This document shows positions 1-43,661 of a DNA stretch of 43,661 nucleotides, piece after piece. The position numbers were made by a program, and so were the translations under genes. The notes beneath the pieces were generated by a model. It was not told the origin of the DNA. It ran no database searches and saw only the letters and a program-made list of their open reading frames with translations. Position 1 is the stretch's first letter, and each line of letters starts with the position of its first letter. Origin of the DNA: Bacteroidota bacterium (GTDB lineage: Bacteria; Bacteroidota; Bacteroidia; Flavobacteriales_F; PHOS-HE28); the NCBI GenBank assembly GCA_018267055.1, contig JAFDZF010000168.1:1-43661 (forward strand), written 5' to 3'.

Positions 1-84
1 GAAGATCCTGCGTCAATGAGCATGGACGGCAGGGGCACTAAAGCGCAAGGAGGCTCTGCATCTTTGCGCCTCAGCGGTCACCCG

Positions 85-642
85 CTACCGCTTCACCGCA
101 TACTGCATCACCACCGCCCCGGATTCGAATTCCTTCCGGTCCACGAGCTTCAGGTCGACCATTTTCGATAGCCCCGCGAACAGGGTCGGTCCGTGACCGG
201 CGATCCTGGGGTGCACGATGAACTGGTACTCGTCGATCAAGCCCAGTTCCGTCAAGGCCATCGCGAGCTGCACGCCGCCAACGCCAAGCGCCCTGCCCGG
301 CTGATGCTTGAGCTGCTGAACGAACGTCGCCAGGTCCCCGCGCACGAGCTCCGTGTTCCAGTCCACCTCCTTCAGCGTGCTGCTTACCACGTACTTCTTC
401 GCCGCGTCGATCGTCCGCGCGAACGGCAGCATCCAGTTCGGCATCGGCCACGATACTGGCAGGCGCCACGCGGCCCGCATCATTCCGTAGGTCACCCGCC
501 CGAAGAGCAGCGCATCGCATCCCGCGATGTACGCCATGGCGTTGCGGTGCAGCTCCTCGTCGGCGATCCCCACGGTGTGGTCGTAGCAGCCGTCCAGGGT
601 GACGTTGAGGGAGAAGCGGAGGGGGCGCATGGGTTGGTTCAA
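85..642 (-). CDS. RibD C-terminal / dihydrofolate reductase family protein
   Basis: A 185-residue cytosolic protein of the RibD_C (DHFR-like) reductase family, predicted to bind NADPH. The family pattern is visible: an N-terminal SLNVTLDGCYDH strand, LLFGRVTYGMM near residue 46, KYVVSSTL near residue 84, the nucleotide-binding GVGGVQLAMAL near residue 121, and the DEYQFIVHPRIAGHG strand near residue 138. Proteins of this type are usually annotated 'dihydrofolate reductase family' but the substrate is mostly unknown, so I do not call it folA. The start is taken at the first ATG (642); MRPLRF four codons later is an alternative. It is the last gene of a minus-strand operon (2140 to 85), 33 bp after the gene ending at 676. 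It is a paralogue of the family member at 1556-2140. Confidence 0.85.
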   Translation of the reverse strand: MNQPMRPLRFSLNVTLDGCYDHTVGIADEELHRNAMAYIAGCDALLFGRVTYGMMRAAWRLPVSWPMPNWMLPFARTIDAAKKYVVSSTLKEVDWNTELVRGDLATFVQQLKHQPGRALGVGGVQLAMALTELGLIDEYQFIVHPRIAGHGPTLFAGLSKMVDLKLVDRKEFESGAVVMQYAVKR

Positions 643-675
643 GGGGATGCGGGCGTGCTGCTCAAAGACCTGGGT

Positions 676-1116
676 TCAGCGTTCCCATGGACCGGACCAT
701 ACGTATTCGTTGCGGCGCTTGCTGCCTTCATAGGTGGCCGGATCGATCACCCGCCAACCGCCTCCTCCTTGGTGCGATCCCCAAAGGACGACCCGATCCG
801 CGAAAAGATCGGACAGGAAATCGATGACATCTTTCGCGATCGCCTGCTCTTTCTCCACCAGGGAGATCCCATCGTAGTTGGAAAAGTGCCCATGCGTGAA
901 CCTGCCGGCGATCAATGTGATCTCATCCCCGTCGTCGTGGAGTTGCACATCACCGACCTCCGGATGTTCCGCAGGGAAGGTCACGAAGGGTTCCACTCCC
1001 GGTCCTGCCAGGGTATAGCGACCGGGAAAGCGTTCGGTCAACAAGGGAAGAAGGGTATCGCGGATCATGTTCCGGAAGGTGGTCCCAATATTACCAGGAC
1101 GTACGTGCTCCGTCAT
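676..1116 (-). CDS. conserved hypothetical protein, cytosolic
   Basis: A 146-residue protein that I do not recognise. It has no signal peptide or membrane segment. The N-terminal half begins MTEHVRPGNIGTTFRNMIRD, continues into an acidic strand-rich middle (VQLHDDGDEITLIAGRFTHG), and ends in a motif rich in glycine and aromatic residues (GGGGWRVIDPATYEGSKRRN, then EYVWSGPWER). The start at 1116 is fixed by a 4-base ATGA overlap with the stop of the upstream SRPBCC gene, so the two are translationally coupled. It belongs to the operon of RibD/DHFR-like and SRPBCC genes. The frame stays open upstream of 1116, but that extension is arginine/glycine-rich shadow sequence of the SRPBCC gene. Confidence 0.7.
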   Translation of the reverse strand: MTEHVRPGNIGTTFRNMIRDTLLPLLTERFPGRYTLAGPGVEPFVTFPAEHPEVGDVQLHDDGDEITLIAGRFTHGHFSNYDGISLVEKEQAIAKDVIDFLSDLFADRVVLWGSHQGGGGWRVIDPATYEGSKRRNEYVWSGPWER

Positions 1117-1559
1117 CCTCGCTCGACCGCCGCCTTGATGTCGTTCAGGTCCTGCAGGATCGCCTTTTTGATCATCCCCTTGAAGAAGACCATCGGCAGC
1201 GCCTTCAGCTTCGCAGCGAACCCCTGCGGCCTGGTCCCATGGGAGCCGGTGAGCACGACGCTGCCATCGCTTCCCGAAACGCGGTTCGTGGTCACGAACA
1301 CGAAGCCATCCTGCTCCGCTCTTGTTGTGTAGAACGCGTTCTCCTGCGCCTCGGTGATCCACTTCTCCACGGCGGCCGGCTTCCCGAAGAGGATGCGGGT
1401 CTCCTTCCACCTCAGGCCTACGAGGCCGGTCGCCGGCTGTTCCACGATCTCGATCCTCTCAACGCCGCTGAGGAGATCCGCGAAGCGCGCGATGTCGATG
1501 GTCGCGGCCCAGACCGCGGCCTTGGAGCCGTTGATGGTGACCTGCGCTTCGACGGTCAT
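1113..1559 (-). CDS. SRPBCC (START-like) family protein
   Basis: A 148-residue protein of the SRPBCC / polyketide-cyclase-like superfamily, a helix-grip fold that encloses a hydrophobic ligand. Features seen: a short first strand (MTVEAQVTINGSKAAVWAAT), a helix with IDIARFADLLSGVERIEIVE, paired strands containing VGLRWKETRILFGK and FVFVTTNRVSGSDGSVVLTG, and a long C-terminal helix (MVFFKGMIKKAILQDLNDIK). The ligand is unknown. The start at 1559 is set by a 4-base overlap (ATGA) with the stop of the RibD-like gene upstream, and its own stop overlaps the next gene in the same way. A 23-codon copy of its N-terminus survives as a remnant at 2142-2213. Confidence 0.8.
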   Translation of the reverse strand: MTVEAQVTINGSKAAVWAATIDIARFADLLSGVERIEIVEQPATGLVGLRWKETRILFGKPAAVEKWITEAQENAFYTTRAEQDGFVFVTTNRVSGSDGSVVLTGSHGTRPQGFAAKLKALPMVFFKGMIKKAILQDLNDIKAAVERG

Positions 1560-2140
1560 GGCTTGGGCAGCGCTCCGATGCAGCGGTATGTGTTCACGAG
1601 CAGGCCGGTGGGCGTCGCCCGTGTGCCGACGTGCGCCAGCTCGCGCGCGGCGGACCCGTCCGCGAACAGGCGTTTGCCGCCACCGAGCAGCACGGGATAG
1701 GTGATCAGCACCACCTCGTCCACCAGTCCCTGTGCGAGCAGCGGTGTGGTCAGTGTCGCACTTCCCCAGAGGATCAGGTCGGGGCCGTCCATGGACTTGA
1801 TGCCTCGAACGCCGTCCAGGATGTCCGCGCCCAGGCCCTGGGCCGGCCCCCAGGCGAGGCTGTCCGGCCGGTGCGTCACGACGTATTTCGTGGCGGCGTT
1901 CAGCCGGTCCGCCATCGGGTTGTTCCCCGCCTTCGGCCAATAGGCGGACCAGAGGTCATAGGTGTGCCGGCCCAGCAGCAGGTCGAACCGCTCGCCTTGC
2001 GCATCGAGCACGAGCTCCAGTCCGGCCGGGCTGCGGTACGGTGCCGTCCATCCGCCGTTCGCGTAGGCGTCGTCGCCGGGTGGCGCGATGAGGCCGTCCA
2101 GCGAGATGTGTTCGAAGATCCGGAGCTTTCTCATGGGCAT
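1556..2140 (-). CDS. RibD C-terminal / dihydrofolate reductase family protein
   Basis: A 194-residue DHFR-like RibD_C family reductase, first complete gene of the operon. It shows the family blocks EHISLDGLIAPPGDD at the N-terminus, LLLGRHTYDLWSAYWP near residue 55, KYVVTH near residue 86, the nucleotide-binding LWGSATLTTPLL near residue 125, and VDEVVLITYPVLLGGGKRLF near residue 141. Family members reduce pyrimidine or pterin-like substrates or are uncharacterised, so no substrate is assigned. The start is at ATG 2140 (MPMRKLRIF); MRKLRIF two codons later fits equally well. The stop overlaps the SRPBCC start by 4 bases. Pairing of such a reductase with a SRPBCC protein is common in Bacteroidota; a functional link is inference. 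Confidence 0.85.
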   Translation of the reverse strand: MPMRKLRIFEHISLDGLIAPPGDDAYANGGWTAPYRSPAGLELVLDAQGERFDLLLGRHTYDLWSAYWPKAGNNPMADRLNAATKYVVTHRPDSLAWGPAQGLGADILDGVRGIKSMDGPDLILWGSATLTTPLLAQGLVDEVVLITYPVLLGGGKRLFADGSAARELAHVGTRATPTGLLVNTYRCIGALPKP

Positions 2141-2141
2141 A

Positions 2142-2213
2142 TCATCTGCTGGTGATCACTGCTCGGATCGCGGCCTCGGATCCGTGTAAGGTCTTCTGCG
2201 CTTCAACGATCAT
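2142..2213 (-). pseudogene. remnant of a SRPBCC gene 5' end
   Basis: A 24-codon open frame (ATG at 2213, TGA at 2142-2144) translates to MIVEAQKTLHGSEAAIRAV then ITSR. Aligned without gaps to the start of the SRPBCC protein at 1113-1559 (MTVEAQVTINGSKAAVWAAT), about half of the first 20 residues match (M, VEAQ, T, GS, AA). The copy stops just before the RibD-like gene starts at 2140. It looks like the broken 5' end of a second, diverged SRPBCC paralogue, left when the rest was lost. It could instead be translated as a leader peptide, but nothing supports that. Confidence 0.55.
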
Positions 2214-2221
2214 GGTGGGTC

Positions 2222-2656
2222 CTATCGTTGTTCAGAACCGATCCAGGACCCACGGATACCGTCTTGGTGCTGCAATTTCATTCGGGTGCCATCCTTGCGC
2301 ATGGTCACTACGCGGCATGTACCAGGATGGCTTACGCGATCGAACGCCACCCCCCATTCCCCATTGGCCGCCTTTACGCCGATCGCCTTTGGCAGCAGCG
2401 TATTCCTCCGTGCCTCGATTGCTTCAGCACGATCGTTGGTCCACTCGATGCTTTCTTGGTCCAGTTGAGCTTTGATCACGCTGTCCGGAGCATCGGTATA
2501 GCCGTTCTCACGCACGAATCGCTCTGCCAGTTCCACGGCCCTTTCGCTGGATACCTGTTCCCGCAGCCTCCCCGAAGGTGGATCTTGCCCGAAGGTCGGC
2601 GGGATAGCGCCGAGCAGCGCGGCGATCACGATCGTTCGGGCGAACAGAGCGCTCAT
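2222..2656 (-). CDS. hypothetical secreted protein
   Basis: A 144-residue protein with a clear signal peptide (MSALFARTIVIAALLGAIPP then TFGQ) and a mature domain of about 120 residues that I do not recognise. The mature part begins with a helix (SSERAVELAERFVRENGY) and has a C-terminal strand region (VVTMRKDGTRMKLQHQDG). The helix-strand pattern recalls small PepSY- or NTF2-like secreted proteins, but no motif proves this. The start at 2656 is chosen because it begins the signal peptide and overlaps the stop of the upstream glyoxalase gene by 4 bases (ATGA). The two genes are therefore probably co-translated. Confidence 0.7.
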   Translation of the reverse strand: MSALFARTIVIAALLGAIPPTFGQDPPSGRLREQVSSERAVELAERFVRENGYTDAPDSVIKAQLDQESIEWTNDRAEAIEARRNTLLPKAIGVKAANGEWGVAFDRVSHPGTCRVVTMRKDGTRMKLQHQDGIRGSWIGSEQR

Positions 2657-3012
2657 TGTTTCGGCTCCCACAGTTCGATCTTGTTCCCCTCCGGATCGTA
2701 CACCCACGCGAAGCGGCCGTAGTCCTCGTCCATGCGCTTGGGGTCGATGCGGACGCCGCCGGCCTCCAGCTTCTTCAGCAGGCCATCGAGGTCCTGCACG
2801 CGCAGGTTCAGCATGAAATGCTGCTTGTCGCTGCCGAAGTAGTCGGTGTCGCGCTTGAACGGCGAGAACACCGTGGGGCCGGCGTCCTGCTGCCAGATCC
2901 AGCCGTTCTCCTGGTCGTTGATGCCGAAATGCTGGTTGTACCAGCGTGCAAGCGCTTGGTGGTCGTCCGAGCGGAAGAAAAGTCCGCCGATGCCGGTGAC
3001 GTGTCGGGACAT
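2653..3012 (-). CDS. VOC (glyoxalase/bleomycin resistance) family protein
   Basis: A 119-residue single-domain protein of the vicinal-oxygen-chelate family. It shows the first beta-alpha unit (MSRHVTGIGGLFFRSDDHQA, then LARWYNQHFGI), the middle strands (HFMLNLRVQDLDGLLKKLEA), and the family end signature AWVYDPEGNKIELWEP. In the family, the histidine/glutamate pairs at strand ends bind a metal; E in KIELWEP fits that role. The substrate is unknown. The start at 3012 (MSRHVTG) is preferred over an in-frame upstream ATG because the extension is low-quality sequence and family members begin here. It overlaps the next gene by 4 bases. Confidence 0.85.
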   Translation of the reverse strand: MSRHVTGIGGLFFRSDDHQALARWYNQHFGINDQENGWIWQQDAGPTVFSPFKRDTDYFGSDKQHFMLNLRVQDLDGLLKKLEAGGVRIDPKRMDEDYGRFAWVYDPEGNKIELWEPKQ

Positions 3013-3101
3013 GGGGTCAGGATGGGTACCACCAAGGTAGCGGCTGCCGGCATCCCGTGCGTGAAGGATCCGGGCGTGGGCCATCGATAGCTTTGGTCCT
3101 G

Positions 3102-3524
3102 ATGCGATCCCGTTCCTCTTTCACCCGTGTCGGTCCCGTCCTCCTCCTGGCAGTGCTGCTTTCCTCCATGGCCTTGGGCGAGCGGGCGCGCCCGCGGATG
3201 CCGGCGAAGCTCGTTCGGGAACGCACGGCCGCCCTGCGCTTCGGAAGCCAGGGGAACCTCCATGCGGCCCATCTGTCCCTGGAGGAGGGCCGCTTCGTCT
3301 ACCACATGGTCTACGAGGTCGGGTTCGACATCGGTTTGGGCGATCTCCGGTGGGCGGGGGATACCTTGATCCTGGTCGGCGACAGCCTCCGCACGGATGC
3401 GGCCGTTCGGGATCCGTCGTTCTACCAGCCGCTTTTCGCCCATGCGCGGCCGTCGCCCTACCGGATCGATACGGTCCGATATGTGCAGCGCGGCGATACC
3501 CTGTTCCGCTCCGATGTGCCGTGA
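3102..3524 (+). CDS. hypothetical exported protein
   Basis: A 140-residue protein with an N-terminal arginine-rich, hydrophobic segment (MRSRSSFTRVGPVLLLAVLL, ending SSMALGERA) that looks like a signal peptide. The mature part has no motif I recognise; it carries an aspartate-rich stretch (GDLRWAGDTLILVGDSLRTD) and a tail with YVQRGDTLFRSDVP. The ATG at 3102 is chosen because it starts the signal peptide; the frame is open to 3057. The 3' end overlaps the next lipoprotein gene by 11 bases on the same strand, so the two probably form a pair. Confidence 0.55.
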   Translation: MRSRSSFTRVGPVLLLAVLLSSMALGERARPRMPAKLVRERTAALRFGSQGNLHAAHLSLEEGRFVYHMVYEVGFDIGLGDLRWAGDTLILVGDSLRTDAAVRDPSFYQPLFAHARPSPYRIDTVRYVQRGDTLFRSDVP

Positions 3525-3933
3525 CACCCTGCGACCCCGTCTCGCCTTCCTCCTGCTGGGCGTGGTCGTTGCATTGAGCGGGCCTTCCTGTGCGCGGAAG
3601 GGCGCGGGATGGTTCGTGGGCGAATGGACAGGCACCTATCGGTGCGACTTCCCTTCCTGGTCGTCCGTGAAGGCGCCGGCCACGGCCTCGCCGGTGCGGT
3701 ACCTGTTCCGAGCGGATGGTACGTGCGTGCGCTCGGAGCCGGGTCGCGCCCCGAGCCGAAGCGATACGATGCGCTATGCCGTGGAAGGGAATACGATGGT
3801 CTGGGACCGGGGCGATGAGGCTTCGGAGCGGATCGAGGCCGTGTCCGAGGAGGCGTTCGTGCTGGTCTACGACAATGGGCGTGGCGGCGTGTGCCGGACG
3901 ACGCTCCAGCGGCCGGGCCCCGGCACGCCATGA
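3514..3933 (+). CDS. small lipocalin-like putative lipoprotein
   Basis: A 139-residue protein starting MCRDTLRPRLAFLLLGVVVA, followed by LSGPSCARKG, a signal peptide ending in a probable but non-canonical lipobox cysteine. The mature domain begins FVGEWTGTYRCDF and alternates short strands (VRYLFRADGTCVR, DTMRYAVEGNTMVWDR, EAFVLVYDNGRG). The opening 'G-x-W-x-G' and the strand pattern resemble lipocalin-like small lipoproteins common in Bacteroidota, which would place it in the envelope. Ligand and role are unknown. The start at 3514 lies inside the end of the preceding gene; the longer upstream frame is a shadow. Confidence 0.6.
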   Translation: MCRDTLRPRLAFLLLGVVVALSGPSCARKGAGWFVGEWTGTYRCDFPSWSSVKAPATASPVRYLFRADGTCVRSEPGRAPSRSDTMRYAVEGNTMVWDRGDEASERIEAVSEEAFVLVYDNGRGGVCRTTLQRPGPGTP

Positions 3934-3974
3934 GCCTCCGGCCCGGCATGAAGCAGGGGTAGGTGCGCCACGCC

Positions 3975-3982
3975 TACCTTGG
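3975..3982 (+). promoter_or_regulatory. near-consensus Bacteroidota -7 element
   Basis: TACCTTGG matches TAnnTTTG at seven of eight positions and ends 20 bases before the ATG at 4003. No clear TTG -33 element was seen at the right spacing, so this is a weak call. Confidence 0.35.
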
Positions 3983-4002
3983 CCGCCCGCCATACGCACC
4001 CC

Positions 4003-4689
4003 ATGGGCTGGAAGAAGTACGCGTTCGAGTTCGTCTCCATCTTCGTCGCGGTCGTCGCCGCATTCGCGCTGGACAAGTGGAACAGCGACCGCAAGGACGC
4101 GCAGGCCGCGGAGAAGATCCTGGTGGAGATCTCCCACGGCCTGCACAAGGACCTGGAGGACATCCGCCTGAACGTGGGCGGGCACGTGGAGGGGATCAAC
4201 GCCTGCCGCTACTGGCGCAGGGTCGTCCTCGGTGGCACGGTGCCCACGGATTCCCTGGCGCAGTACGCCCTCTCGCTCACGCGCGACTTCATTTCCCTCC
4301 AGAACACCTCCGGCTACCAGTCCCTCCGGTCGCGCGGCCTGGAGCTGATCGCCGATGACAGCCTGCGCAGCGACATCATCGGGCTGTACGAATACGACCT
4401 GGAGATCCTGGCCAAGCTGGAGGAGGAGTACGACGAGCTGCAGTTGCACGACAGCTATTACCCGGCCTTCAGCGAGGTGATCGTGCCGCACCTGCTCTTT
4501 TCGCCCGAGGGGATGCCCGTCGGCCTGGAGACGCCGCTGCAACTGGCGCCGGCCGATCGTGCCCGCATGCTGATGCACCTGTTGAAGATCCAGCAGAACA
4601 GGCTGTTCATCCTCCAGTACTACCGCTCGCTGGAGCGACGGATCGCGCACGTGGACGGCCATATCCAGCGGGTGCTCGCGGGCCGGTGA
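4003..4689 (+). CDS. DUF6090-like inner-membrane anchored protein
   Basis: A 228-residue protein with one N-terminal membrane helix (residues about 5-26, FEFVSIFVAVVAAFALDKW) and a long, mostly helical C-terminal part. The opening pattern of a short basic stretch, a membrane helix ending in an alanine-rich ALDKWN motif, then charged helices (AAEKILVEISHGLHKDLEDI) matches the DUF6090-type proteins that are abundant in Bacteroidota and have no known function. The tail is rich in aromatic and basic residues (QQNRLFILQYYRSLERRIAH). The start at 4003 (MGWKKYAFEF) places the helix at the very N-terminus as in the family; an upstream in-frame ATG adds eight residues and is less likely. Confidence 0.7.
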   Translation: MGWKKYAFEFVSIFVAVVAAFALDKWNSDRKDAQAAEKILVEISHGLHKDLEDIRLNVGGHVEGINACRYWRRVVLGGTVPTDSLAQYALSLTRDFISLQNTSGYQSLRSRGLELIADDSLRSDIIGLYEYDLEILAKLEEEYDELQLHDSYYPAFSEVIVPHLLFSPEGMPVGLETPLQLAPADRARMLMHLLKIQQNRLFILQYYRSLERRIAHVDGHIQRVLAGR

Positions 4690-4713
4690 CGCGTGGTGCG
4701 GCCGCGGGATCCG

Positions 4714-4721
4714 TAGTTTTG
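4714..4721 (+). promoter_or_regulatory. Bacteroidota -7 promoter element
   Basis: TAGTTTTG is a perfect match to the -7 consensus TAnnTTTG used by the primary sigma factor of Bacteroidota. It lies 28 bases before the ALDH-like ATG at 4750. No good TTG -33 element is visible upstream. Confidence 0.45.
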
Positions 4722-4749
4722 GAGAGGGCCCGCCGGGCGCAACGATACC

Positions 4750-5706
4750 ATGAGCAAGACCCTGACCAAGCCCGCCGCCAGGCCGGAACTGAACGGCCAT
4801 GCCGGGAACGGTGCGGCGAAGAAGGAGCGCCTTCCCGTGATGAAGACCTACAAGATCTTCATCGGCGGCAAGTTCCCGCGCACCGAGAGCGGCCGCTACT
4901 ACCAGCCCAAGGGCGCGGACGGCAGGCCGCTGGCGAACGTGTGCCGCAGCAGCCGCAAGGACGTGCGTGATGCGGTGATCGCCGCGCGCGGGGCATCGGG
5001 TGGCTGGGCTTCGCGCAGCGCCTTCAACCGGGGACAGATCCTCTACCGCATCGGCGAGATGCTCGAAGGCCGCAGCGCGCAGTTCGTGCATGAGCTGATG
5101 CTGCATGGAGCTTCGCAGAAGCAGGCCGAGGCCGAGGTGGCCGCCGCCATCGACCGCTGGGTCCATTACGCCGGCTGGTGCGACAAGTACCTCGCGCTCT
5201 TCAGCAGCGTGAACCCCACGAACACGTCGCATTTCAACTTCAGCGTGTACGAGCCTACCGGCGTGGTGGGCGTGATGGCCCCTGCGGGAAGCGGCCTGCT
5301 CGGCCTGGTGAGCGTGGTGGCGCCCGTGATCGCGGGCGGCAACACGGCCGTGGTGGTGGCCGGCGAGCGCCAGCCCCTGCCCGCGGTGACCTTCACCGAG
5401 GTGCTCGCCACCAGCGATCTGCCCGGCGGCGTGGTCAACCTCCTGACCGGCTTCCGCAGCGAGCTCCTCAAGCCGCTGGCGTCGCACATGGACATCAATG
5501 CGCTCGTCGTGGCCGAAGCGACGCGCGAGGAACGCACGATGCTCGACCAGGAGGCCACATGCAACCTGAAGCGCGTGGTCCATCCCGCGGTCACGGACTG
5601 GATGAGCGAGGCGGGCCAGAGCCCCTACTTCATCCTGGATACGCAGGAGGTGAAGACCACCTGGCACCCGATCGAGCGGGGGCAGGGCGGGGGCGGGGGG
5701 TACTGA
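4750..5706 (+). CDS. ALDH-fold protein lacking the catalytic domain
   Basis: A 318-residue protein built from the N-terminal NAD-binding part of the aldehyde dehydrogenase fold. It shows KTYKIFIGGKFPRTESGRYY near residue 32, the Rossmann-type run EPTGVVGVMAPAGSGLLGLV near residue 168, and APVIAGGNTAVVV and LPGGVVNLLTG. Full ALDHs are about 480 residues. Here the FTGS strand and the catalytic Glu and Cys are absent, and the chain ends in a glycine run (GQGGGGGY). This resembles the non-catalytic half of ALDH16-type proteins, which in Bacteroidota is often encoded beside a complete ALDH; no such partner is present here. A structural or scaffolding role is inferred. A frameshift is unlikely because the convergent MarR gene starts 37 bases downstream. 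Confidence 0.75.
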   Translation: MSKTLTKPAARPELNGHAGNGAAKKERLPVMKTYKIFIGGKFPRTESGRYYQPKGADGRPLANVCRSSRKDVRDAVIAARGASGGWASRSAFNRGQILYRIGEMLEGRSAQFVHELMLHGASQKQAEAEVAAAIDRWVHYAGWCDKYLALFSSVNPTNTSHFNFSVYEPTGVVGVMAPAGSGLLGLVSVVAPVIAGGNTAVVVAGERQPLPAVTFTEVLATSDLPGGVVNLLTGFRSELLKPLASHMDINALVVAEATREERTMLDQEATCNLKRVVHPAVTDWMSEAGQSPYFILDTQEVKTTWHPIERGQGGGGGY

Positions 5707-5742
5707 CCCGGCTCTTCCGCGAACGTCCGGCAGGCGACGGGG

Positions 5743-6342
5743 TCACCGCGATGCGGCATCTCCCGCCAGCTGATGCTCCGGGCAGTCCGTGCGCAGGTCC
5801 TTCGGCTTCATCACGATCCCCAGGAGGGCGCAGCGGTGCTCCCCTTTCCGGTCGCCGCGGTAGTGGGCGCAGGTCCAGCACATGCGCTGCACGTCGATCG
5901 TTCCCTGTGTGAACAGGTTGCGCAGCACCTGCATCAAGTGGAGCAGCAGTGCTTCCTTGTCCGCCGTGCCGAGGCCGGTGATGGACCGGTCGAGCGGGTC
6001 GGGCGCGATGGCGGCCTGGTGCCGGCGGCCCTTCGGGGAAAGCACCAGCGCATGGCTCCGCGCGTCCCGCGGGTCGGCGATGCGCTTCAGCAGGCCCTTC
6101 TCCACCAGCACCTTCACGCAGTCGCTCACCGTAGGGCGGCTCACCTGCAGTTCCTGGGCCAGCCGGGCCACGCCGATGCCCTCGTGCGGATGCCCGCCGA
6201 TGAAGGCCAGCACCCGCGCCTGCAGCGGTGTCGTCTCGGTGCCGGCGGCCTGCCTCCAGCGGTCGGCGCGCGCCACCTCGCCGATGCGCTCAAGGATGGC
6301 CGCGATGTGCCGGTCCAGCGGGCCGGATGTTCCGGATGCCAT
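5743..6342 (-). CDS. MarR-type regulator with C-terminal cysteine cluster
   Basis: A 199-residue transcription factor. Residues 40-115 form a MarR-like winged helix: LAQELQVSRPTVSDCVKVLV is the recognition-helix region and KRIADPRDARSHALVLSPKG is the wing. An extra C-terminal domain contains Cys155, Cys158, Cys171 and Cys187 in the pattern C-x2-C-x12-C-x15-C, followed by PEH. The cluster could bind zinc or an iron-sulfur centre and sense redox state or metals; that is inference. The gene lies downstream of, and on the same strand as, a thioredoxin-like gene whose promoter carries a perfect MarR-type dyad (6682-6700), so it probably regulates that gene. A hairpin (6372-6390) lies between the two. 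Confidence 0.85.
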   Translation of the reverse strand: MASGTSGPLDRHIAAILERIGEVARADRWRQAAGTETTPLQARVLAFIGGHPHEGIGVARLAQELQVSRPTVSDCVKVLVEKGLLKRIADPRDARSHALVLSPKGRRHQAAIAPDPLDRSITGLGTADKEALLLHLMQVLRNLFTQGTIDVQRMCWTCAHYRGDRKGEHRCALLGIVMKPKDLRTDCPEHQLAGDAASR

Positions 6343-6362
6343 GCGCGATGAAAGTAGCGCGC

Positions 6363-6390
6363 AGGAAAAGACCCGGCCTCATCGGCCGGG
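6363..6390 (-). terminator. rho-independent terminator
   Basis: Read on the minus strand, CCCGGCC (6390-6384), loop GATGA, GGCCGGG (6378-6372) is followed by TCTTTTCC. It sits 24 bases after the thioredoxin-like gene and would reduce readthrough into the MarR gene. Confidence 0.6.
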
Positions 6391-6413
6391 CCTTCCCCCG
6401 CGATCGATCGGGT

Positions 6414-6650
6414 TCAGCCCTTCACGTCCGCCAGGCTCGCGCCGAAGTTGATGTGCAGCACGTCGTGCCCCAGCAGCAGCGCCGGCACGCTCTTCACGCC
6501 AGCGGCCTCGGCCTCGGCGATGCGGCCGCGCTGCTCGCCGAGGTGGACGATCTCCACCTGGTAGCGGTCGCGGTCGATGAGTTCGGTGATCCGGTCCTCG
6601 GCATTGACGCAGACGGGGCATCCGGCATGGTAGAAGATGGCTTTGGTCAT
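6414..6650 (-). CDS. thioredoxin/glutaredoxin-like protein (CPVC)
   Basis: A 78-residue minimal thioredoxin-fold protein. The first strand MTKAIFYHAG leads into the redox motif CPVC (Cys11, Cys14). The middle helix-strand is DRYQVEIVHLGEQ, and the cis-proline motif is KSVPALLL near residue 53. The lack of extra helices fits a glutaredoxin- or NrdH-like cytosolic redoxin. The start at 6650 is chosen because it begins directly at the first strand; the upstream extension is non-coding and contains the operator. The promoter carries a TATATTCG -7 element (6676-6683) overlapped by a perfect MarR-type dyad, and a MarR gene lies downstream, suggesting a redox-responsive pair. Confidence 0.8.
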   Translation of the reverse strand: MTKAIFYHAGCPVCVNAEDRITELIDRDRYQVEIVHLGEQRGRIAEAEAAGVKSVPALLLGHDVLHINFGASLADVKG

Positions 6651-6675
6651 GGGGCGGCTGGTTTTGGTGCCGGGG

Positions 6676-6683
6676 CGAATATA
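6676..6683 (-). promoter_or_regulatory. -7 element of thioredoxin-like gene
   Basis: On the minus strand TATATTCG followed by CCCC, one mismatch from TAnnTTTG. The same 12 bases (TATATTCGCCCC) occur on the plus strand at 6782-6793 before the SRPBCC gene. The predicted start of transcription is about 20 bases before the ATG at 6650. Confidence 0.5.
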
Positions 6684-6700
6684 GTTAGGATGCCTAACTA
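6682..6700. promoter_or_regulatory. MarR-type operator dyad
   Basis: TAGTTAGGATGCCTAACTA is a perfect inverted repeat with 8-base arms (TAGTTAGG/CCTAACTA) around ATG. It overlaps the -7 element of the thioredoxin-like gene by two bases and covers the promoter spacer, which fits repression. Size and symmetry are typical of MarR dimer sites. The MarR gene at 5743-6342 is the obvious candidate, by inference. Confidence 0.7.
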
Positions 6701-6757
6701 AAAAAGATCGACCCGCACCCTCTGTCGGCAGGGTCAGGGGAAAATTCCACCGCCCGG

Positions 6758-6789
6758 TTGACATTCAACTGATCAGTTGAATATATTCG
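6758..6789 (+). promoter_or_regulatory. promoter of the SRPBCC-arsR operon
   Basis: TTG at 6758-6760 and TATATTCG at 6782-6789 are 21 bases apart, matching the Bacteroidota TTG-N19-21-TAnnTTTG promoter with one mismatch. The ATG at 6794 begins four bases after the element, so the transcript would be leaderless or nearly so. The operator palindrome fills the spacer. Confidence 0.6.
6763..6782. promoter_or_regulatory. 20-bp perfect palindromic operator, probably ArsR
   Basis: ATTCAACTGATCAGTTGAAT is a perfect 20-base palindrome lying between the -33 and -7 elements. The operon it precedes encodes an ArsR repressor as its second gene, so autorepression is the simplest reading. Confidence 0.7.
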
Positions 6790-6793
6790 CCCC

Positions 6794-7285
6794 ATGGCAA
6801 CGACGAACTACACCCATTCCTTCACGGTGGCTGCAACGCCCGAGGCGGTCTACGAGGCCATCACGCGTGTCACCGACTGGTGGACGATCCATACCGACGG
6901 GCGCACCGAAGCCCAAGGCGATGAGTTCGTCGTCCAGTTCGGGGACGTGCACCGCACCCGGCAACGGATCACGGAGGCGCAGCGCGGGAAGCGCATGGCC
7001 TGGCACGTGACCGAGAGCTACCTGCCCTGGCTGAAGGACCGGGAGGAATGGAAGGGCACGGACATCCTCTTCGACATCGTGTCCACGGGGAACGGCACCC
7101 GGTTGACCGTCACGCATGTCGGCCTCACGCCGAACGTGGAGTGCTACACGCAGTGCGAGAAGGGGTGGGACTTCTTCATCGGCCATAGCCTGTTCAAGCT
7201 GGTCACGGAAGGGGCCGGTGTCCCGGATACGACCGAGCGCACGCACATGGATGAGATCGGACATGTCCGCCCCACGAACGCTTGA
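6794..7285 (+). CDS. SRPBCC (AHSA1/START-like) family protein
   Basis: A 163-residue helix-grip protein, first gene of an operon with one ArsR regulator and two more SRPBCC proteins. The N-terminal strand YTHSFTVAATPEAVYEAITR and the helix motif VTDWWTIHTDGRTEAQGDEF are typical of AHSA1-like proteins. The later strands (ILFDIVSTGNGTRLTVTHVG) and the long C-terminal helix (GWDFFIGHSLFKLVTEGAG) complete the fold. Ligand unknown. The ATG at 6794 is supported by its position four bases after the -7 element, which predicts a leaderless mRNA. Its 3' end overlaps the arsR start by 23 bases. The palindrome at 6763-6782 likely makes expression inducible. Confidence 0.85.
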   Translation: MATTNYTHSFTVAATPEAVYEAITRVTDWWTIHTDGRTEAQGDEFVVQFGDVHRTRQRITEAQRGKRMAWHVTESYLPWLKDREEWKGTDILFDIVSTGNGTRLTVTHVGLTPNVECYTQCEKGWDFFIGHSLFKLVTEGAGVPDTTERTHMDEIGHVRPTNA

Positions 7286-7622
7286 CCGCACGCTGCTGGC
7301 GCTCGCCGACCCCACGCGGCGCGCCATCCTGCAACGCCTGTCCGCCGGCGAGGCGCGCGTGACGGAGGTCGCGCGGCCGTTCGACATGTCGCTGAACGCG
7401 GTGAGCAAGCACATCCTCGTGCTCGAGCGCGCCCGCCTGGTGAAGCGCCGTCGCGTGGGACGTGATCATTTCCTCAGCTACCGCCCCGAGCCGCTGGATG
7501 CGGCCGCACAGTGGATCGCCGAGACGCGCACGTTCTGGGCATCGCGCCTCGACACATTGGAACGGCTGCTGCGCGAGGAGGACGAAGCTGAACGCACACG
7601 TACGAGCACGGATACCCCATGA
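7263..7622 (+). CDS. ArsR-family winged-helix repressor
   Basis: A 119-residue regulator with the typical ArsR/SmtB layout: RTLDRTLLALADPTRRAILQ at the N-terminus, the helix-turn-helix with VARPFDMSLNAVSKHILVLE, then the wing ARLVKRRRVGRDHFLSYRP, and a C-terminal helix. No metal-binding cysteine pair is visible, which matches the non-metal ArsR subgroup that is encoded with SRPBCC proteins. The start at 7263 (MSAPRTLDR) lies within the end of the first gene. Its stop overlaps the next ATG by 4 bases (7619-7622). It probably represses its own operon through the palindrome at 6763-6782. Confidence 0.9.
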   Translation: MSAPRTLDRTLLALADPTRRAILQRLSAGEARVTEVARPFDMSLNAVSKHILVLERARLVKRRRVGRDHFLSYRPEPLDAAAQWIAETRTFWASRLDTLERLLREEDEAERTRTSTDTP

Positions 7623-8110
7623 GCAAGATCGATTGGACCTCCTTCACATTGCGCATCCCGGTGCGCGCGAGCATGACCGCCTTGTACAAGGCATGGACCT
7701 CCGCCGCGGAGCTGGAGCGCTGGTTCCTCCAGCGTGCCCTGCATGCCGGGCCGGACGGCAAGCCCCTGAAGGGAACGGCGAAGCTCGCCGCGGGCTGCAC
7801 CTACACCTGGGAGTGGTACGGCTATGACGGCGTGGAGCAGGGCCGCATCCTGAAGGCGAACGGCAAGGACCACCTGCGGTTCACGTTCGCCGGCAGCGAG
7901 GTGGACCTGAAGCTGCGGAAGGTGGGCCGGCAGGTGGTGGTGGAGCTGGTGCAAAGCCACATCCCCACCGACGAGGCCTCGAAGCGCGACATCTGGATCG
8001 GCTGCCACCGCGGCTGGACCTTCTGGCTCGCCAACCTGAAGTCGATGTACGAAGGCGGCTTGAACCTGCGCAACGAGAACGCCTCCCTGAAAGGCATGTT
8101 GAACAACTGA
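7619..8110 (+). CDS. SRPBCC (AHSA1-like) family protein
   Basis: A 163-residue AHSA1-like protein. It shows the family opening FTLRIPVRASMTALYKAWTS, the tryptophan motif ELERWFLQRA, the central strands TYTWEWYGYDGVEQGRILKA and DHLRFTFAG, and the C-terminal helix GWTFWLANLKSMYEGGLNLR. It is translationally coupled to arsR through a 4-base ATGA overlap. Family members are often annotated as activators of Hsp90 ATPase-like or toxin-response proteins, without biochemical proof; no substrate is assigned. Confidence 0.85.
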   Translation: MSKIDWTSFTLRIPVRASMTALYKAWTSAAELERWFLQRALHAGPDGKPLKGTAKLAAGCTYTWEWYGYDGVEQGRILKANGKDHLRFTFAGSEVDLKLRKVGRQVVVELVQSHIPTDEASKRDIWIGCHRGWTFWLANLKSMYEGGLNLRNENASLKGMLNN

Positions 8111-8122
8111 ACACCGACGATC

Positions 8123-8662
8123 ATGGAACGATACGGCATCCGGACAGCCCCGAACACCGTCCGCTTCGAGCGCCTGCTGCCAGGCCCCATCGAACGCGTA
8201 TGGTCCTACCTCACCGACCCCGAGAAGCGCGCGAAATGGCTGGCGAGCGGCCCCATGGAGCTGCGCGTGGGCGGGGCCATGCGGCTCACCTGGCTGCACC
8301 GCGACCTGGACGCGGTGCAGGAACCGGTCCCTGAGCAGTTCAAGCAGTACGAGAACGGCCACAGCATGGATGGCCGCGTCACGCGTTGCGAGCCGCCGCG
8401 CCTCCTGGGCTTCACCTGGGGCAAGCAGGCGGACCGCCTTTCCGAAGTGGTGATCGAGCTGAGCGAACGCGGCAAGGACGTGCTGCTGGTGCTCACGCAC
8501 GAACGCCTGCCGGGCCACAAGGACATGCTGGGCGTGGCGGGCGGCTGGCACACGCACCTGGACATCCTGGAGGAACACCTCAACGGGCGCACCGCTCCCG
8601 GGTTCTGGAGCTCCCACGTCCGGGCCCAGGAGGAGTACCAGCAGCGGCTTCGGGAAGCCTGA
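8123..8662 (+). CDS. SRPBCC (AHSA1-like) family protein
   Basis: A 179-residue AHSA1-like protein, last gene of the ArsR operon, 12 bases after the previous stop. The N-terminus NTVRFERLLPGPIERVWSYL and the motif LTDPEKRAKWLASGPMELRV are the classical AHSA1 opening. The strands RLLGFTWGKQAD and DVLLVLTHERLP and the helix GWHTHLDILEEHLNGR complete the domain. The W in RAKWLA is the conserved family tryptophan. Ligand unknown. Three SRPBCC paralogues and one ArsR in one operon suggest a small-molecule response in which the proteins may bind related hydrophobic ligands; that is inference. Confidence 0.87.
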   Translation: MERYGIRTAPNTVRFERLLPGPIERVWSYLTDPEKRAKWLASGPMELRVGGAMRLTWLHRDLDAVQEPVPEQFKQYENGHSMDGRVTRCEPPRLLGFTWGKQADRLSEVVIELSERGKDVLLVLTHERLPGHKDMLGVAGGWHTHLDILEEHLNGRTAPGFWSSHVRAQEEYQQRLREA

Positions 8663-8723
8663 GGCCCCTGCGTACCGGCAGGTCCGGCATCGCGCGGAGC
8701 GGGTTGTTGCGCAATTTCGCACC

Positions 8724-9209
8724 ATGCCCTTCCGCTGGACCCTCCTGGCCGCCCTGCTCGCCGCCGCGCCCGTTGCCGCGCAATCGGATACCGTTTCGGT
8801 GCGCATCCGGCACGGCTCGTCCTGCGACGCGCGGTTGACGCTGGCGGAACTGCGCGCCCTGCCGCACCGCACGGCGACGATCAAGACGCACGACGGCACG
8901 GAGGCCACTTATGAAGGCGCGCTGCTGAAGGAGGTGCTGGCGCGCGGCTGCCCTTCGGCGGCGGCCATCGACAAGCGCACCATGGTGCGCACCGCGGTGC
9001 GCGTGGGCGCTTCCGACGGCTACAGCGCCCTGGTGGCGCTCACCGAGGCGGACACGAGCTTCCGCGAACGGCCGGTGCTCCTGACGTGGATGCGCAACGG
9101 TGCTCCGCTGGACGACCACGACGGCCCGCTGCAGCTCATCGTGCCCGATGACCGCCGCCATGCCCGCGACGTACGCAACGTGAACGCGCTGGAGGTCATC
9201 ACGCCATGA
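8724..9209 (+). CDS. exported molybdopterin-oxidoreductase-fold protein
   Basis: A 161-residue secreted protein with signal peptide MPFRWTLLAALLAAAPVAAQ. The mature part looks like a small version of the sulfite-oxidase-type molybdopterin-binding domain. A strand with LTLAELRALPHRTATI is followed by THDGTEATYEGALLKEVLAR, then DGYSALVALTEAD, and the typical end GPLQLIVPDDRRHARDVRNV. The single cysteine that ligates molybdenum in true enzymes is not obvious in the usual place (a GCP occurs near residue 76), so catalytic activity is doubtful. It overlaps csaA by 4 bases (9206-9209). Likely periplasmic. Confidence 0.7.
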   Translation: MPFRWTLLAALLAAAPVAAQSDTVSVRIRHGSSCDARLTLAELRALPHRTATIKTHDGTEATYEGALLKEVLARGCPSAAAIDKRTMVRTAVRVGASDGYSALVALTEADTSFRERPVLLTWMRNGAPLDDHDGPLQLIVPDDRRHARDVRNVNALEVITP

Positions 9210-9544
9210 GCGCGACCATCACCTGGGACGACTTCGAGAAGGTGATGCTCTGCGTGGGCACGGTGCTCGAGGCCGACGACCTGCCCAACGCGCGGAAGCC
9301 GGCGTACGTCCTGCGCATCGACTTCGGCCCGCACGGCATCAAGCGCAGCAGTGCGCAGATCACGCGGCACTACACGAAGGCCGGGCTCATCGGCCGGCAG
9401 GTGATCGCGGTGATCAACTTCCCGGAGAAGCAGATCGGCACAGTGATGTCGCAATGCCTCGTCACCGGTTTCCCCGATGCGAACGGCGACATCGTGCTGG
9501 CCGCGGTGGAGCGGCCCGTCCCCGACGGCACGCGCCTCCGCTGA
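9206..9544 (+). CDS. csaA: CsaA-like tRNA-binding protein
   Basis: A 112-residue OB-fold protein of the CsaA / EMAP-II-like tRNA-binding family. It shows the family sequence MLCVGTVLEADDLPNARKPA, then YVLRIDFGPHGIKRSSAQIT, the dimer-region GRQVIAVINFPEKQIGTVMS, and the end ITLAAVE-like strand IVLAAVERPVPDGTRLR. The length matches CsaA (about 110 residues). The protein binds tRNA-like ligands and has been described as a chaperone in other bacteria. The start at 9206 overlaps the preceding stop by 4 bases, so the two are co-translated even though no functional link is known. Confidence 0.92.
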   Translation: MSATITWDDFEKVMLCVGTVLEADDLPNARKPAYVLRIDFGPHGIKRSSAQITRHYTKAGLIGRQVIAVINFPEKQIGTVMSQCLVTGFPDANGDIVLAAVERPVPDGTRLR

Positions 9545-9629
9545 CGGTTGTTGAAAGATGGGTCGACCGCGCGTGGTCCAACGCCACTACCTTGGCGACG
9601 ACACAAGCGATCAACCAACACATCAGACG

Positions 9630-9782
9630 ATGGCAGCGACCGTGGAAGCGTATTGCGTGAAGTGCAAGGCGAAGCGCAACATGAAGGACCCCAAGGAGAA
9701 CGTGATGGCCAACGGCCGCAAGGCCATGAAGGGCACCTGCCCCGAGTGCGGCACGGGCATGTTCAAGATCCTCGGGAAGTAG
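9630..9782 (+). CDS. DUF5679-like small zinc-ribbon protein
   Basis: A 50-residue protein with two CxxC knuckles, YCVKCKAKRNM near residue 8 and CPECGTGMFKILGK at the end, forming a zinc ribbon. The central AMKGTCPECGTGMF pattern is typical of DUF5679, a family of tiny conserved proteins of unknown role. The start at 9630 (MAATVEAYC) is preferred over an upstream ATG because family members begin just before the first knuckle. TACCTTGG at 9589-9596 is a near-consensus -7 element 33 bases upstream, consistent with its own promoter. Confidence 0.8.
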   Translation: MAATVEAYCVKCKAKRNMKDPKENVMANGRKAMKGTCPECGTGMFKILGK

Positions 9783-9788
9783 GACCTG

Positions 9789-10865
9789 TCACTCCAGCGA
9801 GCGGACCACCTTGCCGCTGCTGGTGCGCCGGAACGACCGGAGCGTGAGGATGCGCTTCGGTCGTTCGTGCTTGGTGAGCACCCGTTCCAATGCGGTGAGC
9901 AGCGCCGCTTCCTCCTCGGGCGCGAGCGGCGCGCTTTCGAGCACGAGCACGGTGCATTGCCCCAGGCGCTCATCGGGCATGGCCGCGAAGAAGTGCGGCA
10001 CGGGGACCACGGCGGCCGTCCGCGCTTCGAGCGCTTCGGGGAAGAGCTTCTTCCCGCCGCTGAGGATCACGTTGTCGGCCCGGCCCAGCCACCGGAAGCG
10101 CCGGTCGTCGAGCAGCTCCACCACGTCGTTCGTACGGTGCTCGGTCGTGCGCAGGTGCGGCGTGTGCACCACCAGGCAGCCGCGGTCGTCCACCGCGAAG
10201 CGCACTGTTCCCAGTGCGGTGAAATGGTCGGCCGCATCCGGTCCGTTCAGGGCACGCAGCGCCACGTGCGTCACCGTCTCCGTGCTGCCATAGCCGTGGA
10301 ACACGCGGGTCCGCAGGCCCTGCAAGGCTTCGGCCAGCACCGCGCTCACCGGCCCGCCGCCGAGGAGCACCGTATCGAAGATCCGTTCCGTCCGCGCCCG
10401 GTCCTCGCCGATCGCCTGATGGAGCTGTTGGGGCACCAGCGCCGCGAAGCGGAAGCCGCGGTCGCCGTGCAGGTGGCCCAGCACGCTGCCCGAGGGGTCG
10501 ATGGCCTGCAGGTCCAGCCCGCTCACGAAGGCCCGCACGAGCATCAGCTTCCCCGCGATGAAGTCGCACGGCAGGCAGAGCAGCGCGCGGTCGCCTTCTT
10601 TCAGGCCGAAGGAGGCCGCGGTGAGCCGTGCGCTCGCGATCAGGTCGTCCGCAGGGATCATCATCGGCTTCGGGGGGCCGGTGGTGCCGCTGGTCCGTGC
10701 CGCCAGGGCCCCGCTGCCGGTGATCAGCTCCCGCAGCGTCGCGCCCAAGGAGCGGGTCCAGGGGGCATCGTGGTGCCGCTCCGCCAGCTCCGCGGACCAA
10801 TGCAGGATCGCTTCGCCCTGGCGCGGGACGCCGTCAAGGATGATGCGTTGGAAGGGGGAGGCCAT
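9789..10865 (-). CDS. menE: o-succinylbenzoate-CoA ligase (MenE)
   Basis: A 358-residue acyl-CoA synthetase of the AMP-binding family that activates o-succinylbenzoate to its CoA thioester in menaquinone synthesis. Visible motifs are the phosphate loop TSGTTGPPKPMMIP near residue 59, the GYGSTET adenylate motif near residue 195, the GRADNVILSGGKKLFPE hinge near residue 270, and the C-terminal catalytic lysine region RTSSGKVVR. At about 360 residues it is the short Bacteroidota form of MenE (typical MenE is 450-490 residues). It is the last gene of menA-menC-menE, 23 bases after menC. The start at 10865 fits the N-terminal MASPFQRIILDG. Confidence 0.9.
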   Translation of the reverse strand: MASPFQRIILDGVPRQGEAILHWSAELAERHHDAPWTRSLGATLRELITGSGALAARTSGTTGPPKPMMIPADDLIASARLTAASFGLKEGDRALLCLPCDFIAGKLMLVRAFVSGLDLQAIDPSGSVLGHLHGDRGFRFAALVPQQLHQAIGEDRARTERIFDTVLLGGGPVSAVLAEALQGLRTRVFHGYGSTETVTHVALRALNGPDAADHFTALGTVRFAVDDRGCLVVHTPHLRTTEHRTNDVVELLDDRRFRWLGRADNVILSGGKKLFPEALEARTAAVVPVPHFFAAMPDERLGQCTVLVLESAPLAPEEEAALLTALERVLTKHERPKRILTLRSFRRTSSGKVVRSLE

Positions 10866-10888
10866 GTGCCGCGAAGATCGGGCGCCGC

Positions 10889-11941
10889 TCAGCCGATCCG
10901 GCCCAGGTCCCATTCCCCTTCGGGGCGGTACCACAGCGCGCCGCGCTCCACCTGCAGGGGTGCGGGGAGGTTGTCCACGTACACCTGGCCGGTGCCCAGC
11001 CCCTGCGGCAGCGCGAGGTCGAGCGTGGCCGCCCACTGGGCGATGGCATTGAGCCCGATGCTGCTCTCCAGCGCGGAGGTGATCCACCAGCCGATGCCGC
11101 GTGCCTTGGCCAGCGCGATCCATTCCTGCGCGGCGGCCCAGCCGCCCACGAGGCTCGGCTTGATCACGATGTACCGGGGCTTCACCTGCGTGAGCAGGTC
11201 GGCCCGCGCATCGTCGGTGTTGAGCCCGATCAGGTCCTCGTCCAGCGCGATGGGGACGGGCGACCGCTCGCACAGCTCGGCCATCGTCTCATAGAGGCCC
11301 GCGGGCACCGGCTGCTCGATGCTGTGCACCTCCAGCTCGGCGAGGCGCTCCAGCATGTCCATCGCGTTGCGCGCGTGGAAGGCGCCGTTCGCATCCACGC
11401 GCAGGGTGAGCTCCGAGGCGGGGTGTTCCTTCCGCACCTCCTTCAGCAGTGCCAGTTCCTCCTCGATGCCGATGGCGCCGATCTTCATCTTCACGCAGCT
11501 GAAGCCGGCCTCGATCTGCGCGCGGATCCGCGTGCGCAGCGTGTCCTTGTCGCCCATCCATACCAGGCCGTTGATGGGGATCCCGCGCTGTCCCAGGGTG
11601 AACGCCGAGGGGAAGAGCACCTTGGTGCCGCTCGCCTCCAGGTCCTTCAGGCATTGCTCCACCGCGAAGCGCACGCTGGGCACGTCCACCAGATCGGTGC
11701 GCAGGCGGTGGCGCCAGTCGCCGGTGTCGGCGCAGAGCTCGAGCAGCTTGAGGCGCACGTCCGCCGGGAACTCCTTGCTGTGGCCGGGGAAGAGGGCCGC
11801 CTCGCCGATGCCCTTGATGGCCGGGCGCTCGCTGTCCCAGGCGATGAGGTACCACACCGTACGCTCGGTGATGGTCCCCTTGGAGGTGCCGAGCGGGAAG
11901 CGGGGCGTCAGCTTCAGCTCCTTCCAGGCGGCGCGGATCAT
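10889..11941 (-). CDS. menC: o-succinylbenzoate synthase (MenC)
   Basis: A 350-residue enolase-superfamily enzyme that dehydrates SHCHC to o-succinylbenzoate. The catalytic signature is complete: VKMKIGAIGIEEE supplies the KxK lysines, RVDANGAF the first metal aspartate, SIEQPV the metal glutamate, ALDEDL the third metal ligand, and VIKPSLVGG the second catalytic lysine. The N-terminal capping domain begins MIRAAWKELKLTPRFPLGTS. The start at 11941 is set by a 4-base overlap (ATGA) with the menA stop; the open frame continues far upstream but is antisense-like shadow of menA. The operon order menA-menC-menE is the usual one in flavobacteria. Confidence 0.93.
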   Translation of the reverse strand: MIRAAWKELKLTPRFPLGTSKGTITERTVWYLIAWDSERPAIKGIGEAALFPGHSKEFPADVRLKLLELCADTGDWRHRLRTDLVDVPSVRFAVEQCLKDLEASGTKVLFPSAFTLGQRGIPINGLVWMGDKDTLRTRIRAQIEAGFSCVKMKIGAIGIEEELALLKEVRKEHPASELTLRVDANGAFHARNAMDMLERLAELEVHSIEQPVPAGLYETMAELCERSPVPIALDEDLIGLNTDDARADLLTQVKPRYIVIKPSLVGGWAAAQEWIALAKARGIGWWITSALESSIGLNAIAQWAATLDLALPQGLGTGQVYVDNLPAPLQVERGALWYRPEGEWDLGRIG

Positions 11942-12831
11942 GCGGAAAGCCAGAGGCCGATGGAAAAGGTGACGGCCGTCAGCAAGGTACCGAGCGCGAG
12001 CCGTTTCAGCTCGGGGTCCAGCGCCTTCGGGTCGGTGTTGGCCTGTACGTGCACCGCGTGGATGCCGATGGGGACGAAGCCCAGCAGGAAGAGCCAGGAC
12101 CATCCCCCGCGCGCGGTCATGGACGCGAAGAACACCAGGCTCAGGAAGGCGATGCCCAGGAGCATCGTGTGGTAGCTCTTCGCGCGCTCGCCGCCCAGGC
12201 GCACCACGAGCGTGCGCTTGCCGCTGGCGGCGTCGTTCACGCGGTCGCGCATGTTGTTGGTGTTGAGCACCCCTGTGGCGAGCAGGCCGAACGCGGCCGC
12301 CGGGAGCAGCACCGGCCAGGGCAACGATCCCGCATGCAGGTAGTAGGTGCCGCCCACGCCCACGAAGCCGAAGAACAGCAGCACGCTGAGGTCGCCGAAC
12401 CCGGCATAGCCGTAGGGGTTCTTCCCGTAGGTGTATTTCACGGCGGCGACCATCGCCAGCAGGCCGAGGCCGAAGAAGGCGAGCGTGCGCACGGTGAGGC
12501 CGAACGCAACGACGATGAGCGCGATGCCGGAGACCAGGGCGAGCGAGCCGCAGATGACCATCGCGCGCTTCATGGCCGCGGGCGGGATGGCCCCGCTCTG
12601 CACCGCACGCTGCGGCCCTACGCGGTCCGCATTGTCCGTGCCGTGCTCGTGGTCGCCGAGGTCGTTCGCGAGGTTGCTCAGCACCTGCAGCAGCACCGCG
12701 GTGAGCAGGGCCAGCGCCATCACCGGTCCGCGGAAGTGATGGGCGAACGCGGCGAGCGCGCTGCCGGCCAGGATGCCGCTCAAAGCGAGGGGCAGCGTGC
12801 GCAGGCGGAAAGCCTCGAGCCAACGGTGCAT
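11938..12831 (-). CDS. menA: 1,4-dihydroxy-2-naphthoate polyprenyltransferase (MenA)
   Basis: A 297-residue integral membrane protein of the UbiA family with about eight to nine hydrophobic helices. It attaches the isoprenoid side chain to DHNA, the last-but-one step to menaquinone. The two Asp/Asn-rich active-site motifs are NLANDLGDHEHGTDNADR near residue 54, which binds the prenyl diphosphate-Mg complex, and LNTNNMRDRVNDAASGKRTL near residue 188. The start at 12831 (MHRWLEAFRLRTLPLALSG) puts the first helix in the standard place; an in-frame upstream ATG at 12930 would add 33 hydrophilic residues that cover the regulatory dyad and is rejected. Confidence 0.93.
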   Translation of the reverse strand: MHRWLEAFRLRTLPLALSGILAGSALAAFAHHFRGPVMALALLTAVLLQVLSNLANDLGDHEHGTDNADRVGPQRAVQSGAIPPAAMKRAMVICGSLALVSGIALIVVAFGLTVRTLAFFGLGLLAMVAAVKYTYGKNPYGYAGFGDLSVLLFFGFVGVGGTYYLHAGSLPWPVLLPAAAFGLLATGVLNTNNMRDRVNDAASGKRTLVVRLGGERAKSYHTMLLGIAFLSLVFFASMTARGGWSWLFLLGFVPIGIHAVHVQANTDPKALDPELKRLALGTLLTAVTFSIGLWLSA

Positions 12832-12900
12832 GGCCCAAAGAACGGAAAGGGAACGCGAACCATGGAGGTATGGAGCGGATCGTTCCGACGCGGACCTGTG

Positions 12901-12922
12901 CACCCCCATGAACGGGGGGGTG
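12901..12922 (-). promoter_or_regulatory. CACCC/ATGGGGG dyad, copy A
   Basis: An imperfect palindrome with perfect outer arms CACCCCC (12901-12907) and GGGGGTG (12916-12922). Read on the minus strand it contains GTTCATGGGGGTG. It lies 70 bases before menA and 50 bases before the response-regulator gene, so it could control either. Three related copies occur at 16341, 16511 and 17001. Confidence 0.5.
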
Positions 12923-12971
12923 TCCATCACTACGGCCTCTCTTTATTTTACAGGGCCACAGCACCGACCCC

Positions 12972-13604
12972 ATGCTCCGTGTACTGCTCTTCGAAGACAA
13001 CGCCGACCTGGCCGAGAGCCTTGCGGAACTGATGAAGGGGACGGACGATATCCGTATGGTGGCGCATTACGGCAATGCCCAACGAGCGGAGAAGCACGTG
13101 GCGCACCACCGCCCGGACGTGGTGCTGATGGACATCGACATGCCGGTCGAGAACGGCTTGCAAGGACTGCGCGCGATCCGTGCAGGGGAGAGCGGCGTGC
13201 TGGTGCTGATGTTCACCGTGATGGAAGACAATGAGAACGTGTTCCAGGCCATCTGCCACGGTGCCAGCGGTTACTTGCTGAAGCAGACCGCACCGGAAAT
13301 GATCCTCGAGGGCATCCGCGAGGCCATGGGCGGGGGAGCTCCGATGACGCCGAGCATTGCGCGCAAGGTGCTCACCCTCTTCGCCCAACCGTTCAAGAAC
13401 AGCGAGGACCTGCAGAAGCTCACCGCGCGGGAACACGACGTGCTGGCCTTGTTGGTGCGCGGCCACAGCTACAAGATGGCGGCGGCGCAATTGGACATCG
13501 GTGTGGAGACGCTGCGTTTCCACATCAAGAACATCTATGCCAAACTGCATGTCAACAGCAAGAGCGAGGCGGTGGCCAAGGCCTTGCGGAACCGGATGGT
13601 GTGA
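12972..13604 (+). CDS. NarL/LuxR-type response regulator
   Basis: A 210-residue two-component regulator. The receiver domain has the acidic pair FEDN near residue 8 and the phosphorylated Asp54 in VLMDIDMPVENG, with the conserved MFTVMED (switch Thr) and GYLLKQ (conserved Lys). The output domain is a LuxR-type helix-turn-helix with LTAREHDVLALLVRGHSYKM near residue 147 and IKNIYAKLHVNSKSEAVAKA as the recognition region. It overlaps the histidine-kinase start, so both form one operon. The dyad at 12901-12922 lies 50 bases upstream and may be an autoregulatory site. Confidence 0.93.
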   Translation: MLRVLLFEDNADLAESLAELMKGTDDIRMVAHYGNAQRAEKHVAHHRPDVVLMDIDMPVENGLQGLRAIRAGESGVLVLMFTVMEDNENVFQAICHGASGYLLKQTAPEMILEGIREAMGGGAPMTPSIARKVLTLFAQPFKNSEDLQKLTAREHDVLALLVRGHSYKMAAAQLDIGVETLRFHIKNIYAKLHVNSKSEAVAKALRNRMV

Positions 13605-13633
13605 ACGCTCGAACGGCCTCCTACCCTGCAAGC

Positions 13634-15571
13634 ATGCGCCGATCGGTGCGGTTCCTCCTCGCGGCACTGGCGCTCACGCTCGAGCAATGCGCGGAGAACG
13701 AAGCCGGACCGGGCCTTGTCGGGAAAGACGTCTCCCCGATGTTCGACAGCACGCGCTACGCCGCCGTATCGGCCCGGCTGCGGGATTCGTTCGTGCTGCA
13801 CGACACGGCCTTTTGCGACAGTGTACTGCCTTTGTTCGACGACACCGCATTGGCGCGGATCCACCCCGGTCGCGTGGTGGATGGGTTCGTGAGCGACTTG
13901 ATCGGCCATGATGCGCCGCAACCGGACACGAGGAAGCGCTTCGATGAACTGGTCGTGTATTCAGGCGCAGCCGTCATGCGCAACTGGCGTGATTACGTGG
14001 AGGCCCGTGCGTTGCAGAACGCGGGTGCGCGTCAGCAGGCGATCGCGGCGTTCGAACCGCTGCTCGCGCGCTTCGAAGAGGACCATGACACGGTGGGCAT
14101 CGCTTCGGTGAGCAAGCGGATCGGAAGCCTGTACCTGGACCTAGGGGATCCGTCCCTCGCTGCCGTCCATTTGTTGCGGGCGCGTACCCTGGAGCCGCGC
14201 GTGGACCTGCGCAGTTCGATCACGGCCACGCTGGGGCGTTGCTATGCGCTCACGGGCAATGGCGATTCGGTGCGGTGGTGCGCGGCCCGGTTGCGCGAGG
14301 ATGCCGTCAACGCGCTCAATGTGGACCGGAGGGACGAACGCGCCACGGTGAACGCGCAGTGGCTGCTGCACCTGGCCATGCTGCTGGAGCCCGCGCGCGA
14401 CAGCTTGCACAAGGCCACGGCCCAAGCGTCCGCGCTGGATGCCCTGGTCGGGGACCACGACAGCCACGATGGCTTCCTCGTTGCCAGCGAGCCCGGCGCA
14501 CGCGTGGAGACCCTGGTCCTGCGGGCCAAGGCACTGCTGCGGCTGCGGCGGGTGCGCGAAGCGATCAGCGCGTTGGGACCGGCCGAGGAGGAGCTTGCGC
14601 GCTGCACCGAGTGCCTGCCGCAGCGCTTGGCCTACCTGTCGGTGCATGCGGACGCATTGGCCGACCTCGGGGACCTGCGCGGCGCATTGCACGTTCAGCA
14701 GGAACGGGCGGAAGTGCTCGCCTTGAACGAAGTGGGGCGCGAGCGCCTCGCCGTGGAACAGGCCCGTGCCAAGGCCCTGAGCATCGAACAGGAGGCTGAG
14801 GCCGACCGACGACTGGAACAGGAACGGGCCGGTGCGCGCCGCATGGACATCGAGCACCGCATGCAGCGCGTTCTCCTGATGGCGATGATCGGCTTCGTCA
14901 TCCTGTTCGCTGGTGTGCTGTTCGTTCAGGCGCGCGTTCGTCGCCGCATGCAATTGGAGCAACTGCGGGCCCGGTTGAGCCGCGACCTGCATGACGACAT
15001 CGGCAGCACCCTCAGCAGCATCAATATCCTGAGCGCCGTGGCGCGGCGCAAGGCCGAAGCGGGTGATGAGGCCGGTGCGGCGGCCTCGCTCACCGGGATC
15101 AGTGAGCGCACCCAACGCCTGATGCGGAACATGAGCGACATCGTATGGAGCGTGGATCCGGAACAGGACTCCATGGAGGACCTATTGGCCCGGATGCGCG
15201 AGTTCGGTGCCGCCGTCCTCGAGGCCAAGGGCATTTCCTTCCGTTTTGATGGGACCGGTGCGCTCCATGCAACGCTCCCTCCGCTGGTCAAGAGCGACCT
15301 CTACCTCATCTTCAAGGAAGCCGTGAACAATGCAGCGAAACATGCCCAGGCCACGGAAGTGACCGCTTCGTTCACGCACGGGAACAACCGGTTGCGGATG
15401 ACCATAGCCGATAATGGCAGGGGCCTGGACACGAGCGGTCCCGCATCCGGCATGATGGGAGGGAACGGCCTGCGCAACATGCATGCGCGCTCTGCGGAGA
15501 TGAAGGCCGATCTGCGCGTCAGGGGCACACCGGGACAGGGGACCACGATCGATCTGGTGGTCCCGTTGTAG
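13634..15571 (+). CDS. HisKA_3 sensor histidine kinase with periplasmic TPR-like sensor
   Basis: A 645-residue membrane histidine kinase from ATG 13634. A GTG at 13601, overlapping the regulator stop as GTGA, would add 11 residues. The signal-like N-terminus is MRRSVRFLLAALALTLEQC. Residues about 100-385 are helical with TPR-like character (RQQAIAAFEPLLARFEEDHD, LGDPSLAAVHLLRARTLEP), then a coiled coil. A single membrane helix follows (residues 412-433, MAMIGFVILFAGVLFVQAR). The kinase core has the HisKA_3 box SRDLHDDIGSTLSSI with His453, EAVNNAAKHAQ, DNGRGLD and GGNGLRNMHAR. This architecture is common in Bacteroidota and pairs with the NarL regulator directly upstream. The signal sensed is unknown. 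Confidence 0.9.
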   Translation: MRRSVRFLLAALALTLEQCAENEAGPGLVGKDVSPMFDSTRYAAVSARLRDSFVLHDTAFCDSVLPLFDDTALARIHPGRVVDGFVSDLIGHDAPQPDTRKRFDELVVYSGAAVMRNWRDYVEARALQNAGARQQAIAAFEPLLARFEEDHDTVGIASVSKRIGSLYLDLGDPSLAAVHLLRARTLEPRVDLRSSITATLGRCYALTGNGDSVRWCAARLREDAVNALNVDRRDERATVNAQWLLHLAMLLEPARDSLHKATAQASALDALVGDHDSHDGFLVASEPGARVETLVLRAKALLRLRRVREAISALGPAEEELARCTECLPQRLAYLSVHADALADLGDLRGALHVQQERAEVLALNEVGRERLAVEQARAKALSIEQEAEADRRLEQERAGARRMDIEHRMQRVLLMAMIGFVILFAGVLFVQARVRRRMQLEQLRARLSRDLHDDIGSTLSSINILSAVARRKAEAGDEAGAAASLTGISERTQRLMRNMSDIVWSVDPEQDSMEDLLARMREFGAAVLEAKGISFRFDGTGALHATLPPLVKSDLYLIFKEAVNNAAKHAQATEVTASFTHGNNRLRMTIADNGRGLDTSGPASGMMGGNGLRNMHARSAEMKADLRVRGTPGQGTTIDLVVPL

Positions 15572-15687
15572 CAGCCTGCTCAGGATCTCTTGCATGATGG
15601 GCCCCGAGACTATTTTCCGGGGAAGTCCTAGCGGAAAAGAGGCCGGGGGACGCCTGTGAAGGGATATTGAACAGGCTCTATGGATGT

Positions 15688-16122
15688 TCAGCGCGGCTTG
15701 CCGGAGAAGAGCTGCCACAGGGTGATGGCCAGCAAGCCCAGCACCAGGCAACGGATGAGAAGGCCATCGAAGTAGATGTCCAGACGCGGATGCCTGTATC
15801 GGAGCACCGACCCCACGAGCAGGGAGATCGCGCAGCCGATCGCACCGGCCACCAACAGCTGCGGGTTGTTCGGCCACCTCTGCAGGAAGGCCACGTGGCC
15901 GTACAACGTAACGCTCAACGAAGCGCCGCCCAACAAGGTCATCCAGAGGACCTGGTCGGTGGGCTTGGGCGCGGGCAGTGTGCGGAAACCGAACGGGAAG
16001 TAGAACAACGCCAGCCCGTTCCCTCCGAGAACAATGAGGGCGCTCGCCCACGGCCAATGCATGATCTTGAAGATGCAGCCGAGGATCACCGCGGCGGTCA
16101 TGGTGAGTTCGAAGGTTCTCAT
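15688..16122 (-). CDS. GldL-like membrane protein
   Basis: A 144-residue integral membrane protein with four hydrophobic segments. The opening TAAVILGCIFKIMHWPWASA closely resembles the N-terminal membrane hairpin of GldL, a component of the T9SS/gliding motor, where a similar KxxHWP motif occurs. The protein lacks the long cytoplasmic coil of GldL and is probably one of the GldL-related small proteins common in Bacteroidota, without a known role. The C-terminus (LWQLFSGKPR) is short. The start at 16122 precedes the first helix. Dyad copy B lies 220 bases upstream in the same reading direction. Confidence 0.65.
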   Translation of the reverse strand: MRTFELTMTAAVILGCIFKIMHWPWASALIVLGGNGLALFYFPFGFRTLPAPKPTDQVLWMTLLGGASLSVTLYGHVAFLQRWPNNPQLLVAGAIGCAISLLVGSVLRYRHPRLDIYFDGLLIRCLVLGLLAITLWQLFSGKPR

Positions 16123-16208
16123 GCAGAGGTGAAGGTCATGCTTTGCAACGGGTCATCGGCGGGGACGTGTGCGCGATCCGACGGCCCATGTCCATTGAGG
16201 ACGAACAT

Positions 16209-16249
16209 GCGATCGTGCGTTCAACCGCGGCGCGCTGTTGCACGATCGC
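16209..16249. repeat. 10-bp perfect inverted repeat
   Basis: Arms GCGATCGTGC (16209-16218) and GCACGATCGC (16240-16249) are separated by 21 bases. It may be a protein-binding site or an RNA hairpin. No T-run follows, so it is not a standard terminator. Confidence 0.6.
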
Positions 16250-16340
16250 TCGAACCGGAACGAGCTGCGCATCCGTTGGAACGTGCGAGGAGCCGTATGG
16301 TGTTCCGATGGTGCGAAGCAACCGCCATCGCGATGGACCC

Positions 16341-16363
16341 GGACCCCCATGTACGGGTGGTCC
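16341..16363 (-). promoter_or_regulatory. CACCC/ATGGGGG dyad, copy B
   Basis: An imperfect palindrome flanked by GGACC and GGTCC. On the minus strand it reads GGACCACCCGTACATGGGGG, then TCC, related to copy A in the same orientation. It lies upstream of the GldL-like gene. Confidence 0.45.
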
Positions 16364-16444
16364 CATGACCCGCCCGCACGATCATGGGGACATGGGTCGC
16401 GCCTCCACCATACGGTCGCCTGCTGCCGGGGCAAAGGCGGATCT

Positions 16445-16465
16445 CCCGATGCGTGATGCATCGGG
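16445..16465. repeat. 8-bp perfect hairpin
   Basis: Arms CCCGATGC (16445-16452) and GCATCGGG (16458-16465) surround the loop GTGAT. There is no T-run next to it on either strand. Role unknown. Confidence 0.5.
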
Positions 16466-16510
16466 GAAGGACACGGCGCTCGTGCGCACACCATCACTGT
16501 AGCATCGGCC

Positions 16511-16534
16511 GGACCCACCCCATCATGGGGTTCC
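16511..16534 (+). promoter_or_regulatory. CACCC/ATGGGG dyad, copy C
   Basis: Contains CCACCCCATCATGGGGTTC, with a perfect 13-base core CCCCATCATGGGG (16518-16530). Eighteen of 19 bases match copy D at 17001-17019. It lies about 57 bases before the ATG at 16590. Confidence 0.55.
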
Positions 16535-16589
16535 GCCAGGGAAGTGGCGGGGACAGGTTTGCATCGCCGCATTCCAAAAGCGGCCTCCC

Positions 16590-16973
16590 ATGGAACGCGT
16601 GCTGCTCCTTCTCGCCTTGTTGTCCGGCACGAAGGCATGCGGCCCCTGTCGGTCGTTGTGCGAGGCCCGCACCGATATGCACCGCACCGCCACGGGCGGG
16701 CATGGACGGCCCGAGGCCTCGCCGCCCTCCCGCATGGCTCGATACCCGGGCAAGGATGACGGCATCCTCACGGTACAGGTGGATCGGCGCAGCACGCGGG
16801 TCACCATCACCGTGCTGGATCCCGCGGGCAACTTCCTGCTGCGAAAGCGGGCGTGCCCCGCAGCGAACGGATGGGTGTGGATGGATCTGTCGCATCTGCT
16901 GGCCCCCGGTGCCTACTTCGTGCGCTGCGATGACGGCTTGACGATCACCGGCCACCGGTTGGTCGTTCCGTGA
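16590..16973 (+). CDS. tiny secreted protein with T9SS type-A-like tail
   Basis: A 127-residue protein. Residues 1-16 (MERVLLLLALLSGTKA) look like a signal peptide, ending before CGPC. Residues about 55-127 resemble a T9SS type-A sorting domain (Por_Secre_tail): strands GILTVQVDRRSTRVTITVLD, a turn PAGNFLLRKR, then WVWMDLSHLLAPGAYFVRCD and a final strand THRLVVP-like ITGHRLVVP. If correct, nearly the whole mature protein is a sorting tail with a short cysteine-bearing leader (CGPCRSLCEAR), so any cargo must be very small. The start follows dyad copy C. The closeness to the sorting-domain family is judged by eye. Confidence 0.55.
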   Translation: MERVLLLLALLSGTKACGPCRSLCEARTDMHRTATGGHGRPEASPPSRMARYPGKDDGILTVQVDRRSTRVTITVLDPAGNFLLRKRACPAANGWVWMDLSHLLAPGAYFVRCDDGLTITGHRLVVP

Positions 16974-17000
16974 GCGGCGGTACAAGCCGGTCCGCGTGAC

Positions 17001-17019
17001 CCACCCCTTCATGGGGTTC
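17001..17019 (+). promoter_or_regulatory. CACCC/ATGGGG dyad, copy D
   Basis: CCACCCCTTCATGGGGTTC differs from copy C at one position of 19. It lies about 107 bases before the ATG at 17126. A second GC dyad (CCCCTGGGG) follows within ten bases. Confidence 0.55.
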
Positions 17020-17125
17020 TTTTCCCCTGGGGTCCTGCGGAGGTTTGTAACGGCGTTCCGGGAGCACCGGCCGAAAGGGACGACAGGAGGCCGGGGACCA
17101 TCAATGCGCCCTGCACATGTGGAAC

Positions 17126-17683
17126 ATGCACAGCACCCTCGTCATGAACGTGATCCTGGCCACCGCGCTGAGCGCGCAAGCACAAACGGCCCTCCGGCCC
17201 GAACGGAACTGGTTCGCCGCCCACCGGAAGTGCCTGGGCATGCAGGCCGACCCCGGGTGGATCATGGACCTCGAGACCGAGGACATGGAGGTCTTCCTCA
17301 CGCCCGATGATGCCCTGGTGATCCTCGATCCCGCTCCCATCCGGTATGCAGGGAACGCGACCGCCTGCTTGCGGAAAAGCATCCAGGCCACGGTCGGCAC
17401 CCGGCTCGCGCTGGTATGCGATGTCCGACACGTCGATGATTCGACGCTGTACGGTGCCTATCAGGGCGAGCTCAGCGGCACGGCCGTGTCCGTGGAGCAG
17501 TACCTGCGCGAACGGAACGGCGTGGCGCTCGCATTGGTCATCGTGGTCACGCGCATCCACGGGTCGGAACCCATCGTGCGCCACAAGCACGCCGGCAGCG
17601 CCCTGGCCTTGCTAGAGAGCATCCATGGCCCCCGTGTGCCGCAGGAGAGCGATCCCGGAAGTGTCCGTGCAACGGGCCGGTGA
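17126..17683 (+). CDS. hypothetical secreted protein
   Basis: A 185-residue protein with a signal peptide (MHSTLVMNVILATALSAQAQ) and a mature domain that I do not recognise. Three cysteines are spread through it (HRKCLGM, TACLRKS, LVCDVRH). Strand-like segments include DDALVILDPAPIRYAG and GVALALVIVVTRIHG. ATG 17126 is preferred because it starts the signal peptide; 17117 and 17144 are alternatives. It lies downstream of dyad copy D and may belong to the same regulon as its upstream neighbour. It ends 16 bases from the convergent menB. Confidence 0.55.
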   Translation: MHSTLVMNVILATALSAQAQTALRPERNWFAAHRKCLGMQADPGWIMDLETEDMEVFLTPDDALVILDPAPIRYAGNATACLRKSIQATVGTRLALVCDVRHVDDSTLYGAYQGELSGTAVSVEQYLRERNGVALALVIVVTRIHGSEPIVRHKHAGSALALLESIHGPRVPQESDPGSVRATGR

Positions 17684-17699
17684 GGATGCGCCCTTGCGC

Positions 17700-18521
17700 T
17701 TATGGGAACTTGGGGAACTTCTGGAAGTCCGGCGTGCGTTTTTCCAGGAAGGCGTTCCGTCCTTCCTGCGCCTCGTCCATCAGGTAGTACATCAGCGTGG
17801 CGTCGCCGGCGAACTCCATCAGGCCGCGCTGGCCGTCGAGCTCGGCGTTGAGGCCGCGCTTGATCATGCGGAGGGCGAGGGGGCTGCGCTGCATCATGAT
17901 GCGGCACCATTCCACGGTGGTGTCCTCCAGCTCGGCCAGCGGCACCACCTTGTTCACCATGCCCATGTCCAATGCCTCCTGGGCCGAGTATTGGAGGCAG
18001 AGGAACCAGATCTCGCGGGCCTTCTTCTGGCCCACGTGCCGCGCCAGGTAGTTGCTGCCGAAGCCCGCGTCGAAGCTGCCCACCTTGGGGCCGGTCTGCC
18101 CGAAGCGCGCATGGTCCGCGGCGATGGTGAGGTCGCACACCACGTGCAGCACGTGGCCGCCGCCGATGGCGTAGCCGTTCACCATGGCCACCACGGGCTT
18201 GGGCAGCTCGCGGATGCGCTTGTGGAGGTCCAGCACGTTCAGGCGCGGCACGCCGTCGCTGCCGATGTAGCCGCCGCGGCCCTTCACGTTCTGGTCGCCG
18301 CCGCTGCAGAAGGCCTTGTCGCCTGCACCGGTGAGCACCACTACGCCGATCGAGGGATCCTCGCGCGCGATGTCCATCGCGTCGATCATCTCCTTGTTCG
18401 TCTCGGGGCGGAACGCGTTGTAGACCTCCGGCCGGTCGATTGTGATCTTGGCGATGCCTTCGAAGGACTCGAACCGGATGTCGGTGTAGGGCTTGATGGT
18501 CTTCCAGGCGCGGGTGCTCAT
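17700..18521 (-). CDS. menB: 1,4-dihydroxy-2-naphthoyl-CoA synthase (MenB)
   Basis: A 273-residue crotonase-fold enzyme that closes the second ring of the naphthoquinone by converting o-succinylbenzoyl-CoA to DHNA-CoA. The family features are present: [20 protein letters not shown] near residue 64, the oxyanion-hole glycine run [20 protein letters not shown] near residue 115, [20 protein letters not shown] near residue 141, and the C-terminal [17 protein letters not shown] typical of MenB. Length matches MenB (270-285). It is the last gene of the menI-like/menF/menD/menB operon, 9 bases after menD. Confidence 0.95.
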
Positions 18522-18530
18522 GGTCGTATG

Positions 18531-20258
18531 TCACGCCGGGCTGGACCCGGCGTCGCGAAGATGGATGAAGTAGTCGCGCAGCACGCGCGGGGAAAGCTGG
18601 GCGTCGGTGGTGATGTGCAGGACCGCGGGCCGGTCGTGCGGGGCGTACAGCGCGGTGAGCCCGGCGTCGAGCGAGGCCGCGTCGTCCGCGGCGTAGTAGG
18701 CCAGGCCGTAGCTCTTCACCAGTGCGGCGATGTCGCGCGTGTGCGGGCTCTCGAACCACGGCAGCAGCCCGGCGTCCTTGTCGGGCCCTTCGATGAAGCG
18801 GAAGATGTTGCCGCCGCCGTTGTCGATCACGATCACGCGCAGGTGCGGGGAGAGGTGGCCGTTCCAGAAGGCATTGCTGTCGTAGCAGAAGGCCACGTCG
18901 CCGGTGAGGAGGGTGGTGGTGCGCTGCGTGGCGAAGGCGGCGCCCACGGCGGTGCTGGTGCAGCCGTCGATACCGCTGGTGCCGCGGTTGCTGAAGAAGA
19001 GCTGGCGGCGCGTGCGGTCGAAGAGCTGGGCATAGCGCGCGGGCGTGCTGTTGGCCAGGTGCACCTCGCTCTCCTCGGGGATGCGCGCGAGCACCGTGCG
19101 GAAGACGGTGAGGTCGCAGAAGGGCGCGTGGTCCACGAAATGGTGATGTGCGCTGCGGGCCTGCTCATCGAGCAGCTTCCAGCCGTCGCGGTAGGTGCTC
19201 TCGTTGGGCCGTACCCCGGCGCTCACCTGCGCGAAGAACACCTCAGGGCCCACGGCGATGTCGTGCGTGAGGCTCTGGTAGGTGTCGAAGTGCCGCTGGC
19301 CGACGTCGATGTTCCAGTGCTGCGCGGGCTTCCACTGCCGCAGCAGCGTCTTCACGCGTTTGCTCACCACCGCACCGCCGAAGGTGATCAGCAGGTCGGG
19401 CCGCAGCGCCTCGGTGTTCCTTTCGCCCACCGCCTCGATCACGCGGTCGATGCAGGTGATGAAGGCGGGCTCGTCGAGGTTGCTCGTGGCCTCGGTGTGC
19501 ACGGTGACCTGCGGCAGGGCCGCGAGCTGCAGCAATTGCTGGCGCAGCCCCGCGCTCCAGACGCCCTGCCCGGCGAGCACCATCACCTTCCTGCAGGCCG
19601 AGAGCTGCGCGATGAGCCAGCGTGCATGGTCCGGCAGGATGAACGGTTCGGTCATCACCTGCGCGATGACGCGCGAAGGGGCGGGATGCGCGTCGGCGGT
19701 GCCGTACAGCGGCTCGGAGAAGGGGACGTTCACGTGCACGGGCCCGGGCACGGGCAGCAGCGTGGCGTCGATGGCCTCGTTGATCAGGCGGCCGCCATGC
19801 CAGCGCGCGAGGTCGTCGCCCAGCAGGCGCGGCAGCTGCACGCTGCGCTTCATGTGCAGGGCGAGCACGCCCTGCTGGCGGATGGCCTGTCCTTCGCCCT
19901 GGTCCACCCATTCCTCGGGGCGGTCGGCGGTGATCACCAGCAGGGGGATGCGTTGGTAGAAGGCCTCCGCGATCGCCGGGCCGTAGTTGAGCACCGCACT
20001 GCCGCTGGTGCAGACGAGGGCCACCGGTCCGTGCAGTTGCTGCGCCAGGCCCAGCGCGAAGAAGGCCGCGCTCCGTTCGTCGATCACCTGCAGGCACCGC
20101 ACGCCGGGCTGCCGGTTGAAGGCGATCACGAGGGGGGCGCTGCGCGATCCCGGGCTGATCACCACGTTCCGCACGCCCTTCGCGGCACTGAGGCGGGCGA
20201 GCTCGGCGGCGGCGAAATGATCGGTGGTGGGCATCTGCGCTGGACGGAACGGCGGCAT
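18531..20258 (-). CDS. menD: SEPHCHC synthase (MenD)
   Basis: A 575-residue thiamine-diphosphate enzyme that joins 2-oxoglutarate to isochorismate. The N-terminal Pyr domain has VRNVVISPGSRSAPLVIAFN and the ThDP-activating glutamate region in RCLQVIDERSAAFFALGLAQ, with PVALVCTSGSAVLNYGPAIA. The C-terminal PP domain carries GTSGIDGCTSTAVGAAF and the cofactor/Mg motif TTLLTGDVAFCYDSNAFWNG with the downstream IVIDNGGGNIFRFIEG. Start at 20258 (MPPFRPAQMPTTDHF) or eight codons later at 20234; the latter is closer to the usual MenD start. A TATCTTCG element at 20271-20278 may give an internal promoter. Confidence 0.95.
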   Translation of the reverse strand: MPPFRPAQMPTTDHFAAAELARLSAAKGVRNVVISPGSRSAPLVIAFNRQPGVRCLQVIDERSAAFFALGLAQQLHGPVALVCTSGSAVLNYGPAIAEAFYQRIPLLVITADRPEEWVDQGEGQAIRQQGVLALHMKRSVQLPRLLGDDLARWHGGRLINEAIDATLLPVPGPVHVNVPFSEPLYGTADAHPAPSRVIAQVMTEPFILPDHARWLIAQLSACRKVMVLAGQGVWSAGLRQQLLQLAALPQVTVHTEATSNLDEPAFITCIDRVIEAVGERNTEALRPDLLITFGGAVVSKRVKTLLRQWKPAQHWNIDVGQRHFDTYQSLTHDIAVGPEVFFAQVSAGVRPNESTYRDGWKLLDEQARSAHHHFVDHAPFCDLTVFRTVLARIPEESEVHLANSTPARYAQLFDRTRRQLFFSNRGTSGIDGCTSTAVGAAFATQRTTTLLTGDVAFCYDSNAFWNGHLSPHLRVIVIDNGGGNIFRFIEGPDKDAGLLPWFESPHTRDIAALVKSYGLAYYAADDAASLDAGLTALYAPHDRPAVLHITTDAQLSPRVLRDYFIHLRDAGSSPA

Positions 20259-20286
20259 GGCCGCGGGCGGCGAAGATATCGGGACC

Positions 20287-21384
20287 CTACGAGGCCTCCA
20301 TCAGCCGCAGCCACATGGCCGCCTTGTGCCCGGTCTCGGCCCATTCCGCCTCGGGGTCGCTGCCCGCGGTGATGCCGGCCCCGACGAAGAGCTGGGCTTC
20401 GCCGTCCTGCTGGCGCAGGCAGCGGATGTTGACGAACAGCTCGGTGGGCCCATCGGCGTTCCAGGGCCCCCAGAAGCCGCTGTAGAGCGCGCGGTCGTGG
20501 CGCTCGGTGCGGCGGATGAGGTCGCGCGCGGCGGCGGTGGGCGTGCCGCAGATGGCCGGCGTGGGATGCAGCGCGAGCACCAGCTCGCCAAGGGTGCGCT
20601 CGCCGAGGTCGCCTTCCACGGCCGTGCGCAAGTGCGCCACCGGGCCGGCCTGGAGCACTTCGGGGCCCCGGGCCACCACGTCCCGCACGTCCAGCTGGAC
20701 GAAGGTGTCCAGCACGTGCCGGGTCACCAGCATCTGCTCTTCGCGCTCCTTGGCGCCCCATTCCGAGGCGCGCGCATGGGCGACGTCGGCGGCCATGGTC
20801 CCGGCGATGGCGTCCACGCGCACGTGGTCCTCCGCCTCCTGGATGAGCCGTTCCGGCGAGGCGCCCAGCCAGGTGCCGTGGTCGGGGGTATGCACGAGCG
20901 CCACGAACGCGTGCGGATGGTCGGTCAGGGCACGGAGGAACAGCTCCGGCAGGCGCTGCCTGTCGCAAGGGGTGTGCAGCGTGCGCGAGAGCACCACCTT
21001 GGCGAGGGTCTGTCGGGTGAACGCCGTATGGGCCGTGGCCACGTTGCCCAGGAATTCCGCCTCCGTGGTGGGGGCGGGGAACACCTGGGCCGTGCCGTCC
21101 ATGCCCGCGCAGCCGGCCAGGTGGCCGATGTCGGGGGCGATCTCGCCGAAGAGCAGCTCGACGTCCGACCGGATGAACGGCACCCGCTCGCCATCGAGGT
21201 CGAACGGGGCGAGGAGGAAGACCTGGTTCAGCTCGAGCAGCCAGGCGCCGGACACCGTCTCCAGCTCGGGCGTGCGCTGGGCCCAGAGCTGTGGGGCCTG
21301 GCCCGGCACGCGGAAGGCGGCGAACGTGAGCCCGCGTTCGAGGCAGGTGCGGAGGGCCTCGGTCAGTGCTGTCGCCGTGCTCAT
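20287..21384 (-). CDS. menF: isochorismate synthase (MenF)
   Basis: A 365-residue chorismate-utilising enzyme that converts chorismate to isochorismate, the entry step of the pathway. The family core is visible: TLAKVVLSRTLHTP, then FVALVHTPDHGTWLGASPER, the AIAGT-type motif VRVDAIAGTMAADVAHARAS near residue 205, LHPTPAICGTPTAAARDLIR near residue 278, SGFWGPWN, and the C-terminal FVGAGITAGSDPEAEWAET with its Mg-binding glutamates. The start at 21384 (MSTATALTEALRTCLE) overlaps the stop of the thioesterase gene by 4 bases. In bacteria with one such enzyme it serves menaquinone rather than siderophore synthesis; the operon supports that. Confidence 0.93.
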   Translation of the reverse strand: MSTATALTEALRTCLERGLTFAAFRVPGQAPQLWAQRTPELETVSGAWLLELNQVFLLAPFDLDGERVPFIRSDVELLFGEIAPDIGHLAGCAGMDGTAQVFPAPTTEAEFLGNVATAHTAFTRQTLAKVVLSRTLHTPCDRQRLPELFLRALTDHPHAFVALVHTPDHGTWLGASPERLIQEAEDHVRVDAIAGTMAADVAHARASEWGAKEREEQMLVTRHVLDTFVQLDVRDVVARGPEVLQAGPVAHLRTAVEGDLGERTLGELVLALHPTPAICGTPTAAARDLIRRTERHDRALYSGFWGPWNADGPTELFVNIRCLRQQDGEAQLFVGAGITAGSDPEAEWAETGHKAAMWLRLMEAS

Positions 21385-21800
21385 GTGCGCTTGGTGATCA
21401 CCACGTTCGTCAGGCGGCATACGGCCACCAGCTCGCCGGCCTCGTTGTGCACCTGGATGTCCCACACGTGGGTGGTCCGTCCCTGATGGAGCAGGCGGCC
21501 GGTGGCGGTGACCATGCCGGAACGAACGCCTTTGAGGTGGTTCGCGTTCACTTCGATGCCCACCACGGCCTGCGTGGCCGCGTCCACGAGCATCGCCGAG
21601 CCCATGCTGCCGAGGGTCTCCGCCAGGGCGGCGGTGGCCCCGCCGTGCAGCAGGCCCATCGGCTGGTGGGTGCGCTGGTCCACCGGCATGGTGGCGGCGA
21701 AGGTGCCGGGCGCGCTGGCGATGTATTCGATGCCCAGCACTTCCACCAGCGTGCCTGGGCGCAGCCGGTTGGCGTAGGCGATCTGTTCGGCGCTGAACAT
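21381..21800 (-). CDS. hotdog thioesterase, probable DHNA-CoA thioesterase
   Basis: A 139-residue hotdog-fold thioesterase of the PaaI/4HBT group. It begins MFSAEQIAYANRLRPGTLVE, and carries the catalytic loop HQPMGLLHGGATAALAETLG near residue 60, whose HGG and following glutamate are the active-site pattern. VVGIEVNANHLKGVRSGMVT and the final strand AVCRLTNVVI complete the fold. As first gene of menF-menD-menB it most likely hydrolyses DHNA-CoA to DHNA (MenI function), by context. The start at 21800 is six bases after a -7 element (21807-21814), suggesting a nearly leaderless mRNA; upstream in-frame ATGs run into the OmpR gene and are rejected. Confidence 0.88.
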   Translation of the reverse strand: MFSAEQIAYANRLRPGTLVEVLGIEYIASAPGTFAATMPVDQRTHQPMGLLHGGATAALAETLGSMGSAMLVDAATQAVVGIEVNANHLKGVRSGMVTATGRLLHQGRTTHVWDIQVHNEAGELVAVCRLTNVVITKRT

Positions 21801-21806
21801 GCGGGC

Positions 21807-21814
21807 GAAAGGTA
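21807..21814 (-). promoter_or_regulatory. -7 element of the menI-like/menFDB operon
   Basis: On the minus strand TACCTTTC, seven of eight matches to TAnnTTTG, six bases before the ATG at 21800. It lies in the 37-base gap to the divergent OmpR-type gene. Confidence 0.45.
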
Positions 21815-21822
21815 GCCCGGCC

Positions 21823-21830
21823 GATCTTTG
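21823..21830 (+). promoter_or_regulatory. -7-like element of OmpR-type gene
   Basis: GATCTTTG, seven of eight matches to TAnnTTTG, ending seven bases before the ATG at 21838. Only eight bases separate it from the opposite-strand element, so the two promoters overlap. Confidence 0.4.
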
Positions 21831-21837
21831 TCCCCCG

Positions 21838-22539
21838 ATGGAGGCCCCGCGCAAGAAACGGCTCCTGCTCGTGGAGGACGAGGAGACCCTCCGTTCCACC
21901 CTGCGCATGAACTTCGAGCTGGAGGGCTATGACGTGACCACGGCCGTGCGCGGCAGCGAGGCGCTGGACCGCATGCGGGGCGCGCATTTCGATGGGGTGG
22001 TGCTGGACGTGATGCTGCCCGATGTCGACGGCTTCACCGTGTGCGAGACCATCCGGCTGGAAGGCGACCGCACGCCGGTGCTCTTCCTCACCGCCCGCAC
22101 CACGCCCAGCGACCGCATCCGGGGCCTGAAGGCGGGCGATGACTACCTGGGCAAGCCCTTCGACCTGACCGAGCTGCTGCTGCGGGTGCAGAAGCTCGCC
22201 GCGCGCGCGCCCGGCGGCGAGGGCGGTGCGGCGCCCACCAAGCGGAGCTTCGGCACCAACCTGGTGGACCTCGATTCGTTCGAGGTCACCGGCCAGCGGG
22301 GATTGAAGAAGCGGCTGACCAAGCGGGAGATCATGCTGCTGCGCCTGCTGATGGACCGGGCGGGGGAAGTGGTCTCGCGGGAGGAGATCCTGCAGAAGGT
22401 CTGGGGGTACGACGTGTTCCCCACCACCCGCACCATCGACAATTTCATCGTGGCCTTCCGGAAATATTTCGAGCCCGACCCCCAGAGCCCCAGGCACTTC
22501 CGTTCGGTGCGCGGGGTGGGCTACACCTTCGTTCCCTGA
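21838..22539 (+). CDS. OmpR-family response regulator (orphan)
   Basis: A 233-residue regulator. The receiver domain has the acidic pair LLVEDEETLRS near residue 10, phosphorylated Asp57 in GVVLDVMLPDVDGF, the switch residue in LFLTARTT and the lysine in YLGKPFDLTELLLRV. The output domain is winged-helix (Trans_reg_C): LTKREIMLLRLLMDRAGEVV near residue 160, REEILQKVWGYDVFPTTRTI, and the end RSVRGVGYTFVP. The start at 21838 (MEAPRKKRLLLVEDE) is nearly at the promoter. No histidine kinase is adjacent, so it is an orphan here; it ends at a strong hairpin terminator (22645-22668). Confidence 0.93.
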   Translation: MEAPRKKRLLLVEDEETLRSTLRMNFELEGYDVTTAVRGSEALDRMRGAHFDGVVLDVMLPDVDGFTVCETIRLEGDRTPVLFLTARTTPSDRIRGLKAGDDYLGKPFDLTELLLRVQKLAARAPGGEGGAAPTKRSFGTNLVDLDSFEVTGQRGLKKRLTKREIMLLRLLMDRAGEVVSREEILQKVWGYDVFPTTRTIDNFIVAFRKYFEPDPQSPRHFRSVRGVGYTFVP

Positions 22540-22644
22540 AGTTTTCAACAGGGGGAGGCAACCCTTCTCCCACGCCCCCGTCTTCCTATCGACCAAGGGT
22601 CTTCCTTGGATCTGGTTCCATCAATTCCTTGCAGGTTTACCAAG

Positions 22645-22680
22645 CAGGGGCCCCTCACCGGGCCCCTGTTCGGTTTTCGG
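22645..22680 (+). terminator. rho-independent terminator
   Basis: A perfect 9-base stem, CAGGGGCCC (22645-22653), loop CTCACC, GGGCCCCTG (22660-22668), is followed by TTCGGTTTTC. It lies 106 bases after the OmpR gene. A smaller dyad (CCAAGG/CCTTGG, 22593-22609) precedes it. Confidence 0.7.
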
Positions 22681-22700
22681 TCCTTTCGTGAAGGTCCCTG

Positions 22701-22732
22701 TTGGACACCCCGGAGGGACCGGGGTACCTTTG
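22701..22732 (+). promoter_or_regulatory. consensus Bacteroidota promoter
   Basis: TTG (22701-22703) and TACCTTTG (22725-22732) are 21 bases apart, a perfect match to the TTG-N19-21-TAnnTTTG promoter. The next gene starts at 22796, giving a leader of about 58 bases. Confidence 0.65.
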
Positions 22733-22795
22733 GGCCCTTCCGCGCTGAGACGACCCTGGCCACCACGAGGGAAGGGCGCGCATCCCGTTCAGCCC

Positions 22796-25700
22796 ATGAG
22801 CCCATCGTTCCGCCTGCCATCGTTCATCCTGCCCACCGCCTGCTGCCTGCTCCTGGCCGGCCCGGCGGACGCCCAGCTGCCCCCGTTCCAGCATGAGCAA
22901 GTGCTCACGGGCGTGTTCAGTCCCACTTCGATCTGCTTCCTGCCCGATGGGCGGGCGCTGGTGACCTCGCTCGGCGGGATGGTCTCCATCACCTCCCCGA
23001 TCGCGCAGCAGCCCGTGACCACGTCGATCTACCTCGCCCTGAACGACGTGAACACCAGCGCCGAGCACGGCCTGCTGGAGGTGGTGCTGGACCCCGACTT
23101 CGCCCAGAACCACTGGATCTACCTCTACTACAGCGCCCTGGACATGCACAACAAGCTGGTGCGGTTCACGGACATGGGCGACCACGCCGACCCGGCCTCG
23201 GCCACGGTGATCTTCCAGACCCAGGACCCCTTCAGCGGCTGCTGCCATACGGGAGGGGCCATCTGCTTCGACAACACGGGGAAGATCCTGCTGACGGTGG
23301 GCGACGATTTCAATCCGCTGCTCGCCCAGGACCTGCACAGCCCGTACGGGAAGGTGCACCGCTTGAACCGCGACGGCAGCGTCCCGACGGACAACCCCTA
23401 CTACGACGCCACGCCCGGCGCGTACAACGCCACCGGCAAGCTCAAGTCGGTCTACTCCTACGGCCTGCGGAACCCCTTCCGCGCCTTCTACGATGCGCCG
23501 ACGGACCGCTTCCTGATCGGTGAGGTGGGCGGCAACGACCACACGGTGGCCTGGGAGGACCTGCACCTGAACGCGCCCGGCGCGAACTTCGGCTGGCCCT
23601 TCTGCGGCGATGGCGGCCGCGACCCGTCGGGCAACTGCACCGACCCGCAGTACTCCGACCCGATCTTCACCTATCCGCACAACGGCAGCGGCGCCTCGCT
23701 CACCGGCGGCTTCGTCTACCACGGCACCATGTTCCCGCCGGAGTGGCAGGGCCGCTACTTCTACGGGGATTACGCGCGCAACTGGATCCGGTACCTGGAC
23801 TTCGATGCGCAGGGCCACGTGGTGGGCGACCATCCCTTCGTGGACAGCTCCGTTTACGGCGACCTGGCCGCGGCGGCCGTGGTGAAGCTGATCGAGGGGC
23901 CCGACGGCTCCCTCTACTACATCAGCATCTTCGATGACTATGTGAACTACACGGGTACGATCCACCGCATCTTCCTCTCGCCCGACCAGGCGCCGGTGTG
24001 CGGCACGGCCACGGCCTCGCCCGACCACGGTGCCGGCCCCTCGCTGTCGGTGGACTTCTCCGCCACGGCCACCGATCCCGAAGGCGAGGCCCTGACCTAC
24101 ACCTGGGTGTTCGACGACGGCCAGCCCAACGCCATCGGGCAGAACGTGACGCACCTCTATACCGCCGTCGGGATCTACCACCCGCAGCTGCTGGTATCGG
24201 ACGGCGCGCACACCATCAACTGCTCCACGCTCACGGTGCGGGTGGGCCTGCCGCCCGTGGTGCAGATCACCGCCCCGGCGAACGGTTCGCTCTTCCATGC
24301 CGGTGACGTGGTGACCTTCACGGGAGTAGCCACGGACGATGGCCCCCTGACGCAGGCCAGCTACTCCTGGGCCGTGGTGTTCAACCACGACCAGCACATC
24401 CACCCGGCGGCCGGCGCCACGGGCACGTCGAGCTTCGACCTCATCATCCCCAACACCGGCCACGGCTTCACGGGGAACACGCACTACACCATCACCCTCA
24501 CGGTGACGGACGAGGACGGCCTGTCCACGTCCACCTCGGTGCAGATCTTCCCCGAGAAGGTGAACGTGACGGTGGACAGCGATCCCCAGGGCCTGGAGGT
24601 GCTGGTGGAAGGCTCGCCGCACCTGACGCCCTTCACCTCGGACCAGGCGATCGGGCAGCTGCTCACCGTGGCCCCGGCCAGCCAGCAGCAATGCCAGAGC
24701 GGCGGCGGCTACACCTTCGACCATTGGAGCGACAGCCAGCCGATGATCCACCAATACCTGGTGCCCGCGGCCGGCGGCACCCTCACCGCCCACTTCGCCA
24801 GCGCCGGCGCCTGCGCCTATTGCGGGACGGCCCTGGCCTTCGACGGCGTGGACGATGAGGTGACGCTGTCGCCCTTCACCCTCAATGGGGACTTCACCAT
24901 CGAGTTCTGGCTGCGGCCCGACCCGGTGCTCACCGAGGCGGACGTGATCCTCGGCAACGACCAGGACCTTTCGCTGGACCTCAAGAACGGCCGCATGCAC
25001 CTGCTGGCCGGCATCGACCGCCTGACCTCGTCCGCGGCGGTGCCCCCGAACCAGTGGACCCACTACGCCGTGGTCCGCGCGGCGGGGCAGCCGCGCCTGT
25101 ACGTGAACGGGGTGCTCGACGCCGCGGCCACGCTGAGCACCTTCAACACGGCGCTCACGCTGAAGACGATGGGCACCGGCATGCAGACCGGCCACCTGGA
25201 CGGCGCCTTGGACGAGCTGCGGATCTGGAGCGTGGCCCGCAGCATGGGGGCGATCCAAGCCACCATGAACACGCAGGTGTCCCCCACGAGCCCGGACCTG
25301 GTGGCCTACTGGCGCTTCGACCAGCCCCAGGTGCAGGTGGTGGAGGACATCAGCCCCGGCGGGCACAACGGGGTGCTGGGCGCCACCGCCGACGTGGGCG
25401 ATGACGATCCGGTGTTCTTCACCACGAACGGCCCGATGGCCCAGGCCTGCCCGCATCCGGTGGCGCTGCACCTGCGTGCGATGCTGCAAGGGCCGTACGA
25501 CCCCGGCACCGGCCGCATGCGCGATGACCTGCGCGCGCTGGGCCTGCTCCCGCTGAACGAGCCGTACACCGCCCTGGGCCTGCCCGTGGTGGGCACGGAC
25601 CCCGGCGGCACCATCGCGCCCGCCGTCCTCCAGGTCACCGGGCCGAACGCCATCGTGGATTGGGTGCACATCGAGCTGCGCGACGCGGCCTCTCCGGCCA

Positions 25701-26197
25701 CCGTGGTGGCCAGCTGCAACGCCTTGGTGCAGCGGGACGGCGACATCGTTTCGACCGACGGGGTCAGCGCTCCATCGATCCTGGTGGACCATCCGTCGTG
25801 CTACCTGGTGCTTCGCCACCGCAACCACTTCGGGGTGATGACCGCCCAGCCCCTGGACGTGTCGGGCAGCGCGATCACCGTGGACCTGAGCTCGCCCGCC
25901 CAGGCCTGCTACGGCACCAATGCCCGCATCGAGGAGGGGGGGGTGTTGGCGCTGGTCGCCGGCAACACTAACTTGGACTCGTTGTTGAAGTACGTCGGCT
26001 TCGCGAACGACCGGGACCCGATCCTCGTAGCAGTGGGCGGGTCGGTGCCTACACGGACCGTGACGGCCTATGCGCTCACCGATGTGAACCTCGACGGCGT
26101 GATCAAGTATACAGGCGTGCGCAACGACCGCGACATCATCCTCCAGAACATCGGCGGCCAGCTGCCGAACATCGTACGCACCGAGCAACTTCCCTAG
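22796..26197 (+). CDS. secreted PQQ-type dehydrogenase propeller with PKD, LamG and dockerin-like tail
   Basis: A 1133-residue extracellular protein with a signal peptide (MSPSFRLPSFILPTACCLLL, then AGPADAQ). Residues about 30-390 are a glucose/sorbosone-dehydrogenase beta-propeller (GSDH), as shown by CCHTGGAICFDNTGKILLTV, YSYGLRNPFRAFYD and GANFGWPFCGDGG. A PKD domain follows (about 393-485, WVFDDGQ), then Ig-like and repeat strands to 671, a LamG/concanavalin domain (about 675-850), and a C-terminal module (882-1133) ending in two related repeats. Repeat 1 is NLDSLLKYVGFANDRDPIL near residue 1059; repeat 2 is DVNLDGVIKYTGVRNDRDII near residue 1096. The DxNxDG loop resembles a dockerin calcium loop. 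No T9SS type-A or type-B tail is present. The start gives the signal peptide. A small T9SS-tailed protein follows after 14 bases. Confidence 0.85.
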   Translation: MSPSFRLPSFILPTACCLLLAGPADAQLPPFQHEQVLTGVFSPTSICFLPDGRALVTSLGGMVSITSPIAQQPVTTSIYLALNDVNTSAEHGLLEVVLDPDFAQNHWIYLYYSALDMHNKLVRFTDMGDHADPASATVIFQTQDPFSGCCHTGGAICFDNTGKILLTVGDDFNPLLAQDLHSPYGKVHRLNRDGSVPTDNPYYDATPGAYNATGKLKSVYSYGLRNPFRAFYDAPTDRFLIGEVGGNDHTVAWEDLHLNAPGANFGWPFCGDGGRDPSGNCTDPQYSDPIFTYPHNGSGASLTGGFVYHGTMFPPEWQGRYFYGDYARNWIRYLDFDAQGHVVGDHPFVDSSVYGDLAAAAVVKLIEGPDGSLYYISIFDDYVNYTGTIHRIFLSPDQAPVCGTATASPDHGAGPSLSVDFSATATDPEGEALTYTWVFDDGQPNAIGQNVTHLYTAVGIYHPQLLVSDGAHTINCSTLTVRVGLPPVVQITAPANGSLFHAGDVVTFTGVATDDGPLTQASYSWAVVFNHDQHIHPAAGATGTSSFDLIIPNTGHGFTGNTHYTITLTVTDEDGLSTSTSVQIFPEKVNVTVDSDPQGLEVLVEGSPHLTPFTSDQAIGQLLTVAPASQQQCQSGGGYTFDHWSDSQPMIHQYLVPAAGGTLTAHFASAGACAYCGTALAFDGVDDEVTLSPFTLNGDFTIEFWLRPDPVLTEADVILGNDQDLSLDLKNGRMHLLAGIDRLTSSAAVPPNQWTHYAVVRAAGQPRLYVNGVLDAAATLSTFNTALTLKTMGTGMQTGHLDGALDELRIWSVARSMGAIQATMNTQVSPTSPDLVAYWRFDQPQVQVVEDISPGGHNGVLGATADVGDDDPVFFTTNGPMAQACPHPVALHLRAMLQGPYDPGTGRMRDDLRALGLLPLNEPYTALGLPVVGTDPGGTIAPAVLQVTGPNAIVDWVHIELRDAASPATVVASCNALVQRDGDIVSTDGVSAPSILVDHPSCYLVLRHRNHFGVMTAQPLDVSGSAITVDLSSPAQACYGTNARIEEGGVLALVAGNTNLDSLLKYVGFANDRDPILVAVGGSVPTRTVTAYALTDVNLDGVIKYTGVRNDRDIILQNIGGQLPNIVRTEQLP

Positions 26198-26211
26198 CCT
26201 ATCCAGCAGCC

Positions 26212-26988
26212 ATGCAACATTTCCGTACCCCCCTGTTCGCCGCCCTGGCCCTATTGACCGCCGTGCCGGCGTTCGCGCAAGGCCGGATGGACATCGGCCT
26301 CTTCTCCCCGAGCGAAGGCCGGCTCGAGGTGAAGGTGCGCCCCTCCGCCGACTTCGATGGCGTCTTCTCCTCGCTGGTGTTCACCCTGCGCTGGGACAAG
26401 AACACCGACATCGCCTTGCTGGCACCGAAGCAGTCGGACGTGATCGCCCAGCACATCCGCACCTCGCGGTCCGGTGACGTGCGCGAGAACGGCCCCTTCG
26501 AGTACCAGGTCTTCGCGGGCTTCGGCTTCGATGCCCTGCAGAACACCGGCATCCATTGGGAGGCCGGCCAGGAGTACACGATCATGACCATCCCTGTGAC
26601 GGGCAAGGGCTCCGTGGAGCTGGTGAACGATGAATGGACCGGCGAGACCGAGGTGAACGCCGACTTCTACATCTCCCTGGGCGGCGCCGACCACACGGGC
26701 TCCATCTACAAGAGCCTGGCCACCACCACCGACCTGGACGGCACGGTGACGATCCAGCCCAACCCCAACGAGGGCCGGTTCACGTTCTCCTTCGCCGCCG
26801 CCGAGCCGAGCGACATCCGCATCGAGGTGCTGAACACCCTGGGCCAGTCGGTCTACACCGACCAGCTCCGCGGGTTCCAGGGCAGCTACCGCAAGGACAT
26901 GGACCTGACCACCATGAGCGACGGCATCTACTACCTGAAGATCACCCGCGCGGAACAGACCAGCGTGCACAAGATCGTGTACCGCTGA
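26212..26988 (+). CDS. small secreted protein with T9SS type-A tail, possibly cohesin-like
   Basis: A 258-residue protein with signal peptide MQHFRTPLFAALALLTAVPA (then FAQ). Residues 28-165 are a beta-rich domain whose opening, GRLEVKVRPSADFDGVFSSL followed by VFTLRWDKN, and later strand EAGQEYTIMTIPVTGKG resemble the cohesin-type jelly-roll pattern; this is judged by eye. Residues 179-258 are a clear T9SS type-A sorting domain: VTIQPNPNEGRFTFSF, IRIEVLNTLGQSVYTDQL, DLTTMSDGIYYLKITRAEQT and the end VHKIVYR. The tail would lead to secretion and attachment at the cell surface. It lies 14 bases after a large protein without such a tail and with dockerin-like repeats, so the two are probably partners. 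It ends at a bidirectional terminator. Confidence 0.8.
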   Translation: MQHFRTPLFAALALLTAVPAFAQGRMDIGLFSPSEGRLEVKVRPSADFDGVFSSLVFTLRWDKNTDIALLAPKQSDVIAQHIRTSRSGDVRENGPFEYQVFAGFGFDALQNTGIHWEAGQEYTIMTIPVTGKGSVELVNDEWTGETEVNADFYISLGGADHTGSIYKSLATTTDLDGTVTIQPNPNEGRFTFSFAAAEPSDIRIEVLNTLGQSVYTDQLRGFQGSYRKDMDLTTMSDGIYYLKITRAEQTSVHKIVYR

Positions 26989-27009
26989 CCCACCGGACCA
27001 TTTTTCGGG

Positions 27010-27035
27010 AAAGGGGCCTCCGGGCCCCTTTTTCG
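27010..27035. terminator. bidirectional rho-independent terminator
   Basis: AAAGGGGCC (27010-27018), loop TCCG, GGCCCCTTT (27023-27031), followed by TTCG on the plus strand and preceded by a T-rich run (27001-27005 TTTTT), which becomes A-rich/T-rich for the convergent gene. It serves both 26988(+) and 27052(-). Confidence 0.75.
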
Positions 27036-27051
27036 TTCCCGGCGGCGCCGG

Positions 27052-29805
27052 TCACCCGGTGATGCAGAAGGCGCAGTACCGGCTGTCGGGATCGTGCCGG
27101 ACCGGCGTGCCGGGGTCCAGCATCTCCGCGGCGGCGGCGAGGAACAGGTCGCTGAGGACCGGCAGCAGGTCCCGCGTGATGTGGGGGGAACCGTCCACCC
27201 GCAGGAACAGCCCGCTGCTCCCCGCCGAGCGCTGCATGGGCTGCAGGCCGGCCTTCACCAAGGGGACCTGGGGGTTCTGCATGAGGTAGAGCCAGGCGTA
27301 CACCAGGAGCTGGGCGGCATACCGCTTCTCTCCGCGCAGGGCATCGAGGGTCAGTTCCTTCACCGCCAGGGTGGCGGGGTCGACACGGCCGGTCTTGAGG
27401 TCGAGGATGTGGAGGATGCCGTCGCGGTCGTCCACGCGGTCGAGGCGGCCCTTGAGCATCATCGGTACGCCCAGGCGCTCCAAGGCCCCGGGCACGGCGC
27501 ACTGGAGCGGCTCCTCCAGCGCGAGCGGCATGATGGACGTGCCCTGGCGGACCGTACGGGCCTCGTGCCGGAGGAAGCGCTCGGCGGCACGCACGGCCAT
27601 GGCGGCCTGCAGCAGCGGCTGCCCCTGGGCCAGGACGTCCGCGGGAAGCAGGGCCTCGAGCTCCCGGCGAAGCAGCGTGCCCACCTGGGCCGCGGCCTGT
27701 TCCAGCTGCTCGGGGTCCAGCGGCATGCCCAGCCAGGGCCGGTGCACGGCCTCGATCGTATGGTGCAGCGCATCGCCGAGCACGTTGCCCCCGATGCGGA
27801 CCTCGGGCGTCCCGGGTTCCTGCAGGCGCAGGATGCGCCGGAAGTGGAAGTCGAGCGGGCAGCGCAGGTGATCGCCCAGCATGGTGGGGGTGAGCCCTTG
27901 CGCGAGCAGCCGCTGCATCGCGGCGATCACGGCCCCGTCCTTGGCCACGGCGATGCGGGCCTCGCTCCGCAAGGGCACCGCGACGCGCGCATCGCTGGCG
28001 CGGAACAGTTCCCGCTGGTGGCGGTACCGCTCGTGCTCCAGTTGCAGGATGAACCGGCTGGGGCCCGCCGATCCCTCGGTCTCGGGATGGATGAGGACCA
28101 CCTCCTCCGCGCGCTGCACCATGCGGAGAAGGTTATAGGCCTGCACGGCATCGGTGCTTTCGCGCAGGGGCAGGCCGTAGGCGCGGCGCAGCTCGAAGGG
28201 GATGAACGAGCGGTCGTCGCCCCCGGAAGGCAGCGATCCTTCCTGCGCCCCCAGCAGCAGGATGTGCGTGGGGTCCAGGGCGCGCGTCTCCAGCATGCCC
28301 ATGACCTGCACCCCGCTGAGCGGCTCGCCGAAGAGGCCGATGCGTGCCGCGCGCACGAGGCGTTCCAGCAGGAAGGCATAGGAGCGCTGCTCCAAGGGAT
28401 GCGCATAGCGTGCCAGCGAGCGCTGCACGCGGCGGAGGGTGAGCGCGAACTGGTAGAGCTGCTCGGTGGCGAAGGCGTCGTCCGCCATGGCCTGCCGGGC
28501 CCAGGCCAGCAGCTGTGCGGTGCGGTCGGGCATCTCCGTGCGGGCATCGGCCACAGGCATGAACGCCGCTGCGGCATAGGCCCCCACGGGCGGAGGGAGG
28601 GCATCGAGGGCCTGGTCGCGCAGGAGCTCCGCCGGGACGTAGGTGCGCTGGGCCCCGGCCACCTCGCGGAGCAGGCGCTCGATGCCTTCGGCGCTGCCCG
28701 CATCGCGCATATAGGGGTGGCGCAGCAGGCGTTCCACGTCGGCGTGGAAATACCCCTGTCCGGGCCGCATGGCCGCATGCAGCTGGAGGAAGGCCTCGAC
28801 CAGGGAGGCGGCGGGCAGCTGGGCCAGGGGAAGGCCCATGGTGATGTTCACCGGGCCGAGACCGGCCGGCAAGGCCTCCAGCATGGGCTGGAGGAGCGCA
28901 CTATCGGCCAGCACCACGGCCGCTGATGCGCGTTGGGCCTCATCATACCGCGCCAGCCGGTCGCCTGCGCACCAGGCCTGTGCCGCATCGTTCGGGGCGC
29001 GCACCACGTGCAGCCGGATGGCCCCCTCGGCCAGGCGGGTCCCGGGCGGGACCACTCCGGGGCCGAACCGCCCGATGGCCTTCCGCAGGTGGTCGCCGGC
29101 CTCCTGGCGCACATCGTCCAGGTAGTAGCGGTCGGCATCCCAGGCGAAGCGGGCGCGCCCCTGCTGGTGCACCTGCGCCACCACCCGCTCCTGCGCGGGC
29201 GTGAAGGCGTTGAGCCCGACGAACCAGACCGCCCGCCAGGGCAGGGGAGAGGCCTCGGGCCGCTCGGCCGCCGTGCGCGCGATGAGGCCATTGGTGCCCG
29301 CGCCTTGCGCGAGCAGCCGCGCGTTGAGGGCGGCATGCATCCGGCCCTTGAGCGCCCAGTAGTGCACCATGCGTTCCTGGCCGCGGCTGAGCGGGGTATC
29401 GTTGAAGCTCCAATCGAGCTCCTCCCACGAGCGCAGGTCGCGGTAGAAGCCGTCGAGGGGGACCAGGTGCGCGTCGGCCTCGCTGATGTCGGTGAGCGCG
29501 GTGGACGCCCACAGGAGGAATTCGCCCAATGGCTGTATTTCGTTGCCGGCCACCGTGCGGTAGGCCTCGTAGGCCTCCAGCAACAGCTCTTCGGGGGGGA
29601 GGGGCCGCAGGCCGCTCCGCCGCTCCAGGAACGTATCCAGCGTGAAGAGCTCGGGGCTCCAGAGGGGCCCTCCGGCGGCCTGTGCCAGCCAGCGGCGCAG
29701 GTAGGTCCCCGCCCGCTGCCCCGGAAGCACCACCGCCACCTCCCGGAGGTCGGGGCCGTGTGCGGCCAGCAAGGCTTCGGCCACTTGTTCGAGGAACGCC
29801 TTCAT
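27052..29805 (-). CDS. AddB-like PD-(D/E)XK nuclease/helicase subunit
   Basis: A 917-residue protein related to the AddB subunit of the AddAB recombination nuclease, which processes double-strand DNA ends. The N-terminal helicase-like region has the degenerate nucleotide-binding opening EVAVVLPGQRAGTYLRRWLA. The middle shows the AddB-like VQVMGMLETRALDPTHILLL and QEGSLPSGGDDRSFIPFELR. The C-terminal nuclease domain has RCPLDFHFRRILRL near residue 644 and the catalytic GRLDRVDDRDGILHILDLKT near residue 800 with the PD-(D/E)XK aspartate and lysine. The final YCAFC and the RCP cysteine could form the AddB iron-sulfur site. Its probable partner AddA-like lies at 32715-35807, separated by two plus-strand genes. 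A TATTTTGG -7-like element (29816-29823) lies 10 bases upstream. Confidence 0.88.
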   Translation of the reverse strand: MKAFLEQVAEALLAAHGPDLREVAVVLPGQRAGTYLRRWLAQAAGGPLWSPELFTLDTFLERRSGLRPLPPEELLLEAYEAYRTVAGNEIQPLGEFLLWASTALTDISEADAHLVPLDGFYRDLRSWEELDWSFNDTPLSRGQERMVHYWALKGRMHAALNARLLAQGAGTNGLIARTAAERPEASPLPWRAVWFVGLNAFTPAQERVVAQVHQQGRARFAWDADRYYLDDVRQEAGDHLRKAIGRFGPGVVPPGTRLAEGAIRLHVVRAPNDAAQAWCAGDRLARYDEAQRASAAVVLADSALLQPMLEALPAGLGPVNITMGLPLAQLPAASLVEAFLQLHAAMRPGQGYFHADVERLLRHPYMRDAGSAEGIERLLREVAGAQRTYVPAELLRDQALDALPPPVGAYAAAAFMPVADARTEMPDRTAQLLAWARQAMADDAFATEQLYQFALTLRRVQRSLARYAHPLEQRSYAFLLERLVRAARIGLFGEPLSGVQVMGMLETRALDPTHILLLGAQEGSLPSGGDDRSFIPFELRRAYGLPLRESTDAVQAYNLLRMVQRAEEVVLIHPETEGSAGPSRFILQLEHERYRHQRELFRASDARVAVPLRSEARIAVAKDGAVIAAMQRLLAQGLTPTMLGDHLRCPLDFHFRRILRLQEPGTPEVRIGGNVLGDALHHTIEAVHRPWLGMPLDPEQLEQAAAQVGTLLRRELEALLPADVLAQGQPLLQAAMAVRAAERFLRHEARTVRQGTSIMPLALEEPLQCAVPGALERLGVPMMLKGRLDRVDDRDGILHILDLKTGRVDPATLAVKELTLDALRGEKRYAAQLLVYAWLYLMQNPQVPLVKAGLQPMQRSAGSSGLFLRVDGSPHITRDLLPVLSDLFLAAAAEMLDPGTPVRHDPDSRYCAFCITG

Positions 29806-29815
29806 CGATCTTCGC

Positions 29816-29823
29816 CCAAAATA
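29816..29823 (-). promoter_or_regulatory. -7-like element of addB-like gene
   Basis: On the minus strand TATTTTGG, seven of eight matches to TAnnTTTG, 10 bases before the ATG at 29805. It lies in a 26-base gap to the divergent small gene. Confidence 0.4.
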
Positions 29824-29831
29824 GACCCGGC

Positions 29832-30077
29832 GTGCCCACCCCTGGATTCCCCCTGTACCGCAAGCTCAGCGATGGCCGCCGCTGGTACCGTGTGGACGCG
29901 CCCGCGGAGCTGACCGAGGTGGAGCGCATCGGCGACCGCTTCGTCCGCCACCACCTGGTGGCGCACCAGTATCCCGAGCGGGTGCGCATCGCGGAGATCA
30001 TCGCGCAGGCCGATGGCCGGTACCTGCCCTGTTCGGAGCGCGAATTCCTGGACGCGCTCGACCGTTCCCCGGAATGA
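29832..30077 (+). CDS. small conserved hypothetical protein
   Basis: An 81-residue protein, here started at GTG 29832 (VPTPGFPLYRKLSDGRRWYR). The frame stays open further upstream inside the addB-like gene, but the promoter gap and the sequence character favour this start. The protein has the phrases PLYRKLSDGRRWYRVDAP, ERIGDRFVRHHLVAHQYPER and ADGRYLPCSEREFLDALDR, and no membrane segment. I recognise it only as a small conserved protein often near repair genes in Bacteroidota; the function is unknown. It is divergent from addB by 26 bases. Confidence 0.55.
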   Translation: MPTPGFPLYRKLSDGRRWYRVDAPAELTEVERIGDRFVRHHLVAHQYPERVRIAEIIAQADGRYLPCSEREFLDALDRSPE

Positions 30078-30134
30078 CGCGCCATGGCCCCCCGTAGGCA
30101 ACGCCCCGCCGTACCTTGTGGTCTTCTTGTTCGG

Positions 30135-32252
30135 ATGCGGAGATCGATCGCCCTTTTCGTGGCCGCGCTGGCGATATCGCCGGCCTGGGCCACCCACATC
30201 GTGGGGGGCGAGATGTACTACACCTACCTGGGCAACGACGATTACGAGCTGACGATCAAGATGTACCGGGATTGCAATGCGGCGACCCCGTTCGATGATC
30301 CCCTGTTCTTCGGCGTCTTCGGGTCCACCGGCAACCACCTCTTCGACAACGAGCTCTTCCCGACCGCCATCACCGAGGTGCCCATCACGGTGAACAACCC
30401 GTGCCTGACGCCGCCGTCCAACATCTGCACGGAGGAGGCCATCTACCAGGGGACCATCCACCTGCCCGCCGGCACGGGCGGCTACACGATCGCCTACCAG
30501 CGCTGCTGCCGGGGTTCGTTCATCGCGAACCTGAACAACCCTTCGGACCAGGGGCTGACCTTGACGGTGCGTGTGCCCGACATCAGCGTGACGGGCCCCA
30601 ACAGCAGTCCCCGCTTCATCGAGGCGCCGCCCACCGCGCTCTGCCTGGGCCAACCCTTCACCTTCGACCATTCGGCCACGGACCCCGACGGCGACCAGCT
30701 GGTCTACGACCTCTGCGCCCCCTACAACGGCGGCTCGGTGATGATGCCGAACCCCACCACGCCCGCCCCGCCGCCCTATACGCCCGTGCCTTTCGGCCCT
30801 GCCTATTCGGTGGGCAACATGGTGAACTCCGTGCCGCCGATGACCGTGGACGCCAATACCGGCGAGCTCTCCCTGACCCCGTCCGGCCTGGGCTTCTTCG
30901 TGGTGGGCGTGCGCGTGCGGGAGTACCGCAATGGCGTCCTGCTCAGCGAGGTCATCCGCGATTTCCAGTTCGATTTCGTGAACTGCGTAGTGAACGTGCA
31001 TTCCACCATCGCCGACCAGAACGATACCTCCTTCTGCAACGGCCTCACGGTGCAGATGGAGAACAACAGCATCGGTGGCGGCTTCTTCCATTGGGACTTC
31101 GGTGTGCCGGGCACCCTGGCCGATACCTCCGACCAGGAAGCCCCCCTCTTCACCTACCCCGCCCCTGGCACATACTTGGTGACCCTGGTGGCGAACCCCG
31201 GCTGGCCCTGTGCGGACACATCGCAGAAGTCCTTCGCGCTCTACCCGCCCCTGGAGGTCGGCTTCTCCACGCCGGCCATCGTCTGCCCCGACCAGATGCC
31301 GCTCACCCTCACGGCCACGGGCAATTTCTCGCCGGCGGCCAACGTGCTTTGGGACTTCGGTGATGGCTTCTCCACGGACCTGTCCAGCCACACCACCACG
31401 GTATCCTTCACAGGGTTGGGCGCCCATGCGATCCGGGTGAGCGCCAGTGAGCACGGATGCGACGGCAGCCACCAGGATTCCGTCCGGGTCTACCCCCTCC
31501 CGGAGGTCGCGTTCGCGCCCGACACCGGCGGATGCGTTCCCTTCGAGGTGCCGTTCACCCAGAATGCGACGGCCTGGACACCGCTGCGCTACCTCTGGGA
31601 TTTCGGCGACGGGCACACCAGCAACGACAGCCTGCCCCGACATACATATACCGCCACGGGGGTCTATGACGTGCGGCTCACCGTCTCCACCGACACCGGC
31701 TGCGTGGCCACCGGCACCCTGCTGAAAACGTCGATGGTGGACGCCTGGCCCATGCCCACGGCACGGTTCACCGCCGATCCGCTCATCACCAGCCTGCTGG
31801 ACCCGGAGGTGACCTTCACCGACCATTCCATCAATGCGGTGGAGTGGGACTTCGCGCTGGGAGGTGCCCATTACGACCACGCCCCCTTCACGCATGTGTT
31901 CGATGACGCGGGTCCCTTCGACGTGCTGCTGACCGTGACCAGTGACCAAGGCTGCCTGGACACGGCCACCGTGCGGATATTCGTGGGGGACCACCTCTTC
32001 TTCGCCCCCACGGCGTTCTCGCCGAACGGCGACGACATCAATGAATACTGGCGGCCGGAGGTGAAGGGTGCGCGCCTCTACCACCTCGATGTCTTCGATC
32101 GCTGGGGCCAGGTGGTCTTCAGCACCACGGACCCCAAGGAGGCCTGGGACGGCAAGAACGCCACCACGGGCATCTATGCCTTCAAGGCGTGGCTGAGCGA
32201 ATGGGGGCCGCTGGAGAAGGAGTACAACGGCACCATCACGCTGTTCCGCTGA
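30135..32252 (+). CDS. PKD-repeat protein with T9SS type-B sorting domain
   Basis: A 705-residue extracellular protein. The signal peptide is MRRSIALFVAALAISPAWA. The N-terminal domain (about residues 20-310) begins THIVGGEMYYTYLGNDDYEL, a frequent opening in flavobacterial gliding-associated surface proteins. About four PKD-like domains follow, marked by WDFGVPG, WDFGDGFST, WDFGDGHTS and WDFALGG. The C-terminus (about residues 622-705) is a type-B (gliding-motility-associated) T9SS domain: FFAPTAFSPNGDDINEYWRP, LDVFDRWGQVVFST, and YNGTITLFR. These domains direct secretion and often depend on SprF-like partners; none is in the window. The start begins the signal peptide. The 3' end overlaps the convergent GNAT gene by 17 bases. 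Confidence 0.9.
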   Translation: MRRSIALFVAALAISPAWATHIVGGEMYYTYLGNDDYELTIKMYRDCNAATPFDDPLFFGVFGSTGNHLFDNELFPTAITEVPITVNNPCLTPPSNICTEEAIYQGTIHLPAGTGGYTIAYQRCCRGSFIANLNNPSDQGLTLTVRVPDISVTGPNSSPRFIEAPPTALCLGQPFTFDHSATDPDGDQLVYDLCAPYNGGSVMMPNPTTPAPPPYTPVPFGPAYSVGNMVNSVPPMTVDANTGELSLTPSGLGFFVVGVRVREYRNGVLLSEVIRDFQFDFVNCVVNVHSTIADQNDTSFCNGLTVQMENNSIGGGFFHWDFGVPGTLADTSDQEAPLFTYPAPGTYLVTLVANPGWPCADTSQKSFALYPPLEVGFSTPAIVCPDQMPLTLTATGNFSPAANVLWDFGDGFSTDLSSHTTTVSFTGLGAHAIRVSASEHGCDGSHQDSVRVYPLPEVAFAPDTGGCVPFEVPFTQNATAWTPLRYLWDFGDGHTSNDSLPRHTYTATGVYDVRLTVSTDTGCVATGTLLKTSMVDAWPMPTARFTADPLITSLLDPEVTFTDHSINAVEWDFALGGAHYDHAPFTHVFDDAGPFDVLLTVTSDQGCLDTATVRIFVGDHLFFAPTAFSPNGDDINEYWRPEVKGARLYHLDVFDRWGQVVFSTTDPKEAWDGKNATTGIYAFKAWLSEWGPLEKEYNGTITLFR

Positions 32253-32718
32253 CCGGCGCGTTGTCGCGCTCCATGTCCACGTGCGGGATGCCGTCCCAAT
32301 CGTACACCTCGCCCGTCCGGCGATAGCCCAGGCCCTCGTAGAACGCTTGCAGGTGGGCCTGCGCGGCTAATGCGGAGCGTGCGGACCCATGGGCCTGTTC
32401 CAGCGCCAGCAAGGCCTGCCGCATCACCTCCCGCCCGAGCGCCCGGCCGCGCGCTTCGGGATGCACCACCACCCGCCCGATGTGCGGCGGTCCGCCGGCA
32501 TGCGGAGGCAGGATCCGCGCATAAGCGACCAGCCGCCCGTCCGCATCGTGGCCGGTGACGTGCAGGGCCTCGGGGTCCTGGCCGTCGATCTCCGGGTAGA
32601 GGCATCGCTGCTCCACGATGAACACGTCCACGCGCAGGCGCAGGATGTCGTGCAGGACCTGCGGCGGGAGCGTCTCGAAGCGCTGCACGCGCCAATGCAG
32701 GTGGGTCGGCGTGCTCAT
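32236..32718 (-). CDS. ElaA-like GNAT N-acetyltransferase
   Basis: A 160-residue acetyl-CoA-dependent acyltransferase of the GNAT family, closest to ElaA by its opening: HWRVQRFETLPPQVLHDILR then LRVDVFIVEQRCLYPEIDGQ, where the VFIVEQ-x-CxYPExDG pattern is the ElaA hallmark. The acetyl-CoA pyrophosphate loop is in IGRVVVHPEARGRALGREVM near residue 90. The C-terminus FYEGLGYRRTGEVYDWDGIP carries the usual tail motif. The start at 32718 overlaps the stop of the AddA-like gene by 4 bases. Substrate unknown; the operon link with AddA looks incidental. It converges on the PKD gene with overlapping ends. Confidence 0.88.
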   Translation of the reverse strand: MSTPTHLHWRVQRFETLPPQVLHDILRLRVDVFIVEQRCLYPEIDGQDPEALHVTGHDADGRLVAYARILPPHAGGPPHIGRVVVHPEARGRALGREVMRQALLALEQAHGSARSALAAQAHLQAFYEGLGYRRTGEVYDWDGIPHVDMERDNAPVSGTA

Positions 32719-35700
32719 GCGTCCACGGGCACCAAGGCCCCTTCGTTCAGGTAGAGCAGGTAGGCCTCCACCGCGGTGCCTTCCACCTGCCGCAGCAGGT
32801 CGGCATAGCCGCGCACCTGGGCCTGGTGCCGGTCCGATGGGGCGCCGGTCTTGATGTCGAGCACGCGCACCTGTTCCCCCTCGCGCACGATGCGGTCGGG
32901 GCGGAGCGCATGGCCCGACGCGTCGATCAAAGTGGTCTCGGTATGCACGGTGAGCCCTTCCCCGAAGAACGGGGCCAGCTCCGGCCGTGCGAGCAGCGTG
33001 TCGAGGCGTTCGCGGATGGCGGTCCGTTCCTCGGCCGCCCATCCCTGGATGTTCCCTTCGGCTTCGATCGCAGCGGCGAGGTCGGCGGGGGTGCGCACGC
33101 GGGCGAGCACCGCGTGCAGGGCGCTGCCGTACGCGCGAAACGGGTCGGGGTCGGCCGGATCCCATTCGGTGGGAGCCTCGCGGCGGATGGCCAGGGTGCG
33201 GTGCGGGTCGGGTGTCGCCGGCGCCAGGGTGAACGTGTCGCCCGTGCGTTCGGGCTTGATGAGGGCGGGTGCACGCGTGCCGAAGGTGCGTGAGCCGCCG
33301 GGCTCCAGGCCGAGGTGCGCGCGCAGGGCCTTGGCGAAGCGGTCGCTGCTTTGGCCGTCGACACCCGCATAGAGCCGCTGTTCCGGGCGGGTGAAGGCCA
33401 CGTAGAGCACGTCCAGGTCGTCCAGCGCGCGCAGCCGCTGCTCCTCGTCGATCTCCGGGATGCCGAAGGTGGTGAGGGGCTCCTTCATGCGGACGAGCGC
33501 GCTCGGCGGCCCTTGGAGCCCGGGCCCGGGGTCGATCCACAGGAGGTCGCCAGCACCGCCGCGCGCACTGCGTCCGACGAACGGCACGACGACCACGGGG
33601 AACTGCAGGCCCTTCGAAGCGTGGATGGTGAGGATGCGCACGGCCGTGGTGCCGGGCGCGCCGCCCACGGAACGCCTGCGGGCCGTGCGCTCCCAGTGCT
33701 CGAGGAAGCCGGCGCCGTCGTTGCCGTGCTCCTTGGCATGACCGTGGGCCTCGTTGAGCAGGCCCAGGAGGAAGGCATCGGTGGCGGGGTCGCGGTCGAG
33801 CGCGGCGATGATGCGGCAGAGCAGCGACAGCAGTGGCAGGCGCCGGGTGACCAGCGGATGCCGGGCGCTCCAGGACCGCAACAGCTCCTGCGGCGGACGG
33901 GCCCCGGCGAACGGGTCCACCTCGGGCGCGCCGGCCTGCAGCAGGGCCATGAGCTGCGCGGCCTGCGCGGCGTTCACGTCGTTCGGGTCCAGCGACCAGG
34001 CCAGCAGCGCGATGACCGTGCGGACGGCCACGTCGTCCCCCAGGCTCAAGCCGTCGGGGGAGACCACTTCATGCCCGGTGGCCGCCAGCTGCGTCGCGAT
34101 GGTGCGGCCCTGTTCCTTGGTGCGCACCAGCACCGCGATGTCGCCCGGGCGGAAGCCGTCGGCCAGTGCTTCGGCGATCGCCCGTTCGGCGAAGCGGGGC
34201 GCGGGTGCCGCCTCTTCCTCCGCGGTGTCGTCGTAGCAGGCGATCTCCACATAGCCTTCGTTGGCGCGGACGGCCTCCTGCTCGTGCCGGTGGTAGACGG
34301 CGCGGTCCTCCTCGTCCAGCTCGGCCTTCAGCGCGGCGATGAGCGTGTTGTTGAAGGCGATGATGCCGTGGGCCGATCGGTGGTTGTGGGCCAGCGGATC
34401 GGTGGGCACGAACGCGCGGACGAGCATCTGCTCGCGCTGCTCCCCCTGGGTGAGCCGTTCCTTGGCGAACAGTTCGGGCAGCTGGATGAACTGCCGCACC
34501 TCGCCGTTGCGCCAGCGGTAGATGGCCTGCTTCGCGTCGCCCACGAGCAGGGCCGAGCCTTCGCCCGCCAGGGCGTTCTCCAGCAGGGGCAGCAGGGCGT
34601 GCCATTGCAGCATCGAGGTGTCCTGGAACTCGTCGATGAGGAAGTGGCGGTATTTCTCGCCGAGCCGTTCATAGAGGAAGGAGGCGGGCTCCTCCTGCAC
34701 CACGGCCGCCACCTTGCGCGTGAGGTCGCTGAAGAAGGCGATGCCTTCCTCCGCCTTGGCGCGCTCCAGGCACCGGTCGAGGGCATTGAGCGTGGCGGTG
34801 GGCATGAGCTCCCGCAGGATGGCCGCGGCGATGGCGTGCTCGCGCATCTCCTGTCCGCGCAGGCCCTCCACCGTGCCGATCACGTGGCGGAGCGTCGGTG
34901 CCACGTGCTCCACCGCCAGGCGCGTGCCGCCGGTCGCGGTGCCCGAGGCCCACTTGTCGTTCTCCAGCACGCGCAGCACGTTCTTGTTCTCCTTCTGCCA
35001 GGTGTCGAATTCCGCCAGGTTGCGCACATAGCCGAACGGGCCGGCCTTGCCGTAGGCCAGGTCCTTCTCCGTGAGGCCGGCTTCCTGGATGGCGCGCCAT
35101 CCTTCACGCCCGAGCTCCTGGAGGCGTGTGCGGAACGCGTCCACGCGGGTGCGCAGGCGGTCGCGCAAGGCGAGGAAGTAGGCGCTGTCCAGCGCGCGCA
35201 GGGCTTCCAGGTGCGCCAGGGCGTCCTCGCGGCCGAGCTGCTTGGACAGCTCCAGCAAGGGCCGGTCGGGCCGCCAGCTGCGCTCCTCCTCCAGCAGCTG
35301 CTCGCAGGTGGCCACCAATAACTGCGTGAGGGCGGGATCGGTGCCGGCCTCTTCCAGGAGCAGGTCCACGGCCTTGGAGCGGTAGTGCTCCTCCTCGGTG
35401 GTCATCCGCAGGTCCTGCTCCAGGCGGAGGTCGCGGGCGAAAGGCATCACCACGCGGCGCGTGAAGGCATCGATGGTGCTGACAGCGAGCTGCGGCCAGT
35501 GGTGCAGCATGTGCGTGAGCGTCCGCCGGGCCCGCTGCCGCAGCTCCTCGGCGGAGATGCCGGCCGCCGCGGTGACGGTATCACGCACGTCGGCCAGGGC
35601 GCCGGTGGGCGCCTCCTCCGCGGCGAGGCCTTCGAGGTAGTCCAGGATGCGCTCGCGCATCTCGCCCGCCGCCTTGTTGGTGAAGGTGAGCGCCAGGATG

Positions 35701-35807
35701 CGGGCATAGGCGGCCGGGTCGGGATCGCGCAGGGCCAGCAGCAGGTAGTGCTTCACCAACGCATGGGTCTTGCCCGCGCCCGCCGAGCTGTGCAGCACCC
35801 GGAACAT
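32715..35807 (-). CDS. AddA-like UvrD helicase/exonuclease
   Basis: A 1030-residue UvrD-family helicase with a C-terminal nuclease, the AddA/RecB-like subunit. The Walker A motif is VLHSSAGAGKTHALVKHYLL near residue 4, followed by AYARILALTFTNKAAGEMRE. Motif II is HFLIDEFQDTSMLQWHALLP near residue 392. Motif VI region is DDLDVLYVAFTRPEQRLYAG near residue 800. The RecB-type nuclease block is GHALRPDRIVREGEQVRVLD then IKTGAPSDRHQAQVRGYADL near residue 970. It is paired functionally with the AddB-like gene at 27052-29805. A TACCTTCG -7-like element (35812-35819) lies four bases upstream of the ATG, predicting a leaderless transcript. Confidence 0.92.
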   Translation of the reverse strand: MFRVLHSSAGAGKTHALVKHYLLLALRDPDPAAYARILALTFTNKAAGEMRERILDYLEGLAAEEAPTGALADVRDTVTAAAGISAEELRQRARRTLTHMLHHWPQLAVSTIDAFTRRVVMPFARDLRLEQDLRMTTEEEHYRSKAVDLLLEEAGTDPALTQLLVATCEQLLEEERSWRPDRPLLELSKQLGREDALAHLEALRALDSAYFLALRDRLRTRVDAFRTRLQELGREGWRAIQEAGLTEKDLAYGKAGPFGYVRNLAEFDTWQKENKNVLRVLENDKWASGTATGGTRLAVEHVAPTLRHVIGTVEGLRGQEMREHAIAAAILRELMPTATLNALDRCLERAKAEEGIAFFSDLTRKVAAVVQEEPASFLYERLGEKYRHFLIDEFQDTSMLQWHALLPLLENALAGEGSALLVGDAKQAIYRWRNGEVRQFIQLPELFAKERLTQGEQREQMLVRAFVPTDPLAHNHRSAHGIIAFNNTLIAALKAELDEEDRAVYHRHEQEAVRANEGYVEIACYDDTAEEEAAPAPRFAERAIAEALADGFRPGDIAVLVRTKEQGRTIATQLAATGHEVVSPDGLSLGDDVAVRTVIALLAWSLDPNDVNAAQAAQLMALLQAGAPEVDPFAGARPPQELLRSWSARHPLVTRRLPLLSLLCRIIAALDRDPATDAFLLGLLNEAHGHAKEHGNDGAGFLEHWERTARRRSVGGAPGTTAVRILTIHASKGLQFPVVVVPFVGRSARGGAGDLLWIDPGPGLQGPPSALVRMKEPLTTFGIPEIDEEQRLRALDDLDVLYVAFTRPEQRLYAGVDGQSSDRFAKALRAHLGLEPGGSRTFGTRAPALIKPERTGDTFTLAPATPDPHRTLAIRREAPTEWDPADPDPFRAYGSALHAVLARVRTPADLAAAIEAEGNIQGWAAEERTAIRERLDTLLARPELAPFFGEGLTVHTETTLIDASGHALRPDRIVREGEQVRVLDIKTGAPSDRHQAQVRGYADLLRQVEGTAVEAYLLYLNEGALVPVDA

Positions 35808-35811
35808 GCGT

Positions 35812-35819
35812 CGAAGGTA
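35812..35819 (-). promoter_or_regulatory. -7-like element of addA-like gene
   Basis: On the minus strand TACCTTCG, seven of eight matches to TAnnTTTG. Only ACGC separates it from the ATG at 35807, so the mRNA is probably leaderless. Confidence 0.45.
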
Positions 35820-35881
35820 GGCCCCCAGGACCGGCGGTCATTTGCGCGCGCCCGCCACCGGGGGGCGGCCGGGGGCGGGGC

Positions 35882-35889
35882 TAGATTTG
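35882..35889 (+). promoter_or_regulatory. Bacteroidota -7 element before the MbnP operon
   Basis: TAGATTTG is a perfect match to TAnnTTTG, 53 bases before the MbnP ATG at 35943. No clear TTG is seen at the proper distance because the preceding sequence is a G/C run. Confidence 0.5.
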
Positions 35890-35942
35890 CCGGACGCGAA
35901 GCATCGCCCGGGCGGGCGGCACGCGTCCTCGATCGGATGACC

Positions 35943-36695
35943 ATGAACATTCGCCCCTTCCTGCTCGCCGGCCTTGCCGCCGTGGCCCTGCTCAGTGCCT
36001 GCCACAAAGGGAGCGCCGTGGACCCCGAAGGACAGGGTGCGGTGCGCCTTTCCGTGATCCCCGTATGGAACGGCGCGCCGTTCGACCGGATGCAGGTGTA
36101 CCTGAACGCCGCGGACCAGCGGGAGCAGATCCAGTTGGTGAAGTTCTACCTGGCGCGCATGACCCTGGTGGCGCCGGACGTCGAGCACGAGCTGTTCGAT
36201 GCCGACCTGTTCAACATCACGAACGGTCCGGAGACGCGGATCCTGCCCGTGCCCGCGGGCGATTACCAGCAGCTGCGGTTCGGCCTCGGCCTGCCGCCGG
36301 ACCTGAACCACACGGACATCGCCACCGTGCCGGTGAACGATCCGCTGGGCAACAACAGCGGGATGTACTGGACCTGGGCGACGATGTACCGCTTCCTGCT
36401 CTTCGAGGGCCGCTTCGACAACGACCCGCAGGCCACCGGCCTGCTGCCGTTCCAGTTCTCGTGGCATACCGGCCTGGACACGCTCTACCGGGAGCGCGAC
36501 CTCCCGCTCGCCCTGGAGGTGCCGGCGGGCGATACCGTGGACCTGCCGCTGTACGTGGACCTGGCCCGGTTCACCACCGATGGCGCCGACACCCTGAGCT
36601 TCGCCGACATCGCGCAGTTCCACGGCGAGGTGCAGTCCCTTCCCCTGGGGATCCGCATCGCGGACCTGGAGCAGGGCGCGTTCTGCACGCCATGA
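35943..36695 (+). CDS. MbnP-family lipoprotein
   Basis: A 250-residue lipoprotein with signal peptide MNIRPFLLAGLAAVALLSAC (lipobox LSAC). The mature domain matches the MbnP family by the patterns VYLNAADQREQIQLVKFYLA, then RILPVPAGDYQQLRFGLGLP, and the central NNSGMYWTWATMYRFLLFEG near residue 140; the end is IRIADLEQGAFCTP. MbnP proteins bind copper and form a 'metallo-mystery pair' with a di-heme peroxidase (MbnH), which modifies a tryptophan in MbnP. The tryptophans in GMYWTWATMYRF are candidates. The start is ATG 35943 or 35937. It is coupled to the next gene by a 4-base overlap. Confidence 0.9.
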   Translation: MNIRPFLLAGLAAVALLSACHKGSAVDPEGQGAVRLSVIPVWNGAPFDRMQVYLNAADQREQIQLVKFYLARMTLVAPDVEHELFDADLFNITNGPETRILPVPAGDYQQLRFGLGLPPDLNHTDIATVPVNDPLGNNSGMYWTWATMYRFLLFEGRFDNDPQATGLLPFQFSWHTGLDTLYRERDLPLALEVPAGDTVDLPLYVDLARFTTDGADTLSFADIAQFHGEVQSLPLGIRIADLEQGAFCTP

Positions 36696-37714
36696 TCCCG
36701 CGCCGCATCACGGTCCCCCTGCTGGTGGCGCTGGTCCTGCATGCGGGCTGCCGCAAGGACGAGCCGCTGGCCACGGCGGACGATGATGCGTTCACGCTCG
36801 AGCTGCCGCCCGGCGCGCCGGTGCCGCCCGTGCCGGAGGCGAACCGGCCGACGGCCACGCGCGTGGCCCTGGGCAAGCGGCTCTTCTTCGATGAGCGGCT
36901 TTCGCTGGGCCGCGGGATCTCCTGCGCGTCGTGCCACCACCCTGTGCGGGCGTTCAGCGATACGGTGGCCCTGAGCGTGGGCGTGCATGGGACCACGGGC
37001 TTCCGGAACGCGTCCTCGCTCGCGAACGTGGCGTACCACCCGGCCCTGTTCCGCGACGGGGGCGTGCCCACCCTGGAGCAGCAAGTGCTGGCGCCGGTCC
37101 ACGATGAGGCGGAGATGGATGCCGACATCAACGTGGTGGCCACGCAGCTCGCAGGTGAGGAGCCCTACCGCAGCTGGAGCCGCAAGGCCTACGGCCGCGA
37201 CCTGGACCCCTATGTGATCACGCGCGCCATCGCCTGCTATGAACGGACGCTGATCAGCGGCTGGTCGCGCTTCGACCGCTTCCGCTACCGGAACGACGCG
37301 TCGGCCTTGACGGCGGAAGAGCTGCAGGGCTGGACCGTCTTCACCAGCGCGGAGACGAACTGTTCCGGCTGCCACTCCGGCTTCGACCTGAGCGACCACG
37401 ATTACCACAACATCGGCACTTCGCTGGACCACAGCGCCGACCCCGGCCGGGAGCGCATCACCCTCCGGCCTGAGGACCGCGGCAAGTTCAAGACGCCCAC
37501 CCTGCGCAACATCGCGCTCACGGCGCCGTACATGCATGACGGAAGCATGGCGACGCTGGAACGAGTGATCGGGCATTTCGCCGGCGGCGGCGTGGCGGAC
37601 CCCAACAAGAGCCCGCTCGTACATTCGTTCACCTTGAGCGACGCGGACCGCCAGGCCTTGATCGCCTTCCTGCACACCCTCACGGACGAGCGTCCCCTGG
37701 ACCGGCTGCCATGA
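36692..37714 (+). CDS. di-heme cytochrome c peroxidase (MbnH-like)
   Basis: A 340-residue periplasmic lipoprotein (signal peptide MIPRRITVPLLVALVLHAGC). Two c-type heme sites are present, ISCASCHHPVRAFSD near residue 72 and NCSGCHSGFDLSDHDYHN near residue 228. The CCP/MauG pattern continues with FRDGGVPTLEQQVLAPVHDE, FKTPTLRNIALTAPYMHDGS and the final TLTDERPL. Next to MbnP it is the best candidate for the MbnH partner, which forms a high-valent bis-Fe(IV) state to modify MbnP. The start at 36692 overlaps the MbnP stop (ATGA), and its stop overlaps the next gene in the same way. Without the distal-residue alignment, MbnH versus ordinary peroxidase cannot be fixed. Confidence 0.88.
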   Translation: MIPRRITVPLLVALVLHAGCRKDEPLATADDDAFTLELPPGAPVPPVPEANRPTATRVALGKRLFFDERLSLGRGISCASCHHPVRAFSDTVALSVGVHGTTGFRNASSLANVAYHPALFRDGGVPTLEQQVLAPVHDEAEMDADINVVATQLAGEEPYRSWSRKAYGRDLDPYVITRAIACYERTLISGWSRFDRFRYRNDASALTAEELQGWTVFTSAETNCSGCHSGFDLSDHDYHNIGTSLDHSADPGRERITLRPEDRGKFKTPTLRNIALTAPYMHDGSMATLERVIGHFAGGGVADPNKSPLVHSFTLSDADRQALIAFLHTLTDERPLDRLP

Positions 37715-38874
37715 AGACCCCGAAACGCCTGCTCGTGCTGCTCCCGGCCCTGGTGCTGGGTGTGATGGCCTGCCGCAAGGACGACCCGGAGCCGCCCACG
37801 ACGACGACGCCACCGGACACCCACCAGCCGCCGCCGTACGACCCCACACCATACGCCTTGGTGCTGCCCGCGAACCTGCCGCCGATGGCCATCCCGCCGG
37901 ACAATCCGCTCACGGTGGCGGGCGTGCGGCTGGGGCGCTACCTCTTCTATGAGGAGCGCCTGTCGGGCAATGACCTGATGAGCTGCGCCACGTGCCACGC
38001 CCCGGCGCTGGCGTTCACCGACGGCCACGCGGTGAGCACGGGCATCGATGGCATCGCCGGCACGCGTAGCGCCATGCCCCTGATGAACCTGGGCTATGCG
38101 CACTTCTTCTTCTGGGACGGCCGTGCCATCACGCTGGAGCAGCAGATCCTGCAGCCGGTGCCGAACCCGGTCGAGATGCACCAGAGCTGGCCGGCCACCA
38201 TGGCCAAGCTGCAAGCGGATACGGCCTACACCGACCTCTTCCACGCGGCGTTCAACACCACCACGGTGGACTCGCTCCTGGTGGCGAAGGCCATCGCGCA
38301 GTTCCTGCGCACGCTGGTCACCGGCAACAGCGATTTCGACAAGGCGGTGCGGTTCGAAGGGGTGATGACGCCCGAGGCGCAGCAGGGCTACCAGCTCTTC
38401 CAGCTGGAAGGCGGGGCGGTGGGCCAGATCATCCCCGTGGCCGGCAGCACGCCGGTGGTGGGGCAGGGGGGCGCCGACTGCTTCCATTGCCATTCGGTGG
38501 GCGGCAACCTCTTCACCGACGAGCAGTTCCACAACAACGCGCTGGACGCCTCACCGACGGATCCCGGACGCGGCGGCGTGACGGGCGACCCCTACGACTT
38601 CGCGAAGTTCAAGACGCCCACGCTGCGCAACATCATGCTGACGGCGCCCTACATGCATGATGGGCGCTTCGCCACCATCGATGCGGTGCTGGACCATTAC
38701 AACGATGGCGGGCACGCCTCGCTCACGGTGGACCCGTTCATGAAGTTCACCGACCCGGAGGAACAGCTGGGGCTCACCCCGGAGAAACGGCAACAGATCA
38801 AGGCCTTCCTGAACGCATTGACGGACATGGAGTTCGTGACGAACCCGGCGTTCCAGGATCCCGGACCGCCGTAG
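37711..38874 (+). CDS. second di-heme cytochrome c peroxidase family protein
   Basis: A 387-residue lipoprotein with signal peptide MKTPKRLLVLLPALVLGVMA before Cys21, then a threonine/proline-rich linker (EPPTTTTPPDTHQPPPYDPT). Heme sites are MSCATCHAPALAFTDGHAVS near residue 91 and ADCFHCHSVGGNLFTDEQFH near residue 255. The family motifs FFFWDGRAITLEQQILQPVP and FKTPTLRNIMLTAPYMHDGR are present. It is a paralogue of its upstream neighbour but longer and with an insertion before the second heme. It is translationally coupled (ATGA at 37711). An operon of one MbnP and two di-heme peroxidases is unusual; either may be the MbnP partner. Confidence 0.9.
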   Translation: MKTPKRLLVLLPALVLGVMACRKDDPEPPTTTTPPDTHQPPPYDPTPYALVLPANLPPMAIPPDNPLTVAGVRLGRYLFYEERLSGNDLMSCATCHAPALAFTDGHAVSTGIDGIAGTRSAMPLMNLGYAHFFFWDGRAITLEQQILQPVPNPVEMHQSWPATMAKLQADTAYTDLFHAAFNTTTVDSLLVAKAIAQFLRTLVTGNSDFDKAVRFEGVMTPEAQQGYQLFQLEGGAVGQIIPVAGSTPVVGQGGADCFHCHSVGGNLFTDEQFHNNALDASPTDPGRGGVTGDPYDFAKFKTPTLRNIMLTAPYMHDGRFATIDAVLDHYNDGGHASLTVDPFMKFTDPEEQLGLTPEKRQQIKAFLNALTDMEFVTNPAFQDPGPP

Positions 38875-38927
38875 GGGGTCCTTTGCCCCCGTCGATCCCG
38901 TCCGGGCACCGACAGCGGCAGTTCCGT

Positions 38928-40418
38928 TCAAGCCGCCCTTACCCCGCTGGCCTCGGGTCGCCAGGCATAGCAGCGCATCTTGTCGCCGAAGACAGGCGAT
39001 TTGAAGATGCTGGTGCCGAGCAGCATGCGCGCGCATTCCTGCACGCCCTCGATGATGCTGGGATGCGGATGCACCAGCCCCGCCAGCTCGTGGATGCCCA
39101 TGCCCGTGCGCATCATCAGGGCCACGGCCTGGATGGCGCTGCTGGCGTGCTCCCCCACGGCGCGCATGCCGAGCACGCGCATGTCGTCATCGTCGGTGAC
39201 GATGAGCTTGAAGAAGCCCTTGGTGCGCCGCATGGCGATGGCGCGCGCGATGCAGGCGTAATCGATGCGTGCCGTGCGGTGGGCGATGCCCTGCTTGCGG
39301 CATTCCTGCTCGTTGAGCCCCACGCCCGCCACTTCGGGGTCGAGGAACATGATGGTGCTCACATTGTCATAGCTCAGCGGACGCTGGTCCACGCCCCCGA
39401 TCAGCTCCACGGCGTGGCGGCCTTCGAGCTCGCCGAGGTTCACCAGCATGTTGCTGCCCGTGGCGTCACCCACGGCGAAGATGTGCGGCTGTGAGGTGCG
39501 CGTGTCCTCCACGCGGATGTTGCCCGTGCGGTCGTCCACCTCCACCCCGGCGTTCTCGAGGCCGAGCCGGTCCACGTTGGCCACGCGGCCCACGGAGAGC
39601 AGCGCCTTCTCCACCGTGAACTCCTCGCGCCGGCCGTCGTCATAGCTGAGCCGGTAGTCCACGCCCTGCGGCGACACCGCGATGTGCTCGAGCCGCGCGC
39701 CGCGATGGATCACCACCCCCTTGCGCTCGAGCCCGCGGGCGATCACCTCCGACACGTCGGGGTCCTCGAAGGGCAGGATGCGCTCGGTGCGGTCGATCAG
39801 GTGCACCTTGGTGGCGCCGAAGTTGCTGAAGATGGTGGCGAACTCGCAGCCGATGACGCCCGCGCCGATGATCACGATGCTCTTCGGCAGGTCGTCGAGG
39901 TGGAAGATGCCGTCGCTGGAAAGGACCGCGCGCTCGTCCACCGCCACGCCGGGCAGGTGGCGCGGGCGGCTGCCTGTGGCGATGATGATGTGGTCGGCGG
40001 AGAGGGAGGTGCGCTCTTCGGCGCGCATGACCTGCACGCGGTGCGGGTCGACGAAGCGCGCCGTGCCCCGCATGTGCTTGAACAGGCCCTGTCCGCCCTC
40101 GTGCGAGGCGAGCAGCTGCATGTGGCAGGCATAGAGGTACTTGCGCTCGAACATGGCCTCGTTGAGCGTCTTGCCGATCTCCTCCCAGGAGAGGCGGAAG
40201 GGCTCGCGGCCGCGGGTGCGCACCACCTCGTTGGCGCTGGCCACGCGCTGGCTCAGCTCCCAGAGGGTCTTGGACGACAGCGCGCCGTTGTATATGCCCG
40301 TCCCGCCGATGCGCTCCTGCTCGATGAGCACCGTGCGCTTTCCCAGATCGATGGCGCGCATGGCGGCCGCATAGCCGGCCGGCCCGCCGCCGATGACGCA
40401 AAGGTCGAAGTGTTCCAT
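38928..40418 (-). CDS. lipoamide-dehydrogenase-like flavoprotein without redox cysteines
   Basis: A 496-residue FAD/NAD(P) oxidoreductase of the pyridine nucleotide-disulfide family. The FAD-binding motif is DLCVIGGGPAGYAAAMRAID near residue 5. The NAD site is IVIIGAGVIGCEFATIFSNF near residue 186, FAD contact PHIFAVGDATGSNMLVNLGE near residue 311, and the dimerisation domain contains AGLVHPHPSIIEGVQECARM with the usual His-Glu pair. In active disulfide reductases the segment after the FAD motif is GGTCxxxGCxPSK. Here it is GGTGIYNGALSSKTL (residues about 38-52), so both redox cysteines are missing. It therefore cannot be a normal Lpd; a transhydrogenase- or SthA-like or quinone-reducing role is possible. 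It is a monocistronic-looking gene. Confidence 0.9.
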   Translation of the reverse strand: MEHFDLCVIGGGPAGYAAAMRAIDLGKRTVLIEQERIGGTGIYNGALSSKTLWELSQRVASANEVVRTRGREPFRLSWEEIGKTLNEAMFERKYLYACHMQLLASHEGGQGLFKHMRGTARFVDPHRVQVMRAEERTSLSADHIIIATGSRPRHLPGVAVDERAVLSSDGIFHLDDLPKSIVIIGAGVIGCEFATIFSNFGATKVHLIDRTERILPFEDPDVSEVIARGLERKGVVIHRGARLEHIAVSPQGVDYRLSYDDGRREEFTVEKALLSVGRVANVDRLGLENAGVEVDDRTGNIRVEDTRTSQPHIFAVGDATGSNMLVNLGELEGRHAVELIGGVDQRPLSYDNVSTIMFLDPEVAGVGLNEQECRKQGIAHRTARIDYACIARAIAMRRTKGFFKLIVTDDDDMRVLGMRAVGEHASSAIQAVALMMRTGMGIHELAGLVHPHPSIIEGVQECARMLLGTSIFKSPVFGDKMRCYAWRPEASGVRAA

Positions 40419-40619
40419 GCCGCCGGCGAAGTGGAATGCCGGATCAGGGCGTTCCTACGCGGAGGTGCGGGAATGGTTCAGCGGAAAAGGGACGTTCCGG
40501 GCGATCGTCGCGGCGGATAAGGCGTTCAGGGGCCTCTTCGGCGGCCTGGTCGGATCCGGAAGGCGCTGCCGGTATCCTTTGGCGACCCGCCGCGTAAAGA
40601 AGCCGCAATGCGCGAGCAT

Positions 40620-43600
40620 ATGAAGGTGCGCGGTCCCCTTTTCCTGACGCTGCCCGGTCTGCTCCTGTCGGCCGTGGCGACGGCGCAATGCCCGCAGCTC
40701 TATGATTATTACGGTGCGCCCAGCGCCAACCCGGTGTGGTACAGCTGCTCGGGCACCAACTTCACGCTGCTGATCGCTTCGCCGTCCACCATCGGTCCGT
40801 TCATGATCGACTGGGGCGACGGCTCGCCGGGCTACACCGGGGTATCGCTGGCCCCGCCGCAGAGCGTGAGCCACGTGTACGCGTCCGCCGTGGCCGAGTA
40901 CACCGTGACGTTCACCGAGGCCATCGGCGGCTGCGTCATCACCGGCACGGTGATCATGGAGCAGAGCACGAGCGCCTCGATCCAGATCCCCGTGGGCGGC
41001 CTCACGCAGGTGTGCGCCCCACAGGCGGTGGACTTCATCAACAGCAGCACGAACACCTCGCCCAACACGGTCTTCATCTGGGATTTCGGCGATGCCAGCG
41101 CCACCCAGACCTATGACCATACCAACCTGGGCCAGACGATCACGCATACCTACATGCCCGGCACGGTGAGCTGCGAAACGACGGTGCGCCTGACGGCCTA
41201 TAACACCTGCAACACGCTGCAGGGCGGCCCCAGCATCGCCACGTTCAACCCCATCCGGGTATGGGACATCGACAGCGCGAACATCACGCCGAGCGCGACG
41301 CTGCTGTGCTGGCCGGACAACCAGGTGACCTTCCTCAACACCACCGACCGCAACTGCCTGCAGCAAGGCAACATCTACCAGCGCTACGAGTACTGGGACT
41401 TCGGCGACTACTGGGGCGCCGGCCACGACTCGATCATCGACTGGAACCCGTGGCCGCCCACCTTCCCGCGCACCATCGCCTACCCCGCGATCGGGAGCTA
41501 TGATGTGATGCTGCTGGACAGCAACTACTGCGGCGTGGACACGGCCTACGTGACGATCAACATCGTGCCCCCGCCCAGCGTGACGCTGTCCGCCACGCCC
41601 ACGCCGGTCTGCGCCGGCGGCACGGTGAACTTCACCCAGACCACCACCGGCGGCGCGAACTACTACCAATGGGATTTCGGCGAAGGCGCCGGCTTCCAGT
41701 GGACCGGTGCGGGGAACCAGGCGCACACCTACAACACGCCGGGCATCTACACCGTGCGGTACACGGCGAGCATCCAGGGGGCCACGGCCGGCTGTTCGGA
41801 CACGGCGTCCGTGCAGGTGGAGGTGTTGCCGAGCCCCACGGCCCAGTTCACGCTGGACCAGGACGCGGCCTGCGTGACGCTGACGACCGACCCGACGAAC
41901 ACCTCGATCAACGGGGTGACCTACCTCTGGGACTTCGGCGATGGCACCACCGACACGCAGTTCGATCCCCCGCCGCACACCTATGCCACGGTGGGCGACT
42001 ACACCATCACGCTCACGGCGTTCAACAACGAGGGCTGCCGCCATTCCGCGACGCACCCGGTGCACGTGTATGCCCTGCCGCAGCCGGTGATCGGCACGCA
42101 GAACGTCTGCGTGGGCGCGGTGGCGGCGTTCACGGACCTCACGGTGACCGCCCCGGGGAACCCGGTGGTCGAATGGCTCTGGGACTTCGGGGATGGCGCG
42201 GTCGACAGCGTGCGGTCGCCCAGCCACTTGTATGCGGGCCCGGGCACCTACACGGTGACGCTGACGACCACCACGCCGTATTGCAGCGGCACGGGCACAT
42301 TGCCGGTGACCGTGGAGGCGAAGCCGGTCGCGGGCCTCACGGCGGCTCCCGTCACGGGCTGCTCGCCGATGAACGTGGTGTTCACCAATACCAGCACGGG
42401 CGCGGTGAACTACATCTGGTACTTCGGCGACGGGGCGACGAGCAACGCCACCGATCCCACGCATACGTACATGAACCCCGGCACGGCCGACAGCATGCGC
42501 ACGGTGCGGCTGGTGGCGGGCACCACCTTCGGCTGCACCGACACGGCCACGCTGCAGGTGACCGTCTCGCCGACGGTGCTGGCGATGTTCACGCACGACG
42601 CGATTCCGGGCTGCGCTCCGCTCGATGTGCACTTCACCAACCTGAGCACCGGCGCCGGCAGCTACCTCTGGGACTTCGGTGACGGCACCACCAGCAGCGC
42701 GGTCTCGCCCGAACACGTGTACGTGAACAACACGTTCGTGCTGCAGACGCTGACGGTGACGCTGACGGCGACCTCCTGGGCCGGCTGCTCGCACACCACG
42801 CAGCAGAGCATCATCGTCTATCCCGCGCCGAACTTCGCCTTCACGGCGCAGCCCGACAGCGGCTGCTCACCGCTCCCGGTGACCTTCCCGAGCGTGCTCG
42901 GCGCGGTGAACTACCAGTGGGACTTCGGTGATGGGAGCAGCGGCAGCGGGCCTTCGCCGACGCATACCTATGTGAACGCCACGACGGCGGTGGTGGATTT
43001 CCCGGTGAGGCTGATCGCGACGAACGCGTTCGGCTGCTCCGACACCACCTATGAGAGCGTGCGCGTGTTCCCGGTGTCCACGGCTCAGTTCAGCGTGACG
43101 CAGGTGAGCGGCTGCCATCCGCTGACGGCGGACCTGGTGAACACCTCGCAGGGCGCGGCGACCTACCATTGGACATACGGCGACGGCCAGGCCTCCGACG
43201 TGCTGGCGGCCACGCATGCCCACACGTGGTACAACTTCCTCGGCCCCGGGCCGAGCACCTACCCGATCACGCTCACCGCGCTGTCGGCCCACGGTTGCGC
43301 CAGCACCGCCACCGCCCAGGTGGAGGTGTTCCCGCAGGTGGTCGCCGCGTTCGCCGCGGACAGCGTGGGCTGCTCGCCCTTCGACCCGCACTTCGTGAAC
43401 GTGAGCAGCGGCGCGACCGGCTTCCTCTGGACCTTCGGGGATGGCGGGGGGGGCGCGCTCCAGCATGCCGCGCACACCTATCTGAACCAAGGGCTCTCGG
43501 ATGTGGTCTTCCACCCGCGGCTCGTGGCCACCTCGGCCTTCGGCTGCCGCGATACGGCCGAGGCGGACATCCGCGTGCACCCGGCCCCGATCGCACAGTT

Positions 43601-43661
43601 CGTGGCCAGCCCGGCGGTGGGCTGCACGCCGCTGCCGGTGAACCTCCAGGACCTCACCATC
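40620..43661 (+). CDS. giant PKD-repeat surface protein (3' end beyond window)
   Basis: The visible 1014 codons are open to the right edge, so the gene is partial. The signal peptide is MKVRGPLFLTLPGLLLSAVA (then TAQ). At least 11 PKD-type units follow, marked by IDWGDGSPG, WDFGDAS, WDFGDYW, WDFGEGA, WDFGDGTTD, WDFGDGAVD, WYFGDGATS, WDFGDGTTS, WDFGDGSSG, WTYGDGQAS and WTFGDGGGG, with about 80-95 residues per unit. Most units have one or two cysteines in a C-x-P/T-L pattern at their start (GCSPMNVVFTN, GCAPLDVHFTN). The array resembles SprB-type adhesins of gliding bacteria, so a C-terminal T9SS domain is expected beyond the window. The start is ATG 40620; ATG 40608 is in frame and also possible. 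A TATCCTTTG element lies at 40573-40581. Confidence 0.85.
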   Translation, partial: MKVRGPLFLTLPGLLLSAVATAQCPQLYDYYGAPSANPVWYSCSGTNFTLLIASPSTIGPFMIDWGDGSPGYTGVSLAPPQSVSHVYASAVAEYTVTFTEAIGGCVITGTVIMEQSTSASIQIPVGGLTQVCAPQAVDFINSSTNTSPNTVFIWDFGDASATQTYDHTNLGQTITHTYMPGTVSCETTVRLTAYNTCNTLQGGPSIATFNPIRVWDIDSANITPSATLLCWPDNQVTFLNTTDRNCLQQGNIYQRYEYWDFGDYWGAGHDSIIDWNPWPPTFPRTIAYPAIGSYDVMLLDSNYCGVDTAYVTINIVPPPSVTLSATPTPVCAGGTVNFTQTTTGGANYYQWDFGEGAGFQWTGAGNQAHTYNTPGIYTVRYTASIQGATAGCSDTASVQVEVLPSPTAQFTLDQDAACVTLTTDPTNTSINGVTYLWDFGDGTTDTQFDPPPHTYATVGDYTITLTAFNNEGCRHSATHPVHVYALPQPVIGTQNVCVGAVAAFTDLTVTAPGNPVVEWLWDFGDGAVDSVRSPSHLYAGPGTYTVTLTTTTPYCSGTGTLPVTVEAKPVAGLTAAPVTGCSPMNVVFTNTSTGAVNYIWYFGDGATSNATDPTHTYMNPGTADSMRTVRLVAGTTFGCTDTATLQVTVSPTVLAMFTHDAIPGCAPLDVHFTNLSTGAGSYLWDFGDGTTSSAVSPEHVYVNNTFVLQTLTVTLTATSWAGCSHTTQQSIIVYPAPNFAFTAQPDSGCSPLPVTFPSVLGAVNYQWDFGDGSSGSGPSPTHTYVNATTAVVDFPVRLIATNAFGCSDTTYESVRVFPVSTAQFSVTQVSGCHPLTADLVNTSQGAATYHWTYGDGQASDVLAATHAHTWYNFLGPGPSTYPITLTALSAHGCASTATAQVEVFPQVVAAFAADSVGCSPFDPHFVNVSSGATGFLWTFGDGGGGALQHAAHTYLNQGLSDVVFHPRLVATSAFGCRDTAEADIRVHPAPIAQFVASPAVGCTPLPVNLQDLTI

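Follow-up and report, generated by a model that had tools for sequence, protein, structure and literature searches.

Within the 43,661-nucleotide stretch of Bacteroidota DNA analysed here (the window), two adjacent genes in all probability encode a cohesin anchored by the type IX secretion system (T9SS) and a cargo protein with a matching X-dockerin tail, where binding, calcium dependence, surface location and export of the cargo are inferred. The two neighbours most likely represent a surface socket and a secreted protein, one among many, to be plugged into it.

The cargo gene (22796..26197, forward strand) encodes a protein of 1133 residues and ends 14 nt before the anchor gene (26212..26988, 258 residues) on the same strand; the positions of both open reading frames were confirmed, and scans for promoters and terminators found nothing. 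As the preliminary description had stated, the large protein features a signal peptide (26 residues ending in ...GPADA before QLPPF; 22796..22873) and several extracellular domains. These are a glucose/sorbosone dehydrogenase-like (GSDH) domain (residues 42-376; 22919..23923; PF07995, E = 1.3e-51), PKD-type domains in two stretches (residues ~405-590; 24008..24565; PF18911, E = 1.3e-20) and a LamG-like domain (residues 683-820; 24842..25255; PF13385, E = 6.2e-23), all on the forward strand like every further feature given below. A T9SS tail is lacking, with no match to PF18962, TIGR04183, PF13585 or TIGR04131, and a role of the C-terminal module as T9SS signal of type A or B is consequently not supported. 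This module (residues 882-1133; 25439..26194) belongs to a set of 16 homologous copies in the genome, matched no Pfam family and consists of an X-module-like beta domain (residues ~890-1055; 25463..25960; placed by alignment A1 to the modelled homologue L058) followed by two dockerin-like repeats, GNTNLDSLLKYVGFANDRDPILVAVGG (25961..26050) and DVNLDGVIKYTGVRNDRDIILQNIGGQ (26081..26161), the second of which holds the full ligand set D1-N3-D5 plus N-D-R-D. In the homologue model, a helix follows the NDRD motif of either repeat. The Pfam dockerin family PF00404 had no match in the cargo protein.

The second gene also conforms to what had been described, namely a signal peptide (22 residues, ...AFA before QGR; 26212..26277) and a type A T9SS sorting domain (26758..26979) scoring above the cut-offs of both PF18962 (41.4 bits, cut-off 27) and TIGR04183 (37.4 bits, cut-off 23). 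Between them lies a cohesin-like domain (residues 23-174; 26278..26733), which was delimited by the family profile A3 and assigned from the cohesin fold of homologues. For this region no Pfam family was matched, the Pfam cohesin family PF00963 found nothing in the anchor protein or anywhere else in the source genome, and a search of PDB chains with profile A3 gave no relevant match. The core type IX proteins SprA and PorV were found in the source genome, and both mature proteins would start with Gln, the usual first mature residue in Bacteroidetes (PMC5837995). Anchors of this kind carry a single cohesin-like domain, apart from one two-domain case (G011), and in a second class of partners large surface proteins begin with the cohesin.

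The recurrence of the C-terminal module in other Bacteroidota, which had earlier been proposed, was borne out by its 16 copies in the source genome, its presence throughout 45 genomes of the genus and its detection in 52 of 394 genomes sampled evenly over the phylum. With a size of ~245 residues and 46-56% identity, the copies of the source genome are always C-terminal, ride on peptidases, lysyl oxidase, GSDH and other proteins, and never share a protein with a T9SS tail. The genus comprises 817 modules (4-46 per genome), among which 91 distinct full modules were gathered that all terminate their protein; 87 of 94 module matches coincide exactly with the protein end, and the others stop at most seven residues before it. 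The heads include Reprolysin-like and M43 peptidases, MAM with lysyl oxidase, trypsin-like and GSDH domains, FG-GAP/ASPIC, kelch and beta-helix proteins as well as PKD with PA14, and are thus so varied that the module resembles a docking tag rather than part of a single enzyme.

Judged from their sequences, the C-terminal repeats are real and selected. Repeat 2 follows the consensus D-x-N-x-D-G-x-V-K-Y-T-G-x-x-N-D-R-D, and among 89 scored modules of the genus all have Asp at loop position 1, 79 have Asn at position 3, 76 have Asp at position 5 and 85 contain NDRD. Compared to the canonical dockerin loop of 12 residues with ligands at positions 1, 3, 5 and 12, the loops of the genus feature a four-residue insertion before the last acidic ligand, which in repeat 2 is shifted by four positions to position 16 (within NDRD). 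Both of the initially proposed repeats are real, and repeat 2 keeps the ligands at 1, 3 and 5 in nearly all modules, but in repeat 1 loop position 3 is degenerate across the family (mostly V or L; N in the window copy). In other Bacteroidota, the same N-terminal part of the module is followed by canonical loops (GDxNxDGxVxxxD). A profile of these canonical-loop modules retrieved dockerins from the PDB sequences in all of its best 18 matches (E 0.0066 to 0.29), and such relatives reached 17.5 and 12.9 bits with PF00404 at the right place, which is below the cut-off of 22.9. The module profile A1 of the genus itself yielded no relevant match among PDB chains.

Since the pair of the window is out of frame, the evidence on folds comes from homologues. 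In some natural module-cohesin pairs, the two genes share a reading frame on either side of the stop codon, which allowed their prediction as a single continuous chain with the sequence left unchanged; this read-through chain is a modelling device, and the cell makes two proteins. Our main model, L058, is a related-genome homologue of the window pair whose cohesin heads a large surface protein and not a small anchor. The chain of 448 residues (module 1-247, linker 248-294, cohesin 295-448) was predicted with an alignment of 67 rows that included both window domains; the window cohesin-like domain was aligned to L058 in alignment A5, which contains 15 natural in-frame read-through pairs. Another alignment of module and cohesin rows, few of them fused (A4), was discarded, as it put cohesins on the module.

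AlphaFold2 predicted L058 with a pLDDT of 87.4 and a pTM of 0.82, leaving the linker of 47 residues disordered. For reference, an estimate based on length fractions gives a ceiling of ~0.89 with a disordered linker and ~0.55 if the two domains remain unplaced, and the second pair described below reached an empirical 0.56. Helices 183-190 and 223-230 come after the two loops, and the best structural matches of the module are X-dockerins covering 146-150 residues, led by the X-dockerin dyad 4wi0_B (Z 10.0, 146 residues, 3.9 A) and followed by the type II X-dockerins 4u3s_B, 3kcp_A, 4fl4_C, 5m0y_B and 2b59_B (Z 9.2-9.8). As far as the modelled homologue can tell, the module is hence an X-domain plus a dockerin. 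The L058 partner matches the cohesins 6kgf_C (Z 10.0, 125 residues, 3.2 A), 1ohz_A (Z 9.4) and 1anu (Z 9.2). The pTM of 0.82 is consistent with docking in the predicted L058 pair, albeit without PAE and without binding data, and AlphaFold2 may reproduce complexes it has learned, whichever dockerin-like and cohesin-like folds it is given.

A second pair of the canonical type from another order (L240, 20-row alignment) was modelled, whose partner had been selected by nothing but its place in the operon and its T9SS tail and is not matched by the Pfam cohesin family. Here, the domains were confidently predicted but docking was not (pTM 0.56, 20-row alignment), possibly due to the shallow alignment. 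The expected interface was thus predicted for the natural pair L058, but not for L240. The fold of the L240 partner (residues 253-412) is nevertheless that of a cohesin in all of its best 50 structural matches (Z 14.1 to 9.9; Foldseek E = 3e-7, TM 0.76), which independently confirms the operon rule. Together with L058, this supports the jelly-roll fold that had been suggested for the family of the small protein.

Genomic pairing of the two families is pronounced already in the source genome. It encodes 143 type A T9SS tails, and the cohesin-like domain occurs on only two T9SS-tailed proteins; the only two of the 143 tails with a module within 3 kb are those of the same two anchors, for which the chance is 1 in ~10,000. 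The second anchor (contig C91) is located directly beside four tandem module genes, on whose opposite side a profile search revealed a third, divergent cohesin-like copy as the N-terminal domain of a large repetitive protein. Of the 45 genus genomes, 44 contain cohesin-like domains, 146 in total and 1-6 per genome. In the DNA surrounding the listed matches, about a third of these domains (47/146) follow a module gene of the same strand at a distance below 300 nt, where 0.12 would be expected, and 81 lie within 10 kb of a module (14.4 expected), 79 of them on the same strand. The usual cluster order is the anchor, one to four module genes and finally a large protein that starts with a cohesin-like domain. 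For the remaining 65 domains no module gene was present in the examined flank, which is shorter than 5 kb for 34 of them; they mostly represent one stand-alone anchor gene per genome with no module beside it.

The association postulated for other genomes was also retained in further families and orders. Modules were found in 52 of the 394 phylum genomes, and the cohesin-like family is present in four, including the source genome. In the 393 further genomes, four genes with the family domain were detected outside the genus, all T9SS-tailed. Three of them directly follow an NDR-type module gene, and the fourth shares its contig with a module gene at a distance of ~2.5 kb. In one of the four (L138), Pfam recognises a true Cohesin domain (30.2 bits, cut-off 24.1) beside the family domain and a T9SS tail. 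In a separate order, canonical-loop modules occur in 35 of 116 genomes, and at 15 loci the gene right after the module gene is T9SS-tailed. All matches of a DNA-pattern scan with the narrower set A11 were MAGs, and almost all of these bear the label Flavobacteriales or Bacteroidetes/Bacteroidota.

Across these lineages, the type of the dockerin loop and the type of the cohesin switch together. Outside the genus, NDR-type modules precede A3/A8-type domains at six loci and canonical modules precede A6-type domains at 15 loci, without any crossing between the types (exact probability 2e-5). Two of the six NDR/A8 loci (L249 and L252) belong to an otherwise canonical-type family, and within this family the match has a probability of 0.02. 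A third partner type (A7) is found at L140 and L141, and partners matching neither profile include L240, L142, L251 and L253. No sequence homology was detected between profile A3 and the partner families A6 and A7, so that the family claim for these rests on fold and position, with the fold available for the L240 type only. Inheritance of whole operons, rather than recognition, could also contribute to the co-switching.

It could be argued that the module is an undescribed T9SS sorting signal which is read directly, the neighbour being an accessory factor such as a chaperone or shuttle. The exact C-terminal position in 87/94 matches, the presence of signal peptides and the fact that no module protein of the source genome has a T9SS tail would suit such a signal, and with types A, B and C already known (PMC10202324) a further one is conceivable. 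Yet, the module fold matches X-dockerin dyads, sequence comparison of its canonical-loop relatives with the PDB brings up dockerins only, the partner is a T9SS substrate of cohesin fold in its own right, and the joint change of loop and cohesin types would be left unexplained. We therefore give this explanation only a small chance; a direct role of the module as T9SS signal is unlikely, but not excluded.

At most a slight chance remains, in our view, that the folds are present as predicted but that the neighbouring cohesin binds other dockerins, the operon reflecting shared regulation and the docking a memory of known folds. Both the conserved stand-alone anchor without an adjoining module in each genome and the undocked second modelled pair could be read in this way. 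Against it, the only module family of the source genome pairs with its only cohesin family, and the adjacency is far above chance and recurs with unrelated subfamilies in other orders. It is very unlikely that the module merely binds carbohydrate or another substrate, as a common beta domain whose calcium loops are decorative, and has no relation to its neighbour: beta-rich X-type domains alone do resemble many Ig-like and CBM folds and several cargoes bear LamG, PKD or PA14 domains, but the best structural matches are specifically X-dockerins over 146-150 residues and the modules are genomically paired with cohesins.

The scaffold of dockerin- and cohesin-like partners, as put forward in the preliminary description, is thus supported by the genomic pairing and the folds of homologues, while actual binding and its calcium dependence are inferred. 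In the proposed mechanism, both proteins would reach the periplasm by their signal peptides, and the anchor would be exported by the type IX system via its type A tail and fixed on the cell surface, where its jelly-roll cohesin domain could serve as socket. The cargo and about 15 other secreted proteins of the genome would plug non-covalently into this socket, the plug being formed by the X-module and the dockerin of two loop-helix repeats. The genus would use loops with the four-residue insertion ending in NDRD together with a matching cohesin subfamily, and other lineages canonical EF-type loops with another cohesin subfamily. The cargo is inferred to cross the outer membrane either by hitch-hiking on the anchor or by a route of its own. 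As the folding of T9SS substrates takes place in the periplasm and precedes their export (PMC10202324), a passenger could conceivably be carried along in its folded state. A tentative extension, which we regard as possible but rather doubtful, is a general second way onto and across the Bacteroidota surface, in which tail-less proteins bind a small cohesin-T9SS carrier in the periplasm by their C-terminal X-dockerin and pass the type IX translocon folded, as passengers, so that a few carriers would suffice for dozens of cargoes and far more proteins would depend on T9SS than possess its tail.

Compared to known systems, the pair shares with the clostridial type II cohesin/X-dockerin (CipA XDoc with SdbA/ScaB; 2b59, 4u3s, 4wi0) a cargo ending in an X-module and a two-repeat dockerin as well as a jelly-roll cohesin on a surface-anchoring protein, and the predicted folds match. 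In contrast to the clostridial SLH or sortase anchoring, a T9SS tail is used here in a Gram-negative host; further differences are the mostly single cohesin per anchor, the four-residue loop insertion, the invisibility to Pfam and cargoes that are peptidases, oxidases and repeat proteins instead of cellulases. Likewise, the system is no cellulosome in the sense of a multi-cohesin scaffoldin with cellulases, as the heads are e.g., peptidases, lysyl oxidase, GSDH, kelch and FG-GAP proteins. A non-cellulosomal cohesin fold is also known from Clostridium perfringens glycosidases (2vo8 and 2jh2, Z 9.5 and 9.4), where it is located inside the enzyme itself and not on a separate anchor. In common type A T9SS cargo (PF18962/TIGR04183) the tail is part of the exported protein, whereas here only the small protein has it, and the large one and the other tail-less module proteins would be attached via their partner.

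The nearest precedent is the T9SS-tailed multi-cohesin scaffoldin with dockerin enzymes of the Cloacimonadota member ‘Ca. Stygibacter’, which Williams et al. inferred from InterPro annotation (PMC8542988). Both systems are inferred to combine a T9SS-tailed cohesin surface scaffold with proteins bearing C-terminal dockerins, but that scaffoldin is a protein of 3,755 residues with InterPro-recognised cohesins from another phylum, and the Bacteroidota system features small single-cohesin anchors, Pfam-invisible families, one-to-one operons and X-modules. Bacteroidota were reported to lack cohesins and dockerins (PMC5831590), as was a deep relative (PMC3534657), a few PF00404 matches were described in single-cell genomes of gut Bacteroidales (PMC10266427), and the phylum goes unmentioned in a 2024 survey of bacteria with cellulosomes (PMC11557425). 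We attribute the reported absence to the usual models missing these families. The Bacteroidota version appears to be undescribed, as judged from open-licence PMC papers only, and a subscription paper could exist.

The broad occurrence of the pair and the co-switching of loop and cohesin types are, in our view, the most interesting aspects. If the proposed reading is true, a cellulosome-like plug-and-socket display would be common in a Gram-negative phylum and wired to the type IX system, and a location could be assigned to secreted proteins which otherwise appear untargeted (16 in this genome and up to 46 in its relatives). The pairs would also offer orthogonal cohesin-dockerin modules for engineering, and they raise the testable question of whether the type IX system can export a folded passenger that is held only by its partner.

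Within the window, inspection of the sequence alone suggests that the end (FAPTAFSPNGDDINEYW...) of a 722-aa protein encoded at 30084-32252 (+) resembles a type B T9SS tail. On the minus strand, a MenB-like (17700-18521) and a MenD-like ORF (18531-20258) look, likewise judged only by their sequence, like a pair of menaquinone genes (17700-20258).

A cohesin-like anchor with about 55% identity was found in a MAG labelled Chryseobacterium gleum (L283, CAMCAZ010000024.1). This species label is probably wrong, as all remaining matches come from MAGs labelled Flavobacteriales or Bacteroidetes/Bacteroidota.

Moreover, two loci of another genome, G379 (L140 and L141), encode NDR-type modules followed by a third type of partner featuring an A7 domain ('YEVYARPDF...GGSQITVVVPA'), for which there is no fold model. 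In L141, this domain occurs twice within a single 2,214-aa protein with an apparent type B T9SS tail at its C-terminus. The Ignavibacteria-like genome G466 harbors 22 modules in total; ten or more canonical-loop module genes are clustered there in a single array of about 40 kb (G466:C21:268378-308467).

In the window's own genome, a single Pfam Dockerin_1 match exceeds the cut-off (23.6 bits; L027 8242-8385, -). It falls within a module protein on contig C91, ahead of the C-terminal module, so that one chain combines a canonical-looking dockerin with an NDRD module. At the same locus, a third, divergent cohesin-like domain forms the N-terminus of a large protein (L027 1-4489) of at least 1,496 aa, which continues beyond the contig end and contains 'ACDDGNATTxNDVVxxxCVC' repeats. 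Since comparable large proteins in relatives frequently terminate in a T9SS tail, this protein may represent a second surface platform.
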